From an uncultured Clostridia bacterium (GTDB lineage: Bacteria > Bacillota > Clostridia > Oscillospirales > Ruminococcaceae), in contig CANAQK010000011.1 in assembly GCA_947363605.1 (NCBI GenBank), positions 1-42,522 on the forward strand: a stretch of 42,522 nt of DNA. Reading direction: 5' to 3'. Positions within the stretch are counted from its first letter, which is position 1; every line of letters begins with the position of its first letter. A program made the translations under genes and the position numbers. The notes beneath the pieces are model-generated. The model did not search any database, was not told the origin of the DNA, and saw only the letters and a program-made list of their open reading frames with translations. Positions 1 to 42,522 of the stretch are shown one piece after another.

Positions 1-495
1 AGACAGGAATATGAGAGTTTGAGACAGGAATATGAGAGTTTGAGAAATGTGCATATTTGTGATCCCAATCATTGCAATATCTGGCATGTGCCGCCCGTCT
101 CATCGGCTAACCGGCTGCACACCTGCCAAAAACCAGTAGAAATCCTAGAACGGCTTATCCGGGTATCCAGCAAGCCGGGAGATGTGGTCTTGGATTGCTT
201 TATGGGTTCCGGCTCTACCGGGGTGGCTTGCCTATCGATGGGGCGGGAATTCATCGGGATCGAAAAGGAACCCGGATATTTTAAAATTGCAGAAACCAGG
301 TTGACCACGCTGCAAACAGAGCCAGCGCAGGAACGTTTATGGAACAGAAAGGAGGGCGGGCAGAATGGCCAGATATCGGACAGACGCGGAAAAGAAAAAG
401 ATCATTGCGGATTATCTCGAGAGCGGAAATTACAGCGCAGCAGCGCGGGCAAATGGCGTCAGTGTGAACACTGTCCGCCAGTATGTGAGGGATAA
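1..495 (+). CDS. DNA methyltransferase (N6_N4 Mtase family), C-terminal part
   Basis: The gene is cut by the left edge of the window; only the C-terminal part is visible, in frame from base 1. The SAM-binding motif I reads FMGSGSTGVA and is preceded by an H-x3-KP element and followed by an IGIE strand, as in beta-class N6-adenine/N4-cytosine methyltransferases. The catalytic DPPY-type motif would lie upstream. Bases 1-42 are two copies of a 21-bp unit encoding the heptad RQEYESL, a repeated linker I recall from other Clostridia phage methylases. The last roughly 45 residues overlap the start of the small terminase in another frame and look non-conserved, so the functional protein may effectively end near base 350. 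Likely role: protecting phage DNA from host restriction. Confidence 0.8.
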   Translation, partial: RQEYESLRQEYESLRNVHICDPNHCNIWHVPPVSSANRLHTCQKPVEILERLIRVSSKPGDVVLDCFMGSGSTGVACLSMGREFIGIEKEPGYFKIAETRLTTLQTEPAQERLWNRKEGGQNGQISDRRGKEKDHCGLSRERKLQRSSAGKWRQCEHCPPVCEG

Positions 496-820
496 TCCTG
501 AGACTGCAAAACTCTTAAATGAAAAAAAGCAAGAGAATACCAAAAATATCCTCGAATACATGGAATCCAAAGCAAAATCCGTCCAGTATTTTTGTGATTA
601 TGTTTTGGACGAGCGGCTAAATCCAGAGAAAAACCGGGAAGAACTGGACAAGCTGTCCCTGCCGAATCTTTCCACCGTTTTTGGCGTGATTGTGGATAAG
701 TTCCTCAAAGTGCGGGAACTAACGCCTCCGCAGGCGAAAACGGAGACGAACAATTTGCTGGAAGCCGTAGAAGAAAGTGTAAAGGAATTGGTAAAAGCGG
801 ATGATTTATCAGAAATTTAG
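365..820 (+). CDS. terS: Terminase small subunit
   Basis: A 151-residue protein with an N-terminal helix-turn-helix at about residues 8-43 (SAAARANGVSVNTVRQYV), followed by charged helices suited to oligomerisation. It should recognise the packaging site on phage DNA and hand it to the large subunit. Position, directly upstream of and overlapping the large terminase by 20 bases, supports the call. The start is preceded by AGGAGGGCGGGCAG, a good ribosome site. Family assignment rests on the HTH, size and neighbour rather than on a diagnostic motif. Confidence 0.8.
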   Translation: MARYRTDAEKKKIIADYLESGNYSAAARANGVSVNTVRQYVRDNPETAKLLNEKKQENTKNILEYMESKAKSVQYFCDYVLDERLNPEKNREELDKLSLPNLSTVFGVIVDKFLKVRELTPPQAKTETNNLLEAVEESVKELVKADDLSEI

Positions 821-2042
821 CAAAAAGCAGTTGCTTGCTTTGTCCTGGTGGTCGCTGCCGAAATACCAGGATTATGATTTTATCATCTGCGACGGGTCGG
901 TGCGGTCGGGCAAAACCCTGTCCATGGCGATCGGGTTTGTGCTGTGGAGCATGGGCCGTTTTACCGGATGCTCGTTTGCGCTGTGCGGCAAGACGATCGA
1001 GAGCCTGCGTCGGAACATGACGTCGGATTTGCCGGGCTGGCTCGCTGGGCTGTTTGAGATCAAGGAGCGGCGAAGCGAAAACCTCCTGATAATCTCCAGG
1101 GGCGGGCGAACCAACCGGTATTACCTGTTCGGCGGCAAGGACGAGGGCAGCGCGTCACTGATCCAGGGCATGACCCTGGCCGGCGTGCTCTTTGACGAGG
1201 CGGCGCTGATGCCCAAATCCTTTATCGAGCAGGCATTGGCCCGGTGCTCGGTTGAGGGGAGCCGGTGTTGGTTTAACTGCAACCCATCCCATCCCTATCA
1301 CTGGTTTTACCAGGAGTGGATTTGTAGGGCGGAGGAAAAGAACGCCCTCCGACTGCATTTTACCATGGATGACAACCTCAGTTTATCCGCAAAAAAGCGG
1401 GAGCAATACCAGCGGTTGTATACCGGCGTGTTTTACGATCGCTATATCCTGGGGCTGTGGGTGATGGCCGAAGGGCTGATCTATCCGGCGACCGCCGCAG
1501 GGGAAGGGATCGTGCCAGCCGAGGAGCGGGCCTATACCCAGTACCATGTTTCGGTGGATTATGGCACCTTAAATCCGCTCAGTATGGGCTTGTGGGGCTA
1601 TTCTGGCGGGGTCTGGTACCGATTTAAGGAGTTTTACCATGACGGGCGGCAGAAAGGGCAAAAGACCGACGAGGAGTATTACTTGGACTTGGAGGAACTT
1701 TGCGGAGATCTCCCGATCCGGAGCATCCTGATCGACCCGAGCGCCGCCAGTTTTATCGCCTGCATCCGCAAACATGGGCGGTATGCCGTGCGGCAGGCGG
1801 ACAACGACGTCCTCAACGGGATCCGCCGGACAGCCGCCGCGCTGAGGGATCATAAGATTGCGGTTTGTGATAACTGCACCGCTACGATCGCCGAGTTTAA
1901 GGCCTACCGCTGGGATGAGGCTTCGGCGGAGGACCGCCCCAAAAAAGAGCACGACCACGCAATGGACGACATCCGTTATTTTGTAAATACGGTATTATAC
2001 GGCAATAAGGGCTGGGGGACCAGCCGGGCGAAATACTTGTAA
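801..2042 (+). CDS. terL: Terminase large subunit (PBSX type)
   Basis: The 413-residue packaging motor contains a Walker A motif GSVRSGKT at residues 32-39 and a Walker B LFDEAA at about 130-135, which power DNA translocation. A C-terminal RNase-H-like nuclease domain begins with VSVDYGTLNP near residue 250 and has later acidic residues in a LIDPSAASF segment and near the C-terminus (HDHAMDDIRY). The layout matches the PBSX/Terminase_6 family in length and order. It docks on the portal encoded next door. The start ATG lies inside the small terminase gene, indicating translational coupling. Confidence 0.95.
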   Translation: MIYQKFSKKQLLALSWWSLPKYQDYDFIICDGSVRSGKTLSMAIGFVLWSMGRFTGCSFALCGKTIESLRRNMTSDLPGWLAGLFEIKERRSENLLIISRGGRTNRYYLFGGKDEGSASLIQGMTLAGVLFDEAALMPKSFIEQALARCSVEGSRCWFNCNPSHPYHWFYQEWICRAEEKNALRLHFTMDDNLSLSAKKREQYQRLYTGVFYDRYILGLWVMAEGLIYPATAAGEGIVPAEERAYTQYHVSVDYGTLNPLSMGLWGYSGGVWYRFKEFYHDGRQKGQKTDEEYYLDLEELCGDLPIRSILIDPSAASFIACIRKHGRYAVRQADNDVLNGIRRTAAALRDHKIAVCDNCTATIAEFKAYRWDEASAEDRPKKEHDHAMDDIRYFVNTVLYGNKGWGTSRAKYL

Positions 2043-2055
2043 GGGAGGTGACAAG

Positions 2056-3513
2056 ATGCTGCAACTGAGAAAAGAGGAACTGGAAAAGATCGATACGGAA
2101 GGGGTTTTGCAGCTCAAAGGACTGGCCGCGCCGGTCCTGAAACGGCGGAAGGAACTCTACCAGCGGTATACCAGGAAAAGAAACCCGTTGGCAATCATGG
2201 GCGCTCCAGGCCCGGAAGAACAGCGAGGGATCCCGTTTGAATATTACATTGCCACCATCGTGCAGGGATATCTGGGCGGGAAAGCCCCGCTTTACCGGGT
2301 ATCCAAACGGAGCGGGGACAATGTGCCGGGCTGGCTCCAGCCGGACGAAGAAGCCGGCGGAATGTCTGATGAAGAGTATGTCCAACAGTATACCGATGTG
2401 ATTGATTATATCCGGCGGTATAATGACGATGGGGCGACCTTTACCGAGCTGATCCATGATTATATTATCACCGGGGCGGCGTATTTGTACATTTACCAAA
2501 ACCAGGCCAAAGAGATCGTCTATACCCGGTCTGACGCGCTCCAGACGGTCGCCATCTATGATTACAGCTCACCCGCCAACCAGATCGGGAGCCTGCGGGT
2601 CTGGGAGCAGTCGGGACTGGACAGCATCGCGCGGCCTTATATGGAACTGATCCTCCCCCGCGGGGCCAGGTTTGTCAAGCGGTTGTATACCGACGAGGGG
2701 GACGGGCTGGCACTCAAGGAGGAGATTCCGATTTATTGGGAGGATATCCCTTTTGTAAGCTTTGAGCAGCCGGATGGAATCGCGGTGTTTGAGGCAGCGA
2801 TCCAGCCGATTGACCTCTATGAGCAGCTTTTGAACAACCTGGCGAATATGACAAAATACAATGACCGGGACGCGAAGCTCCTAATCCGTGGATATGGGGA
2901 TGCACCCCCGTCTGGTACATTGGATCGAAGCCGACTGGACAGGGAACTGCAACAGGCTTATACGATCTTTGTAGGTGAGGGTGGCGAGGTTGAATGGCTC
3001 CTCAAGCAGGTCGATTATGGGGGCGCGCTGGAGGTATCCCGTAATCTGCACGACCTGATTACCATGCTGACCGGGGTTCCCAACCTCACGGACGAGGCCT
3101 TTTCCAACGCGGACAACGCCAGCGCCCTGGGATACAAGCTCTATGCGCTGGATCAGTATTCCGCTGTGGCGGACCGGGTATTCCGCAAGGGCTATTTACG
3201 GCTCTGGGAGATTATCACCGCCCGGCTGAACCAACTGGCCGATCCCCTCAACCGGGGGAAAAAGGTCTTTGATTTCCGGGACGTTTCGGTCGTGATGCAG
3301 CGGAATATCCCAACAGACCGGGATAAAAACATAGAGCGGGCGGTCAAGCTCAAGCAATCCCAGCTGACCTCCCACCAAACGGCGTTGGACGAGGCCGGTC
3401 TGGAATTGGACGCCCTGGAAGAGTTGGGGCGTCTGGAAGAGGAGGAAGCCCGCGAATTTAACCAGGTTGCTGCCCGGAACGGGGATTTGATGGAGGGCGT
3501 ACTGAATGGATGA
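2056..3513 (+). CDS. Portal protein (SPP1 gp6-like)
   Basis: A 485-residue protein of the SPP1-type portal family, which forms the dodecameric ring at the capsid vertex through which DNA enters and leaves. Its length is normal for the family. The EYYIATIVQGYLGGKAP segment near residues 55-75 and the acidic, glutamate-rich tail (LEELGRLEEEEAREF) are typical. It lies 13 bases after the large terminase with a GGGAGGTGA ribosome site and overlaps the next gene by 8 bases. Confidence 0.93.
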   Translation: MLQLRKEELEKIDTEGVLQLKGLAAPVLKRRKELYQRYTRKRNPLAIMGAPGPEEQRGIPFEYYIATIVQGYLGGKAPLYRVSKRSGDNVPGWLQPDEEAGGMSDEEYVQQYTDVIDYIRRYNDDGATFTELIHDYIITGAAYLYIYQNQAKEIVYTRSDALQTVAIYDYSSPANQIGSLRVWEQSGLDSIARPYMELILPRGARFVKRLYTDEGDGLALKEEIPIYWEDIPFVSFEQPDGIAVFEAAIQPIDLYEQLLNNLANMTKYNDRDAKLLIRGYGDAPPSGTLDRSRLDRELQQAYTIFVGEGGEVEWLLKQVDYGGALEVSRNLHDLITMLTGVPNLTDEAFSNADNASALGYKLYALDQYSAVADRVFRKGYLRLWEIITARLNQLADPLNRGKKVFDFRDVSVVMQRNIPTDRDKNIERAVKLKQSQLTSHQTALDEAGLELDALEELGRLEEEEAREFNQVAARNGDLMEGVLNG

Positions 3514-4345
3514 TCGGGAATACGCCGAATATTGGGGCTATGCGGAGAAAGAAGAGGGGAAGCTCCTGCGCTTTTTATCGCGGGAATACGGGATTTTAGC
3601 GGATGATATCGAAGAGCTTGTCCCAATGCTCAAGGCCTTGTCCGACCCGCTGAGCCTGAGCGAAGTCCGCCGGCTGCATCGGCGCGTGAAAAGCTGGCGA
3701 GAGGAGGATAACGGCGATTTCCGGGAGTTGACGCTCTATCTGCGGGACCTGGAAAGGCGGTCCCGCATCCGCAAAAAAGAGGCGGTGTTTGTAATCCTCT
3801 TTGCCATCTATGCCGGGATGTCAAGCAGGCTGATGCGGGAAACAGTGCAGATGCTGGAGCATATCCGGGCGGATACGCTGGCCAAGTATGAGATATCCCG
3901 ATACAGCAAGGTTGATTTTACACAGTTTGAGTTGCCGGATGGCACGATGTTAAAGGGCCAGCTTGGGAATTATGCCTCCTATTCGGCCCGGAGGATGGCA
4001 CAGACGATCCAGCTCGGCGGGAAGTTATCTCCAGTGATTCAGGCGAGCCAGAACCGGATTTTATCCCAGACGAAAGCCGGGCACTACCACGGCTATCTGG
4101 ATCAGGTCACAGCCTCCGTAGTCGGTTACAGCGTGATGGAGGCGCTAAAGCAGACGGGAGCGGGGAAATATCGCTTTATCGCAGTGCTGGACGAGGCGAC
4201 GACGGATATCTGCCGCAGCCTGAACGGTAAAATTTTCCGAGTAGAGGAGATGGAACTGGGCGTGAACGTCCCGCCGATCGTGAAGGATCAGGATGGGCGG
4301 CCTGTCCCGCACCCATGCCGGAGCATGATCCGGATGATCGAATAG
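3506..4345 (+). CDS. Minor head protein (SPP1 gp7-like head morphogenesis)
   Basis: The 279-residue protein ends with the hallmark of the phage head morphogenesis domain: a D-E-x-T-x-D-I-C-R-S-L-N-G element near residue 228 and a final H-P-C-R-S segment. This Cys/His-rich module is known from SPP1 gp7 and Mu gpF. Such proteins sit inside the procapsid near the portal and affect DNA ejection. The start overlaps the portal stop, and the order portal then minor head is standard. Confidence 0.9.
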   Translation: MDDREYAEYWGYAEKEEGKLLRFLSREYGILADDIEELVPMLKALSDPLSLSEVRRLHRRVKSWREEDNGDFRELTLYLRDLERRSRIRKKEAVFVILFAIYAGMSSRLMRETVQMLEHIRADTLAKYEISRYSKVDFTQFELPDGTMLKGQLGNYASYSARRMAQTIQLGGKLSPVIQASQNRILSQTKAGHYHGYLDQVTASVVGYSVMEALKQTGAGKYRFIAVLDEATTDICRSLNGKIFRVEEMELGVNVPPIVKDQDGRPVPHPCRSMIRMIE

Positions 4346-4354
4346 GAGGGGAAT

Positions 4355-4531
4355 ATGGAAAATCCGGAAATTTTAATTGATTACTGCTGCCGGACCTGCA
4401 AGCGGAAGCTTGCGCGGGCTCCGAAAGGGGCTGTGATGGAAATCAAATGCGGCCGATGCAAAGCCCTGAACCTGTTTTTCGGCAACGGATACGCGCCAGG
4501 TAAAAAAAGGGGGGGATCCCCCATGAAATAA
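4355..4531 (+). CDS. Com-like two-knuckle zinc-finger peptide
   Basis: This 58-residue ORF has a good ribosome site (AGGAGGGGAAT) nine bases after the minor head gene. It contains two CxxC pairs (C12-x2-C15 and C32-x2-C35), spaced as a single zinc-ribbon/knuckle, and a basic tail ending KKRGGS. The architecture resembles the Mu Com family, in which Com binds mom mRNA and activates its translation. Here it sits in the head operon immediately before a strong RNA hairpin, so an RNA-binding role is plausible but inferred. The methyltransferase at the left edge may be a relevant partner. Confidence 0.7.
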   Translation: MENPEILIDYCCRTCKRKLARAPKGAVMEIKCGRCKALNLFFGNGYAPGKKRGGSPMK

Positions 4532-4548
4532 GAAGATCAAGAGCGTCC

Positions 4549-4590
4549 AGAACGCCAGTATCGTAATTTACGGTATTGGCGTTCTTTTTG
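4549..4590 (+). terminator. Intra-operon hairpin with T-run before scaffold gene
   Basis: The arms at 4549-4566 and 4568-4585 pair over about 17 bases with two G:T pairs and are followed by TTTTTG. It looks like an intrinsic terminator or processing site separating the packaging genes from the capsid genes. A closely related hairpin occurs at 17666-17700. Confidence 0.7.
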
Positions 4591-4618
4591 TTTTAAACCA
4601 GAGAAAAGGAGAATGCAG

Positions 4619-5230
4619 ATGAAACAGGTATTGAGATTGCCCATGCAGTTTTTTGCGGAGGGTGATGGGACTGATCAGGATGGAAAAAACGGGAACGCAT
4701 CCGGGGCAGGCACACCCCCGCCAGCTGGAGGAACATCCGGGGCGGGACAAAGCAACCCGGATCAGGCGGTATACACCAAAAAGCAGGTAGATGCGCTGCT
4801 GGAACAGGCCCGCGCGGCCATGGAGCAGGACTACAAGAACCAGCAGTCCCAGGCGGAGCGGCTGGCGGCTATGGGGAACGAGGAGCGGTTTAAACTGGAG
4901 CTCCAGCAGATGAACGAAAAGATGGAATCCGCCGTAGCCCAGCTGAACGCCTACAAGCTGAAGGACGAAGCCGTGAAGCTGGCGGGTGAAGAGGGCTTGC
5001 CTCTTTGCTTTTTGCAGCATTTTGACTTCGGCTCGCTCACAGCCGAACAGGTGAGCACCGCCGTAAAGGAGATGGCAGCGGAGTACAAGAAGGAAATCAC
5101 TCGGCAGATCAGCGAAAGCCTAAAGCAGGATCCGCCCCAAGGCGGAATCCCGAACGGCGGGGAAGACGCAGGGGTGCGCGAAGCCGCGGCTTTGGCAAAG
5201 CAATACAGCGAGCGGTTTGCCGCTCAATAA
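4619..5230 (+). CDS. Scaffold protein (DUF4355/GP20-like)
   Basis: A 203-residue protein opening with LRLPMQFFAEG, the typical start of Firmicute phage scaffolds. A Gly/Pro-rich acidic linker follows, then a long charged helical region (about residues 50-140) expected to form coiled coil. Scaffolds guide capsid assembly and are then removed. ATG 4619 is preferred over the in-frame ATG 4613 because it lies 8 bases from the AAAGGAG site, whereas 4613 lies only two bases away. It directly precedes the decoration and capsid genes. Confidence 0.85.
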   Translation: MKQVLRLPMQFFAEGDGTDQDGKNGNASGAGTPPPAGGTSGAGQSNPDQAVYTKKQVDALLEQARAAMEQDYKNQQSQAERLAAMGNEERFKLELQQMNEKMESAVAQLNAYKLKDEAVKLAGEEGLPLCFLQHFDFGSLTAEQVSTAVKEMAAEYKKEITRQISESLKQDPPQGGIPNGGEDAGVREAAALAKQYSERFAAQ

Positions 5231-5244
5231 GAAAGGAGTAAAAC

Positions 5245-5580
5245 ATGGCATTTATCAAATATCGGGAAGGAACCTCCTATCCCTCTTTTCTGGCGAGCGA
5301 GGTAGGGATCCGTACCAAAACCCGCCAGATTGAGGAAAGCATGGGGACGGACGGGATCGTAAAGCCCGGGACTATTTACCCCGCAGACGGAGCCGACGCA
5401 GAAGGGCTGGTCTTTGAAACGGTGGATGTATCGTCAGGGGATGTTCCCGGGCCGGTCATGACGGCGGGGGAGGTCTATGAGGACCAGCTCCCGGCAAAGC
5501 CGTCGGAGGCCGCGAAAACGGCCATGCAGAAACTGGGGATGGTTTTCATCCCGACCAAACCAAAAACCGAACGACCATAA
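5245..5580 (+). CDS. Putative head decoration/stabilisation protein
   Basis: A 111-residue protein between scaffold and major capsid, the usual place of the gpD-like decoration protein in lambda-E-type phages. It opens with a strand-rich SEVGIRTKTRQIEES segment and contains repeated Gly/Asp turns (TIYPADGADAEGLVF), consistent with a small beta-tulip fold. I do not recognise a diagnostic motif; the call rests on size, position and composition. The ribosome site is AGAAAGGAG. Confidence 0.6.
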   Translation: MAFIKYREGTSYPSFLASEVGIRTKTRQIEESMGTDGIVKPGTIYPADGADAEGLVFETVDVSSGDVPGPVMTAGEVYEDQLPAKPSEAAKTAMQKLGMVFIPTKPKTERP

Positions 5581-5597
5581 AAAGGGAGTGAAAAAGT

Positions 5598-6731
5598 ATG
5601 CCTAATAAAGAATTTAATGGATTGATCCCTCAGCCGGAATTGTTGGGCTTTTCGCAGGATTTTAAAATTGTGCGCCCGTCGATTAAGGTGGACCCGCTTT
5701 TCCCCGACCGGAAGACGCAAAACCTGCTGGCGGAATATCAGATCATTGCATCAAACGGGCTTTTGCCCACCATGGCGCTCGTCCATGCAATGGACACCGA
5801 AGCGGAGATCGGGAGCCGCCCGGCAATCGACACGGTTATGCTGGAAAAGATGCTGATCAAACGCAAAATCAACACAACCGAGCGGATGGAGATGCTCAAA
5901 AAGCACGCAGGCGTGCCGGATACCGCCCTCAAGCGGTATGTGTTTGACGACGCAAGCCGGCTGATGGAATCGGTCAACCTCCGCACCAAGGTGATGAAAG
6001 CGGAGCTGCTGACCACGGGCAAGCTCACCATCCGGGAAAACAACCTGGATTTTGAGGTGGATTATCGCGTCCCTGCCGAAAACCTGGCGTTTACAGCGGA
6101 TTTCAGCACGGACGACGCTGACCCGGCGGCGCTCTTTAACGAGGTCAATACCTATGCCGGGTCGCTGGGGCTGACGATCAACGGGATCATGACCTCCAGC
6201 AAGATTATGAACCGAATCCGCAGCCTTAAGAGTATGCAGACCATCATTTTAGGCAATGTCGGCGTCGGGGCGCTGGTGCCGAAGGACCGGCTGGAGGCAT
6301 ATCTCTCGGGTGAGTTTGGCTATACCCGCGTGATTATCAACGACGACCAGTATGGGGTGGATGCCAGCGAAAACGGCGTGCAGAAGGTCAAGCGTTATCG
6401 GTATACGCCAGAAAATCATATCAGCTTTTTTGTTGCCAACGCGAGCGGCGCAGTAGGCGAAGGTTTGTGGGGCGTGACCGTTGAAGAGGAGAAAAGCGGC
6501 GCGTTTACTGAGAAATCTATGCGCCAGTTTATCACGATTGCCCAGTGGGAAACCCCCGATCCGCCCGCGACCTGGACAAAGGCGGCCGGGCTGTTTGTAC
6601 CGGTGTTGCCGAACCCGTCCAGCCTGTTCGGAGCGACCATCACCCTGCCGGGGGATTCCGCCTCTGCCGCCTCCCTTCCCGCTAAAAAGTCGGCCCGCGT
6701 AAAAGCCGGAATGGATGAGCTGGATGTATAA
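5598..6731 (+). CDS. Major capsid protein (lambda E family)
   Basis: A 377-residue protein matching the lambda gpE-type major capsid family in length and in motif positions: an LLAEYQIIASNGLLPTMA N-terminal arm, a long helix with KRYVFDDASRLMESVNLRT, a YRVPAENLAF segment and a C-terminal EKSMRQFITIAQWETPDPP. It builds the icosahedral head. Its last bases overlap the start of the next gene in another frame. It is preceded by AAAGGGAGTG. Confidence 0.92.
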   Translation: MPNKEFNGLIPQPELLGFSQDFKIVRPSIKVDPLFPDRKTQNLLAEYQIIASNGLLPTMALVHAMDTEAEIGSRPAIDTVMLEKMLIKRKINTTERMEMLKKHAGVPDTALKRYVFDDASRLMESVNLRTKVMKAELLTTGKLTIRENNLDFEVDYRVPAENLAFTADFSTDDADPAALFNEVNTYAGSLGLTINGIMTSSKIMNRIRSLKSMQTIILGNVGVGALVPKDRLEAYLSGEFGYTRVIINDDQYGVDASENGVQKVKRYRYTPENHISFFVANASGAVGEGLWGVTVEEEKSGAFTEKSMRQFITIAQWETPDPPATWTKAAGLFVPVLPNPSSLFGATITLPGDSASAASLPAKKSARVKAGMDELDV

Positions 6732-7044
6732 CCTCCAAACCTACTTAGATCAAGTCCGTTTGCTACTGCTTCCGCAGGATGCCGAGGCAGCGGACGATGC
6801 CCTCCTGGAGCTTTTGTTTGAACGCTGGTGCGATACGGCGCGGGCATTCCTCCGGCTGACGCCGGGGGAAGAAATCCCCGCCGCTACCATGGCACAGATC
6901 ATCTACAACACAGCGGCCAGCTATAACGCCTCCGGGGACGAGGGGCTGACCTCCAGTAGTATGGGAGGACAGAGCTACCAGTACCAGGATTTGCTGGAAC
7001 AGCTGCAGCGGGTCATGCGGACCGAACGAAAGCCGAGGCTGTGA
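6715..7044 (+). CDS. Head-tail connector (gp6/gp15-like adaptor)
   Basis: A 109-residue, mainly helical protein beginning MSWMYNLQTYLDQVRLLL and carrying an ALLELLFERWCDTARAFL helix, as in the DNA-packaging/connector adaptors that follow the capsid gene in siphophages. Such proteins form the ring beneath the portal. Start and stop both overlap neighbours (capsid end, next gene start), showing tight coupling. Assignment is by fold-like pattern and gene order. Confidence 0.7.
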   Translation: MSWMYNLQTYLDQVRLLLLPQDAEAADDALLELLFERWCDTARAFLRLTPGEEIPAATMAQIIYNTAASYNASGDEGLTSSSMGGQSYQYQDLLEQLQRVMRTERKPRL

Positions 7045-7424
7045 TGAGAAGATGGGATCAAAGCAAAATCTGGGCGGCCTCCCCCAAATTTGCCCAGAAA
7101 AGCGGGATCAGCGAGGGCGGATACACCGATTTACGCACATTTTACGCCAATATCCAAACCCTTTCAAACGAAGAGGAAGCCAGGATATACGGCGATGCGG
7201 CGAATAACCGGATTGTCCTCCGGGTGAAGGAACCGCCGGTTCTGGCGATCCGGGACGTCTTATATTTGCTGGAGCCTTTCCCGGTCGGCGCGTTCCAGAT
7301 CGGGGACGAAAGCTATACCGATTACGGGAAAGGCGAATACCAGGTGGAAAGTATCGTGTCCGCCCGGTTCGGGGTGAAGATGAAGCGGGACCCGACAACG
7401 ATTATTGCGAAAAAGCTGGTGTGA
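7044..7424 (+). CDS. Head-closure/head-tail joining protein
   Basis: A 126-residue beta-rich protein in the second neck position, where head-closure proteins of the SPP1 gp16/HK97 joining type occur. The YTDYGKGEYQVESIV segment and the absence of long helices fit that fold. ATG 7044 is used; a GTG three bases earlier is an alternative. The call depends mainly on position. Confidence 0.6.
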   Translation: MRRWDQSKIWAASPKFAQKSGISEGGYTDLRTFYANIQTLSNEEEARIYGDAANNRIVLRVKEPPVLAIRDVLYLLEPFPVGAFQIGDESYTDYGKGEYQVESIVSARFGVKMKRDPTTIIAKKLV

Positions 7425-7429
7425 ATCTG

Positions 7430-7933
7430 ATGAAAGTAAAAGTAATCCGCAAAAAAAGGGGCTTGGAAAAGCTCCAACAAAAGCTTCCGGAAGCATTGAA
7501 AAAAGGCGTTTCCGCTGCGGCTGAGCAAACGCAGAAGCTGGCGGTGCAGTTTGCCCATGGGAGCGCGAAAGACGGAATCCAAATCCGAGTGATTGATCTG
7601 GAAACCTTTGAAGTCAAGGCGGAGATTTACACCGATTTCTCGTTTGCGGCGTTCCTCGAATACGGCACCGGTATCCACATGGAGGACAACCCGCTGGGGC
7701 ATATCCCAGGGAGCGCGGGCGAACGGGGCGAACCCTGGTTTGTCCATGAGGATATGGCCGACCTGAGCCGGTACCATTTCCCGGTGCTGGATACGCCGGC
7801 GGGCCGGTTCTACCTGATCCGGGGGACGCACGCCCATCCCTATATGCGCCCTGCCGCTTTCCAGGGCCGGGACGAAAGCGTCAAAGCGGTGGCGGAGGCT
7901 ATCCGCGGGATGCTTCGGGGGGCGGCGAAATGA
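7430..7933 (+). CDS. HK97 gp10-like neck/tail component
   Basis: A 167-residue protein with an N-terminal amphipathic helix (KLQQKLPEALKKGVSAAAEQTQKLA), then an EYGTGIHMEDNP turn and a C-terminal HAHPYMRPAAF motif. The G-T-x-x-x-P-x-P-F/Y-M-R-P-A pattern is the signature of HK97 gp10 family proteins, which join tail to head. A GTG at 7421 overlapping the preceding stop is an alternative start. Confidence 0.82.
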   Translation: MKVKVIRKKRGLEKLQQKLPEALKKGVSAAAEQTQKLAVQFAHGSAKDGIQIRVIDLETFEVKAEIYTDFSFAAFLEYGTGIHMEDNPLGHIPGSAGERGEPWFVHEDMADLSRYHFPVLDTPAGRFYLIRGTHAHPYMRPAAFQGRDESVKAVAEAIRGMLRGAAK

Positions 7934-8322
7934 AATCGCAACAATTTAATACGGGATTAGTAACCCGGCAGATTGCGGACGGCCTTGCGGGGCTGGCCCC
8001 GCTGGGACAGGAAGGGGTTTTACTGCAAAACCCAGACGCTTCAGGGCGGTTTCCCTGCTGCGTGCTGTCGCCGCCGATCCAGAAAAGCCTTTATCACGGC
8101 TTTGCGCTGGATTTGTCTTTTACGGTGGAGGTCTGGGCAGACAACCAGCTGGAGGCCATGGACCTGTTTGACATGGTGCGCGAGAAGCTGACGGATTACT
8201 GTATGACCAAAACCAACAACACCCCGCTCCAGCGGGATGTATTAACCGAAAAATGGCGGTTCGGCGGGTATTTCGAAACCCGATGGAATGCCATTGAAAA
8301 CCGCTATGAATGGAATCATTAA
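7930..8322 (+). CDS. Putative tail terminator/completion protein
   Basis: A 130-residue protein in the fourth neck position, just before the major tail protein, where tail terminators (gpU-like) or tail completion proteins lie. A middle segment with strand pattern LDLSFTVEVWADNQ followed by a helix (LEAMDLFDMVREKL) fits that alpha/beta fold. It overlaps the preceding gene by four bases. There is no diagnostic motif. Confidence 0.6.
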   Translation: MKSQQFNTGLVTRQIADGLAGLAPLGQEGVLLQNPDASGRFPCCVLSPPIQKSLYHGFALDLSFTVEVWADNQLEAMDLFDMVREKLTDYCMTKTNNTPLQRDVLTEKWRFGGYFETRWNAIENRYEWNH

Positions 8323-8334
8323 GGAGTGAACAGA

Positions 8335-8796
8335 ATGGCAGAATTTAATCCGGCTCTAACACCACCACGGTCAACGGCACGTACAGAGCTGTATTATGCG
8401 ATTACCGAGGATACCAACCTGAAACAGGTTTTCGGGGTGCAGGACATCCCAACTGTCGATACACCGCCTGAAGATATCACCTATCGAACGCTGGAATCCA
8501 GCACCGAATTTGCTGTCCCCGGCGTAAGGCCCTATGAAACGATACAGGTACCTGTAATATATTACGAAGAACAGTTTGAAGAAATGCGAAAAGCTAACGA
8601 AAACGGCGACCTCTGGTGGTATGTTAAACTGCCGGACGCAACCTCCCCAACTGGAACTAATCCAATTGTAATCAAGTGGAGAGGCGCGCTTTCGGTAAGC
8701 GTAGATGGGATTGAATTAGATAATATGCTTCAGAAAATGTTGACCATAGGAAAATCAACTGTTCCTGAAATCATTAAGGGCCTGCCCACTGCATAA
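8335..8796 (+). CDS. Major tail (tube) protein
   Basis: A 153-residue protein that should form the stacked hexameric tail tube. It shows the expected beta-rich pattern with a YRTLESSTEFAVPG loop and a conserved-looking WWYVKLPD segment. It is located between the neck genes and the tail chaperones. ATG 8335 follows AAGGAGTGAACAG and is preferred to the in-frame GTG at 8326, which lies inside the ribosome site. This gene is noticeably more AT-rich than the genes around it. Confidence 0.8.
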   Translation: MAEFNPALTPPRSTARTELYYAITEDTNLKQVFGVQDIPTVDTPPEDITYRTLESSTEFAVPGVRPYETIQVPVIYYEEQFEEMRKANENGDLWWYVKLPDATSPTGTNPIVIKWRGALSVSVDGIELDNMLQKMLTIGKSTVPEIIKGLPTA

Positions 8797-8810
8797 GGAG
8801 GAAATCAAGC

Positions 8811-9290
8811 ATGATTTTGAAAAAAGGCGAGAAAGAAATCGAATTGAACTACACCATTTCCGGATTCAGCCGGCTGAAAAAGGAGCTGCGGTGCAAGAAC
8901 CTGCGGAATACCCTGCTCAAGGCTCTGCGGGACGGGGATTATGAAATCCTTTGCAAGGCGGTATTCCATTTTTCAGGTGGGAAGCTTTCCCTGTCCGAGG
9001 TTCAGGCGGTTGTGGACACTTACAAAGCCGAGCATTCGTGCAGCTATTACGACCTCTTCCTGACTTTCCTGGAGGAGGTTGAGGAGGCCGGTTTTTTCGC
9101 GGACAAGAAGACCGGGGAGGAACTCCGGGAGCTGGCAATGTCTCCGATGCTGGAGATCGACCTGGACAGCCTAGTCGAGGAGGCCGTCGGCAAATTGGCC
9201 GGCAGCGAGCTGATGGAGAATATCGCCGCTATGAGGACTGGGGAGACTACATCGCCGACCTCCGGCCAGCCTGCTATCAGTCCGGTTTAA
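8811..9290 (+). CDS. Tail assembly chaperone, short form (gpG-like)
   Basis: A 159-residue, mostly helical protein between the major tail protein and the tape measure, the place of gpG-type chaperones that coat the tape measure during tail assembly. Coding character is clear up to about residue 140 (LMENIAA). The last 18 residues (Ser/Thr/Pro-rich) look like a read-through of the frame after the natural junction. Codons 95-96 form a T-TTT-TTC heptamer (9092-9098), a classic -1 slippery site. Confidence 0.8.
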   Translation: MILKKGEKEIELNYTISGFSRLKKELRCKNLRNTLLKALRDGDYEILCKAVFHFSGGKLSLSEVQAVVDTYKAEHSCSYYDLFLTFLEEVEEAGFFADKKTGEELRELAMSPMLEIDLDSLVEEAVGKLAGSELMENIAAMRTGETTSPTSGQPAISPV

Positions 9291-9583
9291 CACCGCTTGA
9301 GTTTGAGAGGCTGACGCCTTTCCAGGCAGGGGAATATATACAGGCATGTTCCAAGCGAAAAGAGCAGGAATTCAAGGAACGGGCGGTTCTGGCGAACGGG
9401 CTATCCATGCAGATTGTAAGCGGGCTGGCCGCGATGTTCTCCAAGCGGCACCGCCCGATCCAATTGTCCAGCCTGTATCCGGAGCTGTTCTCCAAAAAGC
9501 AGCAGGCCGATATTTCCGGCTTGACGGAAGCGGAAATTATCCAAAAGGAAGCGCAGGCATGGCGTACATTTTTAGGGGTATAA
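9083..9583 (+). CDS. Tail chaperone -1-frame extension (gpT/Gp15-like)
   Basis: The -1 frame relative to the short chaperone is open from 9083 to the stop at 9581-9583. From 9230 it encodes clearly protein-like sequence starting YEDWGDYIADLRPACYQSG and ending EAQAWRTFLGV, the pattern of Gp15/gpT-type chaperone domains. No ATG or GTG with a ribosome site precedes that domain, so it is probably made only as a fusion by -1 frameshifting. The slip could occur at TTTTTTC (9092-9098), which lies just after the upstream stop at 9080-9082, or nearer 9225 where coding character switches frames. I cannot decide between them by eye. Confidence 0.7.
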   Translation, partial: GGRFFRGQEDRGGTPGAGNVSDAGDRPGQPSRGGRRQIGRQRADGEYRRYEDWGDYIADLRPACYQSGLTPLEFERLTPFQAGEYIQACSKRKEQEFKERAVLANGLSMQIVSGLAAMFSKRHRPIQLSSLYPELFSKKQQADISGLTEAEIIQKEAQAWRTFLGV

Positions 9584-9612
9584 GACCCGCCTGATCTGGG
9601 CGGGTCTTATTT
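9582..9612 (+). terminator. Hairpin between tail chaperones and tape measure
   Basis: AAGACCCGCC (9582-9591) pairs with GGCGGGTCTT (9599-9608) and is followed by ATTTATTT. The T-run is broken, so it may be a partial terminator that lowers expression of downstream tail genes, or an mRNA stabiliser. Confidence 0.6.
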
Positions 9613-9634
9613 ATTTGAAAGGAGGCCGGACAAA

Positions 9635-12622
9635 ATGGCCGATGGGGTTGTCATTGAGGATTTACAAATAAAAATCACCGGGGAAGCGTCTGACGTAGAC
9701 GAGGTGATCGAACGGGTCAAGCGGAAGCTGGAAGAGCTGTTGAAAATGCGGTTTCAGAAGAGCTTGGCCCCGATCGGTCAGGAGATCGCGAAGGGGCTGG
9801 ATAAAGCCAAGCCCCAGCTGGAAAAGCTCAAGCAGGAATACGACAGTGTGGTCAAGACTGCGAAAAAGTCCGGCGCCGGAGAGATCGCGGCGGCAAAGGC
9901 GGCGGCTGCCGAGGTGGAAAAAGCATCCAAACAAAAAATCGAGGCGGCCAAAAAGGAACTGGCGGAACGGGAACGGGTCGCGGGGCTTGTACAGAAAGCG
10001 ATCCAGCGAAGCCAGACGAACCCGCCCACCGCCTCTGGGCCGGAACAGGCGAAAGTCAGCCAAACCCCTCGATCAGAGCTGGCGAGCAGTATTACTGGTA
10101 ACTACGGCCAGGCGGCTGAACAAGCAGCGGCAGCGGTACGGTCTATTCCCTATGAGCAGATCGAAGCACAGCTCAATGCGATCGATCAGGCAGGCACCAG
10201 TGCTTTCCAAAGTATTAGCCAGCGGGCACAGCTTCAGCAAAAAATTTTAGACCAACTGAAAGACGATTATATTGAGGTCGCCAGATCAGAGGGAACCAGC
10301 AGCAAAGCAGCCTTGTCCCTGGAAAAAAGGATCTATTCCGCACAGGATCAAATGCGCCGGCTGAAAGAAAATACAGATGGTGTCAAACAATCCATGCGCG
10401 GGGTGGCAAAGCAGACAGATAAGGCTTCCACCAGCACCAAGCGGCTCGGGAAGCAATACCAAAAAACCGGGAACACGGGGAAAAATGCTTTTTCCGGCAT
10501 TCTCAGCACCTTGAAAAATATTGTGGTGGTCGGCTCTCTATATAAAATGGTCAGCATGATCGAAAATGCGATCAAGCAAGCAACGGAAACAATTGCGCAG
10601 GGTTCTGCCCGGGCGAATGAAACACTATCGGCATTATCCTCCTCTTTCGGCTATCTGCAAAATAGTGTGGCTGCCGCTTTTTTGCCAGCGTTGGAAGCCA
10701 TTACTCCCGTTGTAACGCGGGTAGTGGACGCGCTGGCGAACCTGTTTAACTGGATCGGGATGGTGACGGCCCGGCTGTTCGGCGGGGCCAAGACCGTCGT
10801 ACAGGCCAAGAAGGTACAGAAGGATTATGCTGCTTCCCTGAATAAGACCAGCAGCGCGGCGAAAAAGGCGGAAAAGGAAACCGAAAACGCCACGATCGCC
10901 ATGGACGAGCTGAACAAGCTGGAAATCCAGGAAAAAGAGGAACTTTCCAGCGGCGCATCTGGAGGCGGGGCGGATATTGAACCGGGCGCCCAATTTGAGG
11001 AGATTGCAATCCCGCAGGAAACCTTGGATTTTGCGGACAACCTTAAACAAAAACTGCTGGAACTCAAAGATACCTTGATGAATCTAGGCCTTGAACAGGT
11101 CTTGAACAATACTAAAGAGTTTATGAGCCAGCTTTATGCACAGGCTCAGCAGTACGATTTTGGTACAGCGTTGAAAGAATCCCTTTCGTCAGGGTTTGCA
11201 TTAGCGATGTCCACGATAAACCTGGGACAAAAGATTGTATTCCCATTGGCGATTGCATTAGATATTCCGGGAATCGTCTATGAGGGGATCAATACCCTGA
11301 CAGCGCTGTTTGATATGCTCCGAGCTGCTGTCGATGCAGTTACTCCAGGCATTACCAATTTCGTCCAGATTGCCTTAGTTCCAATTGCTGAGTGGATTGG
11401 CGGGAAAGTCAAGGATGCGTTCCAATTTTTACAGGATATTTTTGCTGGAATCGGCGAATGGTATACCGAAATGGAACCGACATTCACCAAGTTTTATACG
11501 CTTCTAGGGGATGTCGTCAATAAAATCTGGGAATTCATTGCCCCCATCGCAGACGCAGCTTGGGAGAATTTCAAAATCATCCTCGGGAAAATTGTAGAGT
11601 TTTTCAAAAAGCTTTATGAACATATTATTGCCTTTCTGACGCCATTTATAGAATCCATTAAAGTAGTTTGGGAATGGCTGGAAGCTTTAGGCGTGATTGA
11701 TACACTAGTCAGCATTTTCCAAAACGTTTTCGATGGAATTGGCCTGATTGTAGGCGGGATTATCGATGCATTCGGCGGGATCTTAGACTTTTTAACCGGT
11801 ATTTTTACCGGGGACTGGGAAAAGGTCTGGGAGGGAATCAAGGAATTCTTCTCCGGAATCTGGGATTTGATTTTAGGCGTAATAAAAAGCATCCTCCCTG
11901 GATTTGAAGAAACCTGGGAGAATTTTAAGAAATCTTTCGGCGACAGCTGGGACGAAGCTTGGGAAGGGATCAAGGAATTTTTCTCCGGCATCTGGGACGG
12001 TATGAAAGAATCGGTCGATAAAATTTTCGATGGAATTGAGCACCTCTGGGATACGTTCAAAAAGGGCTTTGAGGATGGCTGGAACGGATTCTGGGAAGGG
12101 ATCGGAAAATTCTTTTCGGATATCTGGGACGGCATGAAAAAAACGGTCAATAATGTTTGGACTTGGATCAAAAACAAAATTGACGGTATCATTGAAAAAA
12201 TCAAAGGGATTCCCATCCTGGGCGACGCGGTGAAATGGATCACTGGGGACAGCAAATCCGTCGGCGGCTCCAGTTATGGAGGCGGAGGCGGGAATGTCTC
12301 CCCTTATTCGGCGTTTTCCGCGCCGATCCCAGCCTTTGCTTCGGGCGCGGTGCTGCGGAAGCCGACGGTCGGCCTGATGGCTGAGTATGCCGGGGCAATG
12401 TCTGACCCGGAGATCGTCGCACCGCAAAGCATGATCTATGACACCATCCTTTCGGCCAACGGCGAACTGGCTGGCAGCTTGGCGGGAATTTTTGCTGGTA
12501 TTGCCGGGCAGATTGTCCAGGCCATCACGGACAAGGATTTTACCGTAGAGCTGGACGGGCGGCAGATCAGCCGGACCGTGCAGAAAAACCAGCTCCGCCA
12601 ACAAAAAATGCTGGGGGTATAA
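9635..12622 (+). CDS. Tail tape measure protein
   Basis: This 995-residue protein is the longest in the prophage. It sets tail length and enters the cell on ejection. The N-terminal third is charged helix/coiled coil (lysine- and alanine-rich). A hydrophobic stretch (AFSGILSTLKNIVVVGSLYKMVSMI, then AAAFLPALEAITPVVTRVV) follows, as does a series of tryptophan-rich repeats of the form EGIKEFFSGIWD between about residues 730 and 850. The C-terminus contains a Gly/Ser-rich linker and an AFASGAVLRKPTVGLMAEYA element common at tape measure ends. The ribosome site is GAAAGGAGG. Confidence 0.93.
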   Translation: MADGVVIEDLQIKITGEASDVDEVIERVKRKLEELLKMRFQKSLAPIGQEIAKGLDKAKPQLEKLKQEYDSVVKTAKKSGAGEIAAAKAAAAEVEKASKQKIEAAKKELAERERVAGLVQKAIQRSQTNPPTASGPEQAKVSQTPRSELASSITGNYGQAAEQAAAAVRSIPYEQIEAQLNAIDQAGTSAFQSISQRAQLQQKILDQLKDDYIEVARSEGTSSKAALSLEKRIYSAQDQMRRLKENTDGVKQSMRGVAKQTDKASTSTKRLGKQYQKTGNTGKNAFSGILSTLKNIVVVGSLYKMVSMIENAIKQATETIAQGSARANETLSALSSSFGYLQNSVAAAFLPALEAITPVVTRVVDALANLFNWIGMVTARLFGGAKTVVQAKKVQKDYAASLNKTSSAAKKAEKETENATIAMDELNKLEIQEKEELSSGASGGGADIEPGAQFEEIAIPQETLDFADNLKQKLLELKDTLMNLGLEQVLNNTKEFMSQLYAQAQQYDFGTALKESLSSGFALAMSTINLGQKIVFPLAIALDIPGIVYEGINTLTALFDMLRAAVDAVTPGITNFVQIALVPIAEWIGGKVKDAFQFLQDIFAGIGEWYTEMEPTFTKFYTLLGDVVNKIWEFIAPIADAAWENFKIILGKIVEFFKKLYEHIIAFLTPFIESIKVVWEWLEALGVIDTLVSIFQNVFDGIGLIVGGIIDAFGGILDFLTGIFTGDWEKVWEGIKEFFSGIWDLILGVIKSILPGFEETWENFKKSFGDSWDEAWEGIKEFFSGIWDGMKESVDKIFDGIEHLWDTFKKGFEDGWNGFWEGIGKFFSDIWDGMKKTVNNVWTWIKNKIDGIIEKIKGIPILGDAVKWITGDSKSVGGSSYGGGGGNVSPYSAFSAPIPAFASGAVLRKPTVGLMAEYAGAMSDPEIVAPQSMIYDTILSANGELAGSLAGIFAGIAGQIVQAITDKDFTVELDGRQISRTVQKNQLRQQKMLGV

Positions 12623-12662
12623 GGCAAAGAGAAACATTTTCAAAAAAAGTCTGCTATCCCTC

Positions 12663-12691
12663 TTGACATAGTGCAATACCTATGATATAAT
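12663..12691 (+). promoter_or_regulatory. Consensus promoter of accessory module A, with inverted repeat
   Basis: A perfect TTGACA (12663-12668) is separated by 17 bp from a perfect TATAAT (12686-12691). The spacer region contains the inverted repeat CATAG-N8-CTATG, a likely operator. It lies 40 bp after the tape measure stop and drives the two small genes that follow. Confidence 0.88.
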
Positions 12692-12723
12692 AGAATCACA
12701 CTAAAGGAAAGGAGGCCGACAGC

Positions 12724-12876
12724 ATGGGAACCGAAGCTGAAAGACAAGATACTCGTAAGGCAATGGCTTATGATCTGATTCGAATTCTTGAAGAGAAGCC
12801 CGAAAAAGAAAGCTATACCGCAGAGGAAATCAAAAAAATCATCAACATCTACTTGACCACCGCAGACCAGAAATAA
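12724..12876 (+). CDS. Small hypothetical protein, module A
   Basis: A 50-residue acidic, probably helical protein (EILEEKPEKES-type charge pattern, YTAEEIKKIINIYL). It starts at an ATG with a strong GGAAAGGAGG ribosome site directly downstream of a consensus promoter and lies 47 bp before an RHH-type gene. The pairing of a tiny upstream ORF with an RHH protein recurs twice further on, suggesting a standard two-gene unit. I do not recognise a family. Confidence 0.7.
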   Translation: MGTEAERQDTRKAMAYDLIRILEEKPEKESYTAEEIKKIINIYLTTADQK

Positions 12877-12923
12877 ACCACTTGGAGCCGGGGAAACCCG
12901 GCTCCCCCTCGAAAGGGGAGAAT

Positions 12924-13115
12924 ATGAGGCACGAAACCCCACAAGACCGCTATCACAAAGCCCATACTGTCAGCCTGACTATCCGGCTTATGAAAAATAC
13001 GGAACAGGATATACTAAAAAAGCTGGACAGCGTAGAAAATAAAGCAGGGTATATCAAAAGCCTCATCCGGGCCGACATGGAAAAAATGGGGAACAGCAAA
13101 GGAAGGAGTAAATGA
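12924..13115 (+). CDS. RHH-type small DNA-binding protein, module A
   Basis: A 63-residue protein with a beta-strand HTVSLTIRL followed by two helices (ILKKLDSVENKAGYIKSLIRADM), the ribbon-helix-helix layout of Arc/CopG-type repressors. The ATG follows a GGGGAG ribosome site. Its own promoter has an inverted repeat, so autoregulation is likely. A strong hairpin terminator follows immediately. Confidence 0.7.
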   Translation: MRHETPQDRYHKAHTVSLTIRLMKNTEQDILKKLDSVENKAGYIKSLIRADMEKMGNSKGRSK

Positions 13116-13146
13116 AAAAAGAGCCGTCCATCAGGACGGCTCTTTT
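13116..13146. terminator. Bidirectional terminator
   Basis: AAAAGAGCCGTCC and GGACGGCTCTTTT pair around an ATCA loop. A-runs and T-runs on both sides allow it to end the rightward module A and the leftward 50-residue ORF. Confidence 0.9.
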
Positions 13147-13283
13147 ACATACAAATAAGAGGTTAAATTATAAATCCGTTTTAGTGTTTCCTCGTTTTGG
13201 ATTTGGCCTATGATATGGATAAGCTCCTGCTGATAGTCTGCGCTGTTCGGGAAATTCGGCGCCGTATAGTTTTGCTCATTCAT
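13131..13283 (-). CDS. Small phage protein of unknown function
   Basis: A 50-residue leftward ORF beginning MNEQNYTAPNFPNSADYQQE and ending within the terminator hairpin. It overlaps the antirepressor stop by a few bases and is thus translationally coupled to it. The helix LIHIIGQIQNEETLKRIYNLTSYL resembles short proteins often found next to Firmicute phage antirepressors; no function is known to me. Confidence 0.65.
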   Translation of the reverse strand: MNEQNYTAPNFPNSADYQQELIHIIGQIQNEETLKRIYNLTSYLYVKEPS

Positions 13284-14020
13284 TGTGCCTGCCCTCCCTG
13301 GCTGTCCAGCAGCTTTTTCAGCTCGGGGATGACGGATTCATAGTACCGGAAAGACTGCACCTCTTTGGAATGGCCTTTGGCCTTATCGTTGAACCAGGCC
13401 CCGAACTGCTCCGTTTTCAGGCCGTTCCGGTTGGCGAGCAGCCCGACCTTGTGGGCAGAGATTCCGAGCTTGTCCCCGATCTCCTGCGCACTGTAGGTTT
13501 TGGCTTCGAGCTGTGGGAGGGGGATCAGGAATTCCCCCGTCAGCTCCCTGGTGGCGTAGGCGTGGAGAACCTGCTGGAACGTCGTGCCGGGGTAATTCTT
13601 GGCCATTTCGGTCAGGAGCTGGACGGATTTGAGCTTGTATTGGTTCTTCCGGATTTCCAGGGATTCTTTCTGATAGTCAGTCATAGCCTTGCGCGGGTGC
13701 TTGTACTCGCCGTGCTTGCGGATGGCGGGGAGGACTTCGTCAAAAATCCAGCTTTCGAACTTCTCCGCGCCCGGAAGCTCGGACTTCGCGGCCAGCCGGT
13801 AAATATCGCCCTCCGGGATGAAATTCATTTCTTGCATACCCCCTGGGGTAGGGGTACGGCGTTTCAGCGTACCCTTGCAATGTTTAGAAATAGCCTCATT
13901 GGGGCGCTTATATCCTAACGCTTTTGCTACATCAGAGCCGCAGAAAAGAACCTTTTCATCCTCTTCGATGGTACGAACTTCTCCAAAGGCCGGGTTCTCA
14001 AAAATTTGTAATTCTGTCAT
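13280..14020 (-). CDS. Phage antirepressor, BRO N-terminal domain
   Basis: A 246-residue protein. Residues 1-105 are a BRO-N domain: FGEVRTI near the start, DVAKALGYKRPNEAISKHC, FIPEGDIYRLAAKSELPGAEKFESWIFDEVLPAIRKHG. The C-terminal part (about 165-240) has a second DNA-binding-like region, TYSAQEIGDKLGISAHKVGLLANRNGLK, as in KilAC/antirepressor proteins. Such proteins inactivate phage or host repressors. ATG 14020 is chosen over the longer frame because it follows GGAGGCGGCAAA and forms an ATGA overlap with the upstream gene's stop. Confidence 0.88.
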   Translation of the reverse strand: MTELQIFENPAFGEVRTIEEDEKVLFCGSDVAKALGYKRPNEAISKHCKGTLKRRTPTPGGMQEMNFIPEGDIYRLAAKSELPGAEKFESWIFDEVLPAIRKHGEYKHPRKAMTDYQKESLEIRKNQYKLKSVQLLTEMAKNYPGTTFQQVLHAYATRELTGEFLIPLPQLEAKTYSAQEIGDKLGISAHKVGLLANRNGLKTEQFGAWFNDKAKGHSKEVQSFRYYESVIPELKKLLDSQGGQAQ

Positions 14021-14202
14021 TTTGCCGCCTCCTTTTTGGCCAGTCGGTAGCCCTTGGCGCGGCCATAACAGAAAGCCAGATAGGCGGCGTTGAGGATATC
14101 CCCCGACTTGATAATCTCCATCCAATCGTCGAGTGTCATGGAATAGAATTGATTCTGACATGGGGTTTTGTCAATATACTTTTTGATTTGTTCGATCGTC
14201 AT
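14017..14202 (-). CDS. Small hypothetical protein upstream of antirepressor
   Basis: A 61-residue helical protein (MTIEQIKKYIDKTP...DWMEIIKSGDILNAAYLAFCYGRAKGYRLAKKEAAK). The ATG at 14202 follows an AAGGAGGAAT ribosome site, and the stop overlaps the antirepressor ATG. The AAYLAFCYGRAKGYRLAK segment is typical of small proteins encoded just before phage antirepressors, but I know no function. Confidence 0.7.
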   Translation of the reverse strand: MTIEQIKKYIDKTPCQNQFYSMTLDDWMEIIKSGDILNAAYLAFCYGRAKGYRLAKKEAAK

Positions 14203-14221
14203 AATATTCCTCCTTGAAATT

Positions 14222-14316
14222 CCAAGGAAGGCCTGATATAATAGATTTATCAAGCCTCCTTGGGTTTGGTGATAGGATATTCGCTCGTGATTTTGCGGTG
14301 ACGGCGAATATCCTAT
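14222..14316. repeat. Two inverted repeats between the antirepressor operon and RHH gene
   Basis: An imperfect inverted repeat (14222-14238 against 14248-14263; CCAAGGA... / ...TCCTTGG) is followed by a longer-looped one (ATAGGATATTCG at 14272-14283 against CGAATATCCTAT at 14305-14316, then TTTTT). They lie in the control region between two leftward genes and could be operator, attenuator or terminator elements. Confidence 0.6.
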
Positions 14317-14486
14317 TTTTCATTTTCCAAAAGCATATGCAAACCGCGTCGAATTGCTTCTGTTCTGGTTATTCCATGTTTTTCGCAATATCTTATTAAA
14401 CGGGCATTTGTTTCCTGGTCAAAGCGGATTTTCAAATCCACGTTGAGCGGGTTTTCTGCTTTTGGACGCCCTGTGCGAGGGCTCAT
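14313..14486 (-). CDS. RHH/CopG-type repressor
   Basis: A 57-residue protein beginning MSPRTGRPKAENP, followed by the strand VDLKIRFD and helices TNARLIRYCEKHGITRTEAIRRGLHMLL, a textbook ribbon-helix-helix repressor of the GRPK phage type. The ATG at 14486 follows AGGTGATACG. The longer frame extends through the promoter and is rejected. Its promoter carries an 8-bp inverted repeat flanking the -10 box, consistent with autorepression. Confidence 0.8.
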   Translation of the reverse strand: MSPRTGRPKAENPLNVDLKIRFDQETNARLIRYCEKHGITRTEAIRRGLHMLLENEK

Positions 14487-14502
14487 CGTATCACCTACTT
14501 TC

Positions 14503-14548
14503 TGCACTCTATAAAATAAATTATAATTATCAGAGTGCAAAAAGTCAA
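14503..14548 (-). promoter_or_regulatory. Promoter and operator of the RHH repressor
   Basis: Reading leftward, TTGACT (14548-14543) and TATAAT (14525-14520) are spaced by 17 bp. TGCACTCT (14503-14510) and AGAGTGCA (14532-14539) form a perfect 8-bp inverted repeat across the promoter, the likely binding site of the gene's own product. Confidence 0.8.
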
Positions 14549-14613
14549 TACCTTTTTCAAAAAATTTTGCAAAAAGGGGGCGATGAATCACCGACCCCCT
14601 TATATCTATAACA

Positions 14614-14652
14614 ACAAAAGCCGCCGCCTTATTTTCAGGCGACGGCTTTTGT
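14614..14652. terminator. Bidirectional terminator
   Basis: ACAAAAGCCGCCGCCT pairs with AGGCGACGGCTTTTGT (one mismatch), loop of seven bases. It overlaps the stop of the zinc-ribbon gene. Confidence 0.88.
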
Positions 14653-15251
14653 CAAATCCTCCAGCGGTATCCGCAGGATTGGCAGACAGCATAAGACTGC
14701 GTTTTGCTCTTCTGCCCGCGCATGATTGGAATCAGCAGGAAAAGACCGATAACCGTGCAGGCCAACAGGATATAGAGCAGGATCATGCCACAGCCATTTT
14801 TCTTTAACTCTGCCACAGCCTGAACGGAAATATTCTGGCTGTGACAGTGTGGGCATACTAGGCCGCTGCGGTTTTGCACCGCAACCGGCTCGTGATAGGG
14901 CTGGGGCTGGATGGGTTGAACGGGCTGGGGCATCTGGTAAGGAAGCGCAGCGATATCTACGCCGCATCGGGGGCACTGTACGGCATAGGCGGAAGCGACG
15001 TTCCCACAATGGGGGCAGACCTTTATTGCGTTAGGAGGAATTTGTGAATAAACTGGCTGCTGGTATTGCTGCTGTTGGTTGGGATAGGCTTGCTGCGGTG
15101 GTTGCTGCTGGGGAGGCGCTTGCTGATATTGCGGCTGATCGGGCGCAGGCTGGGCCTGCGGATTCCCCGGGGCCTGGTTATTCTGCATCCCCGCGCCGCA
15201 GTTCGCGCAGAAATTCCCTTCGACCTCTTTCCCACAATTTGGACAGATCAT
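14652..15251 (-). CDS. Zinc-ribbon membrane protein with Pro/Gln-rich linker
   Basis: A 199-residue protein. Residues 1-20 form a zinc ribbon (CPNCG...CANCG). Residues about 25-72 are Pro/Gln/Tyr-rich and disordered. A second ribbon follows (CPHCG...CPRCG, about 78-98), then a short PQ linker, a third CPHCHSQN element, one transmembrane helix (MILLYILLACTVIGLFLLI, about 156-174) and a final CQSCGYRW. The family is common in bacterial genomes with no firm function. In a prophage it is probably an accessory gene expressed in the lysogen. It is transcribed opposite to the tail genes; the ribosome site is AAAAGGAGG. Confidence 0.75.
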   Translation of the reverse strand: MICPNCGKEVEGNFCANCGAGMQNNQAPGNPQAQPAPDQPQYQQAPPQQQPPQQAYPNQQQQYQQPVYSQIPPNAIKVCPHCGNVASAYAVQCPRCGVDIAALPYQMPQPVQPIQPQPYHEPVAVQNRSGLVCPHCHSQNISVQAVAELKKNGCGMILLYILLACTVIGLFLLIPIMRGQKSKTQSYAVCQSCGYRWRI

Positions 15252-15333
15252 GATAAAAACCTCCTTTTTTTCCTATAGGATACTATAAAACGTCAAAAAA
15301 AGCAAATAATTTCTTAAAAAGTTCGAAATAAAA

Positions 15334-15362
15334 TTGACAGTAACACCCCCCCGTGGTATAAT
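15334..15362 (+). promoter_or_regulatory. Consensus promoter of the lipoprotein gene
   Basis: TTGACA (15334-15339), a 17-bp spacer and TATAAT (15357-15362) lie 34 bp before the start codon. The spacer has an unusual run of cytosines. The promoter would make this gene independent of the late operon. Confidence 0.88.
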
Positions 15363-15395
15363 CTGGATAATTTCAAAAACAAAGGAGTTGCAACC

Positions 15396-16319
15396 ATGAA
15401 AAAACTGCTTAGTATCCTCCTGGCAATTTCGCTCGCGGCAAGCTTGGCCGCCTGCGGTTCCTCCCCCTCCGGTTCATCCGACAGTTCAAAGAAAGACAAT
15501 TCCGAAAACAAGACATCTTCAGAAGAAGTGCCGAATAAAGAGCCTGAAAAAACCCCCGCTACTGATGCCGTCACTTTAGCAGAACAGGTGATTGTAGACG
15601 ACCAAGGTGTAAAAGTGACTGCGACAGGAATGGGGGAAGATAGCCTTTTCGGCAAGAATTTAAAACTGCTGATCGAAAACAATACAGAACAGGCCCTTAC
15701 TTTCCAGACGAGAGATGCGTCTGTGAACGGATACATGGTGGAAACTATGATGTCTGCTGATGTAGCTGCTGGGAAGAAAGTAAACGATACACTGACATTT
15801 CAGAGCAATAGTTTAGAAGCCTGTGGGATTACTACCATTGCAGATATGCAGTTTTCTCTACATATTTTCCCGTCAGATTCTTTTGGGGAAAAATTCCTGG
15901 ATACAGAACCTATTCAATTGAAAACCTCTGCCGCTGAGGGTTATACCTATACTTATGATGATTCTGGCGACTTAGCTTATGATGGAAATGGAATCAAGAT
16001 TGTTTCCAAGGGAATTTCTAATGATGATTCTATTTTTGGCCCAGGGCTTATCCTGTATCTGCATAATACGACAGAACAAGGCATTACCGTACAAGTTCGG
16101 GATGTTTCAGTTAATGGTTTTATGGTAGATACTTCATTTTCTTGCGATATTACGGCTGGAAAACACGCGGTTGATGCCATTACTTTTTTGGAATCCGACC
16201 TGCAAGAAAACGGAATTACCAAATTTTCGGAAGTCGAACTTTCATTCCACATTTTCCCATTGAATGAATGGGGAAAAACGATTGTAGATACTGAACCGAT
16301 TACATTAACTTTCGCATAA
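15396..16319 (+). CDS. Lipoprotein with two tandem immunoglobulin-like repeats
   Basis: A 307-residue protein with a lipoprotein signal peptide (KKLLSILLAISLAASLAAC, lipobox LAAC with Cys20), a Ser/Lys/Glu-rich linker to about residue 65, then two homologous beta-rich domains. Each contains S-[IL]-F-G-x-x-L, NNTEQ or NTTEQ, R-D-x-S-V-N-G-[FY]-M-V and a final LHIFP or FHIFP, ending in DTEPI. It should be anchored on the outer face of the membrane. A surface lipoprotein with its own promoter inside a prophage is a candidate for superinfection exclusion or lysogenic conversion; that role is inferred. Confidence 0.8.
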   Translation: MKKLLSILLAISLAASLAACGSSPSGSSDSSKKDNSENKTSSEEVPNKEPEKTPATDAVTLAEQVIVDDQGVKVTATGMGEDSLFGKNLKLLIENNTEQALTFQTRDASVNGYMVETMMSADVAAGKKVNDTLTFQSNSLEACGITTIADMQFSLHIFPSDSFGEKFLDTEPIQLKTSAAEGYTYTYDDSGDLAYDGNGIKIVSKGISNDDSIFGPGLILYLHNTTEQGITVQVRDVSVNGFMVDTSFSCDITAGKHAVDAITFLESDLQENGITKFSEVELSFHIFPLNEWGKTIVDTEPITLTFA

Positions 16320-16333
16320 ATAAAGTTTGAACT

Positions 16334-16364
16334 CCCGCCCTGAATGGGGCGGGGAAATTTTTTT
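16334..16364 (+). terminator. Terminator after the lipoprotein gene
   Basis: CCCGCCC pairs with GGGCGGG in a short G/C hairpin followed by AAATTTTTTT. The sequence from its T-run through the next promoter (TTTTTTGCAAAAGCGGTTGACATACT) recurs almost exactly at 16904-16929. Confidence 0.82.
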
Positions 16365-16374
16365 GCAAAAGCGG

Positions 16375-16403
16375 TTGACATACTTATAAAAGTATGTTAT
16401 ACT
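16375..16403 (+). promoter_or_regulatory. Promoter and operator of module B
   Basis: TTGACA (16375-16380), a 17-bp spacer and TATACT (16398-16403). The spacer holds a perfect inverted repeat, ACATACTT-N4-AAGTATGT, probably the binding site of an RHH regulator. Confidence 0.85.
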
Positions 16404-16452
16404 AATATTGTCAAGGGGGGCAAGAAACTTGATAAACTAAGGAGGAAAGGAT

Positions 16453-16593
16453 ATGGTTGATACTATGACAGATAAGCAATTTGACAAAATCATTCAAATG
16501 ATTCGCATGGTATTAGACGGCTGTGAAGACCTTGAAGAAGCGAAGAAAAAAATTGACTTGCTAATGGAAAACAGCAAAAACAAAGAAGAGTAA
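16453..16593 (+). CDS. Small hypothetical protein, module B
   Basis: A 46-residue, highly charged helical ORF (MVDTMTDKQFDKIIQMIRMV...LEEAKKKIDLLMENSKNKEE) with a strong AAGGAGGAAAGG ribosome site, downstream of the module B promoter. A hairpin separates it from the RHH gene. No family is recognised; position matches the small ORFs of modules A and C. Confidence 0.7.
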   Translation: MVDTMTDKQFDKIIQMIRMVLDGCEDLEEAKKKIDLLMENSKNKEE

Positions 16594-16599
16594 ACAAAA

Positions 16600-16631
16600 A
16601 GGGGCGGTACTTGCCGCCGCCCCCTCTTTTT
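16600..16631 (+). terminator. Hairpin between the two genes of module B
   Basis: GGGGCGG and CCGCCCC pair around a short loop and are followed by TCTTTTTT. It would end or reduce transcription before the RHH gene. Confidence 0.75.
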
Positions 16632-16642
16632 TAGGAGGTTCC

Positions 16643-16831
16643 ATGGACGAACAGCGGAAAACCCATACCAGCAGTGCTGTGAAAAACCGCTACAACAAAA
16701 AGAATTACAAGCAGGTTGCCACGCAGGTCAAGCCGGAGTTAGCCGAACGGATACAAGCATACAGAACCCGCGAAGGAATCAGCATGGCGCAATTTTTGTC
16801 CAGAGCAATTGAAATGCTTGACACAAAGTAA
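16643..16831 (+). CDS. RHH-type small DNA-binding protein, module B
   Basis: A 62-residue protein whose basic N-terminus (TSSAVKNRYNKKNYK) precedes a strand QVATQVKP and two helices (LAERIQAYRTREGISMAQFLSRAIEML), the ribbon-helix-helix pattern. The ribosome site is TTAGGAGG. The N-terminus is nearly identical to that of the module C protein (TSSAVKNRYN), so the two are paralogues. Confidence 0.75.
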   Translation: MDEQRKTHTSSAVKNRYNKKNYKQVATQVKPELAERIQAYRTREGISMAQFLSRAIEMLDTK

Positions 16832-16878
16832 AACGGAATCAGCCTTGATCTCACGCCCCCCGGTCAGGCTGCTTTCCC

Positions 16879-16909
16879 TTCCCGCCCTATTTTAGGGCGG
16901 GAATTTTTT
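16879..16909 (+). terminator. Terminator of module B
   Basis: TTCCCGCCCTA and TAGGGCGGGAA form a perfect 11-bp hairpin with a three-base loop, followed by six T residues. Confidence 0.9.
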
Positions 16910-16919
16910 GCAAAAGCGG

Positions 16920-16948
16920 TTGACATACTGCAACAAGTATGTTATAAT
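16920..16948 (+). promoter_or_regulatory. Promoter and operator of module C
   Basis: TTGACA (16920-16925), a 17-bp spacer and TATAAT (16943-16948). ACATACT and AGTATGT arms form an inverted repeat in the spacer with a different centre from that of module B. Confidence 0.87.
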
Positions 16949-16973
16949 AAAAACATGGAAAGGGGGTGAAACA

Positions 16974-17108
16974 ATGGAACAGGATATAGGAAAAGCCTTG
17001 CAGGAGCTTGCACAAGCGATTGAAAATAACGAAGCAGTCGAAAGCGTTGTTATTAAAATCACCTTGAAAAAGCAAAAACCCAGCAAGGCCACCAAAGAAA
17101 GCGAATAG
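16974..17108 (+). CDS. Small hypothetical protein, module C
   Basis: A 44-residue ORF (MEQDIGKALQELAQAIENNE, then VESVVIKITLKKQKPSK) with an AAGGGGGTGA ribosome site under the module C promoter. It has an acidic helical half and a basic strand-like half. No family is recognised. Confidence 0.65.
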   Translation: MEQDIGKALQELAQAIENNEAVESVVIKITLKKQKPSKATKESE

Positions 17109-17208
17109 CTTTCATAGGCAGGGAACGGGCGGGGAACGCCCTTCCCGTAAGCCCTATTATAATAAGGCTTGTTCAAAAAGTCAATAATAAGCAGAAAGGG
17201 GCTAAAAG

Positions 17209-17376
17209 ATGGTTATTAAGAAAAATGGGAAAGAATACGTGATAGAGGAGCATTCAGAAGCCTGGGAGGTATCCTGTAAGACCGGTAAATTAACTGTGGG
17301 ATACAGAATAGCGAAAGAGGTCTGCGCAGATGAAAGGGCATTGCGTGACTATATTGACGCAGAGGATTTGTTTTAG
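17209..17376 (+). CDS. Small hypothetical protein before the module C RHH gene
   Basis: A 55-residue ORF (MVIKKNGKEYVIEEHSEAWE...DERALRDYIDAEDLF) with a beta-rich start and an acidic tail. The ribosome site is AAAGGGG. Its stop is 10 bp before the RHH gene, so the two are probably co-translated. The ending ALRDYIDAEDLF could wrap a DNA-binding partner, but this is speculation. Confidence 0.65.
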   Translation: MVIKKNGKEYVIEEHSEAWEVSCKTGKLTVGYRIAKEVCADERALRDYIDAEDLF

Positions 17377-17386
17377 GAGTGGAGAT

Positions 17387-17575
17387 ATGGCGGAGAAACG
17401 AAAAACCAAAACATCTTCGGCGGTGAAAAACCGTTATAATAACCGTGTATATGGTTCGATTGTGGTGCGGATTCCGAAGGAAACGGCGGAAGCATTCAAG
17501 GAAAAATGTATCCAAACAGGGATCCCGCAAGCGCAGGTAATCAAAAAAGCGGTTGAACAGTTCCTGGCGGAATAA
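17387..17575 (+). CDS. RHH-type small DNA-binding protein, module C
   Basis: A 62-residue protein, TSSAVKNRYN at the N-terminus, then strand GSIVVRIPK and helices TAEAFKEKCIQTGIPQAQVIKKAVEQFL. It is a paralogue of the module B protein. The start ATG follows TAGGAGTGGAGAT. It is the last accessory gene before the tail operon resumes. Confidence 0.75.
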   Translation: MAEKRKTKTSSAVKNRYNNRVYGSIVVRIPKETAEAFKEKCIQTGIPQAQVIKKAVEQFLAE

Positions 17576-17623
17576 GTCAGCCCTGATAATTGAAATTCCT
17601 TTTCAAAAGGCTTCCCATTTGCC

Positions 17624-17639
17624 GGAAATTATGCTACAA
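17624..17639 (+). promoter_or_regulatory. Possible extended -10 promoter before the tail-tip genes
   Basis: TATGCTACAATT contains TGC-TACAAT, an extended -10 element with no good -35 box at 17 bp. The same TGCTACAAT occurs at 25423-25431 before the low-complexity cassette, so both could be late promoters needing an activator. Confidence 0.4.
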
Positions 17640-17665
17640 TTAAAATTAAACAGAGAGTGCCAAGA

Positions 17666-17702
17666 GCGCCAATATCGTTAATTCGGTATTGGTGCTTTTT
17701 TA
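17666..17702 (+). terminator. Hairpin with T-run before the distal tail gene
   Basis: GCGCCAATATCG (17666-17677) pairs with CGGTATTGGTGC (17684-17695), followed by TTTTTT. Sequence and placement closely match the hairpin at 4549-4590. Confidence 0.7.
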
Positions 17703-17720
17703 TTTTGAAGGAGGGCTGGA

Positions 17721-18086
17721 ATGGTTCCGGAATCTGAAATTTATATCTTGGATGGTGTGGAGCTTCCCAGCCCTTCCGCTGCGGATGTGAGCTGGGAGGA
17801 TGTCCATGACCAAAAGAGCGGGCGGACGCAGGATGCGCGGATGCACATTTTCCGGATTGCACGGAAGCGGAAAGTTGCGCTGAAATATGACGTACTGACG
17901 CAGAAGGAAATGGCTGAGCTGCAAAGGCTGTTGGATCGGGATTATTATCAGTTCCAGTATTTCGATCCGTTGTATGGGGTGCATCAGATCGAGGTCTATA
18001 TTCCATCGGCACAGCAGTCCTTATACAGCGTGATCCTTTATAACGGGCTGTGGCGGAACGTTTCTTTTTCCCTGATTGAGGTGTAA
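17721..18086 (+). CDS. Distal tail-type protein
   Basis: A 121-residue protein in the position of the distal tail (Dit) component, immediately before the tail endopeptidase. A strand-helix layout with VSWEDVHDQKSGRTQDARM near the N-terminus and DYYQFQYFDPLYGVHQIEVYI later fits the short Dit-like/tail-tip proteins of Firmicute phages. The ribosome site is GAAGGAGGG. It lacks the extended carbohydrate-binding insertion of longer Dit proteins. Confidence 0.65.
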   Translation: MVPESEIYILDGVELPSPSAADVSWEDVHDQKSGRTQDARMHIFRIARKRKVALKYDVLTQKEMAELQRLLDRDYYQFQYFDPLYGVHQIEVYIPSAQQSLYSVILYNGLWRNVSFSLIEV

Positions 18087-18088
18087 AC

Positions 18089-20662
18089 ATGGAATTAAGC
18101 TGGTTTTTGGATGATGCCCGTTCCCGGCGGGTGATGCTGGATTTTGGGGGCGGGGATGTCCTTTCGGACTATGATTTGCTGCAAACCCCGATCAAATATG
18201 AAGAGCTGTTAAACCCGGGGGAGGATTTCCAGATCGGGACAGCGGCGGCGGCTTCCATGACGTTTGAAACGGGCACCTGGGGCGGGACGTTGTTCCCGAT
18301 GGCGGGGCGCGAGTTTGACTATCTGGCCGGAATCCAGAAGGAAGTGAGCAGGTTCCCGGATTTGGCGAAGAAAACAGGCTCGCTTTCGGTTTGCCGGTAT
18401 GGGGATCTGGTTTTCAGCGGCTATGATACCCAGCCATTCCTCCGGGCCTGGCGGGACGGGGAGGAAATCGAAGTCCCGGCTTTGCCGGCGCTGCCTGTCA
18501 AGGCGGTTCTTGTTATAAACGGGATTTTGTATGCTGTCCATGAGCAGGCTCCCTGGATCACGGCCTATTCCCTGCCAGGGCTGGGAGCGGTATCCCGCCC
18601 GGCTTTATCGGCGTACCATCAGAAAAAGTTGGAGTTTTTTGCGAAAAACCGGATTTGTTTTTCTTGGGACGGGACGTTTTTGAACCAATACCGAGTGGAA
18701 ACCTTTGACATGAAACCAGTCGATCTGGTTGAAACTTTGCTTGAATTTGGGAAGGTTGGGAAATTCCGGGCCATGGAGCCGGAAAAGATCGACGGGAACG
18801 CTCTCAAGGCGGTTTGCTATGACCGGATGAGCTATTTTGACGCCGATGTGTCCGACTGGTTCAACCAACTGAGATTCCCAATTAAAGCGAAGGATTTGCT
18901 TTCTTCCCTTTGCCGGAAGATCGGCGTACCTCTACTAGTAAAAACCTTTTTAAATGAAAACTATCTGATTTCCGAGAATGCCAAAGGGGAGGGGATTACC
19001 GGACGGGCGGTACTCCAATGGATTGCGCAGATGGCGGCCTGTTTCGTGCGGATGAACCCGGTGGGGCAGGTGGAATTGGGCTGGTATTCACCGAAAAATT
19101 ATACCCTTACCATGCACGACACGTTTTCATCCGAGCTGGCGGAGTACCAGACACAGCAGGTAGAATCCCTGCAAATCCGGGTGACACAGAATGACGTTGG
19201 GGTAAAAGTCCCGCCAGATTTTGCCCGGACAGATTATGTGATTGAAAATAACCCACTGATCTACGCGGAATCTGACGGGGAGCTTCGGCCCCTGGCGGAA
19301 AGCGTCCTGAATGCGATCCGTACATTTCGGTATACGCCCTATACGGCGGAGGTTGTCAGCAACCCGTTTATCCATACCGGGGATATGATCACGCTGAATA
19401 CCGCCAGCGGGAATATCCAGGCGGTTATCATGGAAAAGGAGATGGAGGGCTTCGGCGAGCGGGTTGCGGCGGCCGGGAACGAAACCCGGGAGGCTTTGCC
19501 AGATGCGGTCAATATCTCGATCCAGCGGCTGCGGGGGAAAACGAACGAGCTGACCCGCACGATCGACGAAACCCGGCTGGAAATGGAGGACGCGGATCAG
19601 GCGCTGTCCTCTCAAATCGTAGCCACTGCGAAAGAAATCCGGGCGGAAGTCAAGAGCGGCGACGAGGCATTATCCTCTCAGATTGTAGCGACCGCCAAGG
19701 AAATCCGGACAGAGGTTAAGTCGGTCAACGACAACCTTTCCAGTGAGATCGAGCAGAACAGCAGGGAGATCGCGCTCCGTGTCAAGGCGGATGGCATTAT
19801 TGCTGCGATCAATATCAGCAAAGAAAAAATCGTCATCGATGCGAGCAAAGTGGATTTAAAAGGGCTGGTGACATTCACCGACCTGTCCACTCCGGGGAAA
19901 ACCACCATCTCGGGGGACAATATCAAAACCGGTACCCTTGACGCCGACCTTGTTACCGTCAAAAATCTCGAAGCCAGTGCGTTCCGGGGGAATACGATCG
20001 AGGGCGCGACGATCAAGGGCTCGACCGTTATCAGCGACGGGAGCTATGGCGGTTATGTTGAACTGTCCAACGGACAGATTTACATGAATGACACCGAGTT
20101 TTATACCACCTCACGGGATACGCTGGTAATCGCTCCATTGAACGGCCTGATTGTGGATGTGGCGAACGGGGAGAGCTTCGCGGTGATCGGGAATTCCGGG
20201 CACTGCCGGATGTACTATAACGCTTCCGTCGGCGGGGATTTGCAGGTAGAAGGGGATTTAACGGTTCAGGGCGAGAAAAACTGCGTGGTCAGCACCAGAT
20301 TCGGGGATGTGAGGCTGAACGCCTACGAAACGCCGGGGTATTATCTGGGAGATATCGGGGAAGCACGGGTTTCCGGTGGGGTCTGCGTGGTGCCGATCGA
20401 CCCGATTTTGCTGGAATGCGTCAATACGGAAACGCCGTATCAGGTCTTTTTGACGCCTTACGGCCCGGGGGAGCTTTACGTTTCTGCCCGGGACCCGGGC
20501 AGCTTCACGGTTTGCGGAGATGATATCTCGTTCGGCTGGGAAATCAAAGCGAAACGGCGGGGCTATGAATACAACCGATTTAAGCCCTATCGTGACAGGG
20601 CGGTACAGGACAACGCTTTAGAAAAGCAGGAAAGGAGGGAAGAAAATGCAGTTCCAAGTTAA
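18089..20662 (+). CDS. Tail endopeptidase/spike protein (Tal-like)
   Basis: An 857-residue tail-tip protein. The N-terminal 400 residues resemble the baseplate hub (gp27/gp44-like) fold of Firmicute tail proteins. Residues about 495-590 are repeated helical segments, with SSQIVATAKEIRAEVKSG duplicated in tandem. After that a beta-helix-like region (GATIKGSTVISDG, SNGQIYMNDTEFYTT) and a knob-like C-terminus suggest a trimeric spike. It should contact the cell surface and help open the wall during injection. It overlaps the next gene. Confidence 0.82.
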   Translation: MELSWFLDDARSRRVMLDFGGGDVLSDYDLLQTPIKYEELLNPGEDFQIGTAAAASMTFETGTWGGTLFPMAGREFDYLAGIQKEVSRFPDLAKKTGSLSVCRYGDLVFSGYDTQPFLRAWRDGEEIEVPALPALPVKAVLVINGILYAVHEQAPWITAYSLPGLGAVSRPALSAYHQKKLEFFAKNRICFSWDGTFLNQYRVETFDMKPVDLVETLLEFGKVGKFRAMEPEKIDGNALKAVCYDRMSYFDADVSDWFNQLRFPIKAKDLLSSLCRKIGVPLLVKTFLNENYLISENAKGEGITGRAVLQWIAQMAACFVRMNPVGQVELGWYSPKNYTLTMHDTFSSELAEYQTQQVESLQIRVTQNDVGVKVPPDFARTDYVIENNPLIYAESDGELRPLAESVLNAIRTFRYTPYTAEVVSNPFIHTGDMITLNTASGNIQAVIMEKEMEGFGERVAAAGNETREALPDAVNISIQRLRGKTNELTRTIDETRLEMEDADQALSSQIVATAKEIRAEVKSGDEALSSQIVATAKEIRTEVKSVNDNLSSEIEQNSREIALRVKADGIIAAINISKEKIVIDASKVDLKGLVTFTDLSTPGKTTISGDNIKTGTLDADLVTVKNLEASAFRGNTIEGATIKGSTVISDGSYGGYVELSNGQIYMNDTEFYTTSRDTLVIAPLNGLIVDVANGESFAVIGNSGHCRMYYNASVGGDLQVEGDLTVQGEKNCVVSTRFGDVRLNAYETPGYYLGDIGEARVSGGVCVVPIDPILLECVNTETPYQVFLTPYGPGELYVSARDPGSFTVCGDDISFGWEIKAKRRGYEYNRFKPYRDRAVQDNALEKQERREENAVPS

Positions 20663-22115
20663 AGACCGGGTGATCCAGCAGTATAAGACGGTCCTAGGCG
20701 TGCAGGGGGACAGCGGCGTATGCGAGGTAGAATTCGCCCTGCGCCCCGAGGAGTTGACCTTCCCGCTGGACGAATGCCTGGCGTTCCTAGTGGTTCAGCT
20801 GCCGGATAAAACAGATGGGCAGGTGGCGCTTGACCGGAAAGAGGATGAGGATGGGCAGGCTATTTTTGTCTGGAAGGTCGGAAATGAAGTTACTCAGGCA
20901 CCAGGACTACTGTCCGCATCCCTCAAGCTCAGCAATATGGATTCCCTGCTTTGGGGAACGGAGATCACCACGTTTACAGTGGTGCGTAGCCTGCCGTTGT
21001 CCAGCCCGCAGCCGATTTACTTTTCAGGCCGCCCCCGGATTGCCGACCCGGAGCAGGAGGAGCCGATTACGGTCGCGGAACGGCGGATGTTTATCCCCTC
21101 CAAGCTGCAAAGCATTGCGGTGCAGAACGACAAAAACTCGGAGACGGTGGCCATCCTCTGCCCCCGTTATTTCGACGGGCATGACTTGGCGCAGTATCGG
21201 TTTTTCCTCCGGACGGAGAGCGAGGGCGGCTTCGATCCTGTCCTATTGGAGCATACTGCCGAGGATTCGGTCGTCCGGATGGAATGGACCCTGCGGCCTC
21301 CGCAGACCTCCTTTTCCGGGCGGCTTTCCATCCAGCTTTGGGTGACGGGGGAGGATTTCGACTGGCAGACGGAGCCTGCCAGCGTGACGATTATCAACCA
21401 GATTGCGGGCGAGCCGGTCATCCCAGTGGAGCCGCCGCTCTTTGAGCAGTATATCAAAGAGCTGGAGCGGCTGAGACAGGAAGCGGCTAAGTCCGAACAG
21501 AACGCGGCGCAAAGCGCGGAAGAGGCTGGACAGTACCGGGATGAAGCGGCGCAGATCAAAGGTGAAACCGAAGCAGCACGGGATGAAGCAGGGCAGATCA
21601 AAAATGAAACCGAGCAAATCCGGGACGATACACAGGCCATACGGGACGAAACAGGTCAAATTAAAAGCGAGACCGAAGCAATCCGGGACGAAGCCCAGCA
21701 GATCAAGGATTCCACTGAGATCACGCCCTATATCGATTCTTCGGAGGAGAGCGGGTACCGCGCCGGATTTCAGCGGGCGGATATGGAAGAGCCTGTCTGG
21801 ACGCCGCCCTTACAGGCAAGGGTCAAAGCTGGTACAGCGACCACCTTGCCCCCTGGGGCGAATGCAACCGTTACACAGGAGGGCCCAGACAATAACTGGA
21901 CGATGCACCTGGGGATTCCGCGTGGAGAAAAGGGCGAGCCTGGCCGGGATGGGGTGGAAATGTCGGTCACAACCGGGCTTTTCAAGTTTTTTGTAGAGGA
22001 TGGATATTTAAAGATGCTTTACAGTGATGAAGCAGATCCACCAGCCTTTTCGCTAGTTACAGACCCGGAAACCGGGAATAAAACACTGATTTATACGTTT
22101 GAGGAGGAAGGATAG
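20646..22115 (+). CDS. BppU-like upper baseplate protein with coiled-coil repeats
   Basis: A 489-residue protein. The N-terminal domain (to about 130) is a beta-sandwich like the BppU N-terminus that docks receptor-binding proteins on the baseplate. Residues about 275-360 are a coiled coil built from at least five repeats of the pattern QIKxETEAxRDEA, encoded by imperfect tandem DNA repeats. The C-terminus has a collagen-like short segment (GIPRGEKGEPGRDG). It is likely the rigid holder of the fibre encoded next. It overlaps the next start. Confidence 0.78.
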   Translation: MQFQVKDRVIQQYKTVLGVQGDSGVCEVEFALRPEELTFPLDECLAFLVVQLPDKTDGQVALDRKEDEDGQAIFVWKVGNEVTQAPGLLSASLKLSNMDSLLWGTEITTFTVVRSLPLSSPQPIYFSGRPRIADPEQEEPITVAERRMFIPSKLQSIAVQNDKNSETVAILCPRYFDGHDLAQYRFFLRTESEGGFDPVLLEHTAEDSVVRMEWTLRPPQTSFSGRLSIQLWVTGEDFDWQTEPASVTIINQIAGEPVIPVEPPLFEQYIKELERLRQEAAKSEQNAAQSAEEAGQYRDEAAQIKGETEAARDEAGQIKNETEQIRDDTQAIRDETGQIKSETEAIRDEAQQIKDSTEITPYIDSSEESGYRAGFQRADMEEPVWTPPLQARVKAGTATTLPPGANATVTQEGPDNNWTMHLGIPRGEKGEPGRDGVEMSVTTGLFKFFVEDGYLKMLYSDEADPPAFSLVTDPETGNKTLIYTFEEEG

Positions 22116-23350
22116 TGGCACATATTGCGGTTTTAGGCGATGTCAGCGGCCCGCCAGGAAAAAATGGAGAAAATGGCCTTTCCGCTTTTCAGGCTGCACA
22201 GCAGGCCGGATATACGGGCACAGAAGATCAATTCAATAAGCTCATGGCCTCTTATGGCGACAGTTATCTGGGCCATTATGCGGATCAAGGGGCTTTGATA
22301 GAACGATATCCGGTAGGCGTCCCGGGGAACTGGGCGACAGCCGGCGCGACCATGATGATCTGGGACGAGGAAAATCAGGAATGGGCGCAGGTACAGGGCG
22401 GAGGCTCGCTGGTTGTGGCGGGCAGCAACCCGAATCTGCTGGATAACTGGTATTTCCCTGACCCGATCAATCAAAAGGAACAGACGGAGTATGGAGTTAA
22501 TCTTCCAGCGAACTCCATCACAATAGATAGATGGCATAAAAGAGCTGCCCAAGAAATCGTTCGTATTCAGGACGGATATATCGAATTTGAAGGAACTGGT
22601 AATTATCAAGCAGATATCCATCAATTACTTGAAAATCCCAAAAGGCTAGTCGGAAAAACATTGACGTTTAGCGTAATTGCAAAAGGAGATGGAACAAATG
22701 CGCCTAAAATCGCAGTAAGTACGGGTGCGGAAGATGTCGTATATGTGCCAGGAACCTCATCAACAGATTGGCAATTGTTATCAGGTACGTTTACAGCAAA
22801 TGAATCAACCATCATGCTTTTGAGATGTTATGCCTCGATTAACACAAACGTACATCCTGTAATCGGTGTTTTGGCCGCCAAGCTGGAACTTGGAGATCGT
22901 CAGACGCTGGCCCATCAGGACGAATCCGGGAACTGGGTCCTGAATGACCCGCCGCCCAATAAGCAGCAGGAGCTGGCCAAATGTCAGCGGTATTTTGTTC
23001 GTGTGAAAAGCCACAGCCTCGACAGCAACGAATATTTGAATGCTTCCCTTTTTCTTGGATCGTCATTCCCTTATCTTGCGAATCGCACCAGTCTAGGATT
23101 TTGGCTTCCTCAGCCTATGCGGATTAAACCTGCTATAAAAGTGGAAAATGGTTCGTACGGTACGGGGCTTATGGGATACAATTATTCGAAGAACATAGAG
23201 TATAAGAATGTTGTTCCAATAGTCAATTTAATGTCCAATAATTATCTGGAATTTGTTTTTACAAGTGCGACACAGCAGTTTGTAGTTGGCGAATCCGTCA
23301 ACTACGAACTTTCTATAGGTGCCAGTATTGATTTTGATGCGAATTTATAA
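22115..23350 (+). CDS. Tail fibre/receptor-binding protein
   Basis: A 411-residue protein starting with GTG (ribosome site GAGGAGGAAG, overlapping the previous stop). A short collagen-like motif (GPPGKNGENG) and an FQAAQQAGYTGTEDQF helix form the base. A central beta-sandwich (about residues 125-260) resembling a carbohydrate-binding module follows, then a C-terminal head. The central and C-terminal parts are visibly more AT-rich than the flanking sequence, as expected for a receptor-binding tip exchanged between phages. Confidence 0.75.
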   Translation: MAHIAVLGDVSGPPGKNGENGLSAFQAAQQAGYTGTEDQFNKLMASYGDSYLGHYADQGALIERYPVGVPGNWATAGATMMIWDEENQEWAQVQGGGSLVVAGSNPNLLDNWYFPDPINQKEQTEYGVNLPANSITIDRWHKRAAQEIVRIQDGYIEFEGTGNYQADIHQLLENPKRLVGKTLTFSVIAKGDGTNAPKIAVSTGAEDVVYVPGTSSTDWQLLSGTFTANESTIMLLRCYASINTNVHPVIGVLAAKLELGDRQTLAHQDESGNWVLNDPPPNKQQELAKCQRYFVRVKSHSLDSNEYLNASLFLGSSFPYLANRTSLGFWLPQPMRIKPAIKVENGSYGTGLMGYNYSKNIEYKNVVPIVNLMSNNYLEFVFTSATQQFVVGESVNYELSIGASIDFDANL

Positions 23351-23362
23351 AGGAGGAATATC

Positions 23363-24028
23363 ATGACAGACGCGATCAACCACTACATACGCACGGACCT
23401 GATGGGAAGGATCATCCACGGGTTTTCCACCGCGTTTGAGACCCCGCAGCCGGATGACATCCTGCTCCATGAGGGCGGGTACCAGTTCAGGCTCTTCCTG
23501 GGCGGGGAAGAAAATCCCAGACTGTTTACAACCGATGGAATCCCACTCTACCGCTGGGACGGAGGGGAGGTGATCCAGCGGAGCAGGGAGGAAATTGCCG
23601 ATGAAATCGCCGCACTGCCCCCGCCGCCGGTCTATACAGACCCCTACAAGGCCGCTATCTCGATGATACTGAGCCAGTCGGCGGAAGCCCTGACGGACGC
23701 GCAGGCTTTATCGGTCGCGGAGGTTTTCCCGGTTTGGTCGGAGGGCTGGACAGGCCCACGCGGGGCGATCGTCCGGGATGAAGACAAGCTCTACCGCTCC
23801 CTGCATGAGGTTGCCAACACCGCGCAGAACACACGGCCCGCCAATACGCCGTCCATGTGGACAGCTGTAGGCGACCCGTGGGAGGAATACCCGGTTTGGA
23901 TTCCGCCGACCGGGGCGCACAACACCTACGCTTTGGGCGCGAAGGTTTCCCACCAGGGGGAGGAATGGATCTCGGATATCGAGGGAAATGTCTGGGAGCC
24001 GGGCGTGTACGGGTGGAGGACCGTATAA
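23363..24028 (+). CDS. Tail accessory protein with carbohydrate-binding modules
   Basis: A 221-residue protein with two C-terminal CBM5/12-like elements. The first is around residues 125-170 (AIVRDEDKLYRSLHEV...MWTAVGD), and the second around 185-221 (YALGAKVSHQGEEWISDIEGNVWEPGVYGW), with the conserved aromatic residues of chitin/peptidoglycan-binding repeats. It probably binds cell-wall polysaccharide and assists adsorption. The start follows AAAGGAGGAATATC. Confidence 0.8.
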   Translation: MTDAINHYIRTDLMGRIIHGFSTAFETPQPDDILLHEGGYQFRLFLGGEENPRLFTTDGIPLYRWDGGEVIQRSREEIADEIAALPPPPVYTDPYKAAISMILSQSAEALTDAQALSVAEVFPVWSEGWTGPRGAIVRDEDKLYRSLHEVANTAQNTRPANTPSMWTAVGDPWEEYPVWIPPTGAHNTYALGAKVSHQGEEWISDIEGNVWEPGVYGWRTV

Positions 24029-24053
24029 ACAACAAAGGAAAGGACGGAAAAAG

Positions 24054-24500
24054 ATGAAAACATTTTTAGACAACCTGCTGCGGAACCCGGCGGTGATCCT
24101 GCTGGCGGTAACGCTCTCAATGGACATGATTTTGGGGATGCTCCGCGCGGTCAAGGAGCGGGAGTTCAACTCCTCAGCCGGGATTGACGGGGGTATCCGG
24201 AAAGCGGCGATGCTGCTCTGCGTGGTGGGATTTGGCTGGGTGGATTCGGTTGTCCACCTGGACTTGATCAGCCTGCTGCCGAAAGCCTGGCAGGCGGCGG
24301 CAAATCTGCCTAAGGTGGGGCTTTGCGAGCTGTTCGGGCTGCTGTTTACCCTGTTTGAGGTGGCCAGCGTGCTGAAAAACCTGGTGCTTTGCGGGGCGCC
24401 CGTCCCGGCGAAGCTGAAGAAGTGGGTGCTGGAATTTTTGTCCCAGATGACGACTGAGCTACCGGAAGAAAGCGGGGTGGAATCCTGTGACAAACAGTGA
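24054..24500 (+). CDS. Phage holin (toxin-secretion/holin family)
   Basis: A 148-residue membrane protein with about three hydrophobic segments (AVILLAVTLSMDMILGML; KAAMLLCVVGFGWV; LFGLLFTLFEVASVL), typical of the Firmicute holin family usually beside an endolysin. It opens the membrane at lysis. ATG 24054 is chosen because AAAGGAAAGGACGG precedes it; the longer frame starts inside the previous gene. It overlaps the lysin start by 14 bases. Confidence 0.88.
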   Translation: MKTFLDNLLRNPAVILLAVTLSMDMILGMLRAVKEREFNSSAGIDGGIRKAAMLLCVVGFGWVDSVVHLDLISLLPKAWQAAANLPKVGLCELFGLLFTLFEVASVLKNLVLCGAPVPAKLKKWVLEFLSQMTTELPEESGVESCDKQ

Positions 24501-25164
24501 ATTCATTGAAAAAGTAGGGGCGCTGGCCGCGGCGGACTATCCCAAAAGCGGAGTGCTGCCCTCCCTCACGGTTGCCCAGGCCATTTTAGAAAGCGGCTGG
24601 GGGAAATCCGGGCTGACGGCCAAAGCAAACGCGCTCTTCGGTATCAAGGCCGGGAAGGATTGGAAGGGCAAGCGGGTCAACAGCAAGACCTTTGAGTATT
24701 ACGACGGGGAGCGGGTGGACATCGTGGACTGCTTCCGGGCTTACGATAGCTGGGCGGAAAGCGTGGCGGATCACGGGGCGTTCCTGGCAGGGCTGTCCCG
24801 CTATAAGGCGGTGATCGGGGAGCGGGACTATCAAAAGGCCTGCCGGGCGATCCAGGCGGCGGGGTATGCAACCGCCCCGGATTACGCGGATATCCTGATC
24901 AGCCTGATCGATCAATATAAGCTGGATCGGTTTGACCGGGCGGCCAGCCCGGAACGGTACGGCCTGTGGATCGGGCACTTTTCAGCGGAGGAGCGGGCGA
25001 TGGAGCTTTCGGGTGCGCTTTCGGCGCTCGGGGTTTATAACAAAGTGGCGGAGGAGCCGGGCGGCTATGTGATCCGGGTGGAGTGGTATGCAGACAAGGC
25101 CAAAGCGGACGCGCTGGCGTTGCTGCTGGGCGAACGCTGCTATTTCGAGGTATATACCTCGTGA
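24487..25164 (+). CDS. Endolysin, glucosaminidase with C-terminal SPOR-like domain
   Basis: A 225-residue protein starting at GTG. Residues 1-140 are a glucosaminidase (GH73-type) domain: FIEKVGALA, the catalytic-glutamate segment AILESGWGKSGL, NALFGIKAGKDWKG, YDSWAESVADHGAFL. It cleaves N-acetylglucosaminyl bonds of peptidoglycan. The last 70 residues (YGLWIGHFSAEERAMELSGAL...YVIRVEWYADKAKADALA) resemble a SPOR-like wall-binding module. It lies directly after the holin. Confidence 0.9.
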   Translation: MTNSEFIEKVGALAAADYPKSGVLPSLTVAQAILESGWGKSGLTAKANALFGIKAGKDWKGKRVNSKTFEYYDGERVDIVDCFRAYDSWAESVADHGAFLAGLSRYKAVIGERDYQKACRAIQAAGYATAPDYADILISLIDQYKLDRFDRAASPERYGLWIGHFSAEERAMELSGALSALGVYNKVAEEPGGYVIRVEWYADKAKADALALLLGERCYFEVYTS

Positions 25165-25334
25165 CGTCTGACCTGGACACCCCCTGTTTTACCGACCGGG
25201 AGAAAAAGGTATACAACCTCTATTTCCAGCGGGGATGGCATATCGAGGATATCGCCGCTGAGCTGGACGTTTCCCGGCGGACCATTGGCCGAGTTTTAGC
25301 TTCTATCCGCAGGAAAAATAACCGAAAATCGTGA
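25161..25334 (+). CDS. Small helix-turn-helix protein (sigma-region-4-like)
   Basis: A 57-residue protein starting at GTG that overlaps the lysin stop (GTGA). FTDREKKVYNLYFQRGWHIEDIAAELDVSRRTIGRVLASIRR is a complete sigma-70 region-4/LuxR-like HTH with little else. A terminator and then a promoter with three direct repeats follow, so it could be a late-gene activator or a DNA-packaging accessory. Its function is not known. Confidence 0.75.
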   Translation: MTSDLDTPCFTDREKKVYNLYFQRGWHIEDIAAELDVSRRTIGRVLASIRRKNNRKS

Positions 25335-25338
25335 ATAA

Positions 25339-25365
25339 AAGGGTCTCCCATTTTGGGAGGCCCTT
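25339..25365. terminator. Terminator after the lysis genes
   Basis: AAGGGTCTCCCA pairs with TGGGAGGCCCTT around a short loop of T residues, closing the tail-lysis operon. The following T-run is weak. Confidence 0.78.
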
Positions 25366-25376
25366 GCTATGTCAAA

Positions 25377-25431
25377 TGGCACAAATATGGCACAATTTTG
25401 GCACATCCCCTTCTCAAAATCGTGCTACAAT
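25377..25431 (+). promoter_or_regulatory. Extended -10 promoter with three TGGCACA iterons
   Basis: TGGCACA occurs at 25377, 25388 and 25399, exactly 11 bp apart, so all three sit on the same DNA face. An extended -10 element TGC-TACAAT (25423-25431) follows, with no recognisable -35 box. With a start near 25438 the boxes fall at about -61, -50 and -39, where an activator would touch RNA polymerase. It precedes the 25455 gene. Confidence 0.65.
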
Positions 25432-25454
25432 AAAAGAAAAAAGGATGTGAGTAC

Positions 25455-25904
25455 ATGAACCAGCAGCCGATGAACAGCGGGTATGGCGTGCCGGCACCGC
25501 CCTACCGGGATCCATCGATGATGGGGGCGGGAGGGGGCTATCCGCCTTATTCGCAGCCACCTATGCAGGCTGTTCCGCAGTCTCCGCCGATAAAAGGATG
25601 GGCAGTCCCGAGCGAGGAGGCCGCCCGCCAGGCGCTGATCGATCTGGATGGGACGCCATTTTTATTCTTGGATGCCAATAACGGATCGATTTATTTAAAA
25701 CGGATCAATCCAACCGATTTTACGGTTGTCTTTCAGGTTTACCGGCCTGATCCGGTTCCGCCGCAGGCGAACGGGGCCGATCTCTCGGGCTATGTCCCGC
25801 GGGCGGACTTTGACGCACTCGTCCAGATGGTGCAGGAGCTTCGGCAGGCACAGTCCCCTGCGCTTCCCGCGCCGAAAAAGGGGAAAGAAAATCCAAATCC
25901 ATAG
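25455..25904 (+). CDS. Pro/Gly/Met-rich N-terminal, small folded C-terminal protein
   Basis: A 149-residue protein. Residues 1-50 are Pro/Gly/Tyr/Met-rich and disordered. Residues 60-95 form a short strand-rich domain (GTPFLFLDANNGSIYLKRINP), and residues 115-135 a likely coiled coil (DFDALVQMVQELRQAQ). It is the first gene of the low-complexity cassette. Similar proteins are familiar to me from Clostridia prophages but without a function; a virion-associated role is plausible. Confidence 0.7.
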   Translation: MNQQPMNSGYGVPAPPYRDPSMMGAGGGYPPYSQPPMQAVPQSPPIKGWAVPSEEAARQALIDLDGTPFLFLDANNGSIYLKRINPTDFTVVFQVYRPDPVPPQANGADLSGYVPRADFDALVQMVQELRQAQSPALPAPKKGKENPNP

Positions 25905-25915
25905 GAGGATGAATC

Positions 25916-26143
25916 ATGTTTAATCCAATGCAGATGATGCAGGCCATCCGGTCGGGACAAAACCCGATGCAGCTGATGATGCAAGCCGCGCAGAGCAATC
26001 CGCAGATGATGCAGGCCATCCAGAATATGCAGGGGAAATCGCCCCAGCAGCTCCAGCAAATGGCACAGAACCTCGCCCAGGCCAGAGGGACCAACCTCCA
26101 GGCGGTAGCCCAACAGCTGGGGATACGTCTGCCGCCGATGTAG
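25916..26143 (+). CDS. Met/Gln-rich small protein
   Basis: A 75-residue protein composed largely of Met, Gln, Asn and Ala (FNPMQMMQAIRSGQNPMQLM...MMQAIQNMQGKSP), with a repeated MMQAIxxxQ pattern suggesting amphipathic helices. It follows the previous gene with an AGGAGGATGA ribosome site. No function is recognised; second gene of the cassette. Confidence 0.7.
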   Translation: MFNPMQMMQAIRSGQNPMQLMMQAAQSNPQMMQAIQNMQGKSPQQLQQMAQNLAQARGTNLQAVAQQLGIRLPPM

Positions 26144-26272
26144 CAGCGGAATAACCGATCCCATGAGCCGCACACGGCTCGCCGTTCAGTTTGTCGGATC
26201 TTGACAAAAACCGCTCCGAAACGACATCCGGCCAAAAAGGCTTGATGAATAGAAAAAAGGAGTATGGATAGT

Positions 26273-27022
26273 ATGGACAACGATTTTGCAACAGGCTACG
26301 CTCTGGGAGCGGACGCCAACAACAATGGAAATTGTAACGGCAACGGCATGTGGGGCGGCGATATGTGGGCGTTCCTCATTTTCGCCATGATGTTCGGCTG
26401 GGGTAACGGCGGCTGGGGAGGCGGCTTCGGCGGCGGAGCCGGGGCGGCAACCCTCAACGGTATTGCAACCCGCGGGGATATCATGGAGGGCTTTGCATTT
26501 AACGATATCCAGCGGGGGATTACCGGGATTTCGCAGGGGATTTGCGACAGTACGTATGCTGTAACCGGCGCGCTTACCAATGGGTTCTCCCAGGCGGCGC
26601 TCGCACGCTGCCAGGACAACGCCGCCCTGATGCAGCAGCTCAACAATATGAGCTACCAGAACCAGGATTGCTGCTGCAAGACCCAGGGCGCGATCAAAGA
26701 CCTGTCTTATCAGGTGGCCAAGATGGGCTGCGACATTATCCAGTCCACCCACAACGACACCGATCGGATTATCGGCTGGCTGTCTAATCAGGAGACCCAG
26801 CGCCTGCGGGAGGAAAACCAGTCCCTCAAGTTCGCGGCGTCTCAGGCGGCTCAGAATGCCTATATCACCGCCAGCCAGGATGCGCAGACGGCGGAAATTA
26901 TCCGCCGGGTTGCACCCACCCCGGTACCGGCTTATCAGGTGCCGAATCCGAACGGGTGCGGCTGGAACCGCAATTTTGGCTGTGACTGGGATCGCGGCTG
27001 CGGTTGTGGATTTGCTTGCTAG
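26273..27022 (+). CDS. Gly/Trp-rich membrane-like protein with Cys clusters
   Basis: A 249-residue protein. An Asn/Gly-rich N-terminus leads to one hydrophobic Trp/Met-rich segment (MWAFLIFAMMFGWGNGGWGG, about residues 26-45). A helical region follows (FNDIQRGITGISQGICDSTY, then DCCCKTQGAIKDLSYQVAKMGC and a LREENQSLKF coiled coil), and a Cys-rich C-terminus (FGCDWDRGCGCGFAC) ends it. ATG 26273 is preferred to 26264, which is only one base from AAAAGGAG. Conserved Cys pairs suggest disulphides or metal binding. The family is uncharacterised. Confidence 0.72.
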   Translation: MDNDFATGYALGADANNNGNCNGNGMWGGDMWAFLIFAMMFGWGNGGWGGGFGGGAGAATLNGIATRGDIMEGFAFNDIQRGITGISQGICDSTYAVTGALTNGFSQAALARCQDNAALMQQLNNMSYQNQDCCCKTQGAIKDLSYQVAKMGCDIIQSTHNDTDRIIGWLSNQETQRLREENQSLKFAASQAAQNAYITASQDAQTAEIIRRVAPTPVPAYQVPNPNGCGWNRNFGCDWDRGCGCGFAC

Positions 27023-27034
27023 GAGGATGAGAGG

Positions 27035-27466
27035 ATGGCTTGCCGATATTATAACAACGCTGGCTGCGGCGGTTGCGGCGGGTGTACCCGGTTTGTCAAA
27101 TCGACTGCGGTTGCACTGACGGACGGGGTGCTCAATATCACGATCCCGGCCCGGGAGCTGTCCAACCGGGAACCGCTCTGCCTTTGCGTCGCTCAGCCCA
27201 TCCCGGCAGATGCCGGCGCGGCGACGATGGTCAACATCCTGGTCGGGACGCGTAATCTGGCGGTGATTACCAACTGCGGCAACCGGATGTATGCCGATCA
27301 GCTCCGTACCCGCCGGATCATCCGGCTGAGGGCGGCAACCGACCTGCCCTACCTGGTAGCGGATCATGGCTGCCTTTGCCCGACCAAGCACGTTTTTCCG
27401 GTGCTGCCCGCGCAGGACACGCCGCCGGCCACTCTGAGCGCAAAGGGGGCGAAAGTCCATGAATAA
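27035..27466 (+). CDS. Cys-rich N-terminal beta-sandwich protein
   Basis: A 143-residue protein beginning CRYYNNAGCGGCGGC, then a strand-rich domain (VALTDGVLNITIPARELSN, CLCVAQPIPAD, MVNILVGTRNLAVITNCGNRMYADQLRTRR, HGCLCPTKHVFPVLP). The pattern suits a small beta-sandwich with disulphides. It reminds me of proteins found next to the Gly/Trp-rich gene in other gut phages, again with no function. It overlaps the next gene by 8 bases. Confidence 0.7.
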   Translation: MACRYYNNAGCGGCGGCTRFVKSTAVALTDGVLNITIPARELSNREPLCLCVAQPIPADAGAATMVNILVGTRNLAVITNCGNRMYADQLRTRRIIRLRAATDLPYLVADHGCLCPTKHVFPVLPAQDTPPATLSAKGAKVHE

Positions 27467-28094
27467 AACCGCGCGTATGATGCTGATGTCCAACAAAGAC
27501 CGGAATCGTTCCAGCTCTGGCCGGTATGATCGTGATGTTGAGCGCAATCGTCCCGATTATCGCCGGGAGCGATCCGATTATCGCCGGGAGCGATCCGATT
27601 TTGACCGGGAGTATGATCGGGACTACCGGGGCCGCTCTGATTACGATCGGGAGCAATGGCGGGACGATGACCGCCGTGATCCTTACGAGTACCGAGACGA
27701 TGAGGATCGGCACTCACGGAGGGGGAGAGAGCGGGAGGTAGATTTTTACGGTCGCCTCTCCCATAAAAAAGGCCGCTCCTCCGAGCTGACCGAGGAGGAC
27801 GCGAAAGCCTGGGTCAAAGGGATGGAGAACGCGGATGGTACGACGGGTCCCCACTGGAGCCCGGAGGAAGTCCGGCAGTTAGTCCGTCAAAAGGGCCTGA
27901 GTGTGGACTTCTGGCCGTTTTACGCGGCCCTGAACGCGGAATACTCCGACCGGTGCAAGGTCAATGAGAAATACGGCGTCAACAAGATCGAATTTTACGT
28001 TGATTGCGTCAAGGCTTTTTGGCTGGAGGACGCGGACGCGGTGAAAAATAAAACTGCAATCTACTATGACTGCATCGTCGACAAGGACGACTAA
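27459..28094 (+). CDS. Asp/Arg/Tyr-rich protein with C-terminal helical domain
   Basis: A 211-residue protein. Residues about 12-95 are almost only Asp, Arg, Tyr, Ser and Glu, with a YRRERSD repeat encoded by 21-bp tandem repeats. Residues 105-211 are a folded helical domain (ELTEEDAKAWVKGMENADGT, WSPEEVRQLVRQKGL, FYAALNAEYSDRCKVNEKYG, FYVDCVKAFWLEDADAVKNK) that I recognise as recurring in Clostridia prophages without known function. The charged repeat could bind nucleic acid or drive phase separation; this is inference. It closes the cassette. Confidence 0.75.
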   Translation: MNKTARMMLMSNKDRNRSSSGRYDRDVERNRPDYRRERSDYRRERSDFDREYDRDYRGRSDYDREQWRDDDRRDPYEYRDDEDRHSRRGREREVDFYGRLSHKKGRSSELTEEDAKAWVKGMENADGTTGPHWSPEEVRQLVRQKGLSVDFWPFYAALNAEYSDRCKVNEKYGVNKIEFYVDCVKAFWLEDADAVKNKTAIYYDCIVDKDD

Positions 28095-28103
28095 GCAGCA
28101 AAA

Positions 28104-28141
28104 AAAAGAGGCCCCTCTGATTATTCAGAGGGGCCTCTTTT
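28104..28141. terminator. Bidirectional terminator at the convergent junction
   Basis: A perfect 17-bp stem, AAAAGAGGCCCCTCTGA and its complement, around TTAT. It separates the rightward cassette from the leftward small-gene block. Confidence 0.93.
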
Positions 28142-28144
28142 CAA

Positions 28145-28426
28145 TCATAGAACTACCACATCAACGATCCGTTCAAGTCCGTTTTCTTTGTCGTTCTCCC
28201 GTTCTTCCTCCAATGCTTCCCGGTCGTAACATTCTTCCCGATATTCCGCCCAGTCGTTAACATAGTCAATGAGATCATCTACATTGTCTACTTTGTATGT
28301 TTCGTCAGTTCCTTCACTCAGGGGGGCTTCAAAAATATCATTAGACATATCCGGGGAGAGGTTCGTGCCGTCAAATTTTCTCATAGTGATTTCTACCGTT
28401 TTTTCGCCATCCGTAAACCTTGTCAT
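28145..28426 (-). CDS. Small acidic protein
   Basis: A 93-residue, strongly acidic protein (MTRFTDGEKTVEITMRKFDG...VDDLIDYVNDWAEYREECYDREALEEERENDKENG). A beta start is followed by a long acidic helix. The high negative charge is a feature shared by DNA mimics and some anti-CRISPR proteins, but I recognise no family. ATG 28426 is set by AAAGGATGTATTAAA, a ribosome region shared with two other genes of the block. Confidence 0.7.
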   Translation of the reverse strand: MTRFTDGEKTVEITMRKFDGTNLSPDMSNDIFEAPLSEGTDETYKVDNVDDLIDYVNDWAEYREECYDREALEEERENDKENGLERIVDVVVL

Positions 28427-28464
28427 TTTAATACATCCTTTCAGCTTTTTGTTCATTAATTACC

Positions 28465-28686
28465 TTACCTGTCAAGGTCTACTTGACTCATGTCGGCTTG
28501 TCTCAGGCCTACTTGGCTCAAGTCAGCTTTTTGCAGCTCTGAAAGACGTTGTTGTAATCTGCGCTTGGATACAGGGTCTAAATTGAGCAGGGCTGCACAG
28601 AGTAGGTCTAATTTGCTCACGTTAGCTTTGTGCGCTTTGTGCAAATCCCAGAGATCGCGGATATTTTTTAATAAGTTATTTACCAT
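28465..28686 (-). CDS. Small protein with partial pentapeptide-like C-terminus
   Basis: A 73-residue protein starting MVNNLLKNIRDLWDLHKAHK and ending LQKADLSQVGLRQADMSQVD, where A-D-[LM]-S-Q spacing resembles pentapeptide repeats. The NIRDLWDLHK start resembles the NIMRDAWNLHR start of the 30352 gene. The ATG follows GAGAGGATGTAAAAAA. It is the first gene after promoter copy 1, so it leads a two-gene leftward unit with the acidic protein. Confidence 0.65.
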   Translation of the reverse strand: MVNNLLKNIRDLWDLHKAHKANVSKLDLLCAALLNLDPVSKRRLQQRLSELQKADLSQVGLRQADMSQVDLDR

Positions 28687-28712
28687 TTTTTTACATCCTC
28701 TCAGATTTTTGT

Positions 28713-28804
28713 GTTGTGGTTGATTTAGTGTTTGGTCATTTGCTATGGTCTTATTATATACCATAAAAAGCGTATTGTCAATACTTTTTACGCTAAATTT
28801 AGCG
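28713..28804 (-). promoter_or_regulatory. Leftward promoter/operator, copy 1 of a 92-bp repeat
   Basis: Leftward TTGACA (28781-28776), a 17-bp spacer and TATAAT (28758-28753). Upstream lies a perfect palindrome CGCTAAATTTAGCG (28791-28804), and the -35 box sits inside GTATTG-A-CAATAC, a second inverted repeat. The 92 bp appear identical to 30380-30471. The Xre-type product encoded nearby is a candidate ligand. Confidence 0.88.
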
Positions 28805-28820
28805 CAAAAAGTAAAAAATA

Positions 28821-28861
28821 CATCGCCCCAGGTTGTGCTGCCCTCACAACCTGGGGCGATG
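28821..28861 (-). terminator. Terminator of the leftward operon
   Basis: A perfect 17-bp stem (CATCGCCCCAGGTTGTG and its complement) with a seven-base loop. Read leftward it is followed by TATTTTTTACTTTTT. It ends the transcript carrying the Xre-type gene just before promoter copy 1. Confidence 0.88.
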
Positions 28862-28880
28862 CAATAATCAGAGGGGCTGC

Positions 28881-29357
28881 TTAGTCATCCTTGTCAATCA
28901 GCGTCCGAATATCTACACCGATTGCATCGGCGAGAGCTAAGAGGTTACGGGCGGACATATTACCGGCAAAGGTTCTGCCCGCCTCGATAGACTGGATTTG
29001 GCGGCTGTATACGCCGGATGCGTCTGATAACTGTTTGACTGTCAGACCCGCAGCCAGCCTGGCTTCCCGCAAAGGGACAACATATCCATCTCTTGGGGCC
29101 TGTTTGACCACCCGGCGGCGGGTGGCGCTGACAGCAAAGACGATGGATCTCCTTGAGCCGCCAAGGCATAGAGATACATACTCACCCATCTCATCGTAGA
29201 TGGCAGGCTCCCCAGAGTGTGTCTCGCCAAGTGTGTAATTTTGCGGCAACACAAGTCGTAAGTCCGTGTAGATGACATCATCATCTGGTCTGCGCAATAC
29301 GATATTGTCAATCTCGTTAGAGGATGCGGCCCTCACCTGGTATGCGTAGATAATCAT
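28881..29357 (-). CDS. Xre-family regulator with N-terminal unknown domain
   Basis: A 158-residue protein. Residues 1-95 are a beta-rich domain with no motif I recognise (MIIYAYQVRAASSNEIDNIV...YVSLCLGG). Residues about 100-158 are a complete Xre/Cro helix-turn-helix (LREARLAAGLTVKQLSDASG-VYSRQIQSIEAGR...NLLALADAIGV). It is last in the operon with the pentapeptide protein. The position of an HTH gene at the end of an operon of small phage proteins, with palindromic operators in the promoter, is the layout of anti-CRISPR-associated (Aca) repressors. An in-frame TTG at 29363 is an alternative start. Confidence 0.8.
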   Translation of the reverse strand: MIIYAYQVRAASSNEIDNIVLRRPDDDVIYTDLRLVLPQNYTLGETHSGEPAIYDEMGEYVSLCLGGSRRSIVFAVSATRRRVVKQAPRDGYVVPLREARLAAGLTVKQLSDASGVYSRQIQSIEAGRTFAGNMSARNLLALADAIGVDIRTLIDKDD

Positions 29358-29376
29358 TGTCAACTAGTCCTCCTGA

Positions 29377-29946
29377 TCACAGATATGCATTAAGCCGGAG
29401 CGCATGACTGTCCAGGTCAAAATTAACGTCGAGCGTGTATGCGTTGGTCAGGTTTGCTCCGTCCATATTTGCTCCACCCAGATCAGCATTGCACATATAC
29501 GCCAATACAAGGTTAGCGTTGGTCAGGTCTGTCTCACGCATATTGACCTCGTGCAGGTTGGCTTGTTGCAACGATGCTCCGCGCATGATTGCATGATCCA
29601 CATCCGACACGCTTAGATTAGCCATGTCCAGCATTGCGTTGGTTAGATTTGCCCTCGTCAGGGTTGCTCTGTATAAGTCCATGCCACACATGGACGCCTC
29701 GACCAGGCTCGCATAGCTCAGGTCTGCACCGCGCATGACCGATCCGCTCAGGTTAGCTCCATCCAGCTTTGCGTAGCTCAAGTTAGCACCGACCAGGATT
29801 GAGTTGGTCAGATTTGTCCCGCTGAGGTCTGCGCCAGTCAGATCAGCATTGACCAGGATTGCATCGCTCAGGTCTAATCCGCTCAGATTTTTACCGTTTA
29901 TTTCCATGTATGCGTTCAGTTCTTCAAGATTGTTGATTTTTGTCAT
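29377..29946 (-). CDS. Pentapeptide-repeat protein
   Basis: A 189-residue protein made almost wholly of A-[DN]-L-x-x pentapeptide repeats from about residue 15 to 175 (LSGLDLSDAILVNADLTGAD and similar). It should fold as a right-handed quadrilateral beta-helix whose acidic surface can mimic B-DNA, as in MfpA and Qnr. Known roles include gyrase protection, and DNA mimicry could also counter host nucleases or regulators; which applies here is not shown. ATG 29946 follows AAAGGATGTATTAAA. Confidence 0.9.
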   Translation of the reverse strand: MTKINNLEELNAYMEINGKNLSGLDLSDAILVNADLTGADLSGTNLTNSILVGANLSYAKLDGANLSGSVMRGADLSYASLVEASMCGMDLYRATLTRANLTNAMLDMANLSVSDVDHAIMRGASLQQANLHEVNMRETDLTNANLVLAYMCNADLGGANMDGANLTNAYTLDVNFDLDSHALRLNAYL

Positions 29947-29995
29947 TTTAATACATCCTTTCAATTATATACAGTTTTTTCTATATTTAGAGCGA

Positions 29996-30352
29996 TTAAG
30001 CATACTTAACACACAGGGCGTTCAGGACTTCACGGCTGCCAGTCCAAGCCTTTTTTTCACTGTCCCATACCAGCCCCCACTCACGCATCACCTGACGAGC
30101 AGGGTAAGTGTTGCCGGTAATGGCTAGATTATCCATATCAACGTTAACCAGGATTGGGTGCATCAGAGTGCCAGCAACTTTGACGTTGTGTACGATACCT
30201 GCAAACACACGAGCATCCTCTTTAGCCTTTGCCCAAGCCCGCCGGAGGCAGTCTGCAAAACTGAGGGGAGATACCCATTTGCGAGAGATACGATGCAGAT
30301 TCCAAGCGTCCCGCATAATGTTTGATAAGTTATATTTTTTGTTGGTTGTCAT
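29996..30352 (-). CDS. Small phage protein with WD-x-KAW (DUF5710-like) C-terminus
   Basis: A 118-residue protein. The N-terminus (NLSNIMRDAWNLHRISRKW...SFADCLRRAWAKAKEDARV) is a helical module common in Firmicute mobile elements. The C-terminus (LAITGNTYPARQVMREWGLVWDSEKKAWTG) has the small beta-alpha pattern of DUF5710-like domains. It is the first gene after promoter copy 2. The ribosome region AAAGGATGTATTAAA is shared with its neighbours. Function unknown. Confidence 0.75.
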   Translation of the reverse strand: MTTNKKYNLSNIMRDAWNLHRISRKWVSPLSFADCLRRAWAKAKEDARVFAGIVHNVKVAGTLMHPILVNVDMDNLAITGNTYPARQVMREWGLVWDSEKKAWTGSREVLNALCVKYA

Positions 30353-30379
30353 TTTAATACATCCTTTCAGCTTTTTGGC

Positions 30380-30471
30380 GTTGTGGTTGATTTAGTGTTT
30401 GGTCATTTGCTATGGTCTTATTATATACCATAAAAAGCGTATTGTCAATACTTTTTACGCTAAATTTAGCG
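30380..30471 (-). promoter_or_regulatory. Leftward promoter/operator, copy 2 of a 92-bp repeat
   Basis: Leftward TTGACA (30448-30443), a 17-bp spacer and TATAAT (30425-30420), with palindrome CGCTAAATTTAGCG at 30458-30471. By eye it is identical over 92 bp to 28713-28804, covering operator, promoter and the start of the mRNA. The two units should therefore respond to the same regulator. Confidence 0.9.
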
Positions 30472-30535
30472 TAAAAGGTAAAAATATTTACCGGGGATTA
30501 TCTATATACCATTATAAATAAGGATTTTTTGCTTG

Positions 30536-30564
30536 TTGACAATCCGAATTTTTTATGGTATAAA
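30536..30564 (+). promoter_or_regulatory. Promoter of the short noncoding transcript
   Basis: TTGACA (30536-30541), a 17-bp spacer and TATAAA (30559-30564), facing right. Its sequence around both boxes (TTGACAAT, TTTTTATGGTATA) resembles the leftward promoter copies, suggesting a common origin, but it lacks the CGCTAAATTTAGCG palindrome, so its control may differ. Confidence 0.85.
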
Positions 30565-30570
30565 AGAGTT

Positions 30571-30699
30571 GTCACATCGTAGATGGTCACTCAGATACGG
30601 TGTTGTGGATTGAAATAATGATGGGTAAACGCAAAACGGCTTATAGCTGCTATGCAGGACCCGGAAAAAGCCGTTGCGACCGCAGCGGCTTTTTCTTTT
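30571..30699 (+). ncRNA. Short RNA with a solitary subtype I-C CRISPR-repeat-like unit
   Basis: The predicted transcript starts near 30571 and ends at the terminator near 30699, about 129 nt, with no credible ORF. Bases 30586-30616 begin GTCAC and end GTGGATTGAAAT over 31 nt. These match the conserved 5' and 3' ends and the length (usually 31-33) of subtype I-C repeats. The interior stem is weak (CACT with GGTG). GTCAC also occurs at 30571. A single repeat-like unit with its own promoter and terminator in a phage is the form of RNA anti-CRISPRs (Racr), which bind Cas proteins in place of crRNA. A c4-type antisense RNA or attenuator is an alternative. Confidence 0.5.
30665..30697 (+). terminator. 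Terminator of the short RNA
   Basis: AAAAAGCCGTTGC (30665-30677) pairs with GCAGCGGCTTTTT (30682-30694), 13 bp with one G:T pair and a GACC loop, followed by CTTTT. An alternative 8-bp helix, AACGGCTT (30635-30642) with AAGCCGTT (30668-30675), is mutually exclusive with it. Confidence 0.9.
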
Positions 30700-30851
30700 G
30701 GGGCGTGTTAAACGACCTCACCCCATCTCTCTTTGATCCAGGCGAAAAACTGAGGATACATTTTTTTATAAGGGGATTTTGTACATGGTTTATCTCCTTG
30801 GAGTTGGATTTAAAAATTAAAGTGTGTTTTTTGATGTGTTTTAAACAAAAT
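30700..30851. other. Stretch with no recognised feature
   Basis: Between the short RNA and the tRNA terminator I see no supported gene. A 17-codon leftward frame reading MYPQFFAWIKERWGEVV has no ribosome site. The sequence is AT-rich and may be the remnant of the prophage end. Confidence 0.5.
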
Positions 30852-30888
30852 AAAAAGCTAGGTAAACACTGAGTTTACCTAGCTTTTT
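30852..30888. terminator. Bidirectional terminator next to tRNA-Pro
   Basis: Two perfect 16-base arms, AAAAAGCTAGGTAAAC and its complement, around a five-base loop. It ends two bases before the CCA end of the leftward tRNA gene, so it terminates that tRNA and insulates the prophage. Confidence 0.93.
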
Positions 30889-30890
30889 AC

Positions 30891-30966
30891 TGGTCGGAGT
30901 GACGGGACTTGAACCCACGGCCTCTTGACCCCCAGTCAAGCGCGCTACCAGCTGCGCCACACCCCG
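30891..30966 (-). tRNA. tRNA-Pro (anticodon GGG), CCA encoded; likely attachment site
   Basis: Read leftward from 30966, a 7-bp acceptor stem (CGGGGTG/CACTCCG with one G:T pair), a D arm, an anticodon stem CTTGA/TCAAG with loop CTGGGGG (anticodon GGG), a T arm with TTCAAGT, discriminator A and encoded CCA. The 3' end faces the prophage, the usual geometry when a phage integrates into a tRNA gene and restores its 3' part. The matching core at the other prophage end is outside the window. Confidence 0.96.
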
Positions 30967-31062
30967 AACAATACTAGTATATTCATTAAAAGGGGATTTG
31001 TCAACTGAAATCTGCGCTTTTAAAAAAAATACTTGTATTGAAGCAGAAATTTCGAAAAACAG

Positions 31063-31112
31063 TTGACATTTTTGAAAAAAAGCTTATAATATCAATTGAA
31101 CAGATGAACATA
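31063..31112 (+). promoter_or_regulatory. Promoter and putative operator of the metal operon
   Basis: TTGACA (31063-31068), a 16-bp spacer and TATAAT (31085-31090). Immediately downstream is a GAACA-rich stretch (TTGAACAGATGAACATATGA) resembling imperfect operators of ArsR-family metal sensors. Binding there would block transcription in the absence of metal. Confidence 0.75.
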
Positions 31113-31129
31113 TGAAAGGATGTGAAACT

Positions 31130-31492
31130 ATGGCGGAATCAAATTTTTCTGAACGTTGCGATTTTATGTATGTGCATGAGGATGTGGTGGCGCTTTTAAA
31201 AGAGCAAATGCCGGAAGATGAAACCCTGTTCGATCTGGCGGAGCTGTTCAAAATTTTTGGCGATTCTACCCGGATCAAAATCCTGTATCTGCTCTTTGAA
31301 TCCGAGCTTTGTGTTTGCGATATTGCTCAGATGCTGCAAATGACCCAGTCGGCGATTTCCCACCAGCTTCAGGTTTTGAAAAAAAGCAAGCTGGTGAAAT
31401 ACCGGAGGGAGGGGAAAACCGTTTTTTATTCCTTGGCGGACCATCATGTCCGGGCGATAATCGACCAGGGGATGGAGCACATCTGCGAGTAA
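31130..31492 (+). CDS. ArsR-family metal-sensing repressor (CadC/SmtB-like)
   Basis: A 120-residue winged-helix repressor. Two metal sites are readable. The alpha-3N type site has ELCVCDIA, as in S. aureus CadC, plus a Cys in the N-terminal ERCDF. The alpha-5 site has D-H-H with H eleven residues later and E three after that, exactly the SmtB/CzrA spacing. Having both suggests sensing of Cd/Pb and Zn. The recognition helix is QMTQSAISHQLQVL. ATG 31130 is preferred because AAAGGATGTG lies just before it; the ATG at 31112 overlaps that site. It heads an operon with an HMA protein and a metal ATPase. Confidence 0.93.
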   Translation: MAESNFSERCDFMYVHEDVVALLKEQMPEDETLFDLAELFKIFGDSTRIKILYLLFESELCVCDIAQMLQMTQSAISHQLQVLKKSKLVKYRREGKTVFYSLADHHVRAIIDQGMEHICE

Positions 31493-31597
31493 TCTTCGTT
31501 GAACATTTGAAAGAGGGCTCGGCGTTGATGCGGCTGTTTTTTTGTATTTGAACACAGGAAAAAATTTCAACAACAATCCGTTCAGGAGGGGACAACG

Positions 31598-31816
31598 ATG
31601 AAAAAACGTTTGAATCTTACAGATCTTGACTGCGCTAACTGTGCGGCTAAAATGGAAGCTGCGATCAAGAAAATCCCAGGCGTTCAGGATGCTTCGGTGA
31701 GCTTTATGACCCAGAAAATGACCGTAGATGCGGAGGATGGGCGTTTTGATGAAATTATGCAGGAGATTATTCGGGTTTGCCGGAAAATTGAACCGGATTG
31801 CCGGATCCAATATTGA
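31598..31816 (+). CDS. Stand-alone heavy-metal-associated (HMA) protein
   Basis: A 72-residue ferredoxin-like HMA domain with the metal-binding motif LDCANCAAKME near residue 10, as in the N-terminal domains of ZntA/CadA. The CadA-type ATPase that follows lacks this domain, so the metal-binding module is encoded as a separate gene here, 19 bp upstream. It probably delivers or buffers Zn/Cd. The ribosome site is CAGGAGGGG. Confidence 0.9.
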   Translation: MKKRLNLTDLDCANCAAKMEAAIKKIPGVQDASVSFMTQKMTVDAEDGRFDEIMQEIIRVCRKIEPDCRIQY

Positions 31817-31835
31817 AAGCAGGGAAGTGTTTTAG

Positions 31836-33689
31836 ATGACAGGCAAACAGAAAAAAATGCTGATCCGTATCCTGGCTTCGGCAGTGCTTTTGGCGGCAGG
31901 ACTGCTCCTCCCCGCTGCGGAGGGGATCCGGTCAGCCCTGATAATCGCCGCCTATGCGGTTGTCGGCTGGGATGTGGTGTGGAAAGCGGTCCGGAATATC
32001 CTCCGGGGCCAGGTATTTGACGAAAATTTCCTGATGGCGGTTGCTACCATCGGTGCGTTCTGCCTGCGGGAGTTTCCGGAAGCCGCAGAAGTCATGCTGT
32101 TTTATCAAATAGGGGAATTGTTCCAAAGCTATGCGGTGGGCCGCTCCCGCAGGTCGATCACCGAACTGATGGATATCCGGCCGGATTCTGCCAATATTGA
32201 GCGGGACGGCCTGCTGGAACAGGTAGATCCGGAAGAAGTAGCGGTTGGGGATATCATCGTGGTGAAAGCCGGGGAAAAAATCCCGCTGGATGGGGTAGTA
32301 GTAGAAGGGAATTCCTCCGTGAATACCGCAGCGCTGACGGGTGAATCCCTTCCGCGGGAGGTTTCCGCCGGCAGCGAGGTTATCAGCGGGTGTATCAACC
32401 AAAGCGGTTTGCTTCGGATCCAGGTACAAAAGGGGTTTGAGGAGTCGACCGTTTCAAAAATCCTGGAGCTCGTTGAAACGTCCAGCTCCAAAAAAGCTCA
32501 CGCCGAACATTTTATCACCAAGTTTGCCCGCTATTATACGCCTGCGGTGGTGATCGGCGCGGCATTGCTGGCAATGGTTCCTCCCTTGCTGCTGGGAGAA
32601 AGCTGGAGCGTCTGGGTACAGCGCGCCCTGACCTTTCTGGTCATTTCCTGTCCTTGCGCGCTGGTGATTTCGATCCCCTTGAGCTTTTTCGGCGGGATCG
32701 GCGGTGCTTCCCGCCACGGGATCCTGGTAAAAGGCGGGAATTATCTGGAAGCGCTGGCCCGGACGGAAACGGTTGTGTTTGATAAAACGGGTACCTTAAC
32801 CCGGGGGACTTTCCAGGTCACGGCGGTACACCCGGAGGAATACAGCCGGGAGGATTTATTGGAGCTGGCAGCCCTGGCCGAGCAGTTTTCGGATCACCCG
32901 ATTTCACGTTCCCTGCGGGGGGCCTATGGGAAGGAGCTGGATCCCTCCCGGGTGTCAGGGGTGAAGGAGATTTCCGGGCATGGGATCTGTGCCCAGATAG
33001 ACGGCCGGGAGGTCTGTGCCGGAAACGGCAAGCTGATGGATCAGGCAGGGGCGTCCTGGCATCCCTGCCACCGTACTGGCACGACCGTGCATCTGGCGGT
33101 AGACGGGCGATATGAAGGCCATATTGTGATTTCCGATGAGATAAAGCCGGATGCGGCCGAGGCGATTGCCAGCCTGAAGCGTCAGGGCGTGAGGAAAACG
33201 GTAATGCTGACCGGGGATTCCAAAAGGGTTGGCGAAAGTACGGCAGCAGCGCTCGGAATAGACGAAGCCCATACAGAGCTGCTTCCGGACGGGAAGGTGG
33301 AGCAGGTAGAGCGGCTTCTCGGCCAGAAAGCTTCGCCGAAAGGGCAGCTGGTTTTTGTCGGCGATGGGATCAATGACGCGCCGGTGCTTTCCCGGGCGGA
33401 TATCGGTATCGCGATGGGCGGCTTGGGATCTGACGCCGCCATTGAAGCAGCAGATATTGTCCTGATGGATGATCAGCCTTCCAGGCTGGCGCTGGCGATA
33501 CGGATCTCCAAGCAGACGCTCCGGATTGTCAAGCAGAATATTGCTTTTTCCCTGGGGGTTAAAGGGCTGGTGCTGCTGCTTGGGGCCATGGGCCTGGCCA
33601 GTATGCAGGCGGCGATTTTTGCGGATGTCGGGGTGATGGTACTGGCTGTTTTGAACGCTTCCCGGACGTTGAGGGTCGGGAAAAACTGA
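31836..33689 (+). CDS. P1B-2 heavy-metal exporting ATPase (Zn/Cd/Pb)
   Basis: A 617-residue pump in the membrane that couples ATP hydrolysis to metal export. It has CPC in the sixth membrane helix (about residue 271), the phosphorylation motif DKTGTLT (Asp315), HP in SDHPIS, and the hinge GDGINDAP (about 508). The last two helices carry the P1B-2 signatures, Lys in SLGVKGLVLLLG and Asp in AIFADVGVMVL, pointing to Zn/Cd/Pb. The N-terminal HMA domain usual in CadA/ZntA is absent and supplied by the preceding gene. Confidence 0.95.
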   Translation: MTGKQKKMLIRILASAVLLAAGLLLPAAEGIRSALIIAAYAVVGWDVVWKAVRNILRGQVFDENFLMAVATIGAFCLREFPEAAEVMLFYQIGELFQSYAVGRSRRSITELMDIRPDSANIERDGLLEQVDPEEVAVGDIIVVKAGEKIPLDGVVVEGNSSVNTAALTGESLPREVSAGSEVISGCINQSGLLRIQVQKGFEESTVSKILELVETSSSKKAHAEHFITKFARYYTPAVVIGAALLAMVPPLLLGESWSVWVQRALTFLVISCPCALVISIPLSFFGGIGGASRHGILVKGGNYLEALARTETVVFDKTGTLTRGTFQVTAVHPEEYSREDLLELAALAEQFSDHPISRSLRGAYGKELDPSRVSGVKEISGHGICAQIDGREVCAGNGKLMDQAGASWHPCHRTGTTVHLAVDGRYEGHIVISDEIKPDAAEAIASLKRQGVRKTVMLTGDSKRVGESTAAALGIDEAHTELLPDGKVEQVERLLGQKASPKGQLVFVGDGINDAPVLSRADIGIAMGGLGSDAAIEAADIVLMDDQPSRLALAIRISKQTLRIVKQNIAFSLGVKGLVLLLGAMGLASMQAAIFADVGVMVLAVLNASRTLRVGKN

Positions 33690-33703
33690 ATTTTCTGGTT
33701 TTT

Positions 33704-33739
33704 GAAAAGGCCGCCTGGTTATTGCCGGGCGGCCTTTTC
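33704..33739. terminator. Bidirectional terminator
   Basis: GAAAAGGCCGCCTGG pairs with CCGGGCGGCCTTTTC (one G:T pair) around TTATTG, between the convergent metal ATPase and DUF2461 genes. Confidence 0.93.
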
Positions 33740-33743
33740 CTTT

Positions 33744-34445
33744 TTATTCGAGTTCGTCGTGTATTGGTTCCATCCGTTGAATCCGGTAGCGTTCACTGGC
33801 CTTGCAGAAAAAATGGTAAATCGGGATAAGGTATTCGTAATCCCTGGCCAGGGAGGGGGTGAACCGGTGGGAGAGCAGATCCCTGCTTTGCCGGATGCTC
33901 CGGGCAAAGTAGATGGATTTCCGGTTGATCCAGGGAGCCAGTTCTTTCGGCTGGTCCGGGAAGTGGTCGCGCAGGTAAATATCGCCCTGCATCGTGAACA
34001 AACGCTGGGACTCAGCCGCCTGCCTTGCTTTCAAGAAGTCCGGGTCCCAGGCGGTGACCAATTCGCGCACACCGTCCATCAGCCCCGGCGGTGTGACCAG
34101 GTAGCCGCATCCGTAGCGGTACCCGGCAGGGGAAAATTCAAGGAAGAAACTGGGATATCCGGGATAAGTGCGCTTATCCCGGGTGAAATTGCAGAGGATG
34201 GTATCGCGGAACAGGGCTTTATCTTTGGAAAAGCGGGTATCACGGTTGATGCGGGAAATGATCCGCTGAGGCATTAAAACGATCTGCGGATCAGCATGGA
34301 GAAAAAAAGGGGTCATTTCCTCTACAAAACGATAAAGGGGCTTCCGGATAAGCTGGGTATACGCACTTTTGTGTTCCGAAAACCATTCTTTACTATTATG
34401 AAGTCGATTTTCATATAAAAAGTTCAGTGCTTCTTCGGGTATCAT
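33744..34445 (-). CDS. DUF2461 family protein
   Basis: A 233-residue cytoplasmic protein matching DUF2461 in length and motifs: an ALNFLYENRLHNSKEWF start, an ISRINRDTRFSKDKALFRD core and a GYPSFFLEFSPAGYRYGCG strand region, then RKSIYFARS near residue 178. The family is widespread in bacteria and of unknown biochemical function. No operon partner is visible. Confidence 0.88.
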   Translation of the reverse strand: MIPEEALNFLYENRLHNSKEWFSEHKSAYTQLIRKPLYRFVEEMTPFFLHADPQIVLMPQRIISRINRDTRFSKDKALFRDTILCNFTRDKRTYPGYPSFFLEFSPAGYRYGCGYLVTPPGLMDGVRELVTAWDPDFLKARQAAESQRLFTMQGDIYLRDHFPDQPKELAPWINRKSIYFARSIRQSRDLLSHRFTPSLARDYEYLIPIYHFFCKASERYRIQRMEPIHDELE

Positions 34446-34554
34446 AGCTTCGCCTCCTGATAATTATATACAGTATAACAAAAAACCAAAATAGAATCAA
34501 CGAGCACAAAGAATTATGTAATACGAATTTCCGCTGGAACAGCCTGCAAGTTTA

Positions 34555-34722
34555 AGAACCTGTATGTACAATTAAAGGATGCCGGATGCCCGAGGGGTTT
34601 TTCGGGCAGGCAAGGCCATTTTTGGCAGGCATCCTTGCCGTATGGCAAGGAAAATGAACGCAGTCTGCCTGCCGGAAAAAGCACCGGGCAGATCGTGTTC
34701 GATGGTTGTGCATACAGGTTCT
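34555..34722. repeat. MITE-like 168-bp element with terminal inverted repeats
   Basis: The ends are a near-perfect 17-bp inverted repeat (starts AGAACCTGTATG, ends CATACAGGTTCT, one mismatch further in). Inside are several nested hairpins (TGCCCGA/TCGGGCA, CTGCC..CCGG/CCGGGCAG, GGATGCC/GGCATCC). There is no ORF. It sits in the 370-bp gap between two leftward genes. It could be a miniature transposable element or a palindromic intergenic repeat. No clear target duplication is seen. Confidence 0.6.
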
Positions 34723-34768
34723 AAGGGCTCATCCTCAATTCGTATGATACTGCTTGAGAAACCAGGGA

Positions 34769-34805
34769 TGTGAAAGGGCGCGGCTTTCTGCCGCACCCTT
34801 TCACA
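34769..34805 (-). terminator. Terminator of the aminotransferase gene
   Basis: TGTGAAAGGG(C)GCGGC pairs with GCCGC(A)CCCTTTCACA around TTTCT, just downstream of the leftward aminotransferase stop. Confidence 0.8.
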
Positions 34806-34815
34806 GGAATATTTT

Positions 34816-36096
34816 TCAGGCGCTGAGGAATTTTTCACAGGAAGCCATCCGTACACTCAGGCAAAACAGCTCCAGAGCCAATTCCAGTTCTTCGACAGGG
34901 GGGAAGGTGGGTGCAATCCGGATATTCCGGTTTTCGGGATCTTTTCCATAAGGATAGGTGGCGCCGACCGCTGTCAGCACAACGCCGGCTTCGCTGCAAA
35001 GCTCGCCCACCCGTTTTGCACAGCCTGGAAGTGTGTTGAAGGAGATGAAATAGCCGCCATTTGGATGGGTGTATTCCGCAATCCCCAACGGGGCAAGCTC
35101 GCGGTCCAGCGCCTGGAAAACAGCTTCGAATTTCGGTTTGATCAGCGCCCGGTGCTTTTCCATATGGTTGAGGATCCCCTGGCTGCTTCGGAAATAGCGG
35201 GTGTGCATAAGCTGGTTGATCTTGTTCGGGCCAATGGTCTGGATCGAACGCTTGGCTTTCAGGTCGGCCATATTCCGTTCGCTGGCTGCCATCAGCGCAA
35301 TGCCGGCTCCGCTGAAGCTGATTTTAGAGGTAGAGGAAAATTCATAAACCAAGTCTTCGCTGCCCTGTTTCTGACATTCGTCGAAGATATTCAGCAACTG
35401 GTCGGGCGTATCCGTCACATGATGGACACAGTAGGCATTGTCCCAATAAATACGGAAGTCCTTGGCTGCCGGCTTGAGTGCGGCGAAGCGGCGGACCACT
35501 TCGTCGGAATAGGTGATCCCGGTGGGATTGGAGTACATCGGCACGCACCAGATCCCTTTTACGCTTTCATCCTGGCTGACATACTGCTCGACTAAATCCA
35601 TATCCGGGCCGTCGTTGTTCATGGGGATATTGACCATCTCAATCCCGAACAGTTCGCAGATGGCAAAATGCCGGTCATAACCCGGGACCGGGCAGAGAAA
35701 TTTTACTTTATCCAGTTTGGCCCAAGGGACAGATCCCATCACCCCCAGCGATTCCGCCCAGGAAATGCAGTCGAACATCATATTGAGGCTGGAATTTCCC
35801 CCGATCAGGATCCAATCCGGATCAACTCCGAGGATCTCCGCGAAAAGCTGGCGGGTTTCGGGGATGCCGTCCAATTGCCCATATCCGCGCGCGTCCATTC
35901 CTGCGGAGGTGCGGAGCTTCCGGTCGCTGGAGATGGTGTCCAGCATATCCATGGAAAGATCCAGCTGTGCGGAGCTGGGTTTCCCGCGGGACATATCCAG
36001 GGAAAGCCCCCGGGCTTTGAAGGCGTTATATTTTAATTGAACGGATTGGTATTCTGCTTCCAATTCCTGTGCGTTCATCTGCGCATATGTTTTCAT
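34816..36096 (-). CDS. PLP-dependent aminotransferase class I (MocR-type fold I)
   Basis: A 426-residue enzyme of the fold-type I aminotransferase class, in the branch with an N-terminal LSLDMSRGKPSSAQLDLS segment (Aminotran_MocR family, alanine/aspartate aminotransferase-like). The PLP lysine is Lys258 in SSTSKISFSGAG. The cofactor-binding region includes GGNSSLNMMFD (about 99-109), YSNPTG (about 188-193) and WDNAYCVHH (about 218-226). It moves amino groups between an amino acid and a 2-oxo acid; the substrate cannot be told. It is preceded by a long hairpin-rich leader. Confidence 0.92.
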   Translation of the reverse strand: MKTYAQMNAQELEAEYQSVQLKYNAFKARGLSLDMSRGKPSSAQLDLSMDMLDTISSDRKLRTSAGMDARGYGQLDGIPETRQLFAEILGVDPDWILIGGNSSLNMMFDCISWAESLGVMGSVPWAKLDKVKFLCPVPGYDRHFAICELFGIEMVNIPMNNDGPDMDLVEQYVSQDESVKGIWCVPMYSNPTGITYSDEVVRRFAALKPAAKDFRIYWDNAYCVHHVTDTPDQLLNIFDECQKQGSEDLVYEFSSTSKISFSGAGIALMAASERNMADLKAKRSIQTIGPNKINQLMHTRYFRSSQGILNHMEKHRALIKPKFEAVFQALDRELAPLGIAEYTHPNGGYFISFNTLPGCAKRVGELCSEAGVVLTAVGATYPYGKDPENRNIRIAPTFPPVEELELALELFCLSVRMASCEKFLSA

Positions 36097-36124
36097 GTAA
36101 AGATTCCTCCATTAGAATTACTCA

Positions 36125-36385
36125 ACAAGCTTGAAAAACACATCCGGCGTGTTTTTCATCCAGCGGTCGTCCGCTTTGGGGCGTGCGTAACGCACCGGCG
36201 CCGCTTATAGTCAACGCGCTTGAAAAGAAGCCAATGCTTCTTTTCAACACTGCGGCATTATGCCGCCAGCGAAGCGGCCATGCGGTAGGGCTTCATAGAC
36301 GGCGCACAGCGCATTTTATGTGCGGACAGGCAAAGCCTGACCCTCAAAGCGGGCACCGATTTGAGGGTGTGCCGACTATATGAAG
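36125..36385 (-). other. Hairpin-dense leader or intergenic palindromic element
   Basis: About seven inverted repeats lie head to tail, for example TTGAAAAACAC/GTGTTTTTCA, TTGAAAAGAAGC/GCTTCTTTTCAA, GCGGCAT/ATGCCGC, CAGGC/GCCTG and CCCTCAAA/TTTGAGGG. An outer pair, CTTCATAG...GCAC with GTGCC...ATGAAG, encloses the right half. A plausible leftward promoter (TTGCAA, 17 bp, TACACT) lies near 36413-36441, which would put the whole region in the 5' leader of the aminotransferase mRNA. It may be a structured RNA or an interspersed palindromic repeat. No ORF is seen. Confidence 0.5.
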
Positions 36386-36590
36386 TGACGGAACGATAAT
36401 ATCCGCTTTATAGTGTACACTATTTTATGCAATTTTGCAAGAATAATTTACATATCCTGCAATATTTGTCCTTTTGACGGACTGACAAGCTTGGTATTGG
36501 AATGTTTTTCGCGGATTTGATAATTGAAAATTCAAAATTTTTTTGTTTTCTCCAACCAGGAAAAATTTCTCTGAAAGGATGAAAAAACAG

Positions 36591-36619
36591 TTGCGAAGCC
36601 GGGTCGTTTATGGTATGTT
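36591..36619 (+). promoter_or_regulatory. Putative promoter of the fucosidase gene
   Basis: TTGCGA (36591-36596), a 17-bp spacer and TATGTT (36614-36619), about 80 bp before the start codon. Both boxes are imperfect, so activation or catabolite control is possible; no clear cre site was noticed. Confidence 0.5.
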
Positions 36620-36697
36620 AGGGATGACAGCAGACGCTGGGGAAAATCGGGAGAAAAGCCCTCTGCGTGCGGAAATATTGAAGATGAGGTGACCGAA

Positions 36698-37996
36698 ATG
36701 TTTGACAGAAAAGCATATGAGGAACGGGTAAAATGGTATCAGCAGGATCGATTCGGGATGTTTATCCATTGGGGACTGTATGCTATCCCGGCCAGAGGGG
36801 AATGGGTGCGTTCGACCGAACAGATCCCGGAGGAGGAGTACCTCCCCTTCTTCAATGAATTCAACCCGGTGGATTACGACCCCAAAGCCTGGGCGAAAGC
36901 AGCCAAAGCAGCCGGCATGAAATATGCTGTGCTGACCTCTAAGCATCATGACGGCTTCTGCCTGTTCGATTCCAAGCTGACCGATTTCAAAGCGACCAAT
37001 ACCCAGGCCGGCCGTGACCTGGTTCGGGAGTTCTTAGATGCATTCCGGGCGGAAGGGCTCCGTGTTGGGTTGTATTATTCCCTGATTGACTGGCATCATC
37101 CGGATTTCCCGCATTACGGCGACGCACACCATCCGATGCGCAGCTGTGAAGCGGAGAAGGATGTGGAACGGGATTTTAACCGCTATCTGGAGTATATGCA
37201 CGGCCAGGTCGAGGAGCTTTGCACCAATTACGGAAAGCTGGACGTTATGTGGTTCGATTTCTCCTATGGGGAGCTTTCGGGAGAAGCCTGGCATGCCACC
37301 AAGCTGATGGAAATGATCCGCAAGCATCAGCCGGATGTAATCATTGACAACCGCCTGGAGGTCAGCGGCGAGGGCTTCGGGTCGCTGGCAACCGCCAACC
37401 CCACCCCCTACAGCGGCGATTTCGTTTCGCCGGAGCAGATCATCCCGCCGAACGGCCTGAAGGATGAGCTGGGCCGCGACCTTGTCTGGGAAGCCTGCAT
37501 CACCATGAACAACAACTGGGGATATCACTCGAAAGACAAGAATTTCAAGCCGGCGTCCATGCTGATCCAGAAGCTGGTGGAATGCGTCAGCAAAAATGGC
37601 AACCTGCTGTTGAATGTCGGGCCGGACGCCAAAGGGAATATTCCGGCGGAATCGCTGGCCATCCTTTCGGAGATCGGCTCGTGGATGAAGAAGCATTCGG
37701 CTTCGATCTACGGCTGTAAGGGAAGCGGGCTGCCAAAGCCGGAAAACGGCCGGATTACCCAAAACGGCAAGAAGCTCTACTACCATATTATGGAGAACGC
37801 GATCGGGAGCGTCCCGCTGTATGGGGTGGCCCCGCAGGAGATTGAAAAAATCCGTTTGCTGGAGGACGGCAGCGAGCTGGCGCTGGCGAAAAGCTGGATG
37901 GTGGGGAATTATCCGGACATTGCGTTTGTGGATATCAGCCAAACCCCTTACCTGCCCGACCCGATAGATACCGTCGTGGAAATTACATTAAAATAG
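36698..37996 (+). CDS. Alpha-L-fucosidase (GH29)
   Basis: A 432-residue glycoside hydrolase family 29 enzyme releasing L-fucose from glycans. Family marks: FGMFIHWGLYAIPARGEW (residues 19-36), TSKHHDGFCLFDS (80-92), GLYYSLIDWHHPDFP (124-138), the nucleophile Asp187 in LDVMWFDFSYGEL, and ENNWGY-type MNNNWGYHSKD later, with a LLLNVGPDAKGNIP segment near 305. No signal peptide is visible, so it is probably cytoplasmic and acts on imported oligosaccharides. ATG 36698 follows AGGTGACC; GTG 36689 is in frame but overlaps the ribosome site. It fits a gut bacterium using host mucin glycans. Confidence 0.95.
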   Translation: MFDRKAYEERVKWYQQDRFGMFIHWGLYAIPARGEWVRSTEQIPEEEYLPFFNEFNPVDYDPKAWAKAAKAAGMKYAVLTSKHHDGFCLFDSKLTDFKATNTQAGRDLVREFLDAFRAEGLRVGLYYSLIDWHHPDFPHYGDAHHPMRSCEAEKDVERDFNRYLEYMHGQVEELCTNYGKLDVMWFDFSYGELSGEAWHATKLMEMIRKHQPDVIIDNRLEVSGEGFGSLATANPTPYSGDFVSPEQIIPPNGLKDELGRDLVWEACITMNNNWGYHSKDKNFKPASMLIQKLVECVSKNGNLLLNVGPDAKGNIPAESLAILSEIGSWMKKHSASIYGCKGSGLPKPENGRITQNGKKLYYHIMENAIGSVPLYGVAPQEIEKIRLLEDGSELALAKSWMVGNYPDIAFVDISQTPYLPDPIDTVVEITLK

Positions 37997-38008
37997 AAGC
38001 TTGAATGA

Positions 38009-38046
38009 AGGGAGCGTTTCCGGCAACGGGGACGCTTCGTTTTTTC
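38009..38046 (+). terminator. Terminator after the fucosidase gene
   Basis: GAAGGGAGCGTTTCCG can pair with CGGGGACGCTTC (with G:T pairs) around GCAA, followed by GTTTTTTCG. Confidence 0.75.
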
Positions 38047-38106
38047 GTTGGCGGGAAAATCCCGGTATGGATTTTCTGCTTTAATACAATAAATCCGCCA
38101 AAACAG

Positions 38107-38149
38107 TTGACATTAAAATTCTTTTCCTATATCCTAGGATATAGGAAAA
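38107..38149 (+). promoter_or_regulatory. Promoter overlapped by a 28-bp perfect palindrome
   Basis: TTGACA (38107-38112) is followed 17 bp later by a weak -10 (TATCCT, 38130-38135). A perfect palindrome of 28 bp (38122-38149, centre CCTAGG) covers the -10 region. It is probably the operator of a dimeric repressor (MarR or TetR type) controlling the ABC exporter genes that begin at 38201. Confidence 0.7.
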
Positions 38150-38200
38150 ATCAACAAAAAAGAGCCGGGCCGTACCCGGACAGAAAGGGGAGTTGACAGA

Positions 38201-39934
38201 ATGTTCCGAAAGATTCTTCCGTATGCGAAGAAGTACCGAAAGGAAACCGTATGGACCTCGCTGCTGGTCTTGGGTGAGGTTCTGCTGGAGATCTTTATCC
38301 CGCTGCTGATGGCGGATATGGTGGATAAGGCGATCCCTTCCGGGGAGCTGGCCTATGTCATCAAGCTGGGAGGGCTGATGATCCTCATGGCGCTGATTTC
38401 GCTGACCTGCGGCGCAGCGGCGGCGCGGGTGGCTTCGGTTGCGGGAGCCGGCTTTGGCAGTGATGTCCGGGCGGCGCTTTTCAACAAGATCCAGCAGTTT
38501 TCGTTTGCCAATGTGGACCGGTATTCCAAGCCATCCCTGATTACCCGGCTGACTACTGATATCAATTACATTCAGATGACCTTTATGATGGTGATCCGGA
38601 TCCTGGCCCGCGGCCCGATGATGCTGGTCAGCGCCGGTATCATGGCCTATGTGATGAATCCCCGTCTGACCCCCATTTTTGTGGTAGGGATCCTGGTTTT
38701 TTCGGTTGGGATGGTGGCGCTGTTCCAGATTTGTTATCCCCGTTTGATGGTGATGCTGAAAAAATACGACGGTCTGAACGCCGCAATCCAGGAAAACCTG
38801 ATTGCGATCCGGGTGGTCAAAGCCTTTGTCCGTGCGGATTTTGAGAAACAGAAGTTCCGCAAGGCCAATGATGAGAATATGGAAATGTCGGTCCGCTGCG
38901 AACGGATCATGAATCTGCAGATGCCGCTCATTCTTCTGATTATGTACGGCAGTATCACGGCGGTAATTTGGTTCGGGGGCCAGATGGTCATCGAGGGCAG
39001 CTTTTTAACCGGCCAGATGGTCAGCTTTGTCGGCTATGTGACCCAGATCCTGATGTCGATGATTATGATTGCGCAGGTACTGGTCAGCACCATTATGACT
39101 CGTGCTTCGATTACCCGTATCGGGGAAGTGCTGGATGAGCAGGTGGAAATCCTGGATCCTCCCGAACCGGCGGAGGGTTATCCGGCAGTAGCAGACGGAT
39201 CCATCGAGTTCGACCATGTTTTCTTTTCCTATCATCAGGAATCGGAGCAGCCCAATTTGAGCGAAATCAATCTCCGGATTAAACCCGGCCAAACGGTGGG
39301 GATCATCGGCGGCACAGGGTCGGCCAAAACTTCGCTGGTGCAGCTGATCCCGCGGCTGTATGATGTGACCGGGGGCAGCGTACGGGTTGGAGGCCGGGAT
39401 GTTCGGGAATACCGGGTTCATGACCTGCGGGAAGCAGTCAGCATGGTGCTCCAGAAGAATGTCCTCTTTTCGGGGACGATCCGGGAAAACCTGCTGTGGG
39501 GCGATGCAGAAGCTACCCAGGAGGAGATCGAAGCGGCTTGCCGGGCGGCGCAGGCGCACGACTTTATTTCGGCCTTTCCGGACGGCTATAATACCGATTT
39601 GGGGCAGGGCGGCGTAAATGTGTCCGGCGGGCAGAAGCAGCGGCTCTGTATTGCCCGGGCTCTGCTGAAAAAGCCCAAGATCCTGATCCTGGACGACTCC
39701 ACCAGTGCGGTGGATACGGCGACGGATGCGAAAATCCGCCAGGCTTTCCGGGAGAATCTGAAAGATACAACAAAAATTATTATTGCCCAGCGGGTTTCCT
39801 CCGTATCGGACGCTGATCAGATTATTGTGATGGATGACGGCCGGATTGATGCTGTCGGTACTCATGAGGAGCTGCTGGCAACCAACGAAATTTATCGTGA
39901 GGTTTATCATTCGCAGCAGAAGGGGGTGGCCTGA
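38201..39934 (+). CDS. ABC exporter half-transporter with degenerate ATP site
   Basis: A 577-residue protein: six membrane helices (to about residue 320), then a nucleotide-binding domain with Walker A GGTGSAKT (about 370), signature VSGGQ (about 474) and Walker B ILILDDST. The catalytic glutamate is Asp (about 498), and the switch histidine is Gln (IIIAQRVSS, about 528). These two changes mark the degenerate subunit of heterodimeric exporters such as TM287/288 and BmrCD. It pairs with the next gene, which starts one base after its stop. The substrate is unknown; drugs or lipids are typical. Confidence 0.93.
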   Translation: MFRKILPYAKKYRKETVWTSLLVLGEVLLEIFIPLLMADMVDKAIPSGELAYVIKLGGLMILMALISLTCGAAAARVASVAGAGFGSDVRAALFNKIQQFSFANVDRYSKPSLITRLTTDINYIQMTFMMVIRILARGPMMLVSAGIMAYVMNPRLTPIFVVGILVFSVGMVALFQICYPRLMVMLKKYDGLNAAIQENLIAIRVVKAFVRADFEKQKFRKANDENMEMSVRCERIMNLQMPLILLIMYGSITAVIWFGGQMVIEGSFLTGQMVSFVGYVTQILMSMIMIAQVLVSTIMTRASITRIGEVLDEQVEILDPPEPAEGYPAVADGSIEFDHVFFSYHQESEQPNLSEINLRIKPGQTVGIIGGTGSAKTSLVQLIPRLYDVTGGSVRVGGRDVREYRVHDLREAVSMVLQKNVLFSGTIRENLLWGDAEATQEEIEAACRAAQAHDFISAFPDGYNTDLGQGGVNVSGGQKQRLCIARALLKKPKILILDDSTSAVDTATDAKIRQAFRENLKDTTKIIIAQRVSSVSDADQIIVMDDGRIDAVGTHEELLATNEIYREVYHSQQKGVA

Positions 39935-41836
39935 ATGCCGAAATCCAAAGCATCCAAGGGGCCTGAAATGCCCAAAGCCCAGAATTCTCTCAAAACTATC
40001 GGGCGGATTATCCGGTATCTTGGCCGGTATAAATGGATGATTGCTGTGGTGCTGGTGCTGGTCATGATCGGCGAGGCGACGGGCGTTGTGAATGTTTACC
40101 TGCTCAAGCCGCTCATCAATGATTGTATTGTCCCCCTGATCGGGAAAGAAAACCTGACTGCGGCGGACTTTGCCCCACTGGGGAGGATGACGTTGATTCT
40201 GATCGGGATCTATCTGGCGGGAACCCTGGCCACGTTGATTTACGGCCAAATGATGGTCAAAATCTCCAACGGCGTGCTGAATACGATCCGGCGCGATCTC
40301 TTTAACAGCGTCCAGGACCTGCCGGTCCAGTATTTTGACCTGCGCACCCATGGGGAAATCATGAGCCGCTTTACCAGTGACGTCGATACCTTCCGGGATG
40401 CGATTGTCAGCGGGATTACCCAGATTGTGTCCTGTACGGTGGCTGTGGTCGGGATGTTTGTGATGATGCTGATCCTCAGCCCGCTGCTGACCCTGCTGAT
40501 TGTCGGGATGCTGGCGGTTATGCTGCTGATCCTTCAGAAAATCGGCGGGAAAGCGGCCCGTTATTTCCAAAAGCAGCAGGCGGCTGTCGGAAAGGTAAAC
40601 GGGTATATTGAAGAAATGATCGAAGGGCAGAAGGTCGTCAAGGTCTTTAACCATGAATCCGTGGTGCAGGACGAATTTGCCGCCCTCAACCAGGACCTGC
40701 GGGATGCCTCCGCCAGCGCAAACACGTTCGCCAGTGTGATGATGCCGATTATGGGGAACCTTTCTTATGTGAACTATGCGCTGACCGCGGTCTGCGGTTC
40801 GGCAATGGTCATTACCGGGAGTATGGACTTGGGGACTATTATTTCCTTTTTGCAGTATACCCGCTCCTTTTCCCAGCCGATTACCCGGATTTCCCAGCTG
40901 TTCAACGCCTTCTTTGCCGCACTGGCCGGCGCGGAACGGATTTTTGAGGTGATTGACTCCAAGCCGGAAGAGGACAACGGCTATGTAGGGCTGGTGAACG
41001 TGGAGTATGCTCCGGATGGTAATCCGGTCGAAAGCGGGAAGCGTACCGGGCAGTGGGCTTGGAAGCATCCGCATCATGATGGGACAACGACCTATGCCCC
41101 GATGAACGGGGCCGTGGATTTTGAGAATGTCACTTTCTCTTATGATGGGAAAAAGACAGTTCTGGAGGATGTTTCCCTCTATGCCAAGCCCGGGCAGAAA
41201 ATTGCGCTGGTGGGTTCCACCGGTGCGGGAAAAACGACGATTACCAACCTGATCAACCGGTTTTACGAACTGCAAAGTGGGAAGATCCGGTATGATGGGA
41301 TCAATATCGAGAAAATCAAAAAAGGGGATTTGCGTTCCGCCCTCTCCATGGTCTTACAGGACACCCATCTGTTTACCGGTACAGTACGGGAAAATATCCG
41401 TTACGGCAGGCTGGATGCAACCGATGAAGAAGTGGTCGCCGCGGCCCGTTTGGCAAACGCGGATTCATTTATCCGGCATTTGCCCTATGGCTATGATACC
41501 ATGCTGACCGCGGATGGTTCCAACCTCAGCCAGGGGCAGCGTCAGCTTTTGGCCATTGCCCGGGCGGCTGTAGCAGACCCGCCGGTACTGATCCTGGATG
41601 AGGCAACCTCATCCATTGACACCCGGACAGAAGCGCTGATTGAAAAGGGGATGGATCAGCTGATGCACGGGCGGACAGTATTCGTGATTGCACACCGGCT
41701 GTCTACGGTCCACAATGCCGACGCGATCATGGTGCTGGAGAACGGCCAGATTATCGAGCGGGGCAATCACGACGAGCTGGTGGCCCAAAAAGGCCGCTAT
41801 TATCAGTTGTATACCGGGCAGTTTGAATTGTCCTGA
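39935..41836 (+). CDS. ABC exporter half-transporter with consensus ATP site
   Basis: A 633-residue protein with an N-terminal extension, six membrane helices and a complete catalytic domain: Walker A GSTGAGKTT (about 426), Walker B LILDEATSSID with Glu (about 556) and switch IAHRLST. Its signature is LSQGQ instead of LSGGQ, the usual deviation in the subunit that completes the partner's degenerate site. A 45-residue insertion (about 350-395, ending TYAPMNGAVDF) before the ATPase domain is typical of this subfamily. It is co-translated with the previous gene. Confidence 0.93.
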   Translation: MPKSKASKGPEMPKAQNSLKTIGRIIRYLGRYKWMIAVVLVLVMIGEATGVVNVYLLKPLINDCIVPLIGKENLTAADFAPLGRMTLILIGIYLAGTLATLIYGQMMVKISNGVLNTIRRDLFNSVQDLPVQYFDLRTHGEIMSRFTSDVDTFRDAIVSGITQIVSCTVAVVGMFVMMLILSPLLTLLIVGMLAVMLLILQKIGGKAARYFQKQQAAVGKVNGYIEEMIEGQKVVKVFNHESVVQDEFAALNQDLRDASASANTFASVMMPIMGNLSYVNYALTAVCGSAMVITGSMDLGTIISFLQYTRSFSQPITRISQLFNAFFAALAGAERIFEVIDSKPEEDNGYVGLVNVEYAPDGNPVESGKRTGQWAWKHPHHDGTTTYAPMNGAVDFENVTFSYDGKKTVLEDVSLYAKPGQKIALVGSTGAGKTTITNLINRFYELQSGKIRYDGINIEKIKKGDLRSALSMVLQDTHLFTGTVRENIRYGRLDATDEEVVAAARLANADSFIRHLPYGYDTMLTADGSNLSQGQRQLLAIARAAVADPPVLILDEATSSIDTRTEALIEKGMDQLMHGRTVFVIAHRLSTVHNADAIMVLENGQIIERGNHDELVAQKGRYYQLYTGQFELS

Positions 41837-41850
41837 TAAGGAGGAGCCAA

Positions 41851-42441
41851 ATGAATATCCTGTTTATTGGAAACAGTCATACCTATTTTAATGATATGCC
41901 GGCGCTGTTCCGGCGGGTCTGCACGCAGAATAGGGAAACCGTTCGGGTGGCCATGCTGGCACATGGCGGGAAAGGGCTGGATTTTCATGCAGCTGAACCG
42001 GAGGCACGGTTCAATATCTGCTGCGGGGAATACGACGTTGTGGTGCTTCAGCATATCGCTCATCCCTTTGGGGAGGAAGAAGCCTTTTTTGCGGCAGCGA
42101 AAACCTTGGATGGCTGGATCCGTCAATCCGGAGCCCGGACGGTCCTGTATATGACCTGGAGTGAAAAGAACAACCCGGAAGGGCAGGCCCGGATGACGGA
42201 TGCCTATAAACGGCTGGGGGAGGAACTGGGGGCACTGGTTGCCCCGGTTGGGACGGCCTGGCAGGCGCACCGTGCCGCTTATCCCGAAACGGAGCTTTAT
42301 TTCAGCGATGGGGAACACGCCTCGCCGGAGGGGTCCCTTTTGGCGGCGTATACCCTGTTCGGTACGATTTTTGGCAGGAAGCCGGTTTGCCCGCCGGAGG
42401 AAGCGTCCCTTTGTGAAGAAGCCTGGAAAGCACAGCCCTGA
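41851..42441 (+). CDS. SGNH-type hydrolase-like protein
   Basis: A 196-residue protein with the block I motif GNSHT (Ser9) at the N-terminus and the final Asp-x-x-His pattern in FSDGEHASPEG (about residues 150-160), matching SGNH/GDSL esterases of the DUF4886-like type. VVVLQHIAHPF and TVLYMTWSEKN occupy the positions of the intermediate blocks. It likely removes acyl groups from carbohydrate or lipid substrates in the cytoplasm. It follows the ABC pair by 14 bp with an AAGGAGG site, so it is in the same operon. Confidence 0.82.
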   Translation: MNILFIGNSHTYFNDMPALFRRVCTQNRETVRVAMLAHGGKGLDFHAAEPEARFNICCGEYDVVVLQHIAHPFGEEEAFFAAAKTLDGWIRQSGARTVLYMTWSEKNNPEGQARMTDAYKRLGEELGALVAPVGTAWQAHRAAYPETELYFSDGEHASPEGSLLAAYTLFGTIFGRKPVCPPEEASLCEEAWKAQP

Positions 42442-42522
42442 CAGCTGGAGGTTATCCGGATTTTTCCCAATAAACGTGTTTTGCCAATCATGCAGGCAGA
42501 AAAATTTTAGCTTATATCATTT
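42442..42522. other. End of window, nothing recognised
   Basis: The last 81 bases hold no start codon with a ribosome site, no clear hairpin and no promoter that I can support. Confidence 0.5.

What the first reader, a model, noticed from the sequence alone, without database searches (positions are those of the whole stretch)
30536..30699. Solitary CRISPR-repeat-like RNA unit at the prophage end: candidate RNA anti-CRISPR (Racr)
A strong promoter (TTGACA-N17-TATAAA) and a 13-bp terminator bracket a ~129-nt unit with no ORF. Bases 30586-30616 begin GTCAC and end GTGGATTGAAAT over 31 nt. Those two ends and that length are conserved features of subtype I-C CRISPR repeats, while the inner stem is degenerate. 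There is no second repeat and no cas gene in view. Phages are known to carry solitary repeat units that make non-functional crRNA mimics, titrating or misassembling Cas complexes. A 12-base match such as GTGGATTGAAAT is expected by chance in well under one in ten windows of this size, and its placement inside a stand-alone transcription unit makes chance less likely still. Interpretation as Racr is inference.
Basis: partly seen in the sequence, partly recalled or inferred. Interest (0 to 1): 0.85.

Follow-up and report, generated by a model that had tools for sequence, protein, structure and literature searches.

The report
Prophage RNA mimicking a CRISPR repeat
A prophage carries a tiny stand-alone RNA gene that imitates one repeat of its host's CRISPR immune system, which holds exact spacers against that same prophage, so the RNA probably acts as a decoy that jams the immune complex.

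Summary
The unit is promoter, hairpin, GTGGATTGAAAT, 46 nt, terminator; its repeat-like register starts at 30571, the predicted +1, not at 30586. The host genome encodes one complete type I-C operon whose array repeats end in the same 12 bases; the window copy is the only exact copy outside host arrays. Two host spacers match this prophage perfectly, each with a TTC PAM, so an inhibitor is expected on it.

A strict search for the same layout, stem sequence left free, found 12 loci; 11 are solitary units. Some are host CreR-like regulators with a TTC-flanked target beside cas genes; others lie on phages. The window unit has no such target, so I read it as a handle-bearing decoy crRNA: it works like a Racr, has CreR-like architecture, and against the host repeat falls below the published SRUFinder thresholds.

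Expression and inhibition are not shown. A weakly AcrIIA3-like gene lies about 200 bp away, so proteins may share the job. In passing: one phage unit, in a Ruminococcus MAG, carries a near copy of its host's own CreR-like guide.

The parts
30536..30564 (+). promoter TTGACA-17-TATAAA of the RNA unit
   Evidence: sequence; resembles the two minus-strand operon promoters
30571..30699 (+). predicted RNA, +1 at GUC, to the end of the U-tract
   Evidence: 6 nt from the -10; layout shared with other units; fold z -4.1
30574..30603 (+). repeat-like hairpin
   Evidence: folds at -11.2 kcal/mol; 2% of 100 shuffles do as well
30605..30616 (+). 3' end of a type I-C repeat (12 nt); predicted 11-nt handle from 30606
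   Evidence: identical to the host repeat end; 11-nt handle from PMC5965380 passages
30617..30662 (+). tail (pseudo-spacer), no target found
30664..30699 (+). terminator: 15-nt arms and U-tract
3367..3402 (-). protospacer of host spacer 11, in the portal gene, PAM TTC
   Evidence: 36/36
4187..4221 (-). protospacer of host spacer 2, in a minor head gene, PAM TTC
   Evidence: 35/35
29996..30352 (-). 118-aa protein, first gene of the divergent operon, weakly AcrIIA3-like at its N-terminus
   Evidence: NF033948 E 1.5e-4, 21.8 bits against a cut-off of 70
28881..29363 (-). HTH protein, Aca-like by position only
   Evidence: PF01381 E 3e-7
30449..30480 (.). operator-like palindrome, second copy at 28782-28813
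30884..30966 (-). tRNA-Pro, presumed attachment site
   Evidence: ARAGORN 30891-30966; homology with G006 starts at 30884

Best explanation
[quoted passage not shown] it works like a Racr. Shown: the sequence layout, the host I-C operon with the same repeat end, two perfect self-targeting spacers, and other loci of the same layout. Inferred: the RNA starts at GUC (30571); host Cas5 binds the hairpin and cuts after 30605; the hairpin piece can hold one Cas5; the downstream piece (11-nt handle, 46 nt, terminator hairpin) is taken up as a false crRNA without a target and ties up Cas5, Cas8 and Cas7. With almost no RNA upstream of the repeat, the inhibitory product should be this handle-bearing downstream piece, unlike in RacrIF1.
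For: Host I-C operon, all seven cas genes open and matching I-C profiles, one Csd1. The repeat end occurs in the genome only in arrays and here. Spacers 2 and 11 match this prophage perfectly with TTC and are the only perfect spacer matches outside arrays. Strict layout pattern: 6 viral and 6 genome loci, 11 of 12 solitary units, each with a hairpin behind the handle although the pattern does not ask for one; a reversed pattern and a 7-nt spacing gave 0 in viral contigs. Phage units L222 and L224 lie in genomes with Csd1. Promoter-paired divergent operon with a weakly AcrIIA3-like protein and an HTH protein. A plain non-targeting crRNA also reduces I-F interference (PMC10651486, section 7).
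Against: No RNA or inhibition data. Stem sequence unlike the host repeat: BLAST 12 of 33 positions, 24.3 bits, below the SRUFinder limits. No close homologue, so no covariation. In the other units the 5' hairpin is often weak: only 5 of 13 reach 5% of shuffles. In the published RacrIF1 a handle-only RNA was not inhibitory. The genome is a draft, possibly a strain mixture, so self-targeting may be only apparent; a MITE-like insert lies in the host's cas3-cas5 gap, read by eye. Protein inhibitors nearby could explain the self-targeting.
Confidence: 0.7

Rival explanations
1. It is a guide: a CreR- or CreA-type RNA that leads Cascade, by partial pairing, to a promoter (cas genes, a toxin, another element) and represses it.
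For: Same layout as host CreR-like units L220, L223, L225 and the L232 unit; phage unit L224 does carry a cas-directed guide; the 46-nt tail is long enough and starts with A like the others.
Against: Own cas locus 9 of 15, matched by 72.5% of 200 shuffles; window 11 of 15, matched by 13% of 100; 13 cas loci 8-10 of 15; own genome one near-seed hit against 2 in the control; 0 in viral contigs. About 5% of the genome is missing.
Confidence: 0.12
2. Proteins of the divergent operon are the anti-CRISPR, and the unit is an ordinary phage small RNA (for example antisense to the HTH mRNA) whose 12-base match is chance.
For: AcrIIA3-like N-terminus; 14 of 15 bases of 30572-30586 recur at 29189-29203 inside the HTH gene; the 12-mer alone is expected about 0.27 times per genome (arithmetic).
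Against: The strict layout met here had 0 chance hits in the reversed control over viral contigs, and the host repeat end matches exactly.
Confidence: 0.13
3. It is a decayed remnant of a phage mini-array or captured array end, not functional.
For: Five of the 14 units of the loose search show a second repeat-like stretch nearby, by eye (L164, L168, L174, L189, L201).
Against: No second repeat in the window; promoter, stem and terminator intact.
Confidence: 0.05

Closest known systems
Racr, RNA anti-CRISPR from a solitary repeat unit (RacrIF1, RacrIC1; PMC10651486, sections 5, 7, 9-12, 30 and passages)
   Same: Prophage-encoded, solitary, repeat-like hairpin RNA with its own promoter, host with the matching subtype, possible acr neighbour
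   Different: Stem hardly resembles the host repeat; RNA starts at the repeat itself; RacrIF1 acts through RNA upstream of the cut, and RacrIC1 is co-transcribed behind acrIC5
CreR, cas-regulating RNA (passages in PMC13131331 and PMC12737573; primary papers not held)
   Same: Promoter directly against a single degenerate repeat, short tail, terminator; several host units found here have exactly this layout
   Different: On a prophage, not beside cas genes; no promoter target with PAM found
CreA of CreTA/CrePA (passages in PMC12737573)
   Same: crRNA-like RNA with one degenerate repeat
   Different: No toxin promoter target found in the window

Membership tests
Racr / solitary repeat unit | Encoded in a virus or prophage | tested here: met
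   Phage structural and lysis genes to the left, tRNA-Pro boundary at 30884
Racr / solitary repeat unit | No further repeat nearby | tested here: met
   One match with up to 1 mismatch in the window
Racr / solitary repeat unit | Secondary structure like the cognate repeat | tested here: met
   3-nt overhang, stem, 3' single strand; but longer stem with an internal loop and one extra U
Racr / solitary repeat unit | SRUFinder limits: identity and coverage of at least 90%, 41.1 bits | tested here: not met
   Host repeat: 12 of 33 positions, 24.3 bits (limits). The 17,823-repeat library itself was not searched. This is a search criterion, not the functional definition
Racr / solitary repeat unit | Host has the matching CRISPR subtype | tested here: met
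   Complete I-C operon and array
Racr / solitary repeat unit | acr gene within 1 kb (enriched, not required) | tested here: inconclusive
   AcrIIA3-like hit below cut-off
Racr / solitary repeat unit | RNA is made, binds Cas proteins and inhibits | not testable with these tools
   Needs bench work
CreR | Lies beside the cas operon | tested here: not met
   On the prophage contig C11; cas operon on C85
CreR | Tail partly matches the cas promoter next to a PAM | tested here: not met
   9 of 15 in own locus, like shuffles; positive controls 14-15 of 15
CreA (CreTA, CrePA) | Target in the promoter of a nearby toxin | tested here: not met
   Best TTC site in the window 11 of 15, reached by 13% of shuffles

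The most novel reading that the evidence does not exclude
Phages of gut Clostridia carry a class of leaderless type I-C repeat-mimic RNAs modelled on, or taken from, the host's own Cas-regulating RNA rather than array repeats. Some keep the host guide and would turn Cascade against the cas promoter (L224); others, like the window unit, have a blank tail and act as decoys through a handle-bearing piece, by a route different from RacrIF1.
Probability: 0.4. Interest if true: 0.82.

Novelty: new variant of a known kind. Interest (0 to 1): 0.72.

Why it matters
RNA anti-CRISPRs have been searched for by close similarity to known repeats. If units with a free stem but fixed promoter spacing, GUC, stem and handle are real, such a search misses them, and the layout used here gives a direct way to list them. 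The window adds a natural test: a lysogen whose own array targets its prophage twice. The L224 case suggests that phages can copy the host's CRISPR self-regulator, which would link anti-CRISPR RNAs to cas regulation.

Tried and rejected
Close relatives: the exact 21-mer from the handle into the tail has 0 matches in viral contigs and genome contigs (records very near the window's genome may be left out there). BLAST of 235 bases in 198 genomes: 187 have some match at E up to 1, but the listed ones (list truncated) are short pieces, best non-self E 4.4e-7 over 42 nt, mostly promoter or terminator; the few over the handle or tail include L030, an ordinary array, and L027, which has no handle. 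None of the 29 loci L004-L032 holds GTGGATTGAAA except that array; my first look at 16 of them showed mainly one side. Phage records: one 62-nt Microviridae piece. Neighbour proteins as bait: 1 weak relative, none.

Guide function: no target. The one near-seed hit in the own genome, C5:56713, looks coding by eye; not tested. L110 has a weak match in its host's cas region (10 of 15, reached by 19% of 100 shuffles): inconclusive. L222 has none (10 of 15, 65%).

From 157 hits I dropped loci with more than 2 handles and repeated upstream sequences; of the 95 left, 14 (window included; L065 and L085 nearly identical) have GTC plus an adjacent stem, against 0.4 expected from mononucleotide shuffles. 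In 396 family genomes 40 matched, mostly arrays; the reversed control hit 5 by my count.

Antisense pairing with the HTH mRNA was noted, not tested.

Full report
WHAT IS THERE. The window is one whole contig (C11, 42,522 bases) of an unnamed 2.22-Mb genome in 133 contigs, 94.94% complete. From its left end to about 30,884 it is the right part of a prophage: terminase, portal, minor head, capsid, tape measure, tail, endolysin. Homology with genus relatives begins at 30,884-30,891, at the 3' end of a tRNA-Pro gene, the presumed attachment site. The unit lies about 200 bases inside that end: TTGACA-17-TATAAA, six bases, GUC at the expected +1 (30571), a hairpin (30574-30603), U, GUGGAUUGAAAU (30605-30616), 46 bases, and a terminator.

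THE HOST. The same genome has one complete type I-C operon on C85 (cas3, 5, 8c, 7, 4, 1, 2, all open) and 18 repeats on C95, GTCGCTCCCCGCACGGGGAGCGTGGATTGAAAT. GTGGATTGAAAT occurs 20 times in the genome: 18 in that array, once at an array edge on C85, once here. The genus relative G006 has a 95% identical cas locus and the same repeat.

SELF-TARGETING. Of 17 spacers read (14 distinct: 12-14 recur as 15-17), spacer 2 matches window 4187-4221 at 35/35 and spacer 11 matches 3367-3402 at 36/36; both protospacers are preceded by TTC. Outside arrays these are the only perfect spacer matches in the genome; the next best is 20 nt at 95%. Spacer 1 matches 8622-8657 at 27/36 behind TTA. That TTC is the I-C PAM is recalled, but the CreR-like targets below show it too. 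A cell with active I-C should not tolerate this prophage, so an inhibitor is expected on it. The draft may mix strains, and the array part between C85 and C95 is not assembled.

THE LAYOUT IS SHARED. A strict pattern (TTGA, 18-20, TATAAW, exactly 6, GTC, 14-36, GTGGATTGAAAY) found 6 viral and 6 genome loci. L221 is an ordinary array. The other 11 have no other GTGGATTGAAA within 600 nt (L220 and L225 have repeats kilobases away); they make 8 distinct units with unrelated stems (L085 and L162 go with L065, L222 with L217). The reversed pattern (Y fixed as T) and a 7-nt spacing gave 0 in viral contigs (not run in genome contigs). The pattern asks for no terminator, yet all 13 units folded (window, these 8, L110, three host units) have a strong hairpin 7-49 nt behind the handle, tail z -3.1 to -9.6 (four rows, three duplicates and the array, left out). 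Against the reading: the 5' hairpin reaches 5% of shuffles in only 5 of 13 (window 2%), and the L232 host unit folds into none. The base after the handle is A in 9 of 9 distinct strict units (window included); after array repeats it is A in 341 of 879.

TWO KINDS. L220 and L223 lie between cas3 and cas5, L225 just before cas5, pointing the other way (cas names by eye, Csd1 by Pfam). Their tails have a TTC-flanked partial target in the same gap, sixth base mismatched in all three, 14-15 of 15 core bases, 0 of 200 shuffles each. They behave as CreR, which a review gives for I-B, I-E and V-A (passage). The G056 and G437 units near Csd1 have such sites too (14 of 15; no shuffles run). L065/L085/L162, L217/L222 (Cuneatibacter), L219 and L224 lie with phage or integrase genes; L218 was not searched. 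HTH-like genes, all below NCBIfam cut-offs, lie within about 1 kb of the units in L162, L219, L222 and L224. Csd1 is in 5 of 5 genomes of L220 and L222-L225, but three of those units sit in the cas locus itself. Of 13 family genomes picked for unit-like hits 10 have Csd1, of 7 genus relatives 3.

PHAGE COPY OF A HOST CreR. L224, on a contig with holin, endolysins and a DNA methyltransferase, has a tail that matches a TTC site just before cas5 in its own genome, 17 of the first 18 bases, 0 of 200 shuffles. From the handle on it is 34 of 35 bases identical to the host's own CreR-like unit there, while the hairpins differ. I saw no phage-encoded CreR in the passages read or the search listings; the primary CreR papers are not held, so this does not prove novelty.

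THE WINDOW UNIT HAS NO TARGET SO FAR. The same scan gives 9 of 15 in the own cas locus (72.5% of 200 shuffles do as well), 11 of 15 in the window (13% of 100), 8-10 of 15 in 13 cas loci, one near-seed hit in the genome against 2 in the control, and 0 in viral contigs for a 22-letter PAM and seed pattern. I therefore favour a decoy over a guide.

MECHANISM. In I-C, Cas5 leaves an 11-nt 5' handle, a 33-nt spacer and a 21-nt 3' hairpin piece; one Cas5 stays on the hairpin, a second presumably on the handle (PMC5965380, passages). The unit would give a hairpin piece (30571-30605) and a piece of about 92 nt with handle, tail and terminator hairpin. RacrIF1 works through RNA upstream of the cut, and a handle-only RNA was not inhibitory (PMC10651486). 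Here almost nothing lies upstream, so the handle-bearing piece should be the inhibitor; in the same paper a non-targeting crRNA also reduced interference. All this is inference.

NEIGHBOURS. The divergent operon starts with a 118-aa protein weakly AcrIIA3-like (21.8 bits, cut-off 70), then a pentapeptide-repeat and an HTH protein; its promoter region and an operator-like palindrome occur twice, and the unit's promoter resembles them. This looks like an anti-CRISPR locus, but proteins may then share or do the job.

VERDICT. Known in kind (works like a Racr), unusual in form (leaderless, CreR-like layout, stem unlike the host repeat) and in setting (double self-targeting). Confidence 0.7 that it inhibits I-C as a repeat mimic.

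Noticed in passing
L224:366-438 (-) and L232 about 4340-4390 (-): A phage unit carries a guide 34 of 35 bases identical (handle included) to its host's CreR-like RNA, directed at a TTC site before cas5: a candidate phage mimic of a Cas-regulating RNA.
   Followed up: partly
L220:5709-5774, L223:3325-3389, L225:127-198, G056:C2:8393, G437:C25:8917: CreR-like units at type I-C cas loci with TTC-flanked partial targets; the reviews seen name I-B, I-E and V-A.
   Followed up: partly
window 28706-28817 and 30373-30484: Two 96% identical promoter regions, each with the palindrome TACTTTTTACGCTAAATTTAGCG..., in front of two minus-strand operons.
   Followed up: partly
L033 about 5535-5695: MITE-like insert with terminal AGAACCTGTATG repeats in the host's cas3-cas5 gap, read by eye; shared with G006.
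   Followed up: no
L034 (G000:C4:60000-65201): Apparent broken second cas locus: a stretch like a Cas3 HD domain by eye, a Cas1 fragment of 22.7 bits.
   Followed up: no
L055:785-1240: Array spacers 12-14 recur in order as 15-17: a duplication or an assembly artefact.
   Followed up: no
window 30572-30586 and 29189-29203: 14 of 15 bases shared between the unit's 5' arm and the HTH gene on the other strand; possible pairing with its mRNA.
   Followed up: no
base after GTGGATTGAAAY in 9 distinct strict units: Always A, against 341 of 879 after array repeats.
   Followed up: no
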